In this document: one piece after another, positions 1 to 64,000 of the stretch | Layout of the letters: the number at the start of each line of letters is the position of its first letter | How positions within the stretch are numbered: position 1 is the first letter of the stretch | Assembly (NCBI GenBank): GCA_020621985.1 | Contig: JAHRYS010000001.1 | Location: 526,459 to 590,458, forward strand | DNA from: Candidatus Ferrigenium altingense | Lineage (GTDB): Bacteria > Pseudomonadota > Gammaproteobacteria > Burkholderiales > Gallionellaceae | Direction of reading: 5' to 3' | DNA length: 64,000 nucleotides | The notes under the pieces: generated by a model | What the model saw: the letters and a program-made list of their open reading frames with translations, nothing else | What the model was told of the DNA's origin: nothing | The model's database searches: none | Translations under genes and position numbers: made by a program

Positions 1-63
1 GAGCCAACGGAGCCAACGGAGCCAACGGAGCCAACGGAGCCAACGGAGCCAACGGAGCCAACG
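1..63. repeat. 9-bp tandem repeat (unit GAGCCAACG), cut by the window edge
   Basis: Seven perfect head-to-tail copies of gagccaacg are visible and the array continues beyond base 1, so the true copy number is unknown. The array runs directly into the ~250-bp element that starts at base 64, whose first bases (gggtcaac) resemble a degenerate repeat unit. There are no spacers, so it is not a CRISPR. Because 9 is a multiple of 3, copy-number changes would keep frame if the array lay in a coding region to the left, which cannot be seen. Confidence 0.9.
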
Positions 64-313
64 GGGTCAACATCACATTGTTTTTGAACAAGCGTAATGA
101 GACAGCGACTCATCGTGTCTGCGCAAAGAAAGTTCGGTGAGACTTGCGGTCAAGCGATTCCCCTTTTAGAACAAGTCATGCTGCTGGCGATGCTTCCCGT
201 TGGTGCGGGAATCGATCCTTGCGCCAGCTCCTGTTCTGGTGGTTCCGGGGTGTGCCTCGTACCGTGCATGCGGTGCGATGTGCGTGGGGCGGAAGTGCAA
301 GTGGGGCGAACTG
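64..313. repeat. ~250-bp dispersed element, copy A
   Basis: This stretch matches 4753-5000 in the same orientation, with many substitutions and a few small indels. Shared landmarks are gggtcaacatc at the start, a block around 'ggtcaag.gattcccctttt', the block 'ggtgcgggaatcga', the block 'ttgcgccagctcctgttctgg', and 'gcaagtgggg.gaac' at the end. No convincing protein is conserved between copies: the weakly similar short reading frames are interrupted or out of phase. It is therefore more likely a non-coding repeat or the decayed end of a mobile element. The two copies bracket the operon at 398-4612. Confidence 0.75.
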
Positions 314-397
314 TATGGGAGTGCGTCGTGTGCTGTCAATGGCGATGTGAGGGGCATAGTGTTTTATTGCAGGTCATTCCAGTCCGCCTGTTCAGGC

Positions 398-958
398 TCA
401 CGGGGTCTCGACCAGACCCGGCACGTATTCGAACTTTCCGGTCTGCGGATTCTTCACGTAGCTCAGCAGTTGCTTGCGATTTTTGCCGTAGCCCGGCGGG
501 AGAAGCGAGACATGCACCCAGCCGGAGTTCGGGCCTTCGTCCGCCGAGTAGCATTCCAGGATCAGCTGGTCGAACTTCAGGTTGTCCCGCACCCAGGCCG
601 CCAGCTTCATGTTGCTCGCGCTCATCACCTCGATGTCGCAGGCCTGGCCTTTGACATGCTGGCTGGTGCTGATCCAGTCTGCGGGCTTTCCCTTGATGGC
701 GCGCTCCAGCGCCTGGGTGCGGTAGACGCTGTTGGGCGTGTAGCGCCCGAATTGCTCGCGCACCGGCTGCATCACGTTGCGGCACAGGTAGACGGCGCAG
801 CGCAATTCTTCCGCCGATGCGAAATGGTTGGGGATGCCCTGTCGGCTGGCGAGGTCGGATTTGGTTAGCTCGTAGAACTGGAAGTTCTTGCTCACCCAGT
901 CATCGGGCGCGGCATCCGCCGGGAATTTTTTCCAGGGTATGTCGCTCGGGTCGGCCAT
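398..958 (-). CDS. M15-type (D-Ala-D-Ala carboxypeptidase/endolysin-like) metallopeptidase
   Basis: A 186-aa protein with the zinc-site pattern of the Peptidase_M15 fold: S-x-H101-x6-D108 in 'STSQHVKGQACDIE' and a third ligand His149 in 'GWVHVS'. The family cleaves peptidoglycan cross-bridges or stem peptides and is common in phage endolysins and in VanY-like cell-wall enzymes. No signal peptide or membrane segment is visible, so export would need a lysis, holin or secretion-system route. The start at 958 is supported by AGGAG five to six bases upstream. It is the last gene of a five-gene minus-strand run (patatin, lipase, Cys-rich protein, membrane protein, this gene), 29 bp after the previous stop. 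The family call is good; the biological target (own wall, prey or competitor) is inference. Confidence 0.8.
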   Translation of the reverse strand: MADPSDIPWKKFPADAAPDDWVSKNFQFYELTKSDLASRQGIPNHFASAEELRCAVYLCRNVMQPVREQFGRYTPNSVYRTQALERAIKGKPADWISTSQHVKGQACDIEVMSASNMKLAAWVRDNLKFDQLILECYSADEGPNSGWVHVSLLPPGYGKNRKQLLSYVKNPQTGKFEYVPGLVETP

Positions 959-987
959 GTGCGATCTCCTCGTTCAGATACCGGGCG

Positions 988-1524
988 TCACTGTTTCTTG
1001 CAGGGCTGCGCACATTGCGATGCCGGCGGCTTCAAGCTGTCGAGGCGTTTCTGCCTGGCTACTTCCAGATCCACTTTTTCGTAATAGAGGTCGGCGGCAT
1101 GCTGGGTGTCGGCGTTGCGCTGCTCGGTGCCGCGTATCGTGCCGCCCATGAATATCCCGTAGAGCGCGGACAGCATCAGGGCGATCAGGCAGTAAGGGAT
1201 CGCGGGCCTCCAGTCGGCGAGGCTCTCTTTGCCGAACATGTAGGCCAGCAGCGCACCCAGCAGGGTCAGCAGGGCGGGGAGCAGGCTGCCGACGACCGGT
1301 GTCATGCTGGCACCGGTGAGGATGCCGATCACCAGGCCGAGGCAGGCGAAGGCGGCGATCAGGCCGGTGGAGCCGGGCGCCAGGCTTGATTCCCTGGACA
1401 GTATCGCCGGCAGCCGCACCAGCAGCGTGATGACGGCCACCACGACCAGTGCCGGGAGGAATACATCGAGCAGCACCATCCGATGTGATGCGAGCACCGC
1501 GTACTGCACGGGGTTTTCATTCAT
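988..1524 (-). CDS. small multi-pass inner-membrane protein, function unknown
   Basis: A 178-aa protein starting MNENPVQYAV. The ATG at 1524 follows a good AAAGGA site, whereas the longer upstream frame has a coding-unlike Arg/Gln-rich N-terminus. Four hydrophobic segments are visible, at roughly residues 17-36, 52-75, 80-95 and 105-125. A charged C-terminal tail of about 45 residues ends in a Cys-containing stretch. The start codon overlaps the stop of the Cys-rich gene by four bases (ATGA), implying translational coupling. I do not recognise a family. Its place between an exported Cys-rich protein and a cell-wall peptidase suggests an envelope role; a holin-like or immunity-like role is only a guess. 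Confidence 0.7.
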   Translation of the reverse strand: MNENPVQYAVLASHRMVLLDVFLPALVVVAVITLLVRLPAILSRESSLAPGSTGLIAAFACLGLVIGILTGASMTPVVGSLLPALLTLLGALLAYMFGKESLADWRPAIPYCLIALMLSALYGIFMGGTIRGTEQRNADTQHAADLYYEKVDLEVARQKRLDSLKPPASQCAQPCKKQ

Positions 1525-1892
1525 GGCTTGTCCTTTCCCGCGCCGCCCGGCGTCTTGTCGGTCATCGGTGCCTTGTCCGGTATCGGCGGCTTGCCGGTGG
1601 GTTTGGGCGCGGCATCGTCGCCGTTCCACGGCGGCGCCGGAGGCGCTGCCGCAGCGTCGGCAGCTGGCTGCTCGGCAGGGAAGGGCATGGACTTGGGTAC
1701 GGAAAGCACCGCCGGTGGGTGAAGGCCGTCACCGTCGATGCCGCAGTGTTTGAAGCCGGCATCCTGTGCTCCGCAGCATTCGGCGCAGGCTCCGGTCGCC
1801 ACTTCGCATGCGCAGTTCACCCCGAAGGCTGCGCTGCTCCAGGCGAACGCCGCGGCGAGTATTAAGGCATATGCAACGTCAGTCAGCTTCAT
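1521..1892 (-). CDS. exported Cys-rich, Pro/Ala-rich small protein
   Basis: A 123-aa protein with a typical Sec signal peptide (MKLTDVAYALILAAAFAWSS then AAFG). A compact cluster of seven cysteines follows at about residues 27-50 (pattern CxC...C..CC...C). The remaining ~60 residues are a low-complexity Pro/Ala/Asp/Lys tail that looks unstructured. AAGGAG lies seven bases before the ATG. The gene is 24 bp downstream of the class-3 lipase stop and overlaps the next gene by 4 bp, so it belongs to the same transcript. The Cys cluster suggests disulphides or metal binding in the periplasm. No family is recognised. It could serve as a chaperone/inhibitor of the neighbouring hydrolases, but nothing in the sequence proves it. 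Confidence 0.7.
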   Translation of the reverse strand: MKLTDVAYALILAAAFAWSSAAFGVNCACEVATGACAECCGAQDAGFKHCGIDGDGLHPPAVLSVPKSMPFPAEQPAADAAAAPPAPPWNGDDAAPKPTGKPPIPDKAPMTDKTPGGAGKDKP

Positions 1893-1916
1893 TTTTGCTC
1901 TCCTTTCCCGCTGTGG

Positions 1917-2735
1917 TCAGCCGCCGCCGACGCGCGTCGGTTTGCCGTCGAGGTTGTTTTCCAGTAGCCCGACATAGAGTTTTCTTGAATGGTCCTTGAG
2001 CTTGTCGACGACCAGATGGTCCTTGATCTGGCCCCTGAGGCGGTCGAGTATCAGGTTCATCCAGTTGATGTCGTCGCGTTGTCTGCCCTTGGAATCGAAA
2101 TAGCAAAATGAGCCTACATGGCTGTATCCCATCGAGCGGAACGGTACTCGCGCAACCACGTCGTTGTTGTTGACGTAGTGGAAGGACTGGCGGCCGAAAT
2201 CGGCATCGAAATGACGCGCGAACTCGCGGTCACCGACGCGCGGCTGGCCGAATGTGTACAGGCCGTTTACCGGTTCGTCCTTCTCCAGGCGCAGCTTGGC
2301 GGTCGCCAGTACGGCGAGGCCCCCGCCGAGGCTATGGCCGGTCACCCATAGCGAGCGGTTGTTCCGGGTCGTTGCGATGTCCTGCCACAGGTCGCGCCAG
2401 ATGCTGTTCAGCGCCGCGTTGAAACCGTCATGTACCCGGCCTCCGGGGCCGCCGACCAGATTGACATCGAGGTCCGTCATCCAGTCCTTGATCTTGTCGG
2501 GCTGTGTGCCGCGGAACGCGACGATCAGGCACTTGTCGTTACCGACCAGGTAGGCCTGGGTGTCGAGGCGGTGGGCTTTGACGTTGTAGAATTTTTCCAC
2601 GGCCAGGCCGTGCTGTGCGAATTTTGGGGTGGCTTCCGGCGGGTCGTCATACGCAATGTCGCTGGCATAGCCGAGCAGCAGCGCATTGCCCGCGGAATAG
2701 TCATGGGTCGATGGGTCGAAATTCACGCTTGGCAT
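1917..2735 (-). CDS. class 3 lipase (alpha/beta-hydrolase)
   Basis: A 272-aa protein with Lipase_3 family hallmarks: 'VAFRGTQ' around residue 73 (oxyanion strand), the nucleophile elbow G-H-S135-L-G in 'VTGHSLGGGLAVLA', 'FGQPRVGD' around 162, an acid Asp192 in 'NNDVV', and a candidate catalytic His249 in 'KDHS'. The family hydrolyses triacylglycerol, monoacylglycerol or phospholipid ester bonds. No signal peptide is seen. The start is supported by GGAGGA upstream. It sits 35 bp after the patatin gene, so two different lipid-cleaving enzymes are co-transcribed. Substrate and location are not deducible from sequence. Confidence 0.88.
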   Translation of the reverse strand: MPSVNFDPSTHDYSAGNALLLGYASDIAYDDPPEATPKFAQHGLAVEKFYNVKAHRLDTQAYLVGNDKCLIVAFRGTQPDKIKDWMTDLDVNLVGGPGGRVHDGFNAALNSIWRDLWQDIATTRNNRSLWVTGHSLGGGLAVLATAKLRLEKDEPVNGLYTFGQPRVGDREFARHFDADFGRQSFHYVNNNDVVARVPFRSMGYSHVGSFCYFDSKGRQRDDINWMNLILDRLRGQIKDHLVVDKLKDHSRKLYVGLLENNLDGKPTRVGGG

Positions 2736-2770
2736 AAGAGCTTCCTCCGTTGATTGTTAAGCAGGATCGA

Positions 2771-4612
2771 CTATCGCAACTTTCCCGTTTTCAGGAAAAG
2801 CTTGTTGAAAATTGCAAGGTAGATGGACACCACCAGCCATGCCGATATGGACAGGGCAGCCATGCCGATACCGATAATTTTCGATCCGGCATCCGTCGCC
2901 GGATTTTTTTTGAGGCCGCGCAGCCAGGGAGTCGTTTTGAACCATGCGCGCACGGTGGAGGAAAGCGGCAGCAGCGCGAGGAGCGCTATTGCCGCATACC
3001 AGAAAAGGTCGCTTCCGGTAATGCTTGGTTGGGGCAGTTGTATTTTTATTCCCCAATGGGCATGGAGCCAGAAGGCCATGTTAAGGATCAACGGAGACAG
3101 CAGGAATAACAGCCAGGCCCACGATTCAACGGGGGCGAGATAAAACGTCTTGAAGAATTTTTGCTTGCCGACCGCCAGATGTGTGGTCAGGCGATACAGG
3201 TCATCCATGATTACGGGTCTGATATCCAGGAAACGCCATTGGCACAACGGCGTTGCACCCGGCGGGTTGCCCATCCCGGCCTGGCTCAGTCTGTCGAGCG
3301 CCAGCGAATAGCCCTGGTACATCAGGGTATAGGCTTCCAGGTCGCTGAACGAATCGAGGTCGGTGCGCACGCCGGAAAGCCGGTAGACGACCCCGTTCGA
3401 TCCGTTGGCCGGGCCGGGTAGTGCGGGCATCACGCTTGTGTTGGGAGCCGTTTGCCGCAGGTGGGTGAAGCAGGCGTTTTCGATGAAACAGATCTCCGTG
3501 TGCAATGCGTCTGCGGCAGGCAGTTTCTTGCAGCCATCCCGGCGTATCCTCAGGTCGAAATAACCATAGCCCCGGATGCGCTCCATCATCACATCGTTGG
3601 CGCGCTGGGCGACCTGCGCGAGGTGAGTGGGCAGCAGCTTTTCGTCGTCCAGTTGTCCGGACGCATCGCTGACGATGATCCGGGTGCACTGTGCCGCGAA
3701 CAAGGCATCCAGCCCCTGATTGTCAAATACCCCGCCATCCGACAGTTCGACGACGATCTCTTCTCCCTTGTTGTTGCGGTACAGGTCATGGATAGGCAGC
3801 GGCGGGAATATCGCGGGCACGGCGGCAGAGGCTGCCACCGCATCCGACAACAGGATGCTGTTCATCTTCTCCAGTTGTCGGCTCTCGACCCTGCGGCTTC
3901 TGTCGTCCTGAAAATATCCGTCGAACCTTAATTGCGGCAGGATGACATTGCTGTTCTGTTCGAGTTCGTACAGGCTTTTTTCCGGGGTGTATTTGATTCT
4001 CCGGCCGGGTTCACCCATCCACGATCCGGTGAAATGCCAGGGGTGGCCGGTGTTGAGGCAGGTGGCGTTGATGGTGAGCACCGGGATTTTGCATGACTCC
4101 GCGGCGTTGTATTTCTGTACCGAGAATCCGCCCTCGTCGGCAGGGTAATCGGCTGCGTTCTGCGGTGTGATGTAGATCGCATTCAGGTGTATGTCGCCGG
4201 TCAGCGCGACATGGCTATAAAAATAATCGTTGAGAAGCTCGGACAGTCTGTCGCTCCTGGAGTATTCCTCGTCCAGTAGCATCTTCGCGGTCTTGGCGGG
4301 GTTCAGAAATAATCGCATGCGCATATTTTTCTGCACCGCGTCCAGGAAATCACGCTCGATCTCCTGGACGATGCGAAAATAGTGCTCGGGCTTTGGTGTC
4401 GGGCAACCCGGCCGCCGCCCTTCCAGCAGCTGCTTGACCTTGAGATAGTAGTAGGCGCCGATGATGGAGCCGCCGGACACCGTGGAAAGCACCTCTACTT
4501 CATGAAGCAGTTCGCGCTCGGCCAATGCGGCTAATGTGCCGATATGAAACAGTGCAGCGCGAAATCCCCCGCCTGAAAGACACAACCCGATCTTGCCTTC
4601 TTGAGTGCTCAT
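2771..4612 (-). CDS. patatin-like phospholipase with C-terminal membrane anchor
   Basis: A 613-aa protein. The N-terminal ~330 residues carry the patatin signature: oxyanion loop G14-G-G-F-R, nucleophile Ser49 in 'TVSGGSIIGA', and the catalytic Asp292 in 'SDGGVFDNQG'. The Ser-Asp dyad is therefore complete and phospholipase A activity is expected. The C-terminal third contains three hydrophobic stretches ('WAWLLFLLSPLILNMAFWL', then one near 'LFWYAAIALLALLPL', then one near 'ALSISAWLVVSIYLAI'), so the enzyme is probably tethered to the membrane. This is longer than soluble bacterial patatins. It is the first gene of the five-gene operon, and repeat copy B lies about 140 bp upstream. Confidence 0.88.
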   Translation of the reverse strand: MSTQEGKIGLCLSGGGFRAALFHIGTLAALAERELLHEVEVLSTVSGGSIIGAYYYLKVKQLLEGRRPGCPTPKPEHYFRIVQEIERDFLDAVQKNMRMRLFLNPAKTAKMLLDEEYSRSDRLSELLNDYFYSHVALTGDIHLNAIYITPQNAADYPADEGGFSVQKYNAAESCKIPVLTINATCLNTGHPWHFTGSWMGEPGRRIKYTPEKSLYELEQNSNVILPQLRFDGYFQDDRSRRVESRQLEKMNSILLSDAVAASAAVPAIFPPLPIHDLYRNNKGEEIVVELSDGGVFDNQGLDALFAAQCTRIIVSDASGQLDDEKLLPTHLAQVAQRANDVMMERIRGYGYFDLRIRRDGCKKLPAADALHTEICFIENACFTHLRQTAPNTSVMPALPGPANGSNGVVYRLSGVRTDLDSFSDLEAYTLMYQGYSLALDRLSQAGMGNPPGATPLCQWRFLDIRPVIMDDLYRLTTHLAVGKQKFFKTFYLAPVESWAWLLFLLSPLILNMAFWLHAHWGIKIQLPQPSITGSDLFWYAAIALLALLPLSSTVRAWFKTTPWLRGLKKNPATDAGSKIIGIGMAALSISAWLVVSIYLAIFNKLFLKTGKLR

Positions 4613-4752
4613 CGTCGTTCTCCCCGCTGTTTTTCAACTGAAAGCCGTGCCGGTCATTAGAAATTGCACACAGTCCAACCTGACGCGTTTGGCGCACTAC
4701 CGAATTTGGCAAAGCCTAAACCATGGGGCCAGAATTAAACGCAGAATTAAAT

Positions 4753-5000
4753 GGGTCAACATCGCAATTGTTTTTAAACAGGCATAGCGAGGCAGCGACT
4801 TATTGCGTTTTTGCAGAGAAAATCCGGTGAGATTTGAGGTCAAGTGATTCCCCTTTTTGAACAAGTATGCAGCTGGCGATGTTCCCCGTCGGTGCGGGAA
4901 TCGAGACTTGCGCCAGCTCCTGTTCTGGGGATCTGCCGGTAGCCCGGCACCGTGCGTGCGGTGCTGTGTGCGTTGCGGCAGTCGTGCAAGTGGGGTGAAC
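4753..5000. repeat. ~250-bp dispersed element, copy B
   Basis: This is the second, diverged copy of the element at 64-313, in the same orientation and almost the same length. It lies in the 535-bp gap between the patatin gene and djlA. Its start is preceded by a short direct duplication of agaattaaa (about 4731-4750). Neither copy encodes an intact protein. The pair forms direct repeats around the lipase/patatin operon. Confidence 0.75.
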
Positions 5001-5096
5001 ATTACTCCGCTAATTTGTGGTATGTCAAGCGAGGATGTTGGCAGTTGTTGGCGGGAAGATGCAGCGGTGCGGTCTGTATAATGCGCGCCTTGGTTG

Positions 5097-5122
5097 TGGT
5101 TCGACAGGCTCGCCACGAACGG
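5097..5122. repeat. short dispersed repeat (TTCGACAGGCTCGCCACGAA type)
   Basis: The stretch reads ttcgacaggctcgccacgaa with a few flanking bases. This is the half-palindrome of a short repeat family I know from many proteobacterial genomes. It lies immediately upstream of djlA and is read through by the longest open frame. That is one reason for moving the djlA start downstream to 5148. Confidence 0.55.
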
Positions 5123-5147
5123 TCTAATAATTTTTTCTGGAGTTGCC

Positions 5148-5921
5148 TTGTTCAAGCTCATCGGCGTCATTGCGGGTTATTTCTTTTTCGGATTTTGGGG
5201 CATATTGCTCGGTTTTTTTATCGGGGGATTTTTTGATCGCATGAGGGCGTATGGCTCCGGCGGGATGAACCCGTTGCAGAATGCGCTGCGTCAGGCGGTT
5301 TTCCTCGAGACGGTGTTCATCTCGATGGGCAAGCTGGCCAAGGCCGATGGGCAGGTCTCTGAAGGCGAGATTGCGCATGTCGAGCAGTTCATGCAGAAAC
5401 TGGGCATGACCGCGGAGCATCGATCACAGGCGATTGCGCTGTTCAAGCGCGGCGCCGATCCGGCGTTTGACATCGAGCCGACCTTGAAAAGATTCATGGC
5501 CGTTTGCGGGCACACGAAGCATCTGAAGCAGGTGTTGCTGGTTTATCTGATCGTGATGGCGCTGGCGGACGGGCATTTCCATCCGGCCGAAGAGGCGTTG
5601 CTGGCCGACATTGCCGCCCGTCTGGGCTATGATCAGGCCGCGTTCAGGCAATTGCTGGACATGGTGCTGAATCAATCCCACTTCGCCGGGGGGCAGGCCA
5701 ACACGGCCTCAGCATTGGACGACGCCTACAAGGCGCTGGGCGTGACTAAGGACAGCAGCGACGCGGAAATCAAGCGCGCCTACCGCAAGCTGATGAGCCA
5801 ATACCATCCGGACAAGTTGATGGGGCAGGGCGTGCCGGAGGACATGATCGCGATGGCCACCGAACAGGCAAAAGAAATCCAGCTTGCGCATGATTTGATC
5901 AAGAAGAGCCGGAATCTTTGA
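5148..5921 (+). CDS. djlA: DnaJ-like membrane co-chaperone DjlA
   Basis: A 257-aa protein in the DjlA layout. A glycine-rich N-terminal membrane segment (about residues 3-28, 'FGFWGILLGFFIGGFFD') is followed by a TerB-like helical domain (~45-165, 'KADGQVSEGEI' and 'ADGHFHPAEE'). A C-terminal J domain (~190-257) carries the HPD motif in 'SQYHPDKLMG'. DjlA stimulates DnaK from the inner membrane. I chose the TTG at 5148, preceded by ctggag. The alternative TTG at 5094 would encode 18 residues read out of a dispersed repeat, and the chosen start matches the usual N-terminus in front of the membrane segment. Confidence 0.88.
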   Translation: MFKLIGVIAGYFFFGFWGILLGFFIGGFFDRMRAYGSGGMNPLQNALRQAVFLETVFISMGKLAKADGQVSEGEIAHVEQFMQKLGMTAEHRSQAIALFKRGADPAFDIEPTLKRFMAVCGHTKHLKQVLLVYLIVMALADGHFHPAEEALLADIAARLGYDQAAFRQLLDMVLNQSHFAGGQANTASALDDAYKALGVTKDSSDAEIKRAYRKLMSQYHPDKLMGQGVPEDMIAMATEQAKEIQLAHDLIKKSRNL

Positions 5922-5937
5922 GCGGTTACGGGTTCTT

Positions 5938-6010
5938 GTAGGGGCGAGATTTATCGCGCCCTTTTCTTCTGTGCATGAGCAGATCAGGGCGCGATAAATC
6001 TCGCCCCTAC
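5938..6010. repeat. 24-bp perfect inverted repeat (palindromic dispersed element)
   Basis: Arms 5938-5961 and 5987-6010 are perfect reverse complements with a 25-nt spacer. The core is ggggcgagatttatcgcgcc. A sister element with a gattcatcgcg core lies at 15059-15118. It sits 17 bp after djlA, could form a strong RNA hairpin and may serve as a transcript end, although there is no U-tract. Confidence 0.85.
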
Positions 6011-6040
6011 GTGGTGGTTTGATCTTCGCAATAGTAAATC

Positions 6041-6094
6041 TAGCGTGCGCTGTGCGCACGATCCCGAGCAATGTCGTGCGCACAGCGCACGCTA
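6041..6094. repeat. 21-bp perfect inverted repeat
   Basis: Arms 6041-6061 and 6074-6094 are perfect reverse complements (core gcgtgcgctgtgcgcac) with a 12-nt loop. A half-copy (gtgcgcacagcgcaccct) appears near 54,042-54,060. It lies 38 bp upstream of yceH and is a second palindromic element next to the one ending at 6010. Confidence 0.85.
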
Positions 6095-6132
6095 CATTGG
6101 CTACAAAACCGTTAACTGCTTTTTCAGGATAA

Positions 6133-6807
6133 ATGATGTCCGCCACACTTCCCGTTCTCTCCCTCCTTGAAACCCGCGTCCTCGGCGTGCTTGCCGAGAA
6201 GCAGCGTACGGTGCCGGACTCTTACCCGCTGACGCTGAATTCGCTGGTCTCCGGCTGCAACCAGAAGAGCAGCCGCGACCCTGTTATCGAGGCTGCCGAA
6301 GCGGAGGTGCTGGTGGCGCTGGATAGTCTGCGGGGGATGTCGCTGATCGTGGAAACCAGCGGGGGGAGGGCGTCGCGTTATGCGCACAACATCGAGCGGG
6401 TGCTGCATATCCCCACGCAGTCCACCGCATTGCTGGCCCTGCTGATGCTGCGCGGCCCGCAGACGGCGGGGGAGCTGCGCCTCAATTGCGAGCGGCTGCA
6501 CAAGTTTGCGGATATTTCTTCGGTCGAGAGTTTCCTGGTCGAGCTGGCCGAGCGCGCGGCGGGCGGACTGGTAGTGGAGTTGCCGCGCCAGCCCGGTGCG
6601 CGCGAAAACCGCTGGATGCACCTGCTCTCCGGCGCGCCGGCCATCGAGGAGCGTGCGCCCGCCAGAGCGGCCACGCCATCGGGCGATGTGACGGTGGGCG
6701 AAATCGCCGCGCTCAAGGCCAACGTCGCCAGACTCGAAGCCGAGGTAAGCGAGCTGCGGGCGATGATGGGCAAGCTGTGCGCGGAGCTGGGCGTTTCTGC
6801 CGGGTAG
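6133..6807 (+). CDS. yceH: YceH family (DUF480) winged-helix protein
   Basis: A 224-aa protein matching the YceH/DUF480 family: an N-terminal 'LETRVLGVLAEKQRTVPDSY' type opening, then 'YPLTLNSLVSGCNQKSSRDP', then a second winged-helix-like half around 'LLMLRGPQTAGELR'. A coiled-coil-like C-terminus (about residues 190-220) follows. Function is poorly known in the family; tandem winged helices suggest nucleic-acid binding. Start at 6133 follows cagga. An adjacent ATG at 6136 is equally possible. It is a single-gene unit flanked by palindromes upstream and a hairpin terminator downstream. Confidence 0.88.
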   Translation: MMSATLPVLSLLETRVLGVLAEKQRTVPDSYPLTLNSLVSGCNQKSSRDPVIEAAEAEVLVALDSLRGMSLIVETSGGRASRYAHNIERVLHIPTQSTALLALLMLRGPQTAGELRLNCERLHKFADISSVESFLVELAERAAGGLVVELPRQPGARENRWMHLLSGAPAIEERAPARAATPSGDVTVGEIAALKANVARLEAEVSELRAMMGKLCAELGVSAG

Positions 6808-6932
6808 CCGTCCTGCTGTTCGGTTCAGCGGGCTACGTTCGTTCCGGGTGTCCGCGCGATTGGCAGGAGAACGGCGCATGGTAGCGCATGTTTCAGAATG
6901 CGAGGATGCGGGTAATAGTGTTGAATGTTGAA

Positions 6933-6959
6933 AAAAAGGCGACCCTTGGTCGCCTTTTT
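6933..6959. terminator. bidirectional Rho-independent terminator
   Basis: A 12-bp stem (6933-6944 with 6948-6959) closes a ctt loop, with an A-tract on the left and a T-tract on the right. It can stop transcription from yceH (+) and from the minus-strand gene ending at 7080. The remaining ~270 bp gap (6808-7079) shows nothing else. Confidence 0.85.
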
Positions 6960-7079
6960 GAATTGTGGAGCTTTCCGGTATTATAAAAATGATTTTAACC
7001 CGCCCCCTTTGGTTCTGTTAACAACCGATGGACGATCACCTCTTGGTACGCAGCACTTGCTCCAGCACTGGCGCACTAT

Positions 7080-9230
7080 TCAGCTGATATCCAGCGCAAA
7101 GGCCCCCTGATCCCATCCATCCAACCCATCCAGCGTGCCTATTCCATTGAAGGTTTTGACATTGGAATGCAAGTTGACCGTGAAGCTGCACTTGCTATGT
7201 CCACCCAGCATGGTTCCAAAACTTGATTGCGCACTTTCATGCGGCGGATTGGGTGGCACGCCGACGTTGTCCGGATTGGGGTTGGGCGATGTGAGCACAC
7301 CTGTCGCGGTGCCAAGACCACGGTGCCACCAGAGCCTGTGATCCAGCAGGAACATCGGCTCGGGGTGGTACGCGCGATAACCCAGGCTGAAGTTGCTGCT
7401 GGCAGTGCCGAGAATGAATTGGCACTCGGCGGTGTTGGGCGCATGATCTTTACGCAGGTCGATGATTTCGGCATCGGCCTTGCGGTTGTCCCACCAGAGC
7501 ATATGGGTAAGCGCGGCAAAGGGTACCTCGGCAGTGGGGCCGGTTTCCTGATACCAGCGGCGGAAGGTAAAGTGGGCGGCCGCACTGGTTACGCCGACCG
7601 GTGCTGTTGTCCCTTGTGGGCGAAGCAGCTTGCCGGCGGCATCGAACACTTCCACCGTGAACAGGAAGCGTCCGTTGGCGAACTGCGTGGTATCCAGCAC
7701 CGCATGATACTGCCCGCTCTGCCAGTCGCGGTCGGCGTCATAGGGAATTTCGTACAGGTTATTTTGTGTGCCGGCGTTATGCGGGCCAAGCGCCTGCTTG
7801 TTCACATATATATCCGTGCCGACGATTTCATAATAACGCCATTGGCTCGCAGGCAGATAAGTGCGAGCGCCGGTGGGGTTGCCGATGCTATCCGAGGCGC
7901 TCACGCTCACGCGGTAATACTTGGCGCCGACCGTTTTCATCGGTTCGCTAAAGTGATAACGCAGCAGTAGCGAGCCGCCCCAGTTTCTATCCCGGTAAAC
8001 TCCCTTGGCCGCTATGGCGTTGGCAGCCGGGAAAGCCAAGCCATCGTTGTAAGCGGGCACGCCCACACTGTTCCAGTCAGTGGCATCCGGTGTTTTAAGG
8101 TTGTAACTGCCCGTCATGCCGATGTCTTGTAACAGCACGAAAGCACCTTCTTCGTTAGGGAACGGATCATGGCGGCAACTCTGCGCCTGCGGATGATGGC
8201 TGGTAAGGGTGGGGTGTTCGCTGTAGTGATACCATTGGTGCGCCGCCACGCCATCGTAAATCACTGTGCTGATACCGTTGATGTTTTGCTTGATGATGTA
8301 GGCGTAATCTTCGTGGCAATTTAGCAGCATCAAGTGCGGCCGCTCGCTCCAGCAGATATTGAATTCGCCATCGGGACGGATTGATCCCTGCGCAACTTTC
8401 GTCGCGCTTCCGCAGCTACAGCGGAGCCAAGCACGCGCGTTGATGTAAGCGGGGATTTGCTCGATGGGCAAGCTTTTAAGTGCGTGCAAATCTGCGCCGG
8501 CATTAATCGCCATTTCATCGATCGCACCGCTCTTGAAAAACGGAAACGTAAACGGTGAGGGGTCGGGTTCCGGGCGTGGCGGCCATTTGATGACCGGTAC
8601 ATCCGGATGGAATCTTTCAAGTATATCGACCAGATCGGGCAAGCGCGGATCGAATACCACCCAAGGTGTGCAGCAGCAGGTGCGGCGATAGACCTCCACC
8701 AAACCATCGCACACGATGTCGCAATGATGCGGCCAGAACTTTGAATAGCCCGGTTTGGCGATGGCGGCGTCCATCATCGCATTGGCGGCAAGTCTGGTGT
8801 GCGCCTTCGCACTCAATAGCCCGATATTGGTTAACGCCACCTGTTGCACAAGCTGCGTGAGCAGCAGCGGCCAAGGATAGCAGTGCTTCACACTGCCACT
8901 TACACAACGCTTGATCCACAACAGTTTATACCAGTCATTCTTTGCCAGTTCGATCACGCCACTGGTTTCCAGCGCCTGTTTGAACTGCGCTGCTCGATAG
9001 GTGATTACGCGAGTCTTATCGATACTTGAAAACTTCTCGGCCACCGGGCCAATAAGCACCTGCGCCGCGCCGGAAAGAGCCTTGGGGGATAACTTGAAAT
9101 TACCCCCAGCATCCACCCGGGCCGTTTCTATCAGCTTGTTGGCACGGTCCACAGCATAGACTGCAAATTCTGCCGCAGGCTCCCTCTCCGTGTGGCCAAT
9201 CAGTTCAATACGCATTTGTTGCTTGTCCAT
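7080..9230 (-). CDS. 716-aa protein of unknown function
   Basis: A long open frame with plausible protein composition that I cannot assign. Residues 1-60 look like a beta-sandwich 'carboxypeptidase-regulatory-like' start ('ETARVDAGGNFKL'). A helical part follows, with a cysteine cluster ('YRRTCCCTPW', 'HHCDIVCDG', 'WLRCSCGSA'). The C-terminal half is rich in Trp, Tyr, His and Asn, with motifs such as 'HQWYHYSEHP' and 'DTTQFANGRFLFTVEVFDAAG', the latter resembling an immunoglobulin-like domain. There is no signal peptide or membrane segment. The start follows ataggag, itself in the loop of a small hairpin (atcact...agtgat). It lies 290 bp downstream of the multi-hydrolase gene on the same strand and may be functionally paired with it. 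His/Cys richness hints at metal binding. Confidence 0.6.
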   Translation of the reverse strand: MDKQQMRIELIGHTEREPAAEFAVYAVDRANKLIETARVDAGGNFKLSPKALSGAAQVLIGPVAEKFSSIDKTRVITYRAAQFKQALETSGVIELAKNDWYKLLWIKRCVSGSVKHCYPWPLLLTQLVQQVALTNIGLLSAKAHTRLAANAMMDAAIAKPGYSKFWPHHCDIVCDGLVEVYRRTCCCTPWVVFDPRLPDLVDILERFHPDVPVIKWPPRPEPDPSPFTFPFFKSGAIDEMAINAGADLHALKSLPIEQIPAYINARAWLRCSCGSATKVAQGSIRPDGEFNICWSERPHLMLLNCHEDYAYIIKQNINGISTVIYDGVAAHQWYHYSEHPTLTSHHPQAQSCRHDPFPNEEGAFVLLQDIGMTGSYNLKTPDATDWNSVGVPAYNDGLAFPAANAIAAKGVYRDRNWGGSLLLRYHFSEPMKTVGAKYYRVSVSASDSIGNPTGARTYLPASQWRYYEIVGTDIYVNKQALGPHNAGTQNNLYEIPYDADRDWQSGQYHAVLDTTQFANGRFLFTVEVFDAAGKLLRPQGTTAPVGVTSAAAHFTFRRWYQETGPTAEVPFAALTHMLWWDNRKADAEIIDLRKDHAPNTAECQFILGTASSNFSLGYRAYHPEPMFLLDHRLWWHRGLGTATGVLTSPNPNPDNVGVPPNPPHESAQSSFGTMLGGHSKCSFTVNLHSNVKTFNGIGTLDGLDGWDQGAFALDIS

Positions 9231-9520
9231 GATATATCACTCCTATAGTGATCCCCTCAGTCAAGACAATCATGCGTCGAGCTTAAGAGGATAGACTTGC
9301 ACATGCAGCAGAGCGGCGCTGCCCCGTTATTCCTGAGTAATTTTTTCTGTCTCACTGAATTTGTCCACAATCCTTGCTCCGCCTCCGCTCGCTGTACGGT
9401 AGGCATCTTTCTTGCGCTTCATCCAGAAAGAAAGCCATAGAACCAGCATCACTTTGCTTTGCTGGAATAAACACATCGTGATGCTGGCCCATTTGAGCGC
9501 CAGAGAATTTAAACAGCCTG
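9231..9520. other. 290-bp intergenic stretch with no gene seen
   Basis: This lies between two large minus-strand genes. A short minus-strand frame (9352-9603) overlaps the 954-aa gene and has no credible composition or ribosome site. The piece around 9375-9440 (rich in cctccgctcgctgta and cttgcgcttcatcc) has the look of repeat-derived DNA, but I cannot show a second copy in this window. Confidence 0.4.
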
Positions 9521-12385
9521 CTAGAACCCGACCAGATCGTCGACTGGCAAGGCGAGCGGCGCACCGGTGATCCGCTCCAGTGTCTTGCCGATGATTTCGA
9601 CATTGTTGTCGAAGCCGCCGTGCGATGCGCTGGCGGTCTTCTCCGGCATGTCGGCGCCGTTGCCGCGCCGGGTGAGGATTTTTTCCTCGTTGTGGATGGT
9701 CAGGCGATCCTTCAGCTTGCTGATTTCCACGGCATTGCGCCAGTTGGTCAGGGTTTCGGCGGTGCTTGGCGAGCCATCCCAGCCGGAATACTGGGGATTG
9801 TAGACATTCTCCAGGCCAAGGATGGGCATGCGCAAATCGGCCTCGAGCGCGTTGGAAACGAAGTAGAGCAGGGACTTCTGGTAGACAAACGCGACGTTGT
9901 CATCCTGCTCGCGCTGATCCGCCAGGATGTCGAGGTGCAGCCTGCTCATGATCTCGGCTTGGGTGGCGTAGTGCCGGTTGGCAAAGGCGACCGTGCAGGC
10001 CGGGGCGTACAGATGGACGGATTTGACGCTGCCGGTCAGGCCTTTCTGCGCCAGGTTGCCGAGCAATCTGCCCAGGGCGATGGAGCCGGCGGAATGGCCC
10101 ATGAGGTGCAGTTCGAATTTGTCGCCCCAGCTGCCGGCCAGCGAGCGCAGCGCTTCGGTCAGCAGGTCGCCGCCCCGTCCGCTTTCCGCTGCGAGTTCGG
10201 CGTTTTCCTTCATTTCGCTCCACAGCGGGCGGGCGAGCGGGCGTCCGATGGTTTTTTCGACGACGGGGTCGCTGACCTTGTCGGTCAGCCAGCCGCCGAT
10301 GCCCCCGGCCATGCCTGCTGCGCCGGGGCTGACTTTATCCGCCAGAATGTTGCTCAGCGATTCGAGCAGGCCGCTCTTCCACACCAGGAACAGCGGGTAG
10401 CAGCCGTTGCCGAGGAAATAGCGCCCCATCGCCTGGGCGCGCTGGATTGCATCTTTTTCACTGTTGAGGCCGCCATGCGCGTAGATCACCAGGCGTTTTT
10501 TCTCGTGCGGATTCTGCCGGAACCAGGTGTCCGGCAGAACGCACGCCTGGTTCTGCAAGGTGCGAGTGACGCCATCCAGCTTGTCGAAGCGATTGATCTT
10601 GCCATTGTTGCCCAGCACGATGCTGTGCCGGTAGGCGGTGCCCTCGTCCCACCAGTTGTTGCGGGCGGCGGCAGCAGCGCCCGCCACTTCTCTGTCGCCC
10701 GCCGCGAGGCGGCCCGAGACGACCCCCGGCACGCCCAGCGCAGCGACCCAGACGTCCATCGCATGCGCCAGCCAATCCGCATAGCTGACCACGGCGAAAC
10801 CGCCGGCTCCCCAATGGTCGCCCCAGGAATTCTGGATTACGAAACCGGTGCGATTGAAGCCCACCAGCGCGAAGGCGTGGCCGCCGCTGCGCGACGGCTT
10901 GCCGTCGTAGGCGACCACCGGCAGGGTGGCATGGGATGCCGGCGGCTTGGCGCTGGTCTTGACCGTATCCCAGCCTTTATGGGTATAGGATGAAGCGTAG
11001 ATCGCGCCGACTTCCAGGATCGCCGCCTGCAAGTCGGTGATGGCCTGCGGGTCGATGCGGTAATACACCCCCAGCGTCCGTTCCACGGCGTCGCTGTCCC
11101 AGCCCGACTTGGGCAGGGTATCGCTTCCTTCTGCGTAAGGCCATTTGGACTCAAGGCAGACGCCGTTGTGATACCAGCCCTTGAGCGCGCCCCGGCAGCT
11201 CGAGCCGTCGTAGTTTTCGCCCTCGTATTCATCGAAACGCCGCGCGAAGTGATACAGCATGCGCGGGCTGACCGACTCGAGTTTCTTCGGCATTCCGGCG
11301 GATCGCCAGCGCAGGTAGTTGACGACGCAGGCTAGGCCGAAACCGGTGCATGCCCCTTCCTGCCCCTGATCCAGAATGAGCCCGGCCTTGGTATAGGCGC
11401 CCATGAAATGCTTGATGTCGTCGTCCGCCGGAAATATCTGCGGCAGCGAGCGCGGCGGCGGCAGGTACTGCCGGTCGCGCAGATCCGCCGGGTCGCGCGT
11501 TACGTTGAGGGATGCCCGGCGCGCCGCGATCGGGGCTGCCGCCCTGGCCAGCGCACCGACCAGCGGTTTCGCGGCCCAGACTTTCTGCGCGCTGCGGAAA
11601 GTGTCGGTAAACCGCTCCAGGCCGTGGCTGCCGCCATTGACTACCTTGCGCGCCGCCTTCAGGTCATCCCTGCCCAGCGCCTTGGCCAACTTGTCCCTGT
11701 TCTCATCGAGATAGGCGGCCAGCAGGCAGGCGGCGACTTCCGGCGCGCATGCGCAATCCGGGTTGTCTGCCAGTGCGATGTCGAGAACCTTGCCGTACTT
11801 TTCGTAATTGTCGCGCCCGGTCAATTGCACGAAGCCCCGCCCGCGATAGCGCGCGCCATCGCCCGGCTGCTTGTTGCCCAGCTTGTATTCGTAAGCGCTG
11901 AAGGCGGCCTGGCCGGGCAGCGTGTTGAAATGGGAGGGCATTTCGGCGATCGGCACGAAACCCTCGGTCTCGGCGCGTATCGTGCCCAGCGCGGTGCTGA
12001 TCATGTTCGCGTCGGTCAGGCCGAAGGCTGACAGTGCCGCGGTCACATAGGGCAGATTCTTGGCGATATTGGATGTCTTGGTGTAGGGAAATAACTTGTT
12101 CACCAGGGCGGCGTCCACGCTGACGGCCAATTCTGGGGGCGGCGCAATGCCCAGTGCGGACAGGGTGCGCGGCCCGGCGATGCCGTCCGCCACCAAGCCC
12201 ACGCCGGACTGCCAGGCGCGCAGGGCGGTCTCGGTGTCGGCGTCGAATTCATTGCCGGCGGCCAGGCCGGGGTAAGCCGCTGCGCCATCGCCCAAGGCCT
12301 TGCGCAAGGCTTTCTTCAGTTCGGCAACTTCCTTACCGGTGTTGCCCCGCATCAACAGTAGTATTTTGATTTTCGCGCTTTCCAT
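9521..12385 (-). CDS. four-module hydrolase: PG-binding, GH19-like lysozyme, papain-like protease, lipase-like
   Basis: A 954-aa protein with no signal peptide. Residues ~10-78 resemble a PG_binding_1 domain ('DADTETALRAWQ', 'ADGIAGPRTLSAL'). Residues ~85-270 look like a GH19-type endolysin: an acidic site around E139 in 'IRAETEGF' and 'YRGRGFVQLTGRDNY' at 180-194. Residues ~325-550 carry a papain-type C1 protease triad: Cys346 in 'DQGQEGACTGFG', His503 in 'GGHAFALVGF' and Asn519 in 'QNSWGDHWGAGGF'. Residues ~630-850 form an alpha/beta-hydrolase, with 'YAHGG' near 635-639 and the nucleophile Ser765 in 'LMGHSAGS'. GGGAGG precedes the start. Each family is known; joining cell-wall, protein and lipid or ester hydrolysis in one chain is unusual and suggests an effector or predation/lysis enzyme. 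No VgrG, Hcp, PAAR or phage gene is nearby, so delivery is unknown. Confidence 0.82.
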   Translation of the reverse strand: MESAKIKILLLMRGNTGKEVAELKKALRKALGDGAAAYPGLAAGNEFDADTETALRAWQSGVGLVADGIAGPRTLSALGIAPPPELAVSVDAALVNKLFPYTKTSNIAKNLPYVTAALSAFGLTDANMISTALGTIRAETEGFVPIAEMPSHFNTLPGQAAFSAYEYKLGNKQPGDGARYRGRGFVQLTGRDNYEKYGKVLDIALADNPDCACAPEVAACLLAAYLDENRDKLAKALGRDDLKAARKVVNGGSHGLERFTDTFRSAQKVWAAKPLVGALARAAAPIAARRASLNVTRDPADLRDRQYLPPPRSLPQIFPADDDIKHFMGAYTKAGLILDQGQEGACTGFGLACVVNYLRWRSAGMPKKLESVSPRMLYHFARRFDEYEGENYDGSSCRGALKGWYHNGVCLESKWPYAEGSDTLPKSGWDSDAVERTLGVYYRIDPQAITDLQAAILEVGAIYASSYTHKGWDTVKTSAKPPASHATLPVVAYDGKPSRSGGHAFALVGFNRTGFVIQNSWGDHWGAGGFAVVSYADWLAHAMDVWVAALGVPGVVSGRLAAGDREVAGAAAAARNNWWDEGTAYRHSIVLGNNGKINRFDKLDGVTRTLQNQACVLPDTWFRQNPHEKKRLVIYAHGGLNSEKDAIQRAQAMGRYFLGNGCYPLFLVWKSGLLESLSNILADKVSPGAAGMAGGIGGWLTDKVSDPVVEKTIGRPLARPLWSEMKENAELAAESGRGGDLLTEALRSLAGSWGDKFELHLMGHSAGSIALGRLLGNLAQKGLTGSVKSVHLYAPACTVAFANRHYATQAEIMSRLHLDILADQREQDDNVAFVYQKSLLYFVSNALEADLRMPILGLENVYNPQYSGWDGSPSTAETLTNWRNAVEISKLKDRLTIHNEEKILTRRGNGADMPEKTASASHGGFDNNVEIIGKTLERITGAPLALPVDDLVGF

Positions 12386-12504
12386 TTTATTCGCCTCCCT
12401 TGCGGTGGTTGAACAACGATAAGCATGATTTTTAATTACACGGTCAGGCGGCTTGCGGAAGTCTGGTTGCGGGGCATTCTAGGCAGTTGATTTGCCTTAT
12501 ACAA

Positions 12505-12534
12505 TAGGCCGAAATGCCTATATATTTCGGTCTA
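12505..12534. promoter_or_regulatory. hairpin/operator-like inverted repeat upstream of the multi-hydrolase gene
   Basis: Arms taggccgaaat (12505-12515) and atttcggtcta (12524-12534) pair with one mismatch or G-U around an 8-nt AT-rich loop. It lies 120 bp upstream of the 954-aa gene start, in a 333-bp gap that is AT-richer than its surroundings. It could be an operator or leader hairpin. No clear -35/-10 pair was identified. Nothing else was seen in 12386-12673. Confidence 0.35.
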
Positions 12535-12673
12535 TGGAGGCGTGTTTTTCCTTTAATATATCGACGCAAACAGGTGTTTTTCTGCACAAACTATAAAAAG
12601 AAAGGCCAGAAGTTCCGCGATATTAAGCGTTTCTGCAATGGCCGAAGCACGGTTGGAAAACCTTGCCGCCAAT

Positions 12674-12705
12674 AAAAAAGGGGATGCCGAAGCATCCCCT
12701 TTTTT
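12674..12705. terminator. Rho-independent terminator after the parvulin gene
   Basis: A perfect 14-bp stem (12674-12687 with 12692-12705) with a cgaa tetraloop, A/T tracts on both sides, 14 bp beyond the parvulin stop. It can work in both directions but serves the minus-strand operon. Confidence 0.9.
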
Positions 12706-12718
12706 GATTTGTTGCCGG

Positions 12719-13504
12719 CTACTCGATCTTGGCCTTGGCGCGCAATTCATCAATCGCTTTCTTGATCGATTGCTGTTGCAGGCGCTGTTGCAGTTGCGCC
12801 TTGATCTCTTCAAATGGCGGCACTTTCAGTTCGCGCGTGTCGTCCAGTTTGATGACATGCCAGCCGAATTGCGACTGTACTGGTTCTTTGGTGTACTCGC
12901 CCTTTTTCAGGTTGAGCAGCGCATTGGCAAACTCCGGAACGAAATTGCCCGGCACTGCCCAGCCCAATGAGCCGCCTTGCGCTGCAGAACCGGTATCCTT
13001 GGATTTTGCGGCGAGTTTCTCGAATTTGGCTTTCTTGCCCAGTTGCGCGATGATGTCCTTGGCCTCGGCTTCGGTTCCCACCAGGATGTGACGGGTGTTG
13101 TATTCCTTGTTGCCCAGCTTGGCTTTCAGCTTGTCGTATTCCTGCTTGAGCTGGTCTTCGCTGATCGGGTGATTCTTGGCGTAGTCCTGCACGAATGCGC
13201 CGACCAGCACGGATTGTTTGGCCAGTTCGACTTGCTGCACCACGTCGGGATTCTTGTCCAGTCCGGCCTTCACGGCTTCCTGTGCCATGACTTCGAGGTT
13301 GATCATGTCATCGCGGATCGCCTTGCGCAGTTCCGGGCTGTCTGCCTGGCCTTGTGCGGCGGCGGCCTTGACGCGCAGGTCGATGCGCGCCTGTGGAATG
13401 GAAACGCCGTTTACCAGAGCGGCGGATTTGTCTTCGGCGAAGGCGGGGTTAATCGCCAGTGCGCCCAGAATTGCCAGCGCCGCAAATTTGCCAGTTTTCA
13501 ACAT
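12719..13504 (-). CDS. periplasmic parvulin-type peptidyl-prolyl isomerase
   Basis: A 261-aa protein with a Sec signal peptide (residues 1-23, ending 'INPAFA'). An N-terminal SurA/PpiC-like helical chaperone region (~35-130) follows. A parvulin domain (~135-230) carries 'TRHILVGTEAEA', 'GGSLGWAVPGNFVPEFANAL' and 'SQFGWHVIKLDD'. It assists folding of exported proteins by prolyl isomerisation. The gene is the last of the yciB-yciI-bolA-parvulin run, 35 bp after bolA, a neighbourhood I know from other betaproteobacteria. A ggag-type site precedes the ATG. Confidence 0.9.
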   Translation of the reverse strand: MLKTGKFAALAILGALAINPAFAEDKSAALVNGVSIPQARIDLRVKAAAAQGQADSPELRKAIRDDMINLEVMAQEAVKAGLDKNPDVVQQVELAKQSVLVGAFVQDYAKNHPISEDQLKQEYDKLKAKLGNKEYNTRHILVGTEAEAKDIIAQLGKKAKFEKLAAKSKDTGSAAQGGSLGWAVPGNFVPEFANALLNLKKGEYTKEPVQSQFGWHVIKLDDTRELKVPPFEEIKAQLQQRLQQQSIKKAIDELRAKAKIE

Positions 13505-13539
13505 TACGAGTTCTCCTTGAAATAAACAAAAATTGATAA

Positions 13540-13806
13540 TTAAATTTCATCCGGCGTATACGCCTGAATGTTGAGCGCGTGTATTTCGCGCTTCATCATT
13601 TCTCCCAGCGCGGAATATATCATACGGTGGCGCGCCATCATATTGTTGCCGCCAAACTGCGCCGAGACGATGCGTAGCGCATAGTGCCCGCCGCCTTCGC
13701 GCGCACCGGCATGTCCGGCGTGTTTGCGGCTTTCGTCGACGATGTCGAGCTGGACGGGGTCAAGCGCGGCGAGGTGCCGGTGCATCACAGCCACACGCGT
13801 GCTCAT
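13540..13806 (-). CDS. bolA: BolA family protein
   Basis: An 88-aa protein with the BolA fold signature: '[16 protein letters not shown]' with the conserved DES..H.GH, then '[14 protein letters not shown]', '[13 protein letters not shown]' and '[12 protein letters not shown]'. BolA proteins pair with monothiol glutaredoxins in Fe-S and redox homeostasis and influence morphology and stress responses. The conserved His in the C-terminal half (in 'EIHALNIQ') is a candidate Fe-S ligand. Its ATG overlaps the yciI stop by four bases (ATGA), so the two are translationally coupled. Confidence 0.92.
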
Positions 13807-14102
13807 GCGGGCAACACCTTCTTGAATGGCTGCACGGTAATTTGCCCGAACACGCCGGCGGCATACGGGTCAGTTTCCGCCCATTCCTGCGCTGCCTGCA
13901 ACGATGCGAATTCGGCAACAATCAGGCTGCCGGCGAAGCCCGCCGCACCCGGGTCAACCGCATCCACCGCGGGAAAGGGGCCTGCCAGCAGCAACCGGCC
14001 TTCATCCTGCAGCGCCTGCAAGCGCGCCAGATGCGCGGGGCGTGCCGCCATGCGTTTGTCCAGGCTGTCCGGGGTGTCCTGGCCGATGATTGCGTACCAC
14101 AT
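13803..14102 (-). CDS. yciI: YciI-like protein
   Basis: A 99-aa protein starting [13 protein letters not shown] and matching the YCII family: '[23 protein letters not shown]' with the conserved R..H...L.....G....AGP, and '[20 protein letters not shown]' with the conserved D-P. The family has a ferredoxin-like dimeric fold with a His-Asp pair; its reaction is not firmly known. I use the ATG at 14102 because the preceding gene's stop overlaps it (TGATG), and the longer frame would run back inside yciB. Confidence 0.88.
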
Positions 14103-14644
14103 CAGTTGTTTTCCTTCTTTTCGTCCACATACTTCGCCAGCCACGCGCTTTGCGCCAGGATGAATACCGCCATCAAGCCGGTGAAGCCGAACAGTTTGAA
14201 ATTCACCCAGCTATCTGTCGAATAGTTGAACGCCACATATAAATTGATAAAGCCGAGTACCGCAAAAAACAGGCTCCAGCTCAGGTTCAGGCGATTCCAG
14301 ATATGCAGCGGCAGGGCGATTTTTTCATGCAGCAGGGCGCGCATCAGGTTCTTGTTGAACAGTAAATTCGAGAACAGCAAAATGACCGAGAACAGCCAGT
14401 ACAGCACGGTAGGTTTCCACTTGATGAAGGTTTCGTCATGCAGCAGCAGCGTGGCGCCGCCGAATACGCCGATGATGACGAAGCTCACCCACAGCATGGT
14501 GTCCACCTTGCCGTGCCGGAATTTCGTCCAGATGATTTGCGCGATGGTTGCCGCAATGGCTATTGCCGTGGCGACATAAATGCCCTGGAACTTGAAAGCG
14601 ACAAAAAACAGGATGACGGGGAACAGGTCGAAGAGCAGTTTCAT
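14102..14644 (-). CDS. yciB: inner-membrane septation/spanning protein YciB (IspZ)
   Basis: A 180-aa protein with five to six transmembrane helices and family landmarks: '[19 protein letters not shown]' at the start, '[17 protein letters not shown]', '[12 protein letters not shown]' and '[12 protein letters not shown]'. YciB links the cell envelope and division machinery and affects septation and osmotic behaviour. It starts 3 bp after the msrB stop, and its own stop overlaps the yciI start by one base, so msrB-yciB-yciI-bolA-parvulin are probably one transcript. Confidence 0.93.
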
Positions 14645-14647
14645 GAA

Positions 14648-15040
14648 TTATTTTTTATCCAGCTTAAGTGCGGCGGAGTTGATGCAAAAGCGCAATCCGG
14701 TAGGTTGCGGGCCGTCCGGGAAGATATGCCCGAGATGCGCGCCGCATTGTTTGCAGCACACTTCCACACGTTCCATCCCGTGGCTGGTATCGGCGCGTGC
14801 GGTGATGCTTTCGGGGCGGTAGGGCTGCCAGAAACTCGGCCAGCCGGAACCCGAATCAAATTTGGCATCGGAGTCGAACAGTGCATTGCCGCAACACGCG
14901 CAACGGTAAATGCCCGCGTCATGACAATCCCAGTATGCGCCGCTGAAGGCCGGCTCGGTGCCGCACTGGCGGCATATCTGATATTGCTCCGGCGTGAGTT
15001 CCTTGCGCCATTCGGCATCGGATTTTTCGATTTTATGCAT
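14648..15040 (-). CDS. msrB: peptide methionine-(R)-S-oxide reductase
   Basis: A 130-aa protein starting [20 protein letters not shown]. It carries the MsrB core: '[10 protein letters not shown]', two zinc CxxC pairs ('[10 protein letters not shown]' and '[13 protein letters not shown]') and the catalytic Cys in '[13 protein letters not shown]'. It reduces methionine-R-sulfoxide in proteins using thioredoxin. A longer frame extends upstream through the palindromic repeat and is rejected. The ATG at 15040 matches the usual family N-terminus. No signal peptide, so cytoplasmic. Confidence 0.95.
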
Positions 15041-15058
15041 GATGTAAAAACCATTCGC

Positions 15059-15118
15059 GTAGGGGCGCGATTCATCGCGCCCATTCTCAGGCAAGGGCGC
15101 GATGAATCGCGCCCCTAC
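15059..15118. repeat. 24-bp perfect inverted repeat overlapping a stop codon
   Basis: Arms 15059-15082 and 15095-15118 are perfect reverse complements with a 12-nt loop. They belong to the same family as 5938-6010 (same gtaggggcg...cgccc frame, different core). The right arm contains the stop codon (15115-15117) of the PhoH gene, so the element has supplied or preserved that stop. It fills most of the gap between the PhoH gene and msrB. Confidence 0.88.
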
Positions 15119-16542
15119 AGAACCTCGCCCGCATAATCCGCCAGCCGTGACCGTTCGCCGCGCATCAGCGTGACATGCCCGCCGTGCGCCCAGCCCTTGA
15201 AACGATCCACCACGTAAGTCAGGCCGGAGCTGCCTTCGGTGAGGTAGGGCGTATCGATCTGCGCGATATTGCCCATGCACACCACTTTGGTGCCGGGGCC
15301 GGCGCGCGTCACCAGCGTCTTCATCTGCTTGGGCGTGAGGTTTTGCGCCTCGTCGATGATCAGATATTTATTCAGGAAAGTGCGTCCGCGCATGAAGTTG
15401 AGCGATTTGACCTTGACGCGCGAACGGATCAGGTCGCGTGTGGCCGCGCGACCCCAGTCGCCGCCTTCCTCGTCGGATTTGTTCAGCACATCGAGATTGT
15501 CTTCCAGCGCGCCCATCCACGGTGTCATCTTTTCTTCTTCGGTGCCGGGCAGGAAGCCGATGTCTTCGCCCACCGGAACCGTCACGCGGGTGATGATGAT
15601 TTCCGAATACAGCTTGGTTTCCAGCGTCTGCAGCAAACCGGCCGCCAGGGTTAGCAGGGTCTTGCCGGTGCCCGCCTGCCCCAGCAGGGTGACGAAATCG
15701 ATCTCCGGGTTCAGCAGCAGGTTGAGCACGAAGTTTTGCTCGCGGTTGCGCGCGGTGATGCCCCACACGTTGTTCTTGCTGTGCGTGTAATCGGTCAGCG
15801 TGCGCAGCAAGGCGGTCTTGTCATCCTGCTCCAGCACCACGGCATAAAACGGCGTGCCATTTTCCTGATAGACGAATTGGTTGACGAAAAATGCCGCGCA
15901 CAGCGGGCCGCGTATCTGGTAATAAGTGTGGCCTTCCTTTTGCCACGACTTCATGTCCTTGCCGTGCCTGTCCCAGAAATCGTCCGGCAATGGCAGCACA
16001 CCGGTGTAGAGCAGGTCGGTGTCTTCCAGCACCTTGTCGTTGAAATAATCCTGCGCTTCCAGCCCCAGCGCGCGCGCCTTGATGCGCATGTTGATGTCTT
16101 TGCTGACCAGGATTACCGCGCGTTGCGGCTGCTGTTTTTGCAGGCCGATGACGACGCCGAGGATCGCGTTGTCCGCTTTGCCCAGTTCCAGATGCTGCGG
16201 CAGTTCGTGCTTGATGAAACTGGTTTGCAGGTACAGGCGGCCGGTGCAGTTCTTGTGCGCGGCGGATTCCAGCGCGATGCCTTCCTCGATCTTGTGCGGC
16301 GCATCGCTGACGATCTCGTCGAGGAAGCGGCTGGCCTGGCGCGCGTTGCGCGCGACTTCGGTCATGCCTTTTTTCTTGTTGTCCAATTCCTCCAGCACGA
16401 ACATCGGCAGGCAGATGTCGTGTTCTTCGAAGCGGAACAGGCTGGTCGGGTCATGCAGCAATACGTTGGTGTCCAGCACGAACAATTTGGTATCGGTGCT
16501 TTTTGCTGTTTTGACCGGTTTTTTGCTTGGCGATGGAGGCAT
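15115..16542 (-). CDS. PIN-PhoH fusion ATPase (PhoH2/YlaK type)
   Basis: A 475-aa protein in two parts. An N-terminal PIN ribonuclease domain (~20-150) carries '[13 protein letters not shown]', further acidic residues and '[14 protein letters not shown]'. A C-terminal PhoH ATPase (~230-470) carries Walker A '[10 protein letters not shown]' and Walker B-like '[12 protein letters not shown]'. PIN-PhoH proteins have been described as RNA helicase/RNases linked to toxin-antitoxin loci in mycobacteria and as stand-alone genes elsewhere. Here there is no small antitoxin gene beside it. The gene starts 11 bp after the peroxiredoxin stop, suggesting co-transcription. Confidence 0.9.
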
Positions 16543-16552
16543 GACGTTCCTT

Positions 16553-17011
16553 TTAATTTAAGGTTTTGATGAAATCCAGCACTTCCTGCGCGTGCCCATC
16601 CGCCTTGGGGCCGCGCCACTCACGGCGAAGTATGCCATTTTTATCGAGAATAAAGGTGCTGCGCTCAATACCACGCACCTGCTTGCCGTACATGTTCTTC
16701 AACTTGATCACGCCGAACAGGTTACATGCTGTTTCATCGGCATCGGAGAGCAGCGCAAAGGGCAGGGTGAATTTTGCCTTGAAGTTCTCATGCGACTTGA
16801 TGCTGTCGCGCGAAATGCCTACCACCTCGCAATCCGCCTTCTGGAACTCTGCGTGCAAATCGCGGAACTGCTGCGCCTCAGTGGTGCAACCCGGCGTATT
16901 GTCCTTGGGGTAAAAATAAATGGCCAGATGCTTATCGCGCGCGCCGGACAAGGTGAAGGTCTGTCCACCGGTGGCTGGCAAGGAGAAATCAGCGATATTG
17001 TTTTTGGGCAT
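16553..17011 (-). CDS. bcp: peroxiredoxin, Bcp/PrxQ type
   Basis: A 152-aa thioredoxin-fold peroxidase with the peroxidatic cysteine in 'PKDNTPGCTTEAQQFRD', conserved Arg in 'RSTFILDKNG' and the end 'HAQEVLDFIKTLN'. It reduces hydroperoxides with thioredoxin. The usual resolving Cys five residues after the first is replaced by Gln, and the other two cysteines (in 'KADCEVVG' and 'ETACNLFG') are not at standard positions. It may therefore act as a 1-Cys or atypical enzyme. Start at 17011 gives MPKNNIADFSL; an upstream ATG at 17029 is possible and has a GGCGG site. Confidence 0.9.
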   Translation of the reverse strand: MPKNNIADFSLPATGGQTFTLSGARDKHLAIYFYPKDNTPGCTTEAQQFRDLHAEFQKADCEVVGISRDSIKSHENFKAKFTLPFALLSDADETACNLFGVIKLKNMYGKQVRGIERSTFILDKNGILRREWRGPKADGHAQEVLDFIKTLN

Positions 17012-17080
17012 AAAACATTTACTCAACATGCCGCCATTCTTGTCAAAAAACGCGGCAAAGGCAAGCATTGGATCAACCCG

Positions 17081-18124
17081 TCAATCCGGGGAGTCCGCTT
17101 GCGGCGTGTCGACCTGGCAGGGTTTGCCGCACTCTGGAGTGACAAGGTGCCGCACGCAATTCCGCCCGCCATGTTTGGCGCTGTAAAGAGCGGCATCCGC
17201 CGCTTCCAGAAAACAGGTTGCATTGCAGCTGGTATCCGGTTGGTAGGAGACGATGCCGATGCTGATGGTAAGGTGGTCGGCAACCGTTGATGTGCCATGC
17301 GGGATGTTCAAGCCGGAAACGGCAACGCGCAGCTTTTCCGCAACTATCCGGCCTCCCTCTGACCCGGAATCGGGCAAAATGATGGCAAATTCTTCACCGC
17401 CATAGCGCGTCACCACGTCAGTAGGGCGGTGTAATTGCGATTTGAGCGCTTTCACGACTGAAATTAACACTTTGTCACCGGCGGGGTGCCCATAGCGGTC
17501 GTTGTAGTCCTTGAAAAAATCCACGTCCAGCATGATCAGGGAAAGCGGAATGTTCTGCCGCTGTGCGCGGCTAAATTCGGCTGTAAAGCGCTCATCAAAA
17601 AAACGCCGGTTGTATGCGCCGGTTAAAGCATCCGTGATAGCTGCTTTGCTGAGCCGCTCGGAATACGATTTTAAAACCCGTTCGCGCTTGATGGATAAGG
17701 TGGCATCGGTAACTTGTATCAAACAAAGGCGCTTTTTTTCGCTGGTGACGATGGGCGTAATGATGATGGACTGCTGCATGCGATCCTGCTTGCGATGCGC
17801 GACCGGCAAGGGGTAAAGCGGCAATGGCGAGCGGTGCAGCGCATTGGAAAGGATAATCGGCAGCTTATAGTGCAGCACGTTCCTGAGGGCGTTTTTGAAG
17901 GAGGCCGCCAGCCCGTCGGGGAATAACGATCCGAGAAAGTGATTCAACGCAGATTCGGCTGGAATGCCGCTATGTTGGGCAATCCAGTCATTCCACAGCA
18001 AAATCTTGCCTTCGCTGTCGACCAGAATCAGGCCGGACTTGATGCTGTCCCAGATATTCTCCGCAATTTTCCCTCCAATTTCCCCGGAGAAAGCAAACTC
18101 GTTTTTTGCCGGTATTGAGTTCAT
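17081..18124 (-). CDS. PAS-GGDEF diguanylate cyclase
   Basis: A 347-aa protein. A PAS-like sensory domain (~20-150, 'ENIWDSIKSGLILVDSEGKILLWN') is followed by a GGDEF domain with the active-site motif GGEEF ('TRYGGEEFAIILPDS'). An intact RxxD inhibitory site ('RPTD') lies five residues upstream. It makes c-di-GMP from GTP with likely product inhibition. No membrane segment. The ATG at 18124 is chosen over a TTG further upstream that would overlap the CheC gene. It is the third gene of a response regulator-CheC-cyclase operon. Confidence 0.9.
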   Translation of the reverse strand: MNSIPAKNEFAFSGEIGGKIAENIWDSIKSGLILVDSEGKILLWNDWIAQHSGIPAESALNHFLGSLFPDGLAASFKNALRNVLHYKLPIILSNALHRSPLPLYPLPVAHRKQDRMQQSIIITPIVTSEKKRLCLIQVTDATLSIKRERVLKSYSERLSKAAITDALTGAYNRRFFDERFTAEFSRAQRQNIPLSLIMLDVDFFKDYNDRYGHPAGDKVLISVVKALKSQLHRPTDVVTRYGGEEFAIILPDSGSEGGRIVAEKLRVAVSGLNIPHGTSTVADHLTISIGIVSYQPDTSCNATCFLEAADAALYSAKHGGRNCVRHLVTPECGKPCQVDTPQADSPD

Positions 18125-18137
18125 GTTTGCCCTGTTT

Positions 18138-18749
18138 TCAGATACCGGAGATGAAACGATCAATGTGAGCGAGAAGCTTCTGCAAGGATGACGAACTTAG
18201 CAGGAACATCAGGCAGCCTTGCAAATGACGTTTTTCAATGGACAGGTCAATATGCAGCACCAGGATCAGAGGTTGATTCGTTTCCGAAATGATTTGCCGC
18301 AAAACCACATCCGTTGCGCCAACGAAATAAACCGGCAGAGAGCTGTTCAGCGTCAGGTCGAGCATATCCGCCATTGAGGAAAGGCAGGCATTCAATATGA
18401 TATTGCCTAATTCGCACATGGCTTCCTGCTCGTATTCGGCCACATCCTCGATGCCTACTTGCGAAGCCATCATGTCGTGCACGATTTCCATTGCGCGTTC
18501 TTCGGTGAACAGCAGCATGGCATCGGCATTGAACGGGCCGCTGAAATGTTGCCTGACCGCGCCCAAGCGCGGGCTATTGAGCGACAAAGTATCCGCGTTG
18601 ATTTCAGATGATTGGTAGAGCTGGACGCATGGCACGGATAGCTTCACTTCATCGCCGACGATCTCGCTCAGGCTGGATGCGGCGCGACCCGCGCCGATGT
18701 TGAAAATTTCGGTAAGTGCATCGAGTTGTAATTCGGACAGCGAATTCAT
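18138..18749 (-). CDS. cheC: CheC-type CheY-P phosphatase
   Basis: A 203-aa protein carrying both CheC phosphatase signatures. One is D10-x3-E14-x2-N17 followed 23 residues later by P40. The second is E-x3-E-x2-N with the same spacing to a proline, in 'EAMCELGNIILN' and 'NSSLP'. Having both Glu/Asn pairs predicts an active phosphatase that removes phosphate from a CheY-like receiver. The probable substrate is encoded immediately upstream, since the two genes overlap by four bases. CheC is far more typical of Firmicutes and archaea than of Proteobacteria, although CheC/CheX-like proteins next to lone receivers do occur there. Confidence 0.87.
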   Translation of the reverse strand: MNSLSELQLDALTEIFNIGAGRAASSLSEIVGDEVKLSVPCVQLYQSSEINADTLSLNSPRLGAVRQHFSGPFNADAMLLFTEERAMEIVHDMMASQVGIEDVAEYEQEAMCELGNIILNACLSSMADMLDLTLNSSLPVYFVGATDVVLRQIISETNQPLILVLHIDLSIEKRHLQGCLMFLLSSSSLQKLLAHIDRFISGI

Positions 18750-19129
18750 GGGTTGCTCTCGAAAAACTCAAGCGCCTGCGCCACGCTGTTTTCCGTGACT
18801 GGCTTGGCGACGAACCGCGCACCGAGCGCGGCAGCGCGGGTCTGATGGCTTTGCTGGATGTTGGACGAAAAGATGGCGACGCGGATGCCCGGATACTTGG
18901 CGAGGATTTGCTCGGCCGCATCGGTGCCGATGATTCCCGGCATGTTGATGTCCATGGTGCAGTAATTCGGCGTGTCACGGTCCACAATTTCCAGCGCTTC
19001 GTTGCCGCTGGCGGCTTCGATGATGATCCATTGCGGGTATTTGGCGAGTACGAAAGTGCGTATCATCATGCGCGATACGCGGCTGTCATCTACGATGAGC
19101 AGCGTTTTGATGCTGTTGCGGTGTGGCAC
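18746..19129 (-). CDS. single-domain response regulator (CheY-like)
   Basis: A 127-aa receiver-only protein: acidic pair D14-D15 in 'LLIVDDSRVSR', phospho-acceptor D60 in 'YCTMDINMPG', Ser88 in 'IFSSN' and K109 in 'RFVAKPV'. All five switch residues are present. There is no output domain, so it acts by protein contact. It starts with GTG after AGGGG. Its stop overlaps the CheC start (ATGA). The operon suggests a phosphorylated receiver reset by CheC and linked to c-di-GMP production by the third gene. The cognate kinase is not in the window. Confidence 0.9.
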   Translation of the reverse strand: MPHRNSIKTLLIVDDSRVSRMMIRTFVLAKYPQWIIIEAASGNEALEIVDRDTPNYCTMDINMPGIIGTDAAEQILAKYPGIRVAIFSSNIQQSHQTRAAALGARFVAKPVTENSVAQALEFFESNP

Positions 19130-19261
19130 ACAAATTCCCCTGAGACTAGATTAACTTTATATGATGGCGATTTTAACGCAGTTTGGTATTTTCTAAACGC
19201 CTTTCGGTGCGGCATAGACTAGGGGATATTCACCGTAATCGGCCGGGGAAGGGTGCTTTGG

Positions 19262-19291
19262 TTGACAGGCAGTGCAGTAAAAAACTACATT
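19262..19291 (+). promoter_or_regulatory. candidate sigma-70 promoter of acs
   Basis: ttgaca (19262-19267) and tacatt (19286-19291) are separated by 18 bp, ending 58 bp before the acs ATG. The -35 is a perfect consensus and the -10 is moderate. Confidence 0.45.
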
Positions 19292-19349
19292 TACCCATTA
19301 CGAAGCTTGTCCTTCCGGACGCAACCACAAACGCCAATCAGGAGATCGC

Positions 19350-21317
<1,968 letters not shown>

Positions 21318-21354
21318 TTTCGTTTAGTTATCAACGCAGGCATTACGCCGCAGT

Positions 21355-21386
21355 TGTAGTGGCTGGCTATCAGACCTGCCACTACA
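21355..21386. repeat. 9-bp inverted repeat downstream of acs
   Basis: tgtagtggc (21355-21363) and gccactaca (21378-21386) pair around a 14-nt loop, 38 bp past the acs stop. There is no T-tract, so it could be a weak transcript end or another small palindromic element. Confidence 0.5.
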
Positions 21387-21476
21387 GTTCGCCCAATTTG
21401 TTCATACCGTTTCGGTTGACCCGGCCGCAGCACTTCGACTACTATCGCGCCAGTTTTGACCTTCAGGAGGGCGTAA

Positions 21477-22985
21477 GTGCCATTGATTCGACTGATTTTT
21501 TCTGCACTGCTTGCCCTTTGCACTTTAGCCTTCCCAATCGCGTACGCGCCAATCGCACATGCGGAAGAGCAGCTCGCCCTGAGTACTTCTTCCCCTGATC
21601 CCGCAGCCCCCCTGACACTTTCAACCGCGCGCAATATCAAGCTGGAGCTCATCCCGGATAATGGCTTGGCAACGGGCGACCTTTGGGTGCGCATCCGCAG
21701 CGGTTTCGCGATGCGCGACCTGGACAGCCCTTTGGTTGCGAAACATGAGCAATGGTACGCCAGCCGCCCCGATTACGTGGCGCGCATGACCGACCGCGCG
21801 CGCCGCTATCTTCACCACATCACGGTCGAGGTGGAACGGCGCGGCATGCCCAGCGAAATCGCGCTGCTGCCGATGATAGAAAGCGCCTTTAACCCAGGCG
21901 CCTATTCAACCAGCCGCGCCTCGGGCATCTGGCAATTCATTCCTTCCACCGGCAAGAGCTTCGGCATGCAGCAAAACTGGTGGTATGACGGCAGGCGCGA
22001 TGTCATCAGCGCAACCAACGGCGCGCTCGATTACCTGCAAAAACTGCATGACATGTTCGGCGACTGGGAACTGGCGCTGGCCGCCTATAACTGGGGCGAG
22101 GGTGCGGTGCAACGCGCGCAGGAACGCAATCGCCGCCGCGGCCTGCCGGTAAATTACACGAGCCTGAAAATGCCGGACGAGACGCGCAACTACGTGCCGA
22201 AGTTGCTGGCTGTCAAAAATATCATCGCCAACCCCGCCAGTTTCGGCCTGGTGCTGGAATCTATCCACGATGAGCCTTATTTTGCGGCAGTTTCAACTGC
22301 CAAGCATATTGACGTGAAGCTGGCCGCAAAGCTGGCCGACATTTCGATGGAAGAATTCATCGCGCTCAATCCCGCGCATAACCGCCCGGTCATTCTGCAA
22401 GACAACAGCGACCTGATTCTGTTGCCGATAGGCGCCGTTGAGACCTTCCGTACCAATTTGGAGAGCTACGACAAGCCGCTGGTCAGCTGGCAATCCTACC
22501 AGCCCAAAAAAGGCGAGCGCCTCGACAAGCTTGCACCGCGTTTCGGTTTATCCGTCGAGAAACTCAAATCGGTGAACGGCCTGTCGGGACGCGCCAAGGT
22601 CAGTACCGGACAAACCTTGCTGGTGCCGATCAGTGGCGGAGAAAGCGAAGCGGACGCTGAATTTGAAGTGTTCAACTTACACCTTGCGCCTGTTTACGAT
22701 AGCGGTCGGACTATCAAACACACTGCACGCAAGGGCGATACGATTGCCAGCGTGGCGCGTCGTTACCATGTCAGCATCGCAAAACTGAAGCAGTGGAATG
22801 GGCCGTTGAAAACCATCCGGCTTGGTCAGGTCATTACCATCGCACAGGCTGCGCCCCGCAAGCCTTCCGGTCGCCTGAGCAAATCCGCCGGTCGCCTGCA
22901 CAAGGCGGCACAAAGTGGCCCAGCCAAAAACGGCACGTTAAAACGCGTAAGCGCTGTTATAAACAGCGGACATCCCGGAACCTAG
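21477..22985 (+). CDS. mltD: membrane-bound lytic murein transglycosylase D
   Basis: A 502-aa exported protein with a GTG start after a strong CAGGAGG. The signal sequence is at residues 1-29. An SLT domain (~110-240) carries catalytic Glu in 'ALLPMIESAFNPGAYSTSRA', then 'GIWQFIPSTGKSFGM' and 'ALAAYNWGEGAV'. Two LysM repeats lie near residues 345-390 and 415-460 ('HTARKGDTIASVARRYHVSI'). The enzyme cleaves peptidoglycan glycan strands with formation of 1,6-anhydro ends. No lipobox cysteine is obvious, so it may be periplasmic rather than a lipoprotein. Its TAG lies in the same CTAG as the convergent yqjK-like stop. Confidence 0.93.
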   Translation: MPLIRLIFSALLALCTLAFPIAYAPIAHAEEQLALSTSSPDPAAPLTLSTARNIKLELIPDNGLATGDLWVRIRSGFAMRDLDSPLVAKHEQWYASRPDYVARMTDRARRYLHHITVEVERRGMPSEIALLPMIESAFNPGAYSTSRASGIWQFIPSTGKSFGMQQNWWYDGRRDVISATNGALDYLQKLHDMFGDWELALAAYNWGEGAVQRAQERNRRRGLPVNYTSLKMPDETRNYVPKLLAVKNIIANPASFGLVLESIHDEPYFAAVSTAKHIDVKLAAKLADISMEEFIALNPAHNRPVILQDNSDLILLPIGAVETFRTNLESYDKPLVSWQSYQPKKGERLDKLAPRFGLSVEKLKSVNGLSGRAKVSTGQTLLVPISGGESEADAEFEVFNLHLAPVYDSGRTIKHTARKGDTIASVARRYHVSIAKLKQWNGPLKTIRLGQVITIAQAAPRKPSGRLSKSAGRLHKAAQSGPAKNGTLKRVSAVINSGHPGT

Positions 22986-23281
22986 CTTCGCGGCGATAAT
23001 CTTTCCGAAAGCGCGGTGAGGAAACGGTATCCCTTCCACACCCGCCATCCGCTCTTCACCAAACCAACCACGCCGCGCCGGCGAATCACGAATAGCGCGA
23101 CCACACCGGCGACCAGCGCAGGATGGGAACGCAGAAAACGCACGACGGCCAATCCCTGATCAGCCAATGCCAGCGGAGCTTGCCAGCGTGCGCCGATTTG
23201 CGCGACCTGCCCACGCTGCGCGGCGATTTTTGCCAGCAATTCGCCGCGACGTTGCATCACTGCGAGCATCTGCTCATTCAT
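22982..23281 (-). CDS. YqjK-like protein
   Basis: A 99-aa protein starting MNEQMLAVMQRRGELLAKIAAQR. It has the YqjK pattern: a basic N-terminal helix, a short hydrophobic stretch 'HPALVAGVVALFVIRRRG' and a basic tail. It is the third gene of a yqjD-yqjE-yqjK-like operon; its start overlaps the end of the holin-like gene by 8 bp. Function in the family is not settled; the trio is associated with the inner membrane and stress in enterobacteria. Confidence 0.7.
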   Translation of the reverse strand: MNEQMLAVMQRRGELLAKIAAQRGQVAQIGARWQAPLALADQGLAVVRFLRSHPALVAGVVALFVIRRRGVVGLVKSGWRVWKGYRFLTALSERLSPRS

Positions 23282-23657
23282 GGCCGGTTTCCAGTTGCTC
23301 CCTGTCCTTGGTCAATTCGGCCAGGCTGGCGGAAAATAATCGGGATCTGGCCTGCGCCTTGCTGCGCAGCAGCATTGCCATCAGCGTGCCCAATGCAAGG
23401 AAAATGGCGCTCAGCGCACCAAGCGCCGCAAGGCGATGATCGTCCCAGAACAGAACCACGATGAAAGCCGTGAGCAGCAGAATGCCGACGCCGAAACAGA
23501 ATAACGCGAACAAAGTAAAAAGGAGCATCTGCGTTAAACGCAGACGCTCCTCTTGCAACTCATTTGCCAGCAGTTCAAGCCGCGTCGAAGCGATGGAGGT
23601 TACCGTGGACAGCAACTGCTTGATCGACCCCATCAGCCCCGCGCCTGCTTCAGCCAT
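23274..23657 (-). CDS. YqjE/holin-superfamily-III-like membrane protein
   Basis: A 127-aa protein with two adjacent transmembrane helices ('MLLFTLFALFCFGVGILLLTA' and 'LAALGALSAIFLALGTLMAML') after an amphipathic N-terminal helix ('ASTRLELLANELQEERLR'). This is the layout of the YqjE / Phage_holin_3_6 family. The family name does not mean phage: here it is the middle gene of the yqjD-E-K set, starting 3 bp after the DUF883 gene. Likely an inner-membrane structural or stress protein. Confidence 0.78.
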   Translation of the reverse strand: MAEAGAGLMGSIKQLLSTVTSIASTRLELLANELQEERLRLTQMLLFTLFALFCFGVGILLLTAFIVVLFWDDHRLAALGALSAIFLALGTLMAMLLRSKAQARSRLFSASLAELTKDREQLETGHE

Positions 23658-23660
23658 TGC

Positions 23661-23990
23661 TTAACGTCCGCGCGAAATCAGCATACCTATAACCAACCCT
23701 ACTCCGGCAGCGATGCCGACGGCCTTCCATGGATTTTCATGCACATATTCGTCGGTTACTTTTGCCGCCTCTTTGGTCTTGGCGACCACAGCATCCTGCG
23801 CGGCAGCAAGACGCTGTTTGGCTGCTGCCAGATTTTCCTGGATGCGCTCGCGTGCCGCCGACACTTTTTCACCTGCCTGGCCGGCCGTTGCGCGCAGCAA
23901 CTCCTCGGCATCCGCCACTACGACACGCAAATCCTGCATGAGTTTTTCCTTGCTGACTTCGTTTTCTACGTTTGCTAATTTGGCATTCAT
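23661..23990 (-). CDS. ElaB/YqjD (DUF883) family membrane-anchored protein
   Basis: A 109-aa protein from the ATG at 23990 (site ggag). A long amphipathic helix region (residues ~10-80) is followed by 'YVHENPWKAVGIAAGVGLVIGMLI' and the C-terminal 'SRGR', the family hallmark: a tail anchor ending in basic residues. ElaB/YqjD proteins tether ribosomes to the inner membrane in stationary phase in E. coli. First gene of the three-gene operon. Confidence 0.88.
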   Translation of the reverse strand: MNAKLANVENEVSKEKLMQDLRVVVADAEELLRATAGQAGEKVSAARERIQENLAAAKQRLAAAQDAVVAKTKEAAKVTDEYVHENPWKAVGIAAGVGLVIGMLISRGR

Positions 23991-24112
23991 GATTCGCTCC
24001 TTAAAGAATGAAAAAATATCACCACTCGATGATGCGCAACCGCCCGGCAATCCCCGGATACTCTGTTGCCTTTTTAATCCAAAGACACTGGGACGTCAAT
24101 ATAAACATTTTT

Positions 24113-26113
24113 TCATGCATGGTGGCAGCGCACGCTATGCGTTGCCGCGACATTGCGTTCCTCCGGTGATGCCTCGCGGCAACGTGCGGTAGCAAGCGCA
24201 CAGCGCGGCGCGAAATGGCAGCCAGGCGGCGGGTTGGCGGGCGACGGCAAGTCGCCATCCAGCCGGATGCGCCCCCGGCCTTTGCCATCGATGCGCGGCA
24301 CGGCGGACAACAGGGCCTGCGTATAGGGATGCCTGGGCGCGCGCAGCACCTCTTCCGCCTTGCCGTGTTCGACGATGCGCCCGAGGTACATGACGCATAC
24401 CTCGTGAGCGAGGTATTCCACCACCGCGAGGTTGTGGGTGATGAACAGATAGCTCAGGTTCAATTCCTGTTGCAGCGACTTCAGCAGATTCAAAATCTGC
24501 GCCTGTACCGATACATCCAGCGCGCTGGTCGGTTCGTCGCAGATCAGCAGTTGCGGCGATACGGCGAGCGCGCGCGCGATCGCGATGCGCTGCCGTTGCC
24601 CGCCGGAGAACTCGTGCGGGTAACGCCATTTGGCGCCGCGCGCCAGGCCGACCTGGTCGAGCAGGGTGTCGATAAGCGTTTGGCGCGCCGCACTGCCGCT
24701 GCCGATATTCAGCGCGGCCATGCCCTCTTCGAGAATTTCCGCGACGCGCATTTTCGGGTTCAGCGAAGCGTAGGGGTCCTGGAACACCATCTGCATCGCC
24801 GCGCGCCGGGTGCGCAATTCGCGCGCCGCAAGCCCGGTCAGCTCGCGCCCGGCCAGCCGCACGCTGCCCGCCGTGGGCGGAATCAATTGCAGCAAGGCCT
24901 TGCCCAGCGTGGTCTTGCCGCAGCCGGATTCGCCGACCAGCGCCAGCGTGCGCCCCTGCGGAATCTCCAGCGACACGCCGTCCACCGCCTTCACCTGCCC
25001 GATCACGCGCTGCAGGATGCCTTTGCGGATCGGGAAATGGACTTGCAGGTTTTCAACCTGCAAGAGGGAAGGGGGAAGGGGGAAGGGGGAAGGGGTACTT
25101 CCGGATACACTTTCCGCCACGTCGGCTTCGCGATTTTTCCCTTCTCCCTTCCCTCTTCCCCCTTCCTCATAAAGATGGCACCTCACCCCCCGTCCCTCCT
25201 CCAGCACCGTCCATTCCGGCGTCTGTTCGCTGCACAGCGCCCATGCCTTGCCGCAGCGCGGCGCAAAGCGGCAGCCCCGCGTGATGCTGCCCGGCGGCGG
25301 CACGCTGCCGGGAATGGCGGCCAGCGGCTGATTGCGCCGCGCCGCATCGGGCAGGGCGGCGAACAATTGTTGCGTGTAGGGATGCAGCGGCTTGGCGAAC
25401 AACTGTTCGCGGCTGGCCTGCTCGACGATCTGCCCGGCATACATCACGCCGACCCGGTGCGCCATTTCCGCGACCACGCCGAGGTCGTGCGTGATCAGCA
25501 GCAGCGACATGCCGGTGGCATCCTGCGTGTCGCGCAGCAGCTGTAGCACCTGCGCCTGGATCGTCACGTCCAGCGCGGTGGTCGGCTCGTCGGCGATCAA
25601 CAGTTTCGGCTGACCGGCCAGCGCCATCGCGATCATCACGCGCTGTTTCATCCCGCCGGAAAACTGGAACGGGTATTCCGCCACGCGCCGCGCGGCATCG
25701 GGGATGCCGACCTGGGCGAGCAATTCCGCGCACCGCTGTTGCGCCGCCGCGCCGCGCAGACCCTGGTGCAATGCCAACGCCTCGGCGATCTGCTGGCCGA
25801 CGGTCAGCACCGGATTCAGGCTCAGCGCCGGCTCTTGGAAAATCATCGCCGCCGTGCCGCCGCGCACGCCGCACATCTCGCGTTCGCGCAAACCGAACAG
25901 CTCCGCGCCATCCAGTTGCGCCGTGCCGCCCGCATGCACCACGCCGTCCGGCAGCAGGCGCAGCAGCGACAGCGCGGTCATCGACTTGCCGCAGCCCGAT
26001 TCACCGAGCAGCGCGAAAGTCTCTCCCGCCAGAATGCCGAAAGAAATATCGTCTACGATGCGCGTGCCGTTGTGCAGCTGCGTGATCAGATTCTCGACCT
26101 TCAGCAGGCTCAT
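24113..26113 (-). CDS. yejF: YejF-type double-ATPase of a peptide ABC importer
   Basis: A 666-aa fused ATPase with two complete ABC domains: Walker A '[12 protein letters not shown]' and signature '[12 protein letters not shown]' in the first, '[14 protein letters not shown]' and '[12 protein letters not shown]' in the second. Both have Dpp/Opp-type C-terminal extensions ('[12 protein letters not shown]', '[12 protein letters not shown]'). It powers uptake of peptides, including microcin C in E. coli YejABEF. Start at 26113 with GGAGCGC before it and a 4-bp overlap with yejE. The linker between the ATPases contains a low-complexity insert encoded by a purine/pyrimidine repeat (25063-25168). 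Confidence 0.92.
25063..25168. repeat. in-frame purine/pyrimidine mirror repeat inside yejF
   Basis: A purine block (gggaagggggaagg type, 25063-25095) and a pyrimidine block (cttcccccttcc type, 25135-25168) form an imperfect inverted repeat around ~40 nt. It is translated as a Gly/Glu/Lys-rich then Pro/Ser-rich linker, keeps frame and separates the two ABC domains. A compositionally similar block lies between ilvC and psd (31873-31952). Confidence 0.75.
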
Positions 26114-27468
26114 GCGCTCCCCTCCGTCCGGTTCAGGCGCGGATCGAACGCATCGCGCACCGCGTCGGCGAACAGGTTTGCCGCCAGCACCAGCACCAGC
26201 ATGAAGCCGAACGCCGCTGCCAGCGCCCACCACACCATCGGCTCGCGCCCCATCTCCAGCCGTGCCGCGTTGATCATCGTGCCGAAGCTGATCATCGACG
26301 GATCGACGCCCACGCCGACATAGGACAGCACCGCCTCGGCCAGCACCAGCGCGGAGAAATCCATCACCAGCGCGATCAAAATGATGTGCATCACGTTGGG
26401 CATGATGTGGCGCGTCAGGATGCGCAAGCTGGAGACGCCGAACGACTGCGCCGCCTGGATGTATTCCAGCTCGCGCAGCTTGAGCGTCTCACCGCGCAGC
26501 AGGCGGCACAGCCCGGTCCAGCTGGTCACGCCGAGGATCAGGCACAGGAACACCAGCCGCAGGTCGGCGCGCGACGCGGCGGTATCGAACCAGTGCGGAT
26601 GCGTGTCGATGGTCACCTGCATCATCAGCACCGCCGCCGCGATCAGCAGCACGCTCGGGATAGAACTCAGCACGGTGTAGACATACTGGATCACATCATC
26701 CACCCAGCCGCGCAAATAGCCCGCCGCGATGCCGAGCAGCAACGCCAGCGGCAATGTGACCAGCGTCGTCACCGTGCCGATGATCAGGCCGGTGCGGATG
26801 CTTTTCAGCGCCAGGTACAGCACGTCCTGTCCGACCTTGTCGGTGCCGAGCACATGGTAGGCGGAGGCGAGGCAGGCGGTTGCGCCGGCCAGGGCTGCAA
26901 TGGCAAGCGTGGTGATCAGCATGGGGCGCAACGGCAGGCTGCGCTGCACCAGCCATCGCCTGCCGGCCAGCGCAATCAGCAGCCCTGCCAGCAGGCCGCC
27001 CAGCGCGCCCAGCAAGGTGCGCTTTAGCACATCGCCATTGTGCTGCGCTTCATCGGCCAGATGCGCGCCGCCGTAGCGCAGGCGCGGGTAGTCGTGCAAC
27101 ACGTTGCCCTGCGCATCGCTCATGGTTTCTTTCGCATACAGCGTTAGCGCGAAAGGCGCGGAATAGGTTTTCTCGGTCTGCAAGCGCAACGGCTCGACCA
27201 GCTTGTCGAACACGCTCAATACTTCCGGCGAGTACACCGTCTCGCCGCCATTGGTTTTTGGCAGGGCGGCGCGGTAATGCAGCGTATCCAGCAGCCCCAC
27301 CAGCAGGAACAGCGACAGCACCAGCAGCGACACCATCGCCGTGGCGCTTTGCGCCACGCGCCGCCACGGCAGCAGCAGATGTTCGCGCCGTCGTATATAC
27401 CAGACCGTCGCGACGCCTGATGCCAGCAGCAGGAACACCAGCGCATCGCTCCATAAAATGATCGGCAT
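26110..27468 (-). CDS. yejE: YejE-type ABC importer permease with extended N-terminal part
   Basis: A 452-aa inner-membrane permease. The C-terminal ~280 residues hold the binding-protein-dependent transport domain ('YIQAAQSFGVSSLRILTRHIMPN', 'EAVLSYVGVGVDP'). The N-terminal ~170 residues carry extra membrane helices and a periplasmic stretch. E. coli YejE, as I recall, is about 341 aa, so this one is clearly longer. The ATG at 27468 (MPIILWSD) is chosen because the longer frame runs through yejB. Its stop overlaps the yejF start (ATGA). Confidence 0.88.
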   Translation of the reverse strand: MPIILWSDALVFLLLASGVATVWYIRRREHLLLPWRRVAQSATAMVSLLVLSLFLLVGLLDTLHYRAALPKTNGGETVYSPEVLSVFDKLVEPLRLQTEKTYSAPFALTLYAKETMSDAQGNVLHDYPRLRYGGAHLADEAQHNGDVLKRTLLGALGGLLAGLLIALAGRRWLVQRSLPLRPMLITTLAIAALAGATACLASAYHVLGTDKVGQDVLYLALKSIRTGLIIGTVTTLVTLPLALLLGIAAGYLRGWVDDVIQYVYTVLSSIPSVLLIAAAVLMMQVTIDTHPHWFDTAASRADLRLVFLCLILGVTSWTGLCRLLRGETLKLRELEYIQAAQSFGVSSLRILTRHIMPNVMHIILIALVMDFSALVLAEAVLSYVGVGVDPSMISFGTMINAARLEMGREPMVWWALAAAFGFMLVLVLAANLFADAVRDAFDPRLNRTEGSA

Positions 27469-27473
27469 GAAAC

Positions 27474-28466
27474 TCACGACAGCCTCACCCTTGGATCGAC
27501 CATCGTGTAGGAAATGTCCGTCAGGATCAGCCCCGCGATGTACAGCACCGAGCCGAGAAACACCATCGCGCGCACCACGCTGAAATCCTGCGCGTTGATC
27601 GCGTCGATGGTGTAGCTGCCCAGGCCGGGGATGCCGAAAAACGACTCGGTGAGCAGGCTGCCCATGAACAGCAGCGGGATCACCACGACCACGCCGGTCA
27701 GAATCGGGATCATCGCGTTTTTCAGCACATGGCGGAACAGCACTGCCAGCTCGGACAAGCCCTTGGCGCGCGCGGTGCGCACATAGTCCTTGCCGATCTC
27801 TTCGAGGAAGATGGTGCGATACCAGCGGCTGCTGGAGCCGATACCGCTGACCACGCCGATGGCGATCGGCAGCACCACGAACTTGAAGCCGTTCATGCCG
27901 CCGTCGTAGCCGGAGCCACCATAGCCGGAAATGGGCACCAGATGCCACAGCTTGCTCACCACGAATTGCCCGCCGATGATGTAAAACAGGCCGGAGATGG
28001 ACATCAGCAGCACGCACAGCGCCACGCCCGCGATGTCCAGCGCGGTGGCTCGGAACAGCGTCATCAGCAGCGCGAAGCTGACATAGGCAACGAGGCCGAT
28101 CAGGAAGGTCGGCAGCGCGATCGCCAGGCTCGGCCCCATGCGCGTGACAATTTCGCGCCCGATGCCGCGCCCGTCATCCGAGTAGCCGAAGTCGAAGGCG
28201 AACATGCTGGCAGACTTCTGCCAGAAAATCGTGTCGGTGATCTTGCCTGCGCCGCTGGCCGCGCTGTTGACCAGCAACGGCTTGTCGTAGCCGCGCTGCT
28301 GCTTCCATTTCTCGATGGCTTCGGGCGTGACGCGCTTGATGCCGAGCTGCATGCGCGCCATGTCGTCCGGCGTATTCACCACGAAGAACAGTGTGAAGGT
28401 CAGCAGGTTTACTCCGATCAGGATCGGCACGGCATACAGAATGCGGCGCAACAGGTAGGTAAGCAT
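27474..28466 (-). CDS. yejB: YejB-type ABC importer permease
   Basis: A 330-aa permease beginning MLTYLLRRILYAVPILIGV. It has DppB-like features: an N-terminal helix, a periplasmic loop ('QRGYDKPLL'), a transport domain with 'YVRTARAKGLSELAVLFRHVLKNA' (EAA-type loop) and the ending 'GLILTDISYTMVDPRVRLS'. It forms the channel with YejE. The yejBEF genes overlap or nearly touch. No solute-binding yejA gene precedes yejB, where it would be expected. Confidence 0.9.
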   Translation of the reverse strand: MLTYLLRRILYAVPILIGVNLLTFTLFFVVNTPDDMARMQLGIKRVTPEAIEKWKQQRGYDKPLLVNSAASGAGKITDTIFWQKSASMFAFDFGYSDDGRGIGREIVTRMGPSLAIALPTFLIGLVAYVSFALLMTLFRATALDIAGVALCVLLMSISGLFYIIGGQFVVSKLWHLVPISGYGGSGYDGGMNGFKFVVLPIAIGVVSGIGSSSRWYRTIFLEEIGKDYVRTARAKGLSELAVLFRHVLKNAMIPILTGVVVVIPLLFMGSLLTESFFGIPGLGSYTIDAINAQDFSVVRAMVFLGSVLYIAGLILTDISYTMVDPRVRLS

Positions 28467-28621
28467 TGGGTTTCTATAGGTCGGTAGATGACGGTTGCGT
28501 GAATTATAGGGCAATATCCTGGCGCAACCGGTTTGGTGCATTATTGGTATTAAGGTTGACCAAAACGTCGCCAACCTTTATCTTACGCGGTTCTTTTTGG
28601 CTTAAATTTAGGGTGTTTGTG

Positions 28622-30331
28622 ATGGAGTTGACCGGCGCGGAGATACTGATCCGCTGTTTGCAGGAGGAGAAGGTTGAATATGTGTTTGGCTATCCCGGCG
28701 GTGCGGTGTTGTTTATTTACGACGCATTGTTTCAGCAGGATAAGGTCAAGCATGTGCTGGTGCGCCATGAGCAGGCTGCGGTGCATGCGGCCGACGGTTA
28801 TGCCCGCTCTTCCGACAAGGTGGGCGTGGCGCTCGTCACCTCCGGGCCGGGGCTGACCAATGCCGTGACCGGCATCGCGACCGCCTACATGGATTCCACG
28901 CCGATGGTCGTCATCAGCGGCCAAGTGCCGACCGGCGCGATAGGCGAAGATGCCTTCCAGGAAGTAGATGCAGTGGGCATTACCCGCCCTTGCGTGAAGC
29001 ACAATTTCCTGGTCAAGGACGTAAAGGACATCGCCTCGACCATCAAGAAAGCGTTTTATCTGGCCAAGTCGGGCCGGCCCGGCCCGGTGCTGGTGGATAT
29101 CCCCAAGGATGTGTCCAACCACAAGACCACTTTCGAGTACCCATCCAGCGTGACAATCCGCTCCTATCATCCGGCGGGCAAGGGCGACAGCGGCCAGATC
29201 AGGCATGCGGCGCAGATGCTGCTGGAGGCCAAGCGGCCGATGATCTATGCGGGCGGCGGCGTGGTGCTGTCCGACGCCTCCGCACAACTGACCGACCTGG
29301 TGCGCTTGCTGGATTTCCCTTGCACCAATACGCTGATGGGGCTGGGCGGTTTTCCGGCCAGCGACAAGCAGTTTGTCGGCATGTTGGGGATGCACGGCAC
29401 CTATGAAGCGAACATGGCGATGCAGCATTGCGATGTGCTGCTGGCGGTCGGCGCGCGTTTTGACGATCGCGTGATCGGCAACGTCGAGCATTTCGCACAG
29501 GTGCCGCGCAAGATCATCCACATCGACATCGACCCATCCTCGATTGCCAAGCGCGTCAAGGTGGATTTGCCTATCGTCGGCGACGTGAAACTGGTGCTCG
29601 ATGAATTGCTGGAAGTGCTGCGCGGCGGCAGGCAGAGGCCTAACACATCGGAGTTGGCTGCATGGTGGAAGCAGGTGGACGAGTGGCGCGCCGTAGGTGG
29701 CGGGCTGCGCTACAAGAATTCCACCGAAATCATCAAGCCGCAATTCGTGATCGAGAAGCTGCATGAAATTACCGGCGGCGATGCGTTTATCACCACCGAC
29801 GTCGGCCAGCATCAAATGTGGGCTGCGCAGTATTACAAGTTCGATAAGCCGCGCCGCTGGGTCACTTCCGGCGGCCTGGGCACGATGGGTTTCGGTTTGC
29901 CGGCGGCGATGGGTGTGCAGATGGTCAACCCCGGCGCAACAGTCGCCTGCATAACGGGCGAAGGCAGCATCCAGATGAACATTCAGGAGCTGTCCACCTG
30001 CAAGCAATTCCACCTGCCGATCAAGATTATTGCGCTCAATAACGGCTATCTGGGCATGGTGCGGCAGTGGCAGGAGTTCTTTCATGGCAACCGTTATTCC
30101 GAGACTTATATGAACGCGCTGCCAGATTTCGTCAAGCTGGCCGAGGCATACGGGCACGTCGGAATGCGCATCGAAAAACCTGCGGATGTCGAACCGGCGT
30201 TGAAAGAGGCATTTGCGCGCAAGAATGATCTGGTGTTTATGGACTTCAGGACCGACCCGACCGAAAACGTGTTCCCCATGGTTCCCGGTGGCAGGGGCTT
30301 GTCGGAAATTATTCTGGCGGAGGAATTGTAA
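28622..30331 (+). CDS. ilvI: acetolactate synthase large subunit
   Basis: A 569-aa thiamine-diphosphate enzyme condensing two pyruvates (or pyruvate and 2-oxobutyrate), the first common step of valine, leucine and isoleucine synthesis. Motifs: ThDP-activating Glu in 'LVRHEQAAVHAADGYAR', FAD-binding middle region with 'GMLGMHGTYEANMAM', and the Mg/ThDP motif 'GEGSIQMNIQELSTCK' then 'LNNGYLGMVRQWQEFF'. Start ATG 28622; the GTG just before it (28619) is an alternative. Its stop overlaps ilvH by one base. It could equally be named ilvB. Confidence 0.95.
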   Translation: MELTGAEILIRCLQEEKVEYVFGYPGGAVLFIYDALFQQDKVKHVLVRHEQAAVHAADGYARSSDKVGVALVTSGPGLTNAVTGIATAYMDSTPMVVISGQVPTGAIGEDAFQEVDAVGITRPCVKHNFLVKDVKDIASTIKKAFYLAKSGRPGPVLVDIPKDVSNHKTTFEYPSSVTIRSYHPAGKGDSGQIRHAAQMLLEAKRPMIYAGGGVVLSDASAQLTDLVRLLDFPCTNTLMGLGGFPASDKQFVGMLGMHGTYEANMAMQHCDVLLAVGARFDDRVIGNVEHFAQVPRKIIHIDIDPSSIAKRVKVDLPIVGDVKLVLDELLEVLRGGRQRPNTSELAAWWKQVDEWRAVGGGLRYKNSTEIIKPQFVIEKLHEITGGDAFITTDVGQHQMWAAQYYKFDKPRRWVTSGGLGTMGFGLPAAMGVQMVNPGATVACITGEGSIQMNIQELSTCKQFHLPIKIIALNNGYLGMVRQWQEFFHGNRYSETYMNALPDFVKLAEAYGHVGMRIEKPADVEPALKEAFARKNDLVFMDFRTDPTENVFPMVPGGRGLSEIILAEEL

Positions 30332-30822
30332 TGCGGCACATTATTTCCCTGTTGATGGAAAATGAGGCGGGCGCATTGTCGCGGGTGGCTGGACTGTTCT
30401 CGGCACGCGGCTACAATATCGAATCATTGTCGGTGGCGCCGACCGAAGACCCGACCCTGTCGCGCATGACGATTGTCACCAGCGGTTCGGATGCGATCAT
30501 CGAACAAATCAACAAGCAGCTCAATAAGCTGGTGGATGTCGCGGCGTTGATGGATTTGAACGATGGCGAACACATCGAGCGTGAGTTGATGCTGGTCAAG
30601 GTCAGTGCGCAAGGCGAAGCACGTGAAAAATTGAAACGTGTGGCGGATACTTTTCACGGGCGCATCATTGATGTGACTGACTACATTTACACCATCGAAC
30701 TGACCGGCTCATGTGCCGAGTTGGACAGCTTCCTGGAGACGGTCGGCCGCGATCTGATTCTGGAAACGGTGCGTACCGGGGCTTCCGGTATCGGGCGTGG
30801 CGAACGGATTTTGAAACTTTAA
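30331..30822 (+). CDS. ilvH: acetolactate synthase small (regulatory) subunit
   Basis: A 163-aa regulatory subunit with an N-terminal ACT domain ('HIISLLMENEAGALSRVAGLF', 'GYNIESLSVAPTED') and the family C-terminal half ('LMLVKVSAQGEAR', 'IDVTDYIYTIELTG'). It binds valine for feedback inhibition and stabilises the catalytic subunit. TAATG overlap with ilvI couples translation and fixes 1:1 production. Confidence 0.96.
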   Translation: MRHIISLLMENEAGALSRVAGLFSARGYNIESLSVAPTEDPTLSRMTIVTSGSDAIIEQINKQLNKLVDVAALMDLNDGEHIERELMLVKVSAQGEAREKLKRVADTFHGRIIDVTDYIYTIELTGSCAELDSFLETVGRDLILETVRTGASGIGRGERILKL

Positions 30823-30836
30823 TTTTGGATTTTTAA

Positions 30837-31872
<1,036 letters not shown>

Positions 31873-31874
<2 letters not shown>

Positions 31875-31952
31875 GAAGTGGGAAGTAGGAAGTGGTGAGT
31901 GGGAAGTAGCCAACTCACCACTCTCCACTTACCACTCTCCACTCACTACTCC
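31873..31952. repeat. purine/pyrimidine palindromic repeat between ilvC and psd
   Basis: A purine-rich block (31873-31909) is followed by a pyrimidine-rich block (31911-31952). A 10-bp perfect stem, agtggtgagt (31891-31900) with actcaccact (31913-31922), forms its centre. It fills the entire ilvC-psd gap and reaches to within two bases of the psd ATG, so psd has no normal Shine-Dalgarno sequence. Confidence 0.75.
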
Positions 31953-31954
31953 CT

Positions 31955-32608
31955 ATGAATAAATATCCCCATCCCATCATCGCCCGCGAGGGCTGGCCGT
32001 TCCTGATCGGTTCCATCGCCATTGCGCTGCTGTTATCCGGCCTTGTCGGCGGCATCGCTGAACTGCTGGCCTGGATCGTCGTATTGTTTGTGCTGCAATT
32101 TTTCCGCGACCCGCCGCGCGTGGTTCCGCAGGATGCCGGCGCGGTGCTGTCGCCGGCCGACGGGAGAGTCATCAAGGTCGAGCGCACGCAGGATCCCTAC
32201 GGGCAACGCGAGGCGATCCTGGTCAGCGTGTTCATGAACGTGTTCAACGTGCATTCCAACCGCAGCCCGGTGGACGGTACCGTGGAGAAGGTGCAGTATT
32301 TTCCCGGCAAGTTCGTGAACGCCGATCTCGACAAGGCTTCCGCGGAAAACGAGCGCAATGCCGTGGTGCTGAAGACCACAGACGGGCAGACTGTGACCTT
32401 TGTTCAGGTGGCAGGGCTGATCGCGCGGCGCATCCTGTGCTACATCAAGGCCGGCGATGTGCTGGCGCGCGGTCAGCGCTACGGCTTCATCCGCTTCGGT
32501 TCGCGCGTGGATGTTTATCTGCCGTTGGACGCCGCCGTGAAAGTCAGCATCGGCGACAAGGTGTCGGCGACCACTACTATATTGGCAGTTCTCCCGCAAA
32601 ACGGTTAA
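31955..32608 (+). CDS. psd: phosphatidylserine decarboxylase proenzyme (short form)
   Basis: A 217-aa protein of the short 'archaeal-type' Psd group. An N-terminal membrane region ('[21 protein letters not shown]') is followed by '[10 protein letters not shown]', '[12 protein letters not shown]' and '[14 protein letters not shown]'. The self-cleavage site is Gly-Ser in '[12 protein letters not shown]', which generates the pyruvoyl group. It makes phosphatidylethanolamine from the product of pssA, encoded directly downstream. The family-typical N-terminus ([16 protein letters not shown]) supports this ATG although its upstream DNA is repeat sequence without a clear ribosome site. Confidence 0.94.
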
Positions 32609-32617
32609 CCTAGGCGC

Positions 32618-33367
32618 ATGGACGAATTTGATACCCGTAAGCCGATGAACCTGCGCAGGCGCGGCATTTACCTGTTGCCCAACCTGTTTACGACCGGCGC
32701 GCTGTTCGCCGGCTTCTACGCCATCGTGCAGGCGATGAATGTCCGGTTCGAATTTGCGGCGGTGGCGATCTTCATCGCCATGGTGCTGGACGGGCTGGAT
32801 GGTCGCGTGGCGCGGTTGACGCATACGCAAAGCGAATTCGGCGCCGAATATGACAGCCTGTCCGACATGGTTTCGTTCGGTGTCGCGCCGGCGCTGGTCA
32901 TCTATGAATGGGCATTGATAGGGCTGGGCAAGTGGGGCTGGTTCGCCGCGTTCATCTACTGCGCCGCCACCGCGTTACGCCTGGCGCGCTTCAACACCAA
33001 CATCGACGTGGTCGACAAGCGCTATTTTCAGGGCTTGCCCAGCCCGGCCGCCGCCGCATTGGTCGCAGGGTTTGTCTGGGTGATGCTGGATTACGGTTTC
33101 AAGGGCGGCGAGCTGCGCTGGTATGCGGCGGCGCTGACGGTGTTTGCCGGGTTGAGCATGGTCAGCAACCTGCCGTTCTACAGCTTCAAAGACCTGAATA
33201 TGCGCAAGAGCGTGCCATTCGTGGCGATCTTCCTGATCGCGCTGTTCTTCATCCTGATTTCCAGCTATCCACCCGGCGTATTGTTTGCGTTGTTCCTGGG
33301 CTATGCCTTGTCCGGCTATGTGCTGTGGCTGTTGCGCCTGCGCAAAAAACAACAGCCCATTGCCTGA
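32618..33367 (+). CDS. pssA: CDP-diacylglycerol-serine O-phosphatidyltransferase
   Basis: A 249-aa integral-membrane CDP-alcohol phosphatidyltransferase. The signature D-G-x2-A-R-x8-G-x3-D-x3-D is complete in 'DGRVARLTHTQSEFGAEYDS' continuing to D in 'LSD'. About seven hydrophobic helices. It makes phosphatidylserine, the substrate of Psd encoded 9 bp upstream. Both sit between ilvC and leuA, an arrangement I know from several betaproteobacteria. Confidence 0.95.
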   Translation: MDEFDTRKPMNLRRRGIYLLPNLFTTGALFAGFYAIVQAMNVRFEFAAVAIFIAMVLDGLDGRVARLTHTQSEFGAEYDSLSDMVSFGVAPALVIYEWALIGLGKWGWFAAFIYCAATALRLARFNTNIDVVDKRYFQGLPSPAAAALVAGFVWVMLDYGFKGGELRWYAAALTVFAGLSMVSNLPFYSFKDLNMRKSVPFVAIFLIALFFILISSYPPGVLFALFLGYALSGYVLWLLRLRKKQQPIA

Positions 33368-33394
33368 GACGATAAAGCTGGTAATATTCGCCTC

Positions 33395-33475
33395 ATGCAT
33401 TTCTCCACGCACATCGCAACACTTCACTCCACGTTCAGCTTGCTGGCCGCGCTGCTGCTGCGCGGCGCGCGCTAA
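33395..33475 (+). CDS. putative leucine-rich leader peptide of leuA
   Basis: A 26-codon ORF starting MHFSTHIATLHSTF and continuing SLLAALLLRGAR. Five of eight residues just before the end are leucine (LLAALLL), with three consecutive CTG codons. It begins 166 bp upstream of leuA and ends 85 bp before it. Leucine-run leader peptides control leu operons by ribosome-mediated attenuation in other proteobacteria. I did not find a convincing terminator hairpin with T-run between the ORF and leuA, so the mechanism is unproven. It is too short for standard gene callers. The rest of the 33368-33560 gap shows nothing else. Confidence 0.6.
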   Translation: MHFSTHIATLHSTFSLLAALLLRGAR

Positions 33476-33560
33476 CTATATCCCCACAATTTGAAGCAAT
33501 ATGCGCGACAATCCTAAGCGGTTGACGCAGATTTAACCTATTCGCATTGGAGTTTTTATC

Positions 33561-35096
33561 ATGGCAGACAAATTGATTATTTTTGACACCACCTTGCGCG
33601 ATGGCGAGCAGAGTCCCGGCGCGGCGATGACCAGGGAGAAGAAGGTTCGCATTGCGCGCCAGTTGGAAAAATTGGGCGTGGACGTGATCGAGGCGGGTTT
33701 TGCAGCGGCCAGCCCGGGCGATTTCGAGGCGGTGCAGGCGGTGGCCGAAATTGTGAAAAGTTCCACGGTGTGTTCGCTGGCGCGCGCCGGCGAGAACGAC
33801 GTGCGCCGTGCCGGCGAGGCGATCCGTCCGGCGAAGTCGGGGCGCATCCACACCTTCATCGCCACCAGCCCGATCCACATGCAGCACAAGCTGCGCATGA
33901 GCGAGGATCAGGTGGTCGAGCGCGCGGTCAGCGCGGTGAAATGGGCGCTCGAATACACCGATGACGTGGAATTTTCCGCCGAGGATGCGGTGCGCTCGGA
34001 GATGGATTTCCTGGTGCGCGTGTTCGATGCGGTGATCAAGGCCGGCGCCAAGACGCTGAACGTGCCGGATACGGTGGGCTATTCAATTCCCGCCGCGTGG
34101 GGCGAGCGCATCCGGCAATTGATCGAGCGCGTGCCGAATTCAGACAAGGTGGTCTGGTCTACGCATTGCCACAACGACCTTGGCCTGGCGGTGGCAAATT
34201 CTTTATCCGCCGTGATGAACGGCGCGCGCCAAGTGGAATGCACCATCAACGGCCTCGGCGAACGTGCCGGCAATGCCTCGCTGGAAGAAGTCGTGATGGC
34301 GGTAAGGACGCGCCGCGACATCTTCAACCTCGACACGCGCATCGACACCACGCAGATCGTGCCGACTTCCAAACTGGTTTCGAGCATCACCGGCTACCCG
34401 GTCCAGCCGAACAAGGCGATCGTCGGCGCGAACGCCTTTGCGCATGAATCCGGCATTCACCAGGACGGCGTGCTCAAGCACCGCGAAACCTACGAAATCA
34501 TGCGCGCCGAAGACGTGGGCTGGAATGCCAACAAGCTGACCTTGGGCAAGCTCTCCGGGCGCAATGCGTTGCGCCAGCGTTTTACCGCGCTGAATATCGA
34601 GTTCGATTCGGAAGAGGCGTTCAATGCCGCATTTCAGCGCTTCAAGGAATTGGCGGATCGCAAGCACGAGATTTTCGATGAAGACTTGCAGGCGCTGGTC
34701 AGCGACGAAGCGGTGGCGCAGGTCAGCGAGCATTACCGTCTGATTTTCATGCGCGCCCATAGCGAGACCGGGATATTGCCCGTGGCCAAGGTGGTGATGA
34801 GCATCGGCGGCGCGCAACACGACGCCGAGGCGCAAGGCGGCGGGCCGGTGGATGCGACCTTCCAGGCCATCGAGCAAATCGTGCACAGCGGCACCGAATT
34901 GCAGCTGTATTCGGTGAACAACATCACCAGCGGCACCGATGCTCAGGGAGAGGTGACGGTGCGCTTGGCCAAGGGCGGGCGGATCGTCAACGGGCAGGGC
35001 GCGGACACCGATATCGTGGTGGCTTCCGCTAAGGCTTACCTGAACGCGCTCAACAAACTGCACAGTAAGCTGGAACGCGCTCACCCGCAGTTGTGA
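33561..35096 (+). CDS. leuA: 2-isopropylmalate synthase
   Basis: A 511-aa enzyme condensing acetyl-CoA with 2-oxoisovalerate, the first committed step to leucine. N-terminal TIM barrel with '[16 protein letters not shown]' and metal ligands in '[16 protein letters not shown]'. Middle linker with '[15 protein letters not shown]'. C-terminal LeuA dimer/regulatory domain (~385-500), where leucine feedback inhibition acts. Length is normal. It is preceded by ttggag and by the leucine-rich leader ORF. Confidence 0.97.
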
Positions 35097-35118
35097 GGGG
35101 GAGCCGTTAGACATACAC

Positions 35119-35153
35119 ATTTGCGGGCTTTCGCGCAGCGGATGCCCGCAAAT
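35119..35153 (+). terminator. candidate terminator after leuA
   Basis: A 10-bp stem, atttgcgggc (35119-35128) with gcccgcaaat (35144-35153), 15-nt loop, followed by ttctt, 22 bp beyond the leuA stop. The rest of the gap up to 35317 is AT-richer and shows no gene. Confidence 0.6.
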
Positions 35154-35317
35154 TTCTTACGCGCCTAGCCTTTGGATGAACCCTGATTTTCAAGGCTCCC
35201 TAACATTTTGAAACAATTATTTTTGAACATACGGTCGGATGCCTAGTCATAATTCCGCATCATGAGTTGCAGGGGTATGAACCCTCGCCGTTTTTGTGAA
35301 TTTTACCGGAGATTATC

Positions 35318-36388
35318 TTGAAGAAAATTTTGTTGAGTTCGATATTTTTACTGGCTTCACTGGCCGCCAATGCAAGCTGGGCAGAGTGTTCGATCATTCC
35401 CCATTCCCAATGTCCTCATGCGGAGTTCTCCGGCAAGAATCTGACGCAGGCTAATTTGCAGGAAGCGCATCTTTGGGAAGGTGACCTGACGCGCGCCGAC
35501 CTGACCAGGGCCAATCTCAAAAGCGCGCAAATCTACCACGGCAAGCTGATGGGTGGCAATTTCACCGAAGCGGATATGACGGACATCACGCTGTATTACG
35601 CAGACCTGACCGGCGCCAACTTGACCGGAGCGAATCTGACGCGCGCCAAGCTCAAGGGCGCAAACCTCAGCGAAACCAATTTAACCGATACCAACCTGAC
35701 CGACGCAGAGATTGATAATGCAAAGTTTAACAAGGCTATTTTCTGCCGCACTACGATGCCGAACGGCATCGTGAACAGCGGCGCTAACTGCCCCGCCAAG
35801 AAACCCGCCAAGACCGATCAGGCCGAGGCAGTTGAGAATGCCATTAATGGCTGCATGATTCAGCCGCGCACGGTGTGCATGAATGCTGCGCTGGCCGAGG
35901 CCAATCTGGGCTCGGCCAATCTTTCCGGCGCACAGATGTACATGGGTAATTTCGCGCAAGCCAACCTGTTCAAGGCCAACCTCGGCAAGGCCAACCTGAC
36001 CGAAGCCAACCTGACGCGCGCCAACCTGACGCGTGCCAACCTGTCGCAAGCCAACCTGACCGATGCCAACCTGAACAAGGCGACATTGCGCGGCGCGCAA
36101 CTGGAGCGCGCCAATCTGACCGGCGCGATCCTGCTGAATGCCGACCTGACCGATGCCGACCTGACCGGTGCCAATATTGCCGATGCCAATCTGGCTGGCG
36201 CGACTTTATGCAATACGGTCATGCCAAACGGTACGGTGAACAACAGCGGTTGCATGGCTGAAAAAAAAACAGAAACGATTACTGAACCGGTGAAAACCGA
36301 ACCCGTAAAAACCGAGCCGGTTATTCCGGAAAGCAAACCGGTTAAGCCGGTTAAGCCGGCGGTAAAAGCAAAGACCAAGAGCAAGTAA
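35318..36388 (+). CDS. exported pentapeptide-repeat protein with two repeat blocks
   Basis: A 356-aa protein from a TTG start (cggaga upstream). Signal peptide residues 1-22 ('MKKILLSSIFLLASLAANAS'). Two blocks of A(D/N)LxxA pentapeptides lie at about 36-135 and 190-300. Each begins after a Cys-containing opener ('CSIIPHSQCPHAEF', 'GCMIQPRTVCMNAAL') and ends in a similar 'FCRTTMPNGIVNSGANC' or 'LCNTVMPNGTVNNSGC' cap. The whole unit therefore looks internally duplicated. The C-terminus is a Lys/Pro/Glu-rich tail with KTEPV repeats. Pentapeptide repeats fold as right-handed quadrilateral beta-helices. With a signal peptide it is periplasmic or extracellular, unlike the cytoplasmic gyrase-protecting Qnr/MfpA type. 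Function unknown. Confidence 0.82.
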   Translation: MKKILLSSIFLLASLAANASWAECSIIPHSQCPHAEFSGKNLTQANLQEAHLWEGDLTRADLTRANLKSAQIYHGKLMGGNFTEADMTDITLYYADLTGANLTGANLTRAKLKGANLSETNLTDTNLTDAEIDNAKFNKAIFCRTTMPNGIVNSGANCPAKKPAKTDQAEAVENAINGCMIQPRTVCMNAALAEANLGSANLSGAQMYMGNFAQANLFKANLGKANLTEANLTRANLTRANLSQANLTDANLNKATLRGAQLERANLTGAILLNADLTDADLTGANIADANLAGATLCNTVMPNGTVNNSGCMAEKKTETITEPVKTEPVKTEPVIPESKPVKPVKPAVKAKTKSK

Positions 36389-36408
36389 TCAACCGCAGGA
36401 CAATGGAC

Positions 36409-36431
36409 AAGGGCACGCGCTGCGTGCCCTT
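36409..36431 (+). terminator. Rho-independent terminator after the pentapeptide gene
   Basis: A 9-bp stem, aagggcacg with cgtgccctt, around a 5-nt loop, followed by tgctttt, 20 bp after the stop. Confidence 0.75.
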
Positions 36432-36488
36432 TGCTTTTGTTGTGGAAATAAATCGGCCAACGAAAGAAATGCCGGTAGCGGGTGTTTT

Positions 36489-38367
<1,879 letters not shown>

Positions 38368-38433
38368 AATGCCAGCCGCACAGATGCGGCTCATAACGGC
38401 GCACAGAAAGCGCTTTCACGGCCAGCCGGAATT

Positions 38434-38461
38434 TTGAGGACGGCCCTTTTTACGGTATCAT
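38434..38461 (+). promoter_or_regulatory. candidate sigma-70 promoter of pyrG
   Basis: ttgagg (38434-38439) and tatcat (38456-38461) with a 16-bp spacer, ending 35 bp before the pyrG ATG. This leaves a short leader; no attenuator-like C-run regulation of the Gram-positive type is evident. Confidence 0.4.
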
Positions 38462-38475
38462 CGCGCCCTACGTGA

Positions 38476-40255
<1,780 letters not shown>

Positions 40256-40259
<4 letters not shown>

Positions 40260-41107
40260 AGCTATGCGGTTTTGAGGTCGGGCTGGATCGCCCGCTGTTC
40301 CTGATTGCCGGACCCTGCGTGATCGAATCGCAGCAGATGGCGCTGGATACCGCCGGGCAGTTGCAGGAAATCTGCCGCGAATTGAACCTGCCGTTTATTT
40401 ATAAATCTTCCTACGACAAGGCCAACCGCAGTTCGGGCAAGTCGTTTCGCGGCTTCGGCTTGGATGCCGGATTGAAAATCCTCGGCGAAGTGAAGGCGCA
40501 ACTCGGCGTACCGGTGCTGACCGACGTGCATGGCATCGACGAGATTGCGGCGGTCGCGGCGGTGGTGGACGTGCTGCAAACCCCGGCGTTCCTGTGCCGC
40601 CAGACCGACTTTATCCAGGCCGTGGCGAGCGCGGGCAAGCCGGTCAACATCAAGAAAGGGCAGTTCCTGTCGCCTTGGGATATGCAGAACGTGGTGGAAA
40701 AAGCGCGCGACGCCAGCGGCCAGGACAACATCATGGTGTGCGAGCGCGGCGCGTCGTTCGGTTACAACAACCTCGTGTCGGACATGCGCTCGTTGGCGGT
40801 GATGCGCAACACCGGTTGCCCGGTGGTGTTCGATGCGACCCATTCGGTGCAGTTGCCCGGCGGGCAGGGAACGGTCAGCGGCGGGCAGCGCGAGTTCGTG
40901 CCGGTGCTGGCGCGCGCCGCCGTGGCAGCGGGGATTTCCGGGCTGTTCATGGAGACGCATCCCGATCCGTCCAAGGCGTTGTCGGATGGGCCGAATGCCT
41001 TTCCGCTCGGACACTTGAAAGCATTGTTAAAAACGTTGATGGCGCTGGATGAAGCCGTCAAGCGGCAGGGGCTGATTGAAGAAAATCTCGATTTGAAGAA
41101 TATTTAA
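40256..41107 (+). CDS. kdsA: 3-deoxy-8-phosphooctulonate synthase (KDO8P synthase)
   Basis: A 283-aa TIM-barrel enzyme condensing phosphoenolpyruvate with arabinose-5-phosphate for the LPS inner-core sugar KDO. Motifs: '[19 protein letters not shown]', '[20 protein letters not shown]', '[19 protein letters not shown]', '[14 protein letters not shown]' and '[19 protein letters not shown]'. The Asn in '[14 protein letters not shown]' plus a missing Cys in the 'GPCVIE' metal-type position could bear on metal dependence, which I cannot settle. Start ATG 40256. Confidence 0.96.
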
Positions 41108-42411
<1,304 letters not shown>

Positions 42412-42412
<1 letters not shown>

Positions 42413-42753
42413 TGCGTGTTGCCACACTGATACTGGTCATTCTGCTGCTGCTGTTGCAGTATCCGCTGTGGCTGGGCAAGGGCGGCTGGTTGAAGGTATG
42501 GGATATGAATCGCCAGGTCGAGGCGCAGCAACAGGCCAATCAGCAGACTCAGGCGCGCAACGCCTTGCTGGATGCCGAAGTGCGCGATCTCAAGCAGGGT
42601 TCCGAAGCCATCGAGGAACGTGCGCGTAGCGAGCTGGGCATGATCAAGCGCGACGAAGTTTTTTTCCAGATTCTGGAAAAATCATCCGCACAGATAACAG
42701 AGAAGCAGGCGATGTCATCGCCTGCTTCTGCTGTTTCTGGCGCTCACAGATAA
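42412..42753 (+). CDS. ftsB: cell division protein FtsB with extended tail
   Basis: A 113-aa bitopic protein: short cytoplasmic start, one transmembrane helix ('[21 protein letters not shown]') and a periplasmic coiled coil (~30-80) ending '[20 protein letters not shown]'. It belongs to the FtsBLQ septation complex. The last ~20 residues run through a perfect hairpin (42701-42729) that resembles the natural terminator, so the C-terminal tail may be a late extension. Conserved eno-ftsB neighbourhood. Confidence 0.9.
42701..42729 (+). terminator. terminator-like hairpin inside the ftsB 3' end
   Basis: A 13-bp perfect stem (42701-42713 with 42717-42729) closed by a gtc loop, followed by gctgtttctgg. 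It lies 24 bp inside the end of the ftsB frame. Lacking a long T-run, it may be a weak terminator or an mRNA 3'-protecting hairpin. The 164-bp gap 42754-42917 shows nothing further. Confidence 0.6.
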
Positions 42754-42917
42754 TGTGCATCCGGTTTCGATTGCTGGATAATGCTTTTCCAGAATTAAAC
42801 CGCATTTAATATCGATGAGTTGCTATCGGAAGAGATTCAACATCAGCCGCACGCCCTGAGGTTGCCCGTCTATCCTTTTGCGCTGTTTCGCCAAGCTGTT
42901 TTGGCAGTGGTGGCCTG

Positions 42918-43346
42918 CTAGAATTTCAGGAACATCTTGATATGCGGAAGCACTGCATTGCCGGATGCTTCGCCTTGCTCGACAAAACCGAGGCTTCGAT
43001 AGAACGGAATATAGCGGGGCTGCACGTCGACGCTTACCCGTGGGTAATCATGTGCGCGGGCATAATCGAGCAACGCTTCCATGATCGCCGTGCCGACTTT
43101 CTGCTTGCGCCATTGCGGCAGCACCGCAATATGCCCGATGTGGCCGTCTGGCAGCATCCGTCCGCAGCCGATGGCATCGCCCTGAAGGCTGAGGGCTAGG
43201 GCGTGGCGGCAACTTTCGTCCAGCCCGTCCCACTCCAACGCTTCGGGAACGCCTTGTTCGCGGATAAACACCGCCTCGCGGATTGACTTGAGCAGCGGTT
43301 CGCCATCGCGCCAGCCAATCAGGCTGACGGTAAAGGGATTGCCCAT
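42918..43346 (-). CDS. GNAT family N-acetyltransferase
   Basis: A 142-aa acyl-CoA-dependent acetyltransferase. The acetyl-CoA loop is recognisable in 'HIAVLPQWRKQKVGTAIMEA', with 'VSVDVQPRYIPFYRSLGF' near the end. The N-terminus ('IREAVFIREQGVPEALEWDG') resembles the ElaA/YjdJ-like GNAT group. AAGGAGG six bases before the ATG at 43346 decides the start over the GTG one codon earlier. Substrate unknown. Convergent to ftsB; 33 bp upstream of the L,D-transpeptidase gene but in the order tadA-ldt-GNAT. Confidence 0.85.
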   Translation of the reverse strand: MGNPFTVSLIGWRDGEPLLKSIREAVFIREQGVPEALEWDGLDESCRHALALSLQGDAIGCGRMLPDGHIGHIAVLPQWRKQKVGTAIMEALLDYARAHDYPRVSVDVQPRYIPFYRSLGFVEQGEASGNAVLPHIKMFLKF

Positions 43347-43379
43347 CACCCACCTCCTTGGAGTCTGCTGAACAGACTC

Positions 43380-44326
<947 letters not shown>

Positions 44327-44392
44327 TTACTCGGCTAAAACGGGCGGCAACCGTAGCACAACTTCTGATGTTTGACGAGGTTCAGCGCGGGA

Positions 44393-45892
44393 TCACTTGC
44401 CCCGCCGCCCTGACTTGGGCGAGAACAAAGCCGGCTGCGGCATGGATTGATGGCGCGCCGCTTCGGACAGATGCTGCTGATCGGCAGGTTTTTGCGCCGG
44501 GCGCGGTTTGGGCTGACCAGTACGCGCTTGCGGGTCACGCTGTTGCGGGTTGCGCGGCTGCTGGTCGCGTTGTTGGCGCGGCTTGGTGGCTTGGCCGTCA
44601 CGCGCCGGTTGATTGCGGTTTCCAGCACCCGCCGGGCGCGGCGCGCCTGCGGTCGTGTTGCTATGGCGTCTTTGTCCGTGCGCCGGGCGCGGCGGGCGCG
44701 GGGCTTCGGCGGGAAGGTTGGCGGGCGGCACGAAGCTGTCCACCTTCACTTTCGGAATCTCGCGCTTGATCAGCCGCTCGATACTCTTGAGAAACGACAG
44801 TTCCTCGCTGTCCACCAGCGAAATGGCCGCGCCGCTGCTGCCCGCACGCCCGGTGCGGCCGATGCGGTGCACGTAATCTTCCGGTATGTTCGGCAATTCA
44901 AAATTCACCACATGCGGCAGCATGTCGATGTCCAGCCCGCGTGCGGCGATGTCGGTGGCGACCAGCACCGGCAGCGAGCCGTCCTTGAACTGCGCCAGCG
45001 CCTTGGTGCGCGCTGGCTGGCTCTTGTTGCCGTGGATTGCGGCGGCGGGGATGCCGTCCGCATTCAGTTTTTCCGCGAGCCGGTTCGCGCCGTGTTTGGT
45101 GCGGGTGAACACCAGCACCTGCTTCCAGTCGTTGTGCTTGATCAGGTGGGCGAGCAGGTAGCTTTTCAGCTTCTGCGGCACCAGATGGACGCTTTGTTCG
45201 ATCAACTCCACCGTGGAGTTGCGGCGCGCCACCTCGACATAACCGGGGTTGTGCAGCAGGCCGTCGGCCAGGGTCTTGATCTCGTCGGAGAAGGTCGCCG
45301 AGAACAGCAGGTTCTGGCGCTGTTTGGGCAGCAGCGCGAGGATCTTCTTGATGTCGCGGATGAAGCCCATGTCCAGCATGCGGTCGGCTTCGTCCAGCAC
45401 CAGGATTTCGACGCCGGACAGGTCGAGCGTTTTCTGCCCGACATGATCGAGCAGACGGCCGGGTGTGGCGACAAGAATGTCCATTTGCCCGCGCAATGCT
45501 TTTATTTGAGGGTTGATGTTCACGCCGCCGAACATCACCATCGATTTCAGCGCCAGGTATTTGCCGTAGGTCTGCACCGATTCTTCGACCTGTGCGGCGA
45601 GTTCGCGCGTCGGGACGAGAATCAAACAGCGCGGGCGGCCGGGGCGTTGATTTGCAATTGGTTTTTCGGTGAGCAGATGCAGGATCGGCAGCGTGAAACC
45701 GGCGGTCTTGCCGGTGCCGGTCTGCGCCCCGGCCAGCAGGTCGCCGCCAGCCAGCACCAGCGGGATCGCCTGCGCCTGCACCGGGGTGGGCTGCGTGTAG
45801 CCTGCATCGGCAATCGCACGCATCAGGGGTTGCGCCAGCTTCAAGCCGGCAAAAGTAATCTCATTGGACAAAGGGGTAGCAGTATTTGACAA
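44393..45892 (-). CDS. rhlE: DEAD-box ATP-dependent RNA helicase RhlE
   Basis: A 499-aa helicase with all core motifs: Q motif '[14 protein letters not shown]', I '[16 protein letters not shown]', II '[13 protein letters not shown]', III '[10 protein letters not shown]', V/VI '[17 protein letters not shown]' and '[13 protein letters not shown]'. The last ~120 residues are an Arg/Gln/Pro-rich tail ('[15 protein letters not shown]') typical of RhlE RNA-binding extensions. Start TTG at 45892 with AGGAG seven bases before; a longer frame lacks support. RhlE acts in ribosome assembly and RNA decay. Separate from the tadA group by 72 bp. Confidence 0.93.
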
Positions 45893-46076
45893 AGTTTGGC
45901 TCCTGCGACGGCCTGCCGCCCATAGGAGCGGCACCAATCGAGGCAGACGAATTAGGTGATCGAAGAGATCGGGAGTGACACAGAGACCGCAACGCTGATT
46001 GGTTTGGCGCAGGGCAGAGAGGATTATACCTTACTTGCTCCAGACTGACGGAAAGGTTTCCGGCTATCCGCTGGTT

Positions 46077-48569
46077 TCAAGAATTTGCGTTCTGCAGGAA
46101 TTTGACGAAATCGTCTTCTGGCAAGGGGCGGCTGTAATAATAGCCCTGTATCTCTTCGCAACCGGCCGACCCGAGAAAAGCCAGTTGTTCTTCCGTTTCC
46201 ACCCCTTCCGCGATGACGCGCAAGCCGAGGTTTTTGGACAGGCTGATGATCGCTTTTGTGATGGCCTCATCGTCGGCATCCTTGGTGACGCCGCGCACAA
46301 ACGACTGGTCGATCTTGAGTTTGTCGATGGGAAAACGCTTGAGGTAGCTCAAGGACGAATAACCGGTGCCGAAATCGTCCAGCGACAGGCTGGTGCCCAG
46401 TTGCTGGAAATCGTCCATCATGGCGATCACGCCTTCGACGTTCTGCATGATCATGCTTTCGGTGATTTCCAGTTCGAGAAAGCGCGCATCCAGTTCGTGG
46501 CGCGCCAGTATTTCCGCGACCAGACGCGGCAGCGTCGGGCGGAACTGCTTGGCGGAAATGTTTACCGCCAGCTTGACGATGGGTAACCCGGCACGCTGCC
46601 ATTCCTTGTTGCGCGCGCAGACGGTTTCCAGTATCCACTGGCCGATGGGAACGATCAATCCGGTTTCCTCCGCCAGCGGGATGAACTCGGCCGGGGAGAC
46701 CATGCCTGTGCCGGGGCGGTTCCAGCGCAGCAGCACTTCCGCGCCGACGATCCTGCCGCTTTGCAGGCTCTGTTGCGGCTGGTAGTGAAGCACCAGCTCG
46801 TCCCGTTCCAGGGCGCGGCGCAGGCTGTTTTCCAGCTTGAGGCGCTCCAGGGCGCGCTGATTCATGTCGGGCGAGAAAAACAGGTAGCCGTCATGCGCTT
46901 CGCCCTGCTTGGCGCGGTACATCGCAATATCCGCATTTTTGATCAGGGTTTCGGCATCATTGCCATCGTCGGGATAGACGCTGATGCCGATGCTCGCGGA
47001 AATTTGCAGTTCGTGCCCCTCCACCATGATTGGCATAGACAGGCTGTCGAGAATTTTTTGCGCGACGATGGCGGCATCTTCGTGTTTGGTGATATTTACC
47101 AGAGCCGCCACGAATTCGTCGCCGCCGATGCGGGAGATAATATCTGCGCTACGCAGGCTGGCAGTCAGCCGTTTGGCGACTTCCTTGAGCAGGATATCGC
47201 CGTGCGCGTGTCCGAGGGAATCGTTGATCTGCTTGAAACGGTTGAGGTCGATGAACAGGATTGCGCCATGCGTCTTGTGGCGCTGCGCCTCAAGCAGGGC
47301 CTGGCGCAGCAGGGTATGCAGCCTGCTGCGGTTCGGTAGGCCGGTGAGCACATCATGATAGGCCAGCCGATAGATTTGCTGTTCCGCATTCTTGCGTTCG
47401 GTGAGATCGGTGAACGCGGAGAAGTAATGGGTAATCACCCCCTCCTGGTTGCGCACCGCGCTGGTCGACATCCATGCCGGGAAGTTTTCGCCGTTTTTGC
47501 GCCGGTTCCACAGCTCGCCGATCCACAGTCCGTTATCGGCGATCGAGGCGTTCATCTCATCGTAAAAAACCTGGTCATGCAGCCCGGATTCCAATATTGA
47601 GGGGAGTTGTCCGATGGCATCGTGCGCTTCGTAGCCGGTGATTTTGGTGAAGGAACGGTTTACCGAAAGAATGCGCTTGGATACATCGGTGACGATGATG
47701 CTCTCGTTGCTGTATTCGAAGATCGCCGCCTGCAGGCGCAACTCCGCTTCCGCCTTGAGGCGCTCGGTGATATCCACCAGATAGCCGAGGATCGCGGTGG
47801 GATTACCCTGCGCATCGCGCGACAGGGAAAGGCTCAGGCTGGCCCAGAATATCTCGCCGGATTTTTTGCGGCGTTTGACCACCATCTCCCGCCCGCCGTG
47901 CTCGAGGAAGGCTTCGTGAAACAGCGCATCTTCATCCTCGTCGGCATACAGGAACAGGATGTTTTTTCCTATCGCCTCCTCGGCGGTATAGCCGAACTGC
48001 TGTTCTGCACCCTTGTTCCATCCGGTGATGTAGCCGCTCAGATCCATGGCGATGACGGAATCGTGGATCTGGTCGAGCATCTGCTGCTGCCGTGCCAGCT
48101 TATCCTCGCTGTCCAGCAGGCCGCGCTTGCGCTCGTCGAACTGCAAGCGGTCGAGCAAGGTTGCCGCAATCAGCCCGGCCAGCGCCTGCAGGGCCGGCAA
48201 GGCGGCCAGCGGCGCCCGCCCGCACAGCACACCGACAGCCTCGCCCTGGGCAAGCAAAAGGCAGCCCAGCCGTATCGGTTCAACCTCGTTGCCGTCGGCC
48301 GGTAACCAGGCCGCCTGACTGTCGTGTTCGATTCGTTCCACCAGGCTGCGCCAGTCTTCCGGTAACTTGCGCCGGCCAGCCAGATGTGCCGCCCGCCCGG
48401 TGAAATGGCAATAAACCTCGGGCCAGTTAAAAGCAGTCCGGATTACTTCCCCGAGCGTTTGTGCGAAATCCCTTTCTCCGGTGTGCAGCACGTTATGCAC
48501 GATGCTGCCCGCCATGGCAAAAGCATGGCGGTTATCGGTATCGGAAGTAGGGCCGGTTTGCAGTTTCAT
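46077..48569 (-). CDS. GAF-like/PAS-PAS-GGDEF-EAL c-di-GMP signalling protein
   Basis: An 830-aa cytoplasmic protein. A GAF-like N-terminus (~20-140) is followed by PAS1 (~150-270, 'GYITGWNKGAEQQFGYTAEEAI') and PAS2 (~275-395, 'ITGYEAHDAIGQLPSILESG'). GGDEF (~400-560) has active-site 'SRIGGDEFVAAL' and intact RxxD inhibitory site ('RSAD'). The EAL domain (~570-825) has EVL in place of EAL ('GAEVLLRWNRPGTGMVSP') and intact 'LDDFGTGYSSLSYLKRFP' and 'KIDQSFVRG'. Both catalytic domains look usable, so it may make or break c-di-GMP depending on signal. Its ATG overlaps the stop of the HDOD gene (ATGA), making a two-gene signalling operon. Confidence 0.93.
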   Translation of the reverse strand: MKLQTGPTSDTDNRHAFAMAGSIVHNVLHTGERDFAQTLGEVIRTAFNWPEVYCHFTGRAAHLAGRRKLPEDWRSLVERIEHDSQAAWLPADGNEVEPIRLGCLLLAQGEAVGVLCGRAPLAALPALQALAGLIAATLLDRLQFDERKRGLLDSEDKLARQQQMLDQIHDSVIAMDLSGYITGWNKGAEQQFGYTAEEAIGKNILFLYADEDEDALFHEAFLEHGGREMVVKRRKKSGEIFWASLSLSLSRDAQGNPTAILGYLVDITERLKAEAELRLQAAIFEYSNESIIVTDVSKRILSVNRSFTKITGYEAHDAIGQLPSILESGLHDQVFYDEMNASIADNGLWIGELWNRRKNGENFPAWMSTSAVRNQEGVITHYFSAFTDLTERKNAEQQIYRLAYHDVLTGLPNRSRLHTLLRQALLEAQRHKTHGAILFIDLNRFKQINDSLGHAHGDILLKEVAKRLTASLRSADIISRIGGDEFVAALVNITKHEDAAIVAQKILDSLSMPIMVEGHELQISASIGISVYPDDGNDAETLIKNADIAMYRAKQGEAHDGYLFFSPDMNQRALERLKLENSLRRALERDELVLHYQPQQSLQSGRIVGAEVLLRWNRPGTGMVSPAEFIPLAEETGLIVPIGQWILETVCARNKEWQRAGLPIVKLAVNISAKQFRPTLPRLVAEILARHELDARFLELEITESMIMQNVEGVIAMMDDFQQLGTSLSLDDFGTGYSSLSYLKRFPIDKLKIDQSFVRGVTKDADDEAITKAIISLSKNLGLRVIAEGVETEEQLAFLGSAGCEEIQGYYYSRPLPEDDFVKFLQNANS

Positions 48570-49747
48570 TTTGACCCGGCGACTTTCAAAGCCCAGAAAA
48601 TGGCGTCAAGCTGGAACCGGCTCAATATGTCCGGCGCTATCCCCAAGTTGGACAGTAACCGTTGCACTCCGGCAAAGTCGCGTTGTTCGGTTGCACATAT
48701 CAGGTCGAGCAAAACGCCCAGCCGTCCTTCACGCTTGAGCAACGCCTGTTCCACCGGTTGCGGCAGGGAAACCGATTCAAGCAGTTCCGCCAGCGGAGTT
48801 TTCATCAGGATGTCCAGCACGGAAAATACCCCCACCATGAAAGCCTGTTCCCGGTCGGCTTTTTCATTGCCTTCCTGGGACAGGAGTTCCATCATCCTGC
48901 CCCGCTCGGCGGCGCGCTGCATCAGGATGTTGGGGCTGTCATCGCCTGCCTTGCGCAGGGAGAACATCAGCAGTTGCAGCCAGCGCTGCAACTGGCGCCG
49001 TCCCAGCACCATAATGGCCTGGGAAAAACTGGTGATCTCCTTGCGGGCGCCCAAAGAGGCGGAATTGACCAGCCGCAATAATTCGAAAGCCAATTTCGGG
49101 TCGAGCTTGAAAACCTCCTCCATGGTCGCCGTATCCGCATCCGCGGCAACCAGGGAAAGCAGGTGCATCAACGGCAGGCGGGAAGCATCCTTTGACTGGT
49201 CGGCATATTCCGGGCTGTCCAACCCGCCAAAGGTGAAATAATTAAACCCCGTTTCGGCGCACCATTCGAAGAGTTCCATCGAGCCGATACCCTGAACAAA
49301 CAGTTTTGCTCCGGAATGGCCGGCATCCAGCAAGGCTTTTTCGCTGGGCGAGTCGCGCACTGTGGCGGCATCGAAAACATGCATGGCGACCATGTCGCGG
49401 GAAAGTCCGGCGGGGACAGCCAGGCCGGTTACGGCCAAGCGCACATTTTTGCCGTGCCAGGCGCGAAAAACAGCCATGCTCGCCTCGGCCGACAGAAAAT
49501 TTTCACTGAGCACGGCCACCAGCCGGGATGGCGAAAAAGGTAATTTCAGCGGTTGTTTGCATGCACCCAAAACATCCGCACCCACGAAAAACAATTTGCT
49601 GTCGACACCATCGACCGCCAGCGCTTCGCTGCTCATCTGGTCAAAAAAATCCTGTGGCACAAATATCGACGTATCTGTCTCCAAACTCACGCCAACCCAC
49701 GCGAGGCGGCGGTCATAAACTGGGTACCACAATCCGATTGCCGGCAT
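48566..49747 (-). CDS. degenerate EAL plus HDOD signalling protein (YuxH-like)
   Basis: A 393-aa protein. The N-terminal ~190 residues resemble an EAL fold that has lost its catalytic motifs, since no E-x-L, DDFG or KID is present. The C-terminal HDOD domain (~195-390) shows 'LLSLVAADADTATMEEVFKLDPKLAFELLRLVNSA' split over its helices, then 'FSQAIMVLGRRQLQRWLQLL'. This matches the YuxH/CdgJ-like EAL-HDOD group, which acts through protein contacts in motility and biofilm control. ATG 49747 is preferred (ggaaatt upstream) over a TTG at 49756. First gene of the operon with the PAS-GGDEF-EAL protein. Confidence 0.88.
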   Translation of the reverse strand: MPAIGLWYPVYDRRLAWVGVSLETDTSIFVPQDFFDQMSSEALAVDGVDSKLFFVGADVLGACKQPLKLPFSPSRLVAVLSENFLSAEASMAVFRAWHGKNVRLAVTGLAVPAGLSRDMVAMHVFDAATVRDSPSEKALLDAGHSGAKLFVQGIGSMELFEWCAETGFNYFTFGGLDSPEYADQSKDASRLPLMHLLSLVAADADTATMEEVFKLDPKLAFELLRLVNSASLGARKEITSFSQAIMVLGRRQLQRWLQLLMFSLRKAGDDSPNILMQRAAERGRMMELLSQEGNEKADREQAFMVGVFSVLDILMKTPLAELLESVSLPQPVEQALLKREGRLGVLLDLICATEQRDFAGVQRLLSNLGIAPDILSRFQLDAIFWALKVAGSK

Positions 49748-49924
49748 AATTTCCAATATCCCTGAAAAATTACCGCCCTTGAAATGCTGTCAGGGCGGGT
49801 TGATAACATGATCCTTGTTGCGCGGGCCGTATTCTATATCAGCGGGCGGTGCATAAGACAGCCGGGGTGCGCTACACCAAGCCATTATCGGCTGTTGCGC
49901 TTCGAACTTGAATCCGCCCAACAA

Positions 49925-49954
49925 AAAACCGCACGACTTTCATCGTGCGGTTTT
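49925..49954. terminator. Rho-independent terminator of rne
   Basis: A 12-bp stem (49925-49936 with 49943-49954) and a 6-nt loop, with T-tracts on either side, 35 bp past the rne stop. Its orientation suits the minus-strand rne transcript; it may also act on the other strand. Confidence 0.85.
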
Positions 49955-49988
49955 CGTTTTTTTGCCGTGTTTTTTTGCCTGGCCGGAG

Positions 49989-52529
49989 CTACGCTTGCGG
50001 GCGTTGCGTTTCGATCTGCACCAGTGGCTCATTCTCTACATAAACTTCGTGCTGGCGCGTGCGGCGGCGCGTTGCCGGTTTGTCCGCGTAACCGGCGGGA
50101 ATGTTCGCTACTGCTTGCAACTTGCCCTGATCGGTCTCGATCTGAACCAGGCTTTCGCCGCTGCTTGCCGCTACGGGCGCGGTAATTTCACGTACCACCA
50201 CTGCCGCCACGTCCTGTTGCGTTGCTGGTATGGCGATGTCTTCGCTCGGTATTACGGGGCTCGACATTACGGGGCTCGGTGTTACGGGCGGCGTCCAGCC
50301 TTCCGGGTAGGCGATGTACTCGGAAGGTTTCAGTTTTGCCGGGGCAGTATCGACCGGTGCAGCGGCTTGTTCCGCGACGGCAGTTTCACCGTTGCCTGCC
50401 GGCATTTCGCCGCCCGGTACGGTGTTATCGCGGCGTTCGCGTTCGCGGCGACCACCACGGCGGCCGCGACGACGGGCGCCTTCGCGTGCGCTGCCTTCTT
50501 CGGCTTGTTCGGCGGCAGGCGCGGCAATCTGGCTTTCCAGTACGGGTTTTTCCTCGGGTTGCGGCACCGGCGCTGCACGCGGCGGACGCGGTGGCCGAGG
50601 TTGGCGCGGCTCACCTTGCGGGCGCGGTTCGCGTTCTGCCTGCTGGCGCGGCTCCTGAGGCTTTGCTGCGGCTACGGCCGGCGCCGGCTTCTCGCCGCGC
50701 TCGCGGCGGGCGCTGCTTTCCCCGCGTTCCCCGCGTTCGCGGCGCTTGCCGCCTTCGCCCCGTTCGCTACGCTCGCCGCGTTCACGGCGCGGCTGGCTGC
50801 GTGGCGCGCTCGCAGCCGGTTTGGCCTTGGGCTGTTCCTCCGCTCCCAGCGTCTTGATCCAGCCAAAGAGCTTGCCGAGAATCGAAGGCTGGGCTTTTTT
50901 CTCCTCCTCAACCTTCATCGGTGCGGGCTGCGCCGGGGTAATGCCTTGCACCACGGCCTGTGCGCGTGTGGCTTTTTGCTGCTCCTGCGCGGCGGTCAGC
51001 GGTTTTTCTTCAACCGGTTTTTCCACCAGCTTGTAGCTGGCCTGCAGCATGTCGGCGGTCATGTCGTCCTGGCGCAGGCGGCTGATAGTGTAGTTGGGCG
51101 TTTCCAGATGCGGGTTCGGGATCATCGTGATCGCCACTTTCAGGCGCGATTCGATGCGATGGATGTCGCCGCGTTTCTCGTTGAGCAGGAAGGTGGCGAC
51201 ATCCACCGGCACTTGCACGTGGATTGCCATGCTGCTTTCCTTCATCGCCTCTTCCTGGATGATGCGCAGGATGTGCAGCGCGGAAGACTCGGTGCCGCGG
51301 ATATGGCCGATGCCGCTGCAACGCGGGCAGGCGATATAGTTGCTTTCGCCCAGGCTGGGCGCCAGGCGCTGGCGCGACAGTTCCAGCAGGCCGAAGCGCG
51401 AGATCTTGGCGGTCTGCACGCGGGCGCGGTCATGGTGCAGCGAGTCGCGCAAACGGTTCTCCACGTCGCGCTGGTTGCGGCTGCTTTCCATGTCGATGAA
51501 GTCGATCACGATCAGTCCGCCCAGGTCGCGCAGGCGCAGTTGGCGGGCAATTTCTTCCGCCGCCTCGAGGTTGGTGTTGAGCGCGGTGGCCTCGATGTCC
51601 GAGCCTTTGGTGGAGCGCGCCGAGTTGATGTCGATGGAGGTCAGCGCCTCGGTATGGTCGATCACGATCGCGCCGCCGGACGGCAGGCGCACTTCGCGTG
51701 CATGCGCTGATTCGATCTGGTGCTCGATCTGGAAACGCGAGAACAGCGGCACATCGTCCACGTAGCGCTTGATGCGATCCACGTTGTTCGGCATGACCGT
51801 GCTCATGAAGGCCAGGGCTTGCTGGTAAACATCTTCGGTGTCGATCAGGATTTCGCCGATTTCCGGGTTGAAGTAGTCGCGGATCGCGCGAACCACCAAG
51901 CTGCTTTCCAGATAGATCAGCGACGGGGCTTTCTCGGATTTCGCCGCGCCTTCAATCGCATCCCACAGTTGCTTGAGGTAGTCCAGGTCCCATTGCAGCT
52001 CTTCCTCGTTGCGCCCGATGCCGGCGGTGCGCGCGATGATGCTCATGCCCTGCGGTACTTCGACATGCGACAGCACTTCGCGCAATTCGTCGCGTTCTTC
52101 TCCCTCGATACGGCGCGATACACCGCCGCCGCTCGGATTGTTCGGCATCAGCACGATGTAGCGGCCGGCCAGGCTGATGAAAGTGGTCAGTGCCGCGCCC
52201 TTGTTGCCGCGCTCGTCTTTTTCCACCTGCACCAGCAATTCCTGGCCTTCGCGCAGGGCTTCCTTGATCGAGGGGCGGTTGCCGCTGCCGGGCTGGAAAT
52301 ACTGCGGGGCGACTTCCTTGAACGGCAGGAAGCCGTGCCGGTTGCCGCCGTATTCGACGAAACAGGCTTCGAGGCTGGGTTCGAGGCGGGTGATGACGGC
52401 CTTGTAGATGTTGCTCTTGCGTTGTTCCTTGCCGGCGGTTTCAATGTCGAGGTCGATGAGTTTCTGACCGTCAACAATGGCGACGCGGAGTTCTTCCGGC
52501 TGCGTCGCATTGAATAGCATGCGTTTCAT
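49989..52529 (-). CDS. rne: ribonuclease E
   Basis: An 846-aa endoribonuclease, organiser of the RNA degradosome. N-terminal catalytic half: S1 domain ('[24 protein letters not shown]' split over strands, 'HGFLPFKEV'), '[21 protein letters not shown]', the DNase I-like catalytic stretch '[14 protein letters not shown]' and '[11 protein letters not shown]', and the Zn-link '[12 protein letters not shown]'. The C-terminal ~330 residues are low-complexity Arg/Glu/Pro-rich repeats ('[14 protein letters not shown]'), the disordered scaffold that binds partners. Enolase and RhlE, encoded in this window, are degradosome partners in other bacteria. Confidence 0.96.
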
Positions 52530-53002
52530 TATGTTGTCTCCCGCGCTCTGACACGGGCGAGACCAAGCTACGCGCGATTAGGCGCGCCAGATGAATACAC
52601 TAGTGAGCAATCGTGCATTAAGTCTTGTATTGTGCAAACGGTTGATCAATTAAGTTCTCTGAATTAATAGCTGGTCTTAAAAAATTGTTCTTAGGGGTTT
52701 CTGTATCGGCGGTTGAGGGATGCATTGTTGTGTTGCACTGCATCTTGTCTCTCCGGCTGTTTCAGAATCTCCTTAGGGGGTGAGGCAGCAATAGCTGCTT
52801 CACGGAAAATCCACAGGTGCTTTGAGCGCATAAATCAATTACTATCACTGCTGGTACCGGTGAGTGATATTAACCGGGCTGCGGCTGGTAGGTAGGGTGG
52901 CGGCGCAATGCGCCGTCGCTTGTGCCAAAACTCTTCCTGGCGGGGAAATTATCCCAAACTTACCCAAATCCCAAAACGCGCGAGCGGCGAAGTATAAGCA
53001 AA
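52530..53002. promoter_or_regulatory. 473-bp divergent intergenic region between rne and rluC
   Basis: Long non-coding gap, AT-rich in its middle (52,610-52,710), between divergent rne and rluC. It probably holds both promoters and the rne 5' leader; in E. coli a long leader mediates RNase E autoregulation. The rne and rluC genes are divergent in that way in E. coli too. Near 52,898-52,920 there is a small palindrome (cggcgcaatgcgccg). I could not pin a clear -35/-10 pair. No ORF here has a convincing start site. Confidence 0.5.
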
Positions 53003-53956
53003 ATGAATGGTTTAAGCAAAGATTCTGTGAGCTATGTGGAAATTGATGAGAGCGGCGAGGCGCAGCGTATCGACAATTTCCTGTTCAAGAACCTGAAAGG
53101 CGTGCCCAAAAGCCATGTGTACCGCATCCTGCGCGGCGGGGAAGTGCGGGTCAACAAGAAGCGCATCAATCAGACCTATCGTTTGAAGCTGGGCGACCTG
53201 CTGCGCATCCCGCCGATCCGCGTGGCGGAAAAACACGAACCGGAACAGGCGCATATCCCGGCGGTGGAGTTCCCGATCATCTATGAGGACGACGCGCTGC
53301 TGGCGGTGAACAAACCTTCCGGGGTGGCGGTGCATGGCGGCAGCGGGGTGAGCTTCGGGGTCATCGAACAGATGCGCCGCGCGCGCCCGCAGGCCAAGTT
53401 TCTGGAACTGGTGCACAGGCTCGACCGCGAAACCTCGGGCGTGCTGCTACTGGCGAAAAAGCGTTCCGCTTTGACGGCGATGCACGAGATCATGCGCGAA
53501 GGCAACAGCGACAAGCGCTACTTCGCGCTGGTGCTGGGGCAATGGAAGAACGTCAAACAGCATGTCAAGCTGCCGCTGCACAAGTTCGATACCCCGCAGG
53601 GCGAGAAGCGCGTGATGGTCAGGGAAGACGGACAAGCCTCGCACACCATCTTCACCCTGCTGAAGAGCTGGCCGGAATTTAGTTTATTGGAGGCGCAACT
53701 CAAGACCGGACGCACCCACCAGATTCGCGTGCATCTGTCGCATCTCGGCTTTCCGATCGCAGGAGACGACAAATACGGCGACTTCGCGCGCAACAAGGCG
53801 TTGATGAAACAGGGGCTGAAGCGGATGTTCCTGCATGCCCACTCGATTTCGTTCAGCCATCCGCTGACGGGGGAGCCGATGCACCTGGTTGCGCCGTTGG
53901 CGAAGGAGCTGGAGGGGTTTATCGCGAAACTGGATGCGGGTGTGGGGCGTGATTAA
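53003..53956 (+). CDS. rluC: 23S rRNA pseudouridine synthase RluC
   Basis: A 317-aa RluA-family enzyme with an N-terminal S4 RNA-binding domain ('RIDNFLFKNLKGVPKSHVYRI'). The catalytic domain carries nucleophile Asp in 'LELVHRLDRETSGVLLLAKK', then 'KRYFALVLGQW' and 'LKTGRTHQIRVHLSHLGFP'. RluC modifies U955, U2504 and U2580 in E. coli 23S rRNA. Start ATG 53003 chosen; the frame extends upstream without a ribosome site. Position divergent to rne supports RluC over RluD. Confidence 0.92.
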   Translation: MNGLSKDSVSYVEIDESGEAQRIDNFLFKNLKGVPKSHVYRILRGGEVRVNKKRINQTYRLKLGDLLRIPPIRVAEKHEPEQAHIPAVEFPIIYEDDALLAVNKPSGVAVHGGSGVSFGVIEQMRRARPQAKFLELVHRLDRETSGVLLLAKKRSALTAMHEIMREGNSDKRYFALVLGQWKNVKQHVKLPLHKFDTPQGEKRVMVREDGQASHTIFTLLKSWPEFSLLEAQLKTGRTHQIRVHLSHLGFPIAGDDKYGDFARNKALMKQGLKRMFLHAHSISFSHPLTGEPMHLVAPLAKELEGFIAKLDAGVGRD

Positions 53957-53964
53957 TTAAAAAC

Positions 53965-53992
53965 AACTTTGCCGGGGCAGCCCGGCGAAGTT
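53965..53992 (+). terminator. Rho-independent terminator after rluC
   Basis: A 12-bp stem with one G-U (53965-53976 with 53981-53992), a gcag loop and an attttt tail, 9 bp past the stop. Beyond it, near 54042-54060, is a half-copy of the palindrome seen at 6041-6094. Confidence 0.88.
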
Positions 53993-54075
53993 ATTTTTCG
54001 AATATTACTTCTTGGCTTTAGCCAGCGTGCATTCCATGCACCATGGTGCGCACAGCGCACCCTATAAATGCGCCA

Positions 54076-55149
54076 TCAACCTTTGGTCTTGGTCAAAAAC
54101 ACCGTGATTTCTTCGCGGTCGTGGTAAAGCTGCTTCGCGATCATCTTGTAATTGATGCCTTCCTCGTCCAGGCGAGTGCGGATGCCGCCCAACGCGCTGT
54201 CGAGCGCGACGACGCGCTGCTTCATCGGCAGTTTCAAATTGAAGATCGCGTGCTTGCACCAGCCTGCCGCGAACCACTCTTCGATCAACTTGGCGACTTT
54301 GGAGGGTTTTTCCACCATGTCGCACACCAGCCAGTCCACCGCTTTGCGCGGCGCGTATTTGAAGCCGTCTTGCTTAAGGTGCTCGACCAGCGGATGCTTC
54401 GCCAGCACACCCTTCATCGGGCCGTTGTCCACCGCGGTCACGCGGATGCCGCGCTTGACCAGTTGCCAGGACCAGCCGCCGGGTGCGGCGCCGAGATCGA
54501 CCGCTGTCATGCCTTGCCGCAACAAACGCGTCTGCTCGCTGCGATCCAGGAACACCTCGATGGCCTCGGCCAGTTTCATCGTCGAGCGGCTTGGCGCTTC
54601 GGCGGGCATGGACTGGCGCACGATGCCCATGATGGTCGCCGCGCTGTTGTGCGGATCGCTGGTGCCGATTAACACTGATGATTTGTTGGGAAAGAAGATG
54701 TGCAGGCGCGGCAACTGCTGGTTCATGTTTTGATCCTGCAACTTGCCTTGTTCGCGCAGCGCGGCCTCCAGCAACGGCTGAAAACGGCGGGTGAAGGTGG
54801 TCAGCAGTTTTCCATCGTTGGTGTCCGGCACTTCCAGCCATAACGCGCCGAAGCTGCCGGGCAGGGCGGCGACGGCGGCGAGGATCGGGGTCAGGCGGTC
54901 GCGCTCGGACAGTGATTCGATGGTGTGGTGCAGCCGGATCAGCTGGCGCGCGAAGATCAGTTCGCGATAGGACAGCTTCTGTTCGTTGAGCGCGACCACG
55001 ACGTAGCCGCTGTCGGCGACGATGGCAGGCTGCTCGATGCCGATGATGGGCTTTTGTTGCATCGCCTGGTGCAAGGCTTCCTGCGCGCAATCCTGCTCGA
55101 AGCCGGGACGGCAATACAGCAGCCAGTTGGTGTTTGTAGATTTCTTCAT
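54076..55149 (-). CDS. rlmM: 23S rRNA C2498 2'-O-ribose methyltransferase
   Basis: A 357-aa RrmJ/RlmM-type enzyme. An N-terminal THUMP-like part ('YCRPGFEQDCAQEALHQAM') precedes a Rossmann SAM domain ('GMTAVDLGAAPGGWSWQLVKRG', 'DWLVCDMVEKPSKVA', 'WCKHAIFNLKLPMKQR'), with K-D-K-E type catalytic residues. It methylates C2498 of 23S rRNA. Start ATG 55149 (MKKSTNTNWLLYCRPG), gagg directly before; the longer frame runs toward the divergent gene. Divergent from the HAD gene with a 76-bp gap. Confidence 0.92.
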   Translation of the reverse strand: MKKSTNTNWLLYCRPGFEQDCAQEALHQAMQQKPIIGIEQPAIVADSGYVVVALNEQKLSYRELIFARQLIRLHHTIESLSERDRLTPILAAVAALPGSFGALWLEVPDTNDGKLLTTFTRRFQPLLEAALREQGKLQDQNMNQQLPRLHIFFPNKSSVLIGTSDPHNSAATIMGIVRQSMPAEAPSRSTMKLAEAIEVFLDRSEQTRLLRQGMTAVDLGAAPGGWSWQLVKRGIRVTAVDNGPMKGVLAKHPLVEHLKQDGFKYAPRKAVDWLVCDMVEKPSKVAKLIEEWFAAGWCKHAIFNLKLPMKQRVVALDSALGGIRTRLDEEGINYKMIAKQLYHDREEITVFLTKTKG

Positions 55150-55225
55150 CCTCGTATTGTGGCACAGGTTGGGGTGGCAAGCCCGAAGGTGGTAACATCC
55201 GCGCCTCTTTTTTGGCGGCAAGGCA

Positions 55226-55882
55226 ATGGGCAAACGTTACGATTTGATCGTGTTCGACTGGGACGGTACGGTGATGGATTCGACTGCGGTGATCGCGGGT
55301 TCGATCCAGGCGGCGTGCCGCGACCTGGATTTGACGGTTCCCGACGATGAAACCGCGCGCCATGTGATCGGCCTGGGTTTGATTCAGGCGTTGCGCCATG
55401 CGGTGCCGGATGCGCCGGAGTCCATGTATGAGCCGCTGGTGGCGCGTTACCGCCACCATTTCCTGATACAGGATGCGGCGATCCCGCTGTTCGCAGGCGC
55501 GCGCGAGACGATCGCGGAATTGCATGGCGCGGGTTATTGGCTGGGGGTGGCGACCGGCAAGAGTCGCGCGGGGCTGGACAGGGTGCTGGAATCCACAGGC
55601 CTGAAGCAATATTTTCACGCCACGCGCACGGCAGACCAGACTTTTTCCAAACCCGATCCGGCCATGCTGTTTGAACTGTTGGATGAATTGGCGGTCACTG
55701 CCGGGCGCGCGCTGATGATCGGCGATACCACGCACGACGTACAGATGGCGCAGAATGCCCAGGTGGATGTGGTGGCGGTGGGGCACGGCGCGCACCCGCC
55801 AGAGCAGCTGCGGGAATTGAACCCGCTCGCGCTGGTGAAGGATTTCGCGGAATTGCGCGCATGGTTGAGGGCGAATGCCTAA
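55226..55882 (+). CDS. HAD-superfamily phosphatase (phosphoglycolate-phosphatase-like)
   Basis: A 218-aa HAD hydrolase, subfamily IA with a helical cap. Motif I 'LIVFDWDGTVMDS' (nucleophile Asp), motif II 'GVATGKSRAGLD', motif III Lys in 'FSKPDPAMLFELLDEL', motif IV 'ALMIGDTTHDVQMAQNA'. In many betaproteobacteria a gene of this type sits with rluC and sppA and is annotated as Gph-like. The exact substrate is not deducible. Confidence 0.9.
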   Translation: MGKRYDLIVFDWDGTVMDSTAVIAGSIQAACRDLDLTVPDDETARHVIGLGLIQALRHAVPDAPESMYEPLVARYRHHFLIQDAAIPLFAGARETIAELHGAGYWLGVATGKSRAGLDRVLESTGLKQYFHATRTADQTFSKPDPAMLFELLDELAVTAGRALMIGDTTHDVQMAQNAQVDVVAVGHGAHPPEQLRELNPLALVKDFAELRAWLRANA

Positions 55883-55891
55883 AATAGATTT

Positions 55892-56021
55892 CACCACGAA
55901 GGCCACGAAGATCACGAAGATTTTGGAATAGTATGGCGGTGAGCTTGTACCGCAAGATAAGTCCGTCTTGCGGGAAAGAAGCCGGTTGTTTTTCTTCGTG
56001 GTCTTCGTGTTCTTCGTGGTG
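55892..56021. repeat. CACGAAG inverted repeat element
   Basis: Arms 55892-55919 and 55994-56021 are inverted repeats (25 of 28 positions pair). Each arm is itself made of three variants of the short unit (c)cacgaag, i.e. a repeated motif within an inverted pair. The spacer is 74 bp. It occupies most of the gap between the HAD gene and sppA. I have seen similar CACCACGAAG elements in other proteobacteria, from general knowledge. Confidence 0.8.
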
Positions 56022-56054
56022 CAAATGTAATCTGGTTTATTTCAAGGAGTCGTA

Positions 56055-57002
56055 ATGTCGGATCAAAACAACAACTGGGAACGCGGCGTGCTGGAAAAGC
56101 TGGCGATGACGGCCGTTCAGGAGCAGCGCCGCGCACGGCACTGGGGCATCTTTTTCAAGACGCTGACCTTCGGCTATCTGTTCATCATCCTGTTCCTGAT
56201 AATGGGTTGGATGGGTAAGTCCGAGCAGGCGCTGAGCACCGGCAAACATACCGCGCTGGTGGACATGCAGGGCGTGATCGCGCCGGATAGCGCGGCAAGC
56301 GCCGACAACCTGATTCCCAGCCTGCAGGATGCGTTCGAGGACAAGAACACGCAGGGCGTGATCCTGCGCATCAACAGCCCCGGCGGCAGCCCGGTGCAGG
56401 CCGGGCAGATCAACGACGAAATCCGCCGCCTGCGCGCCAAGTATCCGGCCATCCCGCTGTACGCGGTGGTCGAGGACATTTGCGCTTCAGGCGGCTATTA
56501 CGTGGCGGTGGCGGCGGACAAGATTTTCGTGGACAAGGCCAGCCTGATCGGCTCGGTCGGCGTGCTGATGGACGGCTTCGGCTTCACCGGCACGATGGAG
56601 AAGCTCGGCGTGGAACGCCGCCTAATTACCGCCGGAGCCAACAAGGGCTTCCTCGACCCGTTTTCGGCGGCCAATCCGGCGCATCAGGCATACGCCAAAC
56701 AGATGATCACGGAAATCCATCAGCAGTTCATCGACGTGGTGAAGCAGGGGCGCGGCAAGCGTCTCAAGGAAACGCCGGATACCTTCAGCGGCCTGGTGTG
56801 GAACGGGCAGAAGGGCATAGAGATGGGCTTGGCGGATGGCTATGGCAGCCTGGAATCGGTGGCGCGCGATATCATCAAGGCCGAGAAGATCGTGGACTTC
56901 ACCACGAAGGAAAATTTCGCGGATCGTCTTGCAAAGCGCTTCGGCGCGGGCGTGGCGAGCGCGATCGGATTCTCTGCACAGGGTGGCGCTTCTATCAGGT
57001 GA
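56055..57002 (+). CDS. sppA: signal peptide peptidase SppA (S49)
   Basis: A 315-aa inner-membrane serine protease of the short S49 form. An N-terminal transmembrane anchor (~residues 35-55, 'TLTFGYLFIILFLIMGWMG') is followed by the crotonase-like fold with 'ILRINSPGGSPVQAGQI'. The nucleophile Ser lies in 'DICASGGYYVAVAADKIF'. 'LIGSVGVLM' follows, with the general-base Lys further on ('ITAGANKGFLDPF'). It degrades cleaved signal peptides. Start ATG 56055 after aaggag. Confidence 0.92.
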   Translation: MSDQNNNWERGVLEKLAMTAVQEQRRARHWGIFFKTLTFGYLFIILFLIMGWMGKSEQALSTGKHTALVDMQGVIAPDSAASADNLIPSLQDAFEDKNTQGVILRINSPGGSPVQAGQINDEIRRLRAKYPAIPLYAVVEDICASGGYYVAVAADKIFVDKASLIGSVGVLMDGFGFTGTMEKLGVERRLITAGANKGFLDPFSAANPAHQAYAKQMITEIHQQFIDVVKQGRGKRLKETPDTFSGLVWNGQKGIEMGLADGYGSLESVARDIIKAEKIVDFTTKENFADRLAKRFGAGVASAIGFSAQGGASIR

Positions 57003-57040
57003 CACGTGTTGGCTGATAGCCTTTTGTTCAAGCGGCATCC

Positions 57041-57075
57041 ACCCCTCCCCTGACAAGGGGAGGCTGGGAGGGGTT
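57041..57075. repeat. CTCCCCTGACAAGGGGAGG element, copy 1
   Basis: Contains ctcccctgacaaggggagg (57045-57063), a perfect palindromic core with flanking C- and G-runs, overlapping the tesA stop codon (57074-57076). The same 19-base core recurs in frame inside ybbP (61478-61496). It sits between convergent sppA and tesA and could act as a hairpin transcript end. Confidence 0.85.
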
Positions 57076-57685
57076 AGCGCAGCAACGGCTCCAGCTCCTT
57101 CAGCACATTGCGCATCAATTGCGGCTGCGCTTCTTTCGTGGGATGCAGGTTGTCGGCCTGGAATTGCTGCGGCGCAACACCCTCAAACAAAAACGGCAGC
57201 AGCCTGACGCGGTATTTTTTCGCGAGCTTCGGGTACATCTTCCCGAACTGCGCAACGTAAGGTTCGCCGTAATTCGGCGGCAGCCTCATGCCGACCAGCA
57301 GCACCCCGGCGCGAGCAGCGCGGGCATCCCCGATGATCCTGCCGAGGTTGGCCTCGATGCCGGCGACGTCGTAGCCGCGCAACCCGTCGTTCGCGCCGAG
57401 CTCCACGATCACCACTGCCGGGCGATGCTCGCGCAGCGCCCCGGCGATGCGCTGCCGCCCGCCCTGTGTCGTCTCACCGCTGATGCTGGCGTTCACCACG
57501 CGATACTCCGGATGGCTGCGCGCCAGTTCCTGTTGCAGCAGGGCAGGCCAACTTTCTGCTACTGCGATGCCGTATCCGGCTGATAAACTGTCGCCGAATA
57601 CCAATATGTTTTTTGCGGCATGAACGGAAAGCGGCAGCCACAGCGCGGCAACCAGCAGGATAATTTTCAGGAATGGATTCTTCAT
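57074..57685 (-). CDS. tesA: periplasmic acyl-CoA thioesterase I / lysophospholipase (SGNH)
   Basis: A 203-aa exported SGNH hydrolase. Signal peptide 'MKNPFLKIILLVAALWLPLS' ending VHA. Block I Ser in 'VFGDSLSAGYGI', block II Gly in 'SISGETTQGGR', block III 'ELGANDGLRGYD', block V Asp/His in 'ADNLHPTKEAQ'. It hydrolyses acyl-CoA, lysophospholipids and esters in the periplasm. Start ATG 57685 shares the CATG with the divergent ybbA ATG. The tesA/ybbA/ybbP neighbourhood is conserved with E. coli. Confidence 0.94.
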   Translation of the reverse strand: MKNPFLKIILLVAALWLPLSVHAAKNILVFGDSLSAGYGIAVAESWPALLQQELARSHPEYRVVNASISGETTQGGRQRIAGALREHRPAVVIVELGANDGLRGYDVAGIEANLGRIIGDARAARAGVLLVGMRLPPNYGEPYVAQFGKMYPKLAKKYRVRLLPFLFEGVAPQQFQADNLHPTKEAQPQLMRNVLKELEPLLR

Positions 57686-58367
57686 GGCGACGATTGTGCA
57701 GGCAGTTGAACTGACCAAGCAAGTGTTAAGCCCATCAATGGATGGGAAAGGCCAGCCGTTGACCATCTTGCAGCAGGCAAGCTTCGCGGTCGAGGCGGGC
57801 GAGAGCCTCGCGATCCTGGGTGCGTCCGGCTCCGGCAAATCCACCCTGCTCGGCCTGCTCGCCGGGCTGGACGTGCCGAGCAGCGGCAGCGTGCTGCTCG
57901 ACGGCAAGGACCTGTTCGCGCTGGACGAGGACGGCCGCGCGCGGCTGCGCGGCGCGATGGCGGGCTTCGTGTTCCAGTCGTTCCAGTTGCTGCCCGCGCT
58001 GAAAGCGCTGGAGAACGTCATGCTGCCGCTGGAACTGCAAGGCAGCAGCGACGCGCGCGAACGCGCCGAGGAATCGCTGCATCAAGTCGGCTTGAGCGCC
58101 CGCGCACACCACCTCCCCAAACACCTCTCCGGCGGCGAGCAGCAGCGCGTCGCGCTCGCTCGCGCCTTCGTCACCCGGCCCAAAATTTTGTTCGCCGACG
58201 AACCCACTGGCAACCTCGACGCCGCCACCGGCGCGCAGGTCATCGCACTGATGCTCGAACTCAACCGTGCGCAGGGTACGACCCTGATCCTCGTCACCCA
58301 CGACGAGGCGCTGGCGCGAAGATGCGGCCGGCAGTTAAGGCTGGAGGCGGGGAGGGTGGTGCAGTGA
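57684..58367 (+). CDS. ybbA: ABC transporter ATPase YbbA (LolD-like)
   Basis: A 227-aa ATPase of the MacB/LolD type: Walker A 'ILGASGSGKSTLLGLLAGL', Q-loop 'VFQSFQLLPAL', signature 'LSGGEQQRVALARAF', Walker B 'ILFADEPTGNLD', H-loop 'ILVTHDEALARR'. It partners the FtsX-like permease YbbP. Here its gene is separated from ybbP by the 1.3-kb AT-rich gene at 58408-59724, which breaks the usual adjacency. Confidence 0.93.
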   Translation: MATIVQAVELTKQVLSPSMDGKGQPLTILQQASFAVEAGESLAILGASGSGKSTLLGLLAGLDVPSSGSVLLDGKDLFALDEDGRARLRGAMAGFVFQSFQLLPALKALENVMLPLELQGSSDARERAEESLHQVGLSARAHHLPKHLSGGEQQRVALARAFVTRPKILFADEPTGNLDAATGAQVIALMLELNRAQGTTLILVTHDEALARRCGRQLRLEAGRVVQ

Positions 58368-58407
58368 ACAATGGGGCAATGTGGATTTTTGCGAAGGATA
58401 GAGTTGA

Positions 58408-59724
58408 ATGAAAAATAACCGTGGAGATTTACCAGTTAAGGGTGGCTGCACACCAAGACCCAAATTTTTGGGCGCTCTGAAGAAAATGCATTCAGAAAAA
58501 CTGCCTGAACAATTAAAAAATTACGTCATGAGCAATCTCATTTCGGTAATAACGGCAGCCGGCTCTATATTGGGAGGGCTGTTGATACTGTTTTACTTGG
58601 TTTCAATACAATATTTCCCATCTGATATGAATGTATCTATGGTTGGTTTATTGCTGGCAGGAGCTGCTATAACTGGAATTTTTTTAACGCCCCTTTTAGC
58701 GCTATATTTTGTACTTCCTGGGGTTTTCTATCGTCACATACTTAATGCGAAATCGAAATCAAGTCAGGAAATAGAAGAGACCGCACAAATAAATCTACTG
58801 AGTAATAGAGCAATTATTTGGTTGGTGGATGTCCCTTCGTTAATTGTTTTTGTTATCGCTATCGTTGTAGTACTTTTTAAACCGAATGGCTTTAAGTGGA
58901 TTGGCCTTTTAGCGGCATTGCCATTTTTTATTTTGTTGCTGTATGGAAAATTTTTCGAGGAAAAGAAAAAAATCCTCCCACAATTTATTGACATGTTAAA
59001 CCGTGTCAAGCTGATCAAATGGAAATTGGCATATTTTTTTGTGTCGGGATTAATGGCATTTATCCCTTGGTTTTTTATTTTACTTTTAATTGCAAATTAC
59101 GCAGGCGTGGAGGCAGATGAGGATTTGGTATGGTTTGTGTTTGTCGAAATGTGCATGATCGCAATACTTGCAAATCATATAGTTGCGTCTATAAAAGACT
59201 GGTGGGTTCTGGCTATTGTCGCTCCTGTTGTATTGTTTTTGTTGCTTGCACTTACGCAACAAACTACTTTGATTTCTAAGGTGGTGATCCGCACTCTGGC
59301 GCTTGGCAATATACCTAATGTCACCTTGGTGCTTGACCTAGAAGGTTGCAGGATAGCTAGTCAATATGTGCGTTCTGCTCAAGAGCCTGATACCAAGACT
59401 CAGCCCAGAGCTTTTCCTATGAATGAAAATAAATCAAATTCTGATAAAGAGGGATTGCAGCAAGTAATTTGCAGGCTCTCATTGGTTAATCTGAAGTGGA
59501 GAATTGGAAGCGAATATTTCGTGGATGCTACTAACGCCACACTTTATCCAGTTGAAGACAACAGCGACAAAACAATCAAGAAGAAACAAGGTAAACAGAT
59601 AGCCATGGCCAATAGTGCCGTGTTTGATCAATTACCACCACTAGCTACACAAAGCTTTACGATTCCATCGGCACATGTGTTGAGTTGGTCTGTAGCTGAA
59701 CATAAAAAATCGGTTACGCAGTGA
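58408..59724 (+). CDS. AT-rich multi-pass membrane protein of unknown function
   Basis: A 438-aa protein in DNA that is visibly more AT-rich than both neighbours and uses A/T-ending codons freely. It has about seven hydrophobic segments (residues ~45-70, 80-105, 135-160, 168-185, 205-230, 240-262, 268-290). A soluble C-terminal ~145 residues follow, beginning 'TLALGNIPNVTLVLDLEGC' and including 'WRIGSEYFVDATNATLYPV'. I recognise no family. It starts 40 bp after ybbA, and its TGA overlaps the ybbP GTG by four bases (GTGA), so translation is coupled to the host operon. Composition and position indicate acquisition by transfer. Confidence 0.8.
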   Translation: MKNNRGDLPVKGGCTPRPKFLGALKKMHSEKLPEQLKNYVMSNLISVITAAGSILGGLLILFYLVSIQYFPSDMNVSMVGLLLAGAAITGIFLTPLLALYFVLPGVFYRHILNAKSKSSQEIEETAQINLLSNRAIIWLVDVPSLIVFVIAIVVVLFKPNGFKWIGLLAALPFFILLLYGKFFEEKKKILPQFIDMLNRVKLIKWKLAYFFVSGLMAFIPWFFILLLIANYAGVEADEDLVWFVFVEMCMIAILANHIVASIKDWWVLAIVAPVVLFLLLALTQQTTLISKVVIRTLALGNIPNVTLVLDLEGCRIASQYVRSAQEPDTKTQPRAFPMNENKSNSDKEGLQQVICRLSLVNLKWRIGSEYFVDATNATLYPVEDNSDKTIKKKQGKQIAMANSAVFDQLPPLATQSFTIPSAHVLSWSVAEHKKSVTQ

Positions 59725-62216
59725 ACCTCCTCCGTCTCTCCCTCAACCTCCTGCGTCGCGACTGGCGTGCCGGGGAGTGGCGCGTGTTGCTGCTGGCGCT
59801 GGTGCTCGCGGTGGGCAGTCTCGCGACCGTCGGGCTGTTCGCCGACCGGGTGCGGCTGGCGCTGCAGCAGGAGGCGACCAGCCTCATCGGGGCGGATTTG
59901 CGCATCGTCTCGGCGCGGCCGCTGCCGCCCGCCTATCGCGAGATGGCCGAGGCGCGCGGGCTGCGCACGGTGGAGAGCCGCGCGTTTCTGAGCATGGTGG
60001 CGCACCGCGAGGAGACGCTGCTCTCCGAGATACAGGCGGTCGGGGCGGGTTATCCGTTGCGCGGCAGGATCGAGATCGACGACGGCAGCGCGCATGTTGC
60101 GCAGGACATTCCTTCACACGGCACGGTGTGGGTGGACGGGCGCTTGCTGCGCCGGCTGGATATGCGCGTCGGCGACGAGGTCGGCATCGGCACGCAGCGC
60201 TTCACGGTGGCGGCGCGCATCGTGCGCGACATCGACCGCGCGGTCGGCTTCTACAGCTTCGCGCCGCGCGTGCTGATGAACGGCGACGACCTCGCCGCGA
60301 CGGGCCTGCTGCAGGAAGGCAGTCGCATCACCTACCGCCTGCTGGTCGCGGGCGAGGCGCGGCAGGTCGAGGCGCTGCATGACGAGCTGGAGCCGAAACT
60401 TGCGAACGGCGAGAAGCTGGAAGGCGTGCGCGATGCGCGCCCCGAAATCCGCAGCGCGCTGGAACGCGCCGAGAATTTCCTCGGCCTCGCCGCACTGACT
60501 GCGGCGATCCTCGCGGGCGCGGCGATGGCGCTGGCGTCGCGGCGTTTCGTGCTGCGCCACCTCGATACCTGCGCGATGCTGCGCTGCCTCGGCGCAGAGC
60601 AGGGGCAGGTGCTGCGCCTGTTCCTCTACCAGTTCCTGCTGCTCGGTGCTGTCGCGGTGCTGCTCGGCTGTCTGCTCGGCTATGCCACGCAGGCGGTGCT
60701 GGTCGGGTTCATCGAATCGATGCGCGATACGGAGCTGCCGCAGCCTTCGGTGTTGCCCGCGATCAAGAGCGCGGCGAGCGGCTTCGCGCTGCTGTTCGGC
60801 TTCGCCTTCCTGCCGCTGCTGCAACTGCGCAAGGTATCGCCGCTGCGCGTGCTGCGCCGCGAGCTCGGCGCGCCGCAGGCGAACGCCCTGCTGGCCTGGG
60901 GCCTCGGCGTGCTGGTGCTGGCGGGTCTGTTCCTGTGGCATTCCGGCTCGGTCAAGCTGGGGTTCACGATGCTGGGCGGGCTGCTCGCGGGGCTGTTGTG
61001 CTTCGGCCTGCTGGCTTGGCTGCTGCTGCACGGGCTGGCGCGCTATTCGTTGCGCTTCCACGCGCAGGCACGGCACGCGTTCAACAACCTCGCGCGGCAC
61101 GGGCGCGACTCGGCGCTGCAAGTGGTGGCGCTCGGCCTGGGCGGCATGGCGCTGCTGCTGCTGACGCTGGTGCGCGGCGACCTGCTGCAAAGCTGGCAGG
61201 GCAAGTTGCCGCCGGGGACGCCGAACCGCTTCATCGTGAATATCCAGCCGGATCAGCAACAGGCGGTGCAGGATTTTTTCGCGCGTCAGTCCGTGCCGCA
61301 GCCGCAGCTGCTGCCGATGGTGCGCGGGCGGCTGGTCGCCATCAGCGCCGCGCCCATCAGCGGCGACAGCTACGCCGACCCGCGCGCGCGCGAACTGGTG
61401 GAGCGCGAATTCAATCTGTCTTATGCCGAGCAGATGCCGGAGTGGAACGAGCTGGTGAGCGGCAGTTGGTGGGTATCCTCCCCTGACAAGGGGAGGGCTG
61501 GGGAGGAGGTTGCGCAATTATCGGTCGAAGAGGGCATCGCCGAGCGGCTTGGCATCCGCCTCGGCGACGAACTCACCTACGACGTGGCGGGCAGCCGATT
61601 CAGCGCGCGCGTGACCAGCCTGCGCAAGGTGCAATGGGATTCGATGCGGGTGAATTTTTTCGTGATCGCCACGCCGGAACTGCTCAAGGATTACCCGGCG
61701 AGTTATCTCACCAGCTTCTACCTGTCGCCGGACCAGGTGAAAATTGGCGATCAACTGGTGCGGGAATTCCCCAACCTGCTGGTGATCGATACCGGCGCGA
61801 TGATCGACCAGGTGCGCGGCATCATGGAGCAGATCGCGCAGACCGCCGGCGTGATCTTCCTGTTCACCCTGCTGAGCGGCCTTGCGGTGCTGTATGCCGC
61901 GCTGCTCGCCACGCAGGACGAGCGCATCAACGAGGCGGCGATCCTGCGCACCCTGGGCGCGGACAGCCGCTACCTGCGCCGCCTGCATCTTTCGGAATTC
62001 GCCGCGCTGGGATTGCTGAGCGGCCTGCTGGCCTCAGCGGGCGCGGTGCTGCTGGGCTGGGTGCTGGCGCGCTTCGTGCTGGAAATCCCGTATCAGGCGA
62101 GCGTCGTCATCTGGCCGATCGGCGGGCTGGGCGGGATGGGGGTGGTGATGCTGGCGGGATGGCTGGGCACGCGGCGGCTGGCCGTGCTGCCGCCGCTGGC
62201 GATCTTGCGCGAATAG
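59721..62216 (+). CDS. ybbP: FtsX-like ABC permease YbbP
   Basis: An 831-aa permease with two FtsX/MacB-type permease modules and large periplasmic domains. About ten transmembrane helices (near residue 20, 255-275, 300-335, 350-375, 400-445, 475, and C-terminal 705-810). The partner ATPase is YbbA; the pair is proposed to move or extract lipids or acylated molecules at the inner membrane, consistent with tesA next door. GTG start overlapping the previous stop. Residues ~584-596 (VSSPDKGRAGEEV) are encoded by a CTCCCCTGACAAGGGGAGG repeat inserted in frame. Confidence 0.9.
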   Translation: MNLLRLSLNLLRRDWRAGEWRVLLLALVLAVGSLATVGLFADRVRLALQQEATSLIGADLRIVSARPLPPAYREMAEARGLRTVESRAFLSMVAHREETLLSEIQAVGAGYPLRGRIEIDDGSAHVAQDIPSHGTVWVDGRLLRRLDMRVGDEVGIGTQRFTVAARIVRDIDRAVGFYSFAPRVLMNGDDLAATGLLQEGSRITYRLLVAGEARQVEALHDELEPKLANGEKLEGVRDARPEIRSALERAENFLGLAALTAAILAGAAMALASRRFVLRHLDTCAMLRCLGAEQGQVLRLFLYQFLLLGAVAVLLGCLLGYATQAVLVGFIESMRDTELPQPSVLPAIKSAASGFALLFGFAFLPLLQLRKVSPLRVLRRELGAPQANALLAWGLGVLVLAGLFLWHSGSVKLGFTMLGGLLAGLLCFGLLAWLLLHGLARYSLRFHAQARHAFNNLARHGRDSALQVVALGLGGMALLLLTLVRGDLLQSWQGKLPPGTPNRFIVNIQPDQQQAVQDFFARQSVPQPQLLPMVRGRLVAISAAPISGDSYADPRARELVEREFNLSYAEQMPEWNELVSGSWWVSSPDKGRAGEEVAQLSVEEGIAERLGIRLGDELTYDVAGSRFSARVTSLRKVQWDSMRVNFFVIATPELLKDYPASYLTSFYLSPDQVKIGDQLVREFPNLLVIDTGAMIDQVRGIMEQIAQTAGVIFLFTLLSGLAVLYAALLATQDERINEAAILRTLGADSRYLRRLHLSEFAALGLLSGLLASAGAVLLGWVLARFVLEIPYQASVVIWPIGGLGGMGVVMLAGWLGTRRLAVLPPLAILRE
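61476..61509. repeat. CTCCCCTGACAAGGGGAGG element inside ybbP (copy 2)
   Basis: The core at 61478-61496 is identical to 57045-57063. It is translated in frame as part of a periplasmic loop of YbbP without disrupting the gene. This shows that this repeat can insert into coding DNA and be tolerated. Confidence 0.85.
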
Positions 62217-62247
62217 GGTTGCGATGCAAGGCAAGTGTCGGTTCGGG

Positions 62248-62277
62248 TTGAGGGAAGTGCAGCATTAGTGATAGAAT
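62248..62277 (+). promoter_or_regulatory. candidate promoter and leader of rpsB
   Basis: ttgagg (62248-62253) and tagaat (62272-62277) with an 18-bp spacer, 112 bp upstream of the rpsB ATG. The ~100-nt leader that follows is a plausible site for S2 autoregulation, known for rpsB-tsf in other proteobacteria. I did not fold it in detail. Confidence 0.5.
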
Positions 62278-62388
62278 GCGCGCCGCTTCGGAATAGACCG
62301 GAGCGAATTTCCCGCTCGCGCAAGTTGGGGTGCTCATACGAGTCAGGCTGGCGAGTGGTAGTTTTTAACCCTTACGATTGGAGTAATC

Positions 62389-63120
62389 ATGGCTGTAACT
62401 ATGCGTCAAATGCTGGAGGCTGGTGTTCATTTCGGCCACCAAACCCGTTTCTGGAACCCCAAGATGGCACCGTTCATCTTCGGTCATCGCAACAAGATCC
62501 ACATCATCAACCTGGAAAAAACCGTCACGCTGTTCGCTGAAGCCGAGGCTTTCGTGCGCAAGCTGTCCGCGAAGAAGGGCACGATCCTGTTTGTGGCGAC
62601 CAAGCGTCAGGCGCGCGACATCCTGCAAGAGGAAGCCGTCCGCGCGGGTTCGCCGTTCGTGAATCATCGCTGGCTGGGCGGTATGCTGACCAACTACAAG
62701 ACCGTGCAACTATCCATCAAGCGCCTGCGCGACCTGGAGCAGATGACTCTCGATGGCACGAATGAAAAAATCTCCAAAAAAGAAGCGTTGATGATGAAGC
62801 GCGAACTGGAAAAACTGGATCGCAGCCTGGGCGGCATCAAGGATATGCCAGGTTTGCCGTCCGCGCTGTTCGTGATCGACGTGGGCTATCAGAAGGGCGC
62901 CATCGTCGAAGCGCAAAAACTGGGCATTCCGGTGATCGGCATCGTCGACACCAACAATTCCCCGCTCGGTGTGGACTACATCATTCCGGGTAACGACGAC
63001 TCCACGCAAGCGATCCGCCTGTATGCCCGCGGCATCGCCGATGCGGTGCTGGAAGGCCGTGCGCAAGCCCTGAACGAATTGGTCGAGCAGGTTGCCGCAG
63101 CAGAAGAACAAGCCGCTTAA
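62389..63120 (+). CDS. rpsB: 30S ribosomal protein S2
   Basis: A 243-aa ribosomal protein with a canonical start '[20 protein letters not shown]', '[20 protein letters not shown]', '[13 protein letters not shown]', and '[20 protein letters not shown]'. It binds the 30S head and helps recruit S1. Preceded by ttggag. First gene of the rpsB-tsf operon. Confidence 0.98.
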
Positions 63121-63137
63121 GTTTCAACCAGGCGCAC

Positions 63138-63157
63138 AAAGGGGCGCAAGCCCCTTT
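63138..63157 (+). terminator. hairpin (attenuator) between rpsB and tsf
   Basis: An 8-bp stem, aaaggggc with gccccttt, around a gcaa loop, followed by a T-run, in the 66-bp rpsB-tsf gap. A partial terminator at this place is known in E. coli and adjusts the S2:EF-Ts ratio. It is read by the same polymerase that must reach tsf, so it should be leaky. Confidence 0.82.
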
Positions 63158-63186
63158 TTTTATAAGTTTTTTTATGGAGTTTGAAG

Positions 63187-64000
63187 ATGGCAGAAATTAC
63201 TGCAAGCATGGTCAAGGAACTGCGCGAGGCAACCGGCCTGGGCATGATGGAATGCAAAAAGGCGCTGGTCGAAGCCAACGGCGATATGAAAGAGGCTGAA
63301 GAGCAAATGCGCATCAAGAGCGGCGCGAAGGCGAGCAAGGCGTCCTCACGCGTAACCGCCGAAGGCGTGGTCAGCGCGTTCATCGCGAATGACGGCAAGA
63401 CCGGCGCGGTGGCGGAAGTGAACTGCGAAACCGACTTCGTGGCCAAGAATGATGACTTCGTTGCGTTCGCAAAAAATGTCGCCGAGACGGTGGCGAAGAA
63501 CAACCCGGCCGACATCGAAGCATTGTCCGGCATGGCTCTCGTCAACGGCTCCGCCAGCGTGGAAGAAACCCGCAAGGCGCTGCTGATGAAGCTCGGCGAA
63601 AACGTCAGTATCCGCCGTTTCGAGCGCTACGCGACCACGACCGGCAAGCTGTCCAGCTACCTGCACGGCAGCAAGATCGGCGTGCTGCTGGACTTTGCCG
63701 GCGGCGACGAAACACTGGGGCGCGACATCGCGATGCACATCGCGGCGAGCAAGCCGAAGTCGATCGATGCATCCGGCGTGAACCCGGAAGACATCGCCAC
63801 CGAGCGCCGTATCGCGATCGAGAAGGCGCGCGAAGGCGGCAAGCCGGACGCGATGCTGGAAAAGATCGCCGATGGCACGGTGCAGAAGTTCCTCAAGGAA
63901 GTGACGCTGCTCGGGCAGGTGTTCGTCAAGGCGGAAGACGGCAAGCAGACCATCGAGCAATTGCTGAAGAGCAAGGGCGCTTCGGTGACCGCGTTCCAGA
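63187..64000 (+). CDS. tsf: elongation factor Ts (3' end outside the window)
   Basis: The first 271 codons of EF-Ts, the nucleotide exchange factor of EF-Tu. N-terminal UBA-like domain '[20 protein letters not shown]' and '[17 protein letters not shown]', then the core '[20 protein letters not shown]', which contains the TDF motif that displaces Mg2+ from EF-Tu. The gene is open to base 64000 and should continue for roughly 20 more codons, judging by usual family length. ATG follows ggagtttgaag. Confidence 0.97.

Follow-up and report, generated by a model that had tools for sequence, protein, structure and literature searches.

A single leaderless protein of Candidatus Ferrigenium altingense was found to join a peptidoglycan-binding module, a GH19-type lysozyme module, a papain-type peptidase and an α/β-hydrolase in one chain. 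Its modules, their intact residues, the distribution of the family and the partners of its relatives were established by computation. Beyond what the initial annotation of this DNA had described, the peptidase and hydrolase core was also found alone in other genomes, at times with peptidoglycan enzymes or trypsin-type proteins as partners. We give an about even chance to the reading that the protein is a leaderless, cytosolic executioner of self-lysis, controlled by proteases, in a setting resembling programmed cell death or immunity.

Module Layout of the Focal Protein

The initial annotation had proposed one 954-aa chain with four separate modules, and this was borne out by Pfam searches and by fold matches of AlphaFold2 models, which recovered all four with the checked residues in place. 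Positions are those of the window, the whole stretch of 64,000 nucleotides that was analysed.

9521..12385 (-): focal gene, encoding the 954-aa multi-hydrolase protein, with its ATG at 12385
12394..12400 (-): Shine-Dalgarno sequence AGGGAGG ahead of the ATG at 12385, clear in sequence and supported by an alignment of upstream regions
12152..12340 (-): PG_binding_1 domain, residues 16-78 (Pfam E 2.4e-9)
11567..12133 (-): GH19-type lysozyme/endolysin domain, residues 85-273, with E139 and E148, from sequence and fold
10718..11509 (-): papain-type (C1A, xylellain-like) peptidase, residues ~293-556, with C346, H503, N519 and Q340
9524..10654 (-): α/β-hydrolase domain, residues ~578-954, with S765 in GHSAG and H922

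The presence of a GH19 fold assigned the second module to the GH19-type lysozymes and endolysins, and E139 and E148 aligned opposite Glu residues of the endolysin 4ok7, in a weak stretch of the alignment. The papain fold, with its Cys, His and Asn, placed the peptidase in papain family C1A; this module also has an N-terminal segment containing D298, D301, R303 and D304. The last module, with an α/β-hydrolase fold, a nucleophile-elbow serine and a catalytic histidine, belongs to the α/β-hydrolase superfamily. Pfam named no family there, DUF900 (PF05990) included, and PF05990 was found in a few relatives; the match in L126, at E 0.0014, was below the cut-off. The fold and residues predict lipase activity for the hydrolase module, peptidoglycan hydrolysis is likewise predicted for the GH19-type domain from its sequence and modelled fold, and self-processing of the chain by its own putative peptidase is possible. 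No signal peptide was found in the protein, in agreement with the initial annotation.

The first AlphaFold2 model was poor in the peptidase (pLDDT 65.8), and the second, made with a wider alignment, reached a mean pLDDT of 80.7 and a pTM of 0.48, a value too low to define how the modules pack. The alignments behind the models held 34 (A2) and 71 (A5) sequences, a subset of those found. The peptidase module, together with the segment that precedes it, matched the fold of xylellain (3ois) best. Because papains filled the fold list of the second model, the other parts were matched to known folds with the first.

Conservation and Distribution

The homologue search gave 3204 proteins at E ≤ 1e-3 among 7994 candidates scored, the best 120 of which were 70-96% identical to the focal protein and nearly all full-length. 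Of the 120 best long homologues, 119 retain every one of the eight catalytic or oxyanion-type residues checked, and E139 and E148 were both kept in 119 of the 120. The early claim of intact key residues thus held for the focal protein and for these relatives, and such conservation indicates that the long form is a real, selected unit. A threshold for a hydrophobic N-terminus was passed by 1/120 long and 0/120 core homologues listed; a 19-residue stretch over hydropathy 1.6 occurred in 33/120 long homologues and was absent from the focal protein.

The core, residues 293-954, also stands alone as a protein of ~600-750 aa and is the unit to follow. All six residues checked were kept in 118 of the 120 core relatives listed. 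The intact long chain occurs in many proteobacteria, and the named hosts of 80 genome loci are, among others, Gallionella, Rhodoferax, Dyella, Luteibacter, Variovorax, Aquabacterium, Pseudomonas, Buttiauxella and Desulfopila. At E ≤ 1e-60 the family was matched in 22 of 300 sampled genomes of the order, the own genome included. Five of these carry the long form, four of them matched from end to end and one from residue 168 on, and the other 17 match in the core. A phylum sample of 299 genomes gave 10 matches at E ≤ 1e-50, namely two long forms (one from the own genome), seven matches in the core and one in the N-terminal part only. The family is accessory and patchy and, since most sampled genomes of the order do not have it, it is not a housekeeping one.

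Genomic Surroundings of the Focal Gene

The following genes of the window and of the own genome bear on the setting of the focal gene.

398..958 (-): leaderless M15-type peptidase, with a homologue recurring in L012
1917..2735 (-): leaderless class-3 lipase, a possible associated hydrolase (PF01764, E 2.1e-30)
2771..4612 (-): patatin-like phospholipase with a C-terminal hydrophobic segment, a possible associated hydrolase (PF01734, E 7.9e-18)
7080-9230 (-): leaderless 716-aa protein directly downstream of the focal gene, with a weak Big_6 match only
L193 4154-5902 (own genome): 582-aa protein with a caspase domain, flanked by genes judged integrase-like by eye

The focal gene stands beside the gene of the 716-aa protein, whose family was not recognised, and a PpiC-type isomerase gene. 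Two plus-strand genes at 5094-6807, which we take to be TerB/DnaJ-like and DUF480-like, part it from the patatin and lipase stretch, and the first of them recurs close to the focal gene in seven further loci. The M15, class-3 lipase and patatin genes lie on the focal strand, less than 9 kb away, and encode no signal peptides. Only the M15 and patatin types recur beside relatives: in L012, the focal homologue is followed after 48 bp by an 85% identical homologue of the window M15 gene (Pfam PF08291); in L066, a patatin-type gene (Pfam below cut-off) overlaps the long homologue downstream (+1); and in L003, a patatin-type gene recognised by its similarity to that of L066 lies 4 kb off. No homologue of the class-3 lipase or of the 716-aa protein was found in the other loci of a 127-locus positional test.

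Across 83 loci (80 relatives, the core loci L104 and L105, and the window), in which genes were called by a simple codon-usage script and generic families were judged by eye, no position-conserved neighbour or candidate immunity gene was found. A conserved operon was rejected, as the largest neighbour cluster spanned 23 of the 83 loci but in scattered places. The most position-constant of the larger sets was a ~140-aa gene, judged by eye to be PIN-like, that takes position +1 or +2 in eight loci, the named ones being Variovorax. SOS-type boxes (CTG-N10-CAG) were absent from 19 upstream regions. The own genome gave one caspase-domain match, that of L193, ~195 kb from the focal gene, and no NucA match, and the focal gene has no trypsin+NucA neighbour.

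Partners of the Core and Long Relatives

A minority of the core-only relatives have a peptidoglycan enzyme, a trypsin-type protein (with or without NucA) or a haem peroxidase adjacent or fused to them. Among the peptidoglycan enzymes, a PG_binding gene lies 5-11 bp upstream of the core in L126-L128, all of one genus and counted as one event because the copies are 95 and 91% identical. An Amidase_2 gene with a weak SH3 match lies 16 bp upstream in L130, an Amidase_2+PG_binding gene 68 bp upstream in L108, and a gene for CHAP (below cut-off) and PG_binding is divergent from the core in L106; in L168, an N-acetylmuramidase is fused N-terminally to the core. The GH19 and PG_binding fusion of the focal protein looks like one more answer to the same need.

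A trypsin+NucA gene, encoding a protein of 652-659 aa, was found upstream of the core at 45 bp in L160, 82 bp in the Rhodomicrobium-type locus L163 and 138 bp in L165. L160 also has genes for an S8 peptidase and, below the cut-off, for a GDSL-lipase-like protein, L164 has a trypsin fused to the core, and the Rhizobium copy L107 has trypsin-like and caspase genes in its vicinity. An animal haem peroxidase gene lies 58-59 bp upstream of the core in L171 and L110, and farther away in L130 and L108. In L160, L163, L165, L164 and L110, the nucleophile serine of the hydrolase is replaced and the papain triad is intact; these members therefore cannot share the lipase step, and the peptidase is the constant part of the core, with the lipase step specific to certain clades. 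The hydrolase module of these five proteins may be a pseudoenzyme or may have changed its chemistry.

Beside the long homologues, a caspase or CHAT gene was found in three loci: a caspase gene lies 114 bp upstream in L019 and 16 bp upstream in L124, and a CHAT-TPR gene 75 bp upstream in L020. Both caspases match the "caspase" model of an anti-phage model library; the focal protein itself matched no model of that library. In L019, a Desulfobulbaceae MAG, three consecutive genes for proteins of 240-263 aa (10507-12772) lie downstream of the caspase and the focal homologue, the first of them with no Pfam match.

To place these partners against a background, the 75 genes adjacent to the core in 40 core loci were compared with 101 genes four or five places off; L083, L084, L112-L119, L122-L124, L127, L128 and L155 were left out as short, full-length or near-copies. 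Endonuclease_NS, Trypsin_2 and PG_binding_1 each occurred three times, and Amidase_2 and An_peroxidase twice, in the near set, compared with at most once for each of the five families in the far set. Short-chain dehydrogenases, which adjoin the core in L133 at least, also reached three in the near set, showing that the counts of the partner families are small. With these small numbers, the near and far counts support the pattern of peptidoglycan and conflict partners. In the 127-locus positional test, which used seed sequences and left out L001, L082-L084, L113-L119 and L122 as duplicates, short or partial, six of the eight matches of the peptidoglycan set were adjacent, against 237 of 1669 genes overall; as the seeds were chosen among adjacent genes, the test is biased and its p-values are optimistic. 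Most of the 127 loci had no such partner with the seeds used. Searched from the trypsin+NucA side, the core lay within ~1.5 kb in two of 20 matched places, both known beforehand, and the remaining 18 matches cover only part of the query.

A Proposed Role in Self-Lysis

The occurrence of the core alone elsewhere, at times with trypsin-type proteases and peptidoglycan enzymes as neighbours or fusion partners, points towards self-lysis. In our proposal, the focal protein would be held inactive, perhaps by the conserved DxxDxRD segment that precedes its papain module, until a protease of caspase or trypsin type acting upstream, or its own peptidase, activates it. The hydrolase module might then attack membrane lipid, after which the PG-binding and GH19 part would reach and cut the wall in the manner of an endolysin, and the peptidase module would destroy proteins or process the chain. 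Lysis would thereby strike the producer cell, the cytosolic enzyme having presumably crossed the inner membrane. In favour of the proposal are the conserved catalytic residues of the long homologues, the lack of a signal peptide, the peptidoglycan and conflict partners that the core has in several independent lineages, the near and far counts, the T6SS sheath genes not being enriched and the phage matches covering parts of the chain only. Against it count the majority of loci, where the seeds used showed no such partner, the caspase or CHAT neighbours of just three long homologues, the surroundings of the focal gene, the distance of the one caspase match and the lack of a NucA match in the own genome, and the replaced hydrolase serine of the trypsin+NucA-linked members.

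An extended form of this proposal, which we consider unlikely, is a one-gene lysis cassette, in which a single zymogen polypeptide would carry out the destruction of membrane, wall and protein, a task for which phages use holin, endolysin and spanin, and would be triggered by immunity proteases of the caspase or trypsin type. In some bacteria at least, the core would then represent the class of lytic executioner still missing from trypsin+NucA hubs, LypABC among them, where it would act as the downstream step. The subject bears on how cells are burst by bacterial death and immunity systems without gasdermins and on the lytic effector of LypABC. A conserved chain of wall, protein and lipase-like modules, with relatives beside caspase and trypsin+NucA genes, offers a directly testable executioner class, and, if the proposal is true, it would provide a working hypothesis for many entries whose only name is "C1 family peptidase" or "peptidoglycan-binding protein".

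Alternative Explanations

The initial annotation had suggested an effector or a weapon of predation or lysis. Of this, a lysis-type role is plausible, and a secreted weapon of predation found no support. As a delivered effector, the leaderless protein would be sent into other cells by an unlinked system (a T6SS, a T4SS, a contractile particle or release by lysis) and would attack the wall, protein and lipid of its target, a reading we regard as somewhat unlikely. T6SS sheath genes occurred in three of the 22 family genomes, compared with 73 of the 300 order genomes overall, and in 0/5 long-form genomes, the own genome included; T6SS delivery is thus unsupported, the sheath genes not being enriched in family genomes. 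The own genome, 81% complete, gave no match to the T6SS sheath (TssC), to a phage sheath or to VirB4, and a candidate immunity gene constant in position was absent from the 83 loci. Delivery to prey is therefore less supported than self-lysis.

A scavenger of wall material and cell debris, which would act like an autolysin and recycle wall, protein and lipid after the death of the producer or its kin without a death programme, agrees with the degradative nature of every predicted activity and with the 83 loci having no position-conserved neighbour. It appears quite improbable, as such an enzyme would be expected neither to be leaderless nor to have caspase, CHAT and trypsin+NucA neighbours in some relatives, and as the patchy family is not a housekeeping one. 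An origin as a domesticated lysis protein of a phage, or as the remnant of a prophage, is highly improbable and disfavoured in spite of the endolysin-like N-terminal third, because 0/583 matching records among 50,697 phage records cover more than 80% of the protein, the 15 phage matches listed fall only within residues 14-269, the 21 IMG/VR loci sought by peptidase motifs match only within residues 292-577, and Pfam recognised no phage structural family in the 10 window proteins submitted to it; a phage origin of the whole protein is unsupported by matches that cover parts only.

Comparison with Known Systems

A PG_binding domain ahead of a GH19-type domain is a known endolysin layout, and modular GH19 endolysins are phage-encoded together with holins. 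TseP presumably has no papain or α/β-hydrolase module. This dual-function T6SS effector (8xcl) resembles the focal protein in carrying a GH19-type domain within a multi-activity protein and differs in being T6SS-delivered, going by the title of the 8xcl entry. The focal protein is like the endolysins SPN1S (4ok7) and PWe2 (9ms7) in its GH19 domain, with the two aligned glutamates kept, but adds the peptidase and hydrolase modules. Xylellain (3ois), a bacterial C1A peptidase, has, unlike the focal protein, one domain, and its substrate is given as unknown in the part of PMC12090721 consulted. Multidomain prokaryotic C1A proteins lie outside the analysis of PMC10380794, as described in its consulted part, and no paper describing this four-module architecture was found among openly licensed PMC papers.

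The Trypsin-NucA "System 3" of conflict systems was described by Kaur et al. (eLife 2020, PMC7159879), who, in the section consulted, also named effector domains resembling lysozyme and papain that are linked by EAD1. In a related system, caspases are reported always to be accompanied by an α/β-hydrolase gene. The trypsin+NucA genes beside the core in L160, L163 and L165, and the S8 peptidase gene of L160, resemble System 3; the papain and α/β-hydrolase core and the four-module chain are not described in the section of Kaur et al. consulted. According to the consulted part of Banks et al. (Nat Microbiol 2026, PMC13236601), LypABC of Caulobacter triggers self-lysis, LypC comprises a trypsin-like peptidase and an endonuclease, with domains to residue 662, and the lytic effector downstream is unknown. 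Caulobacter vibrioides, the home of LypABC, gave no Peptidase_C1 match, although a precomputed C1 domain is also missing from many divergent members of the core. This result speaks against a direct identity of the core with that effector, as do the search from the trypsin+NucA side, which gave only the two known pairs, and the replaced hydrolase serine of the linked members. The focal gene differs from System 3 and LypABC in that only distant relatives of its core have trypsin or NucA neighbours. The proteins upstream of the core in L160, L163 and L165 are like LypC in domains and length, and both the core and its fused forms would suit an executioner's part in such lysis systems.
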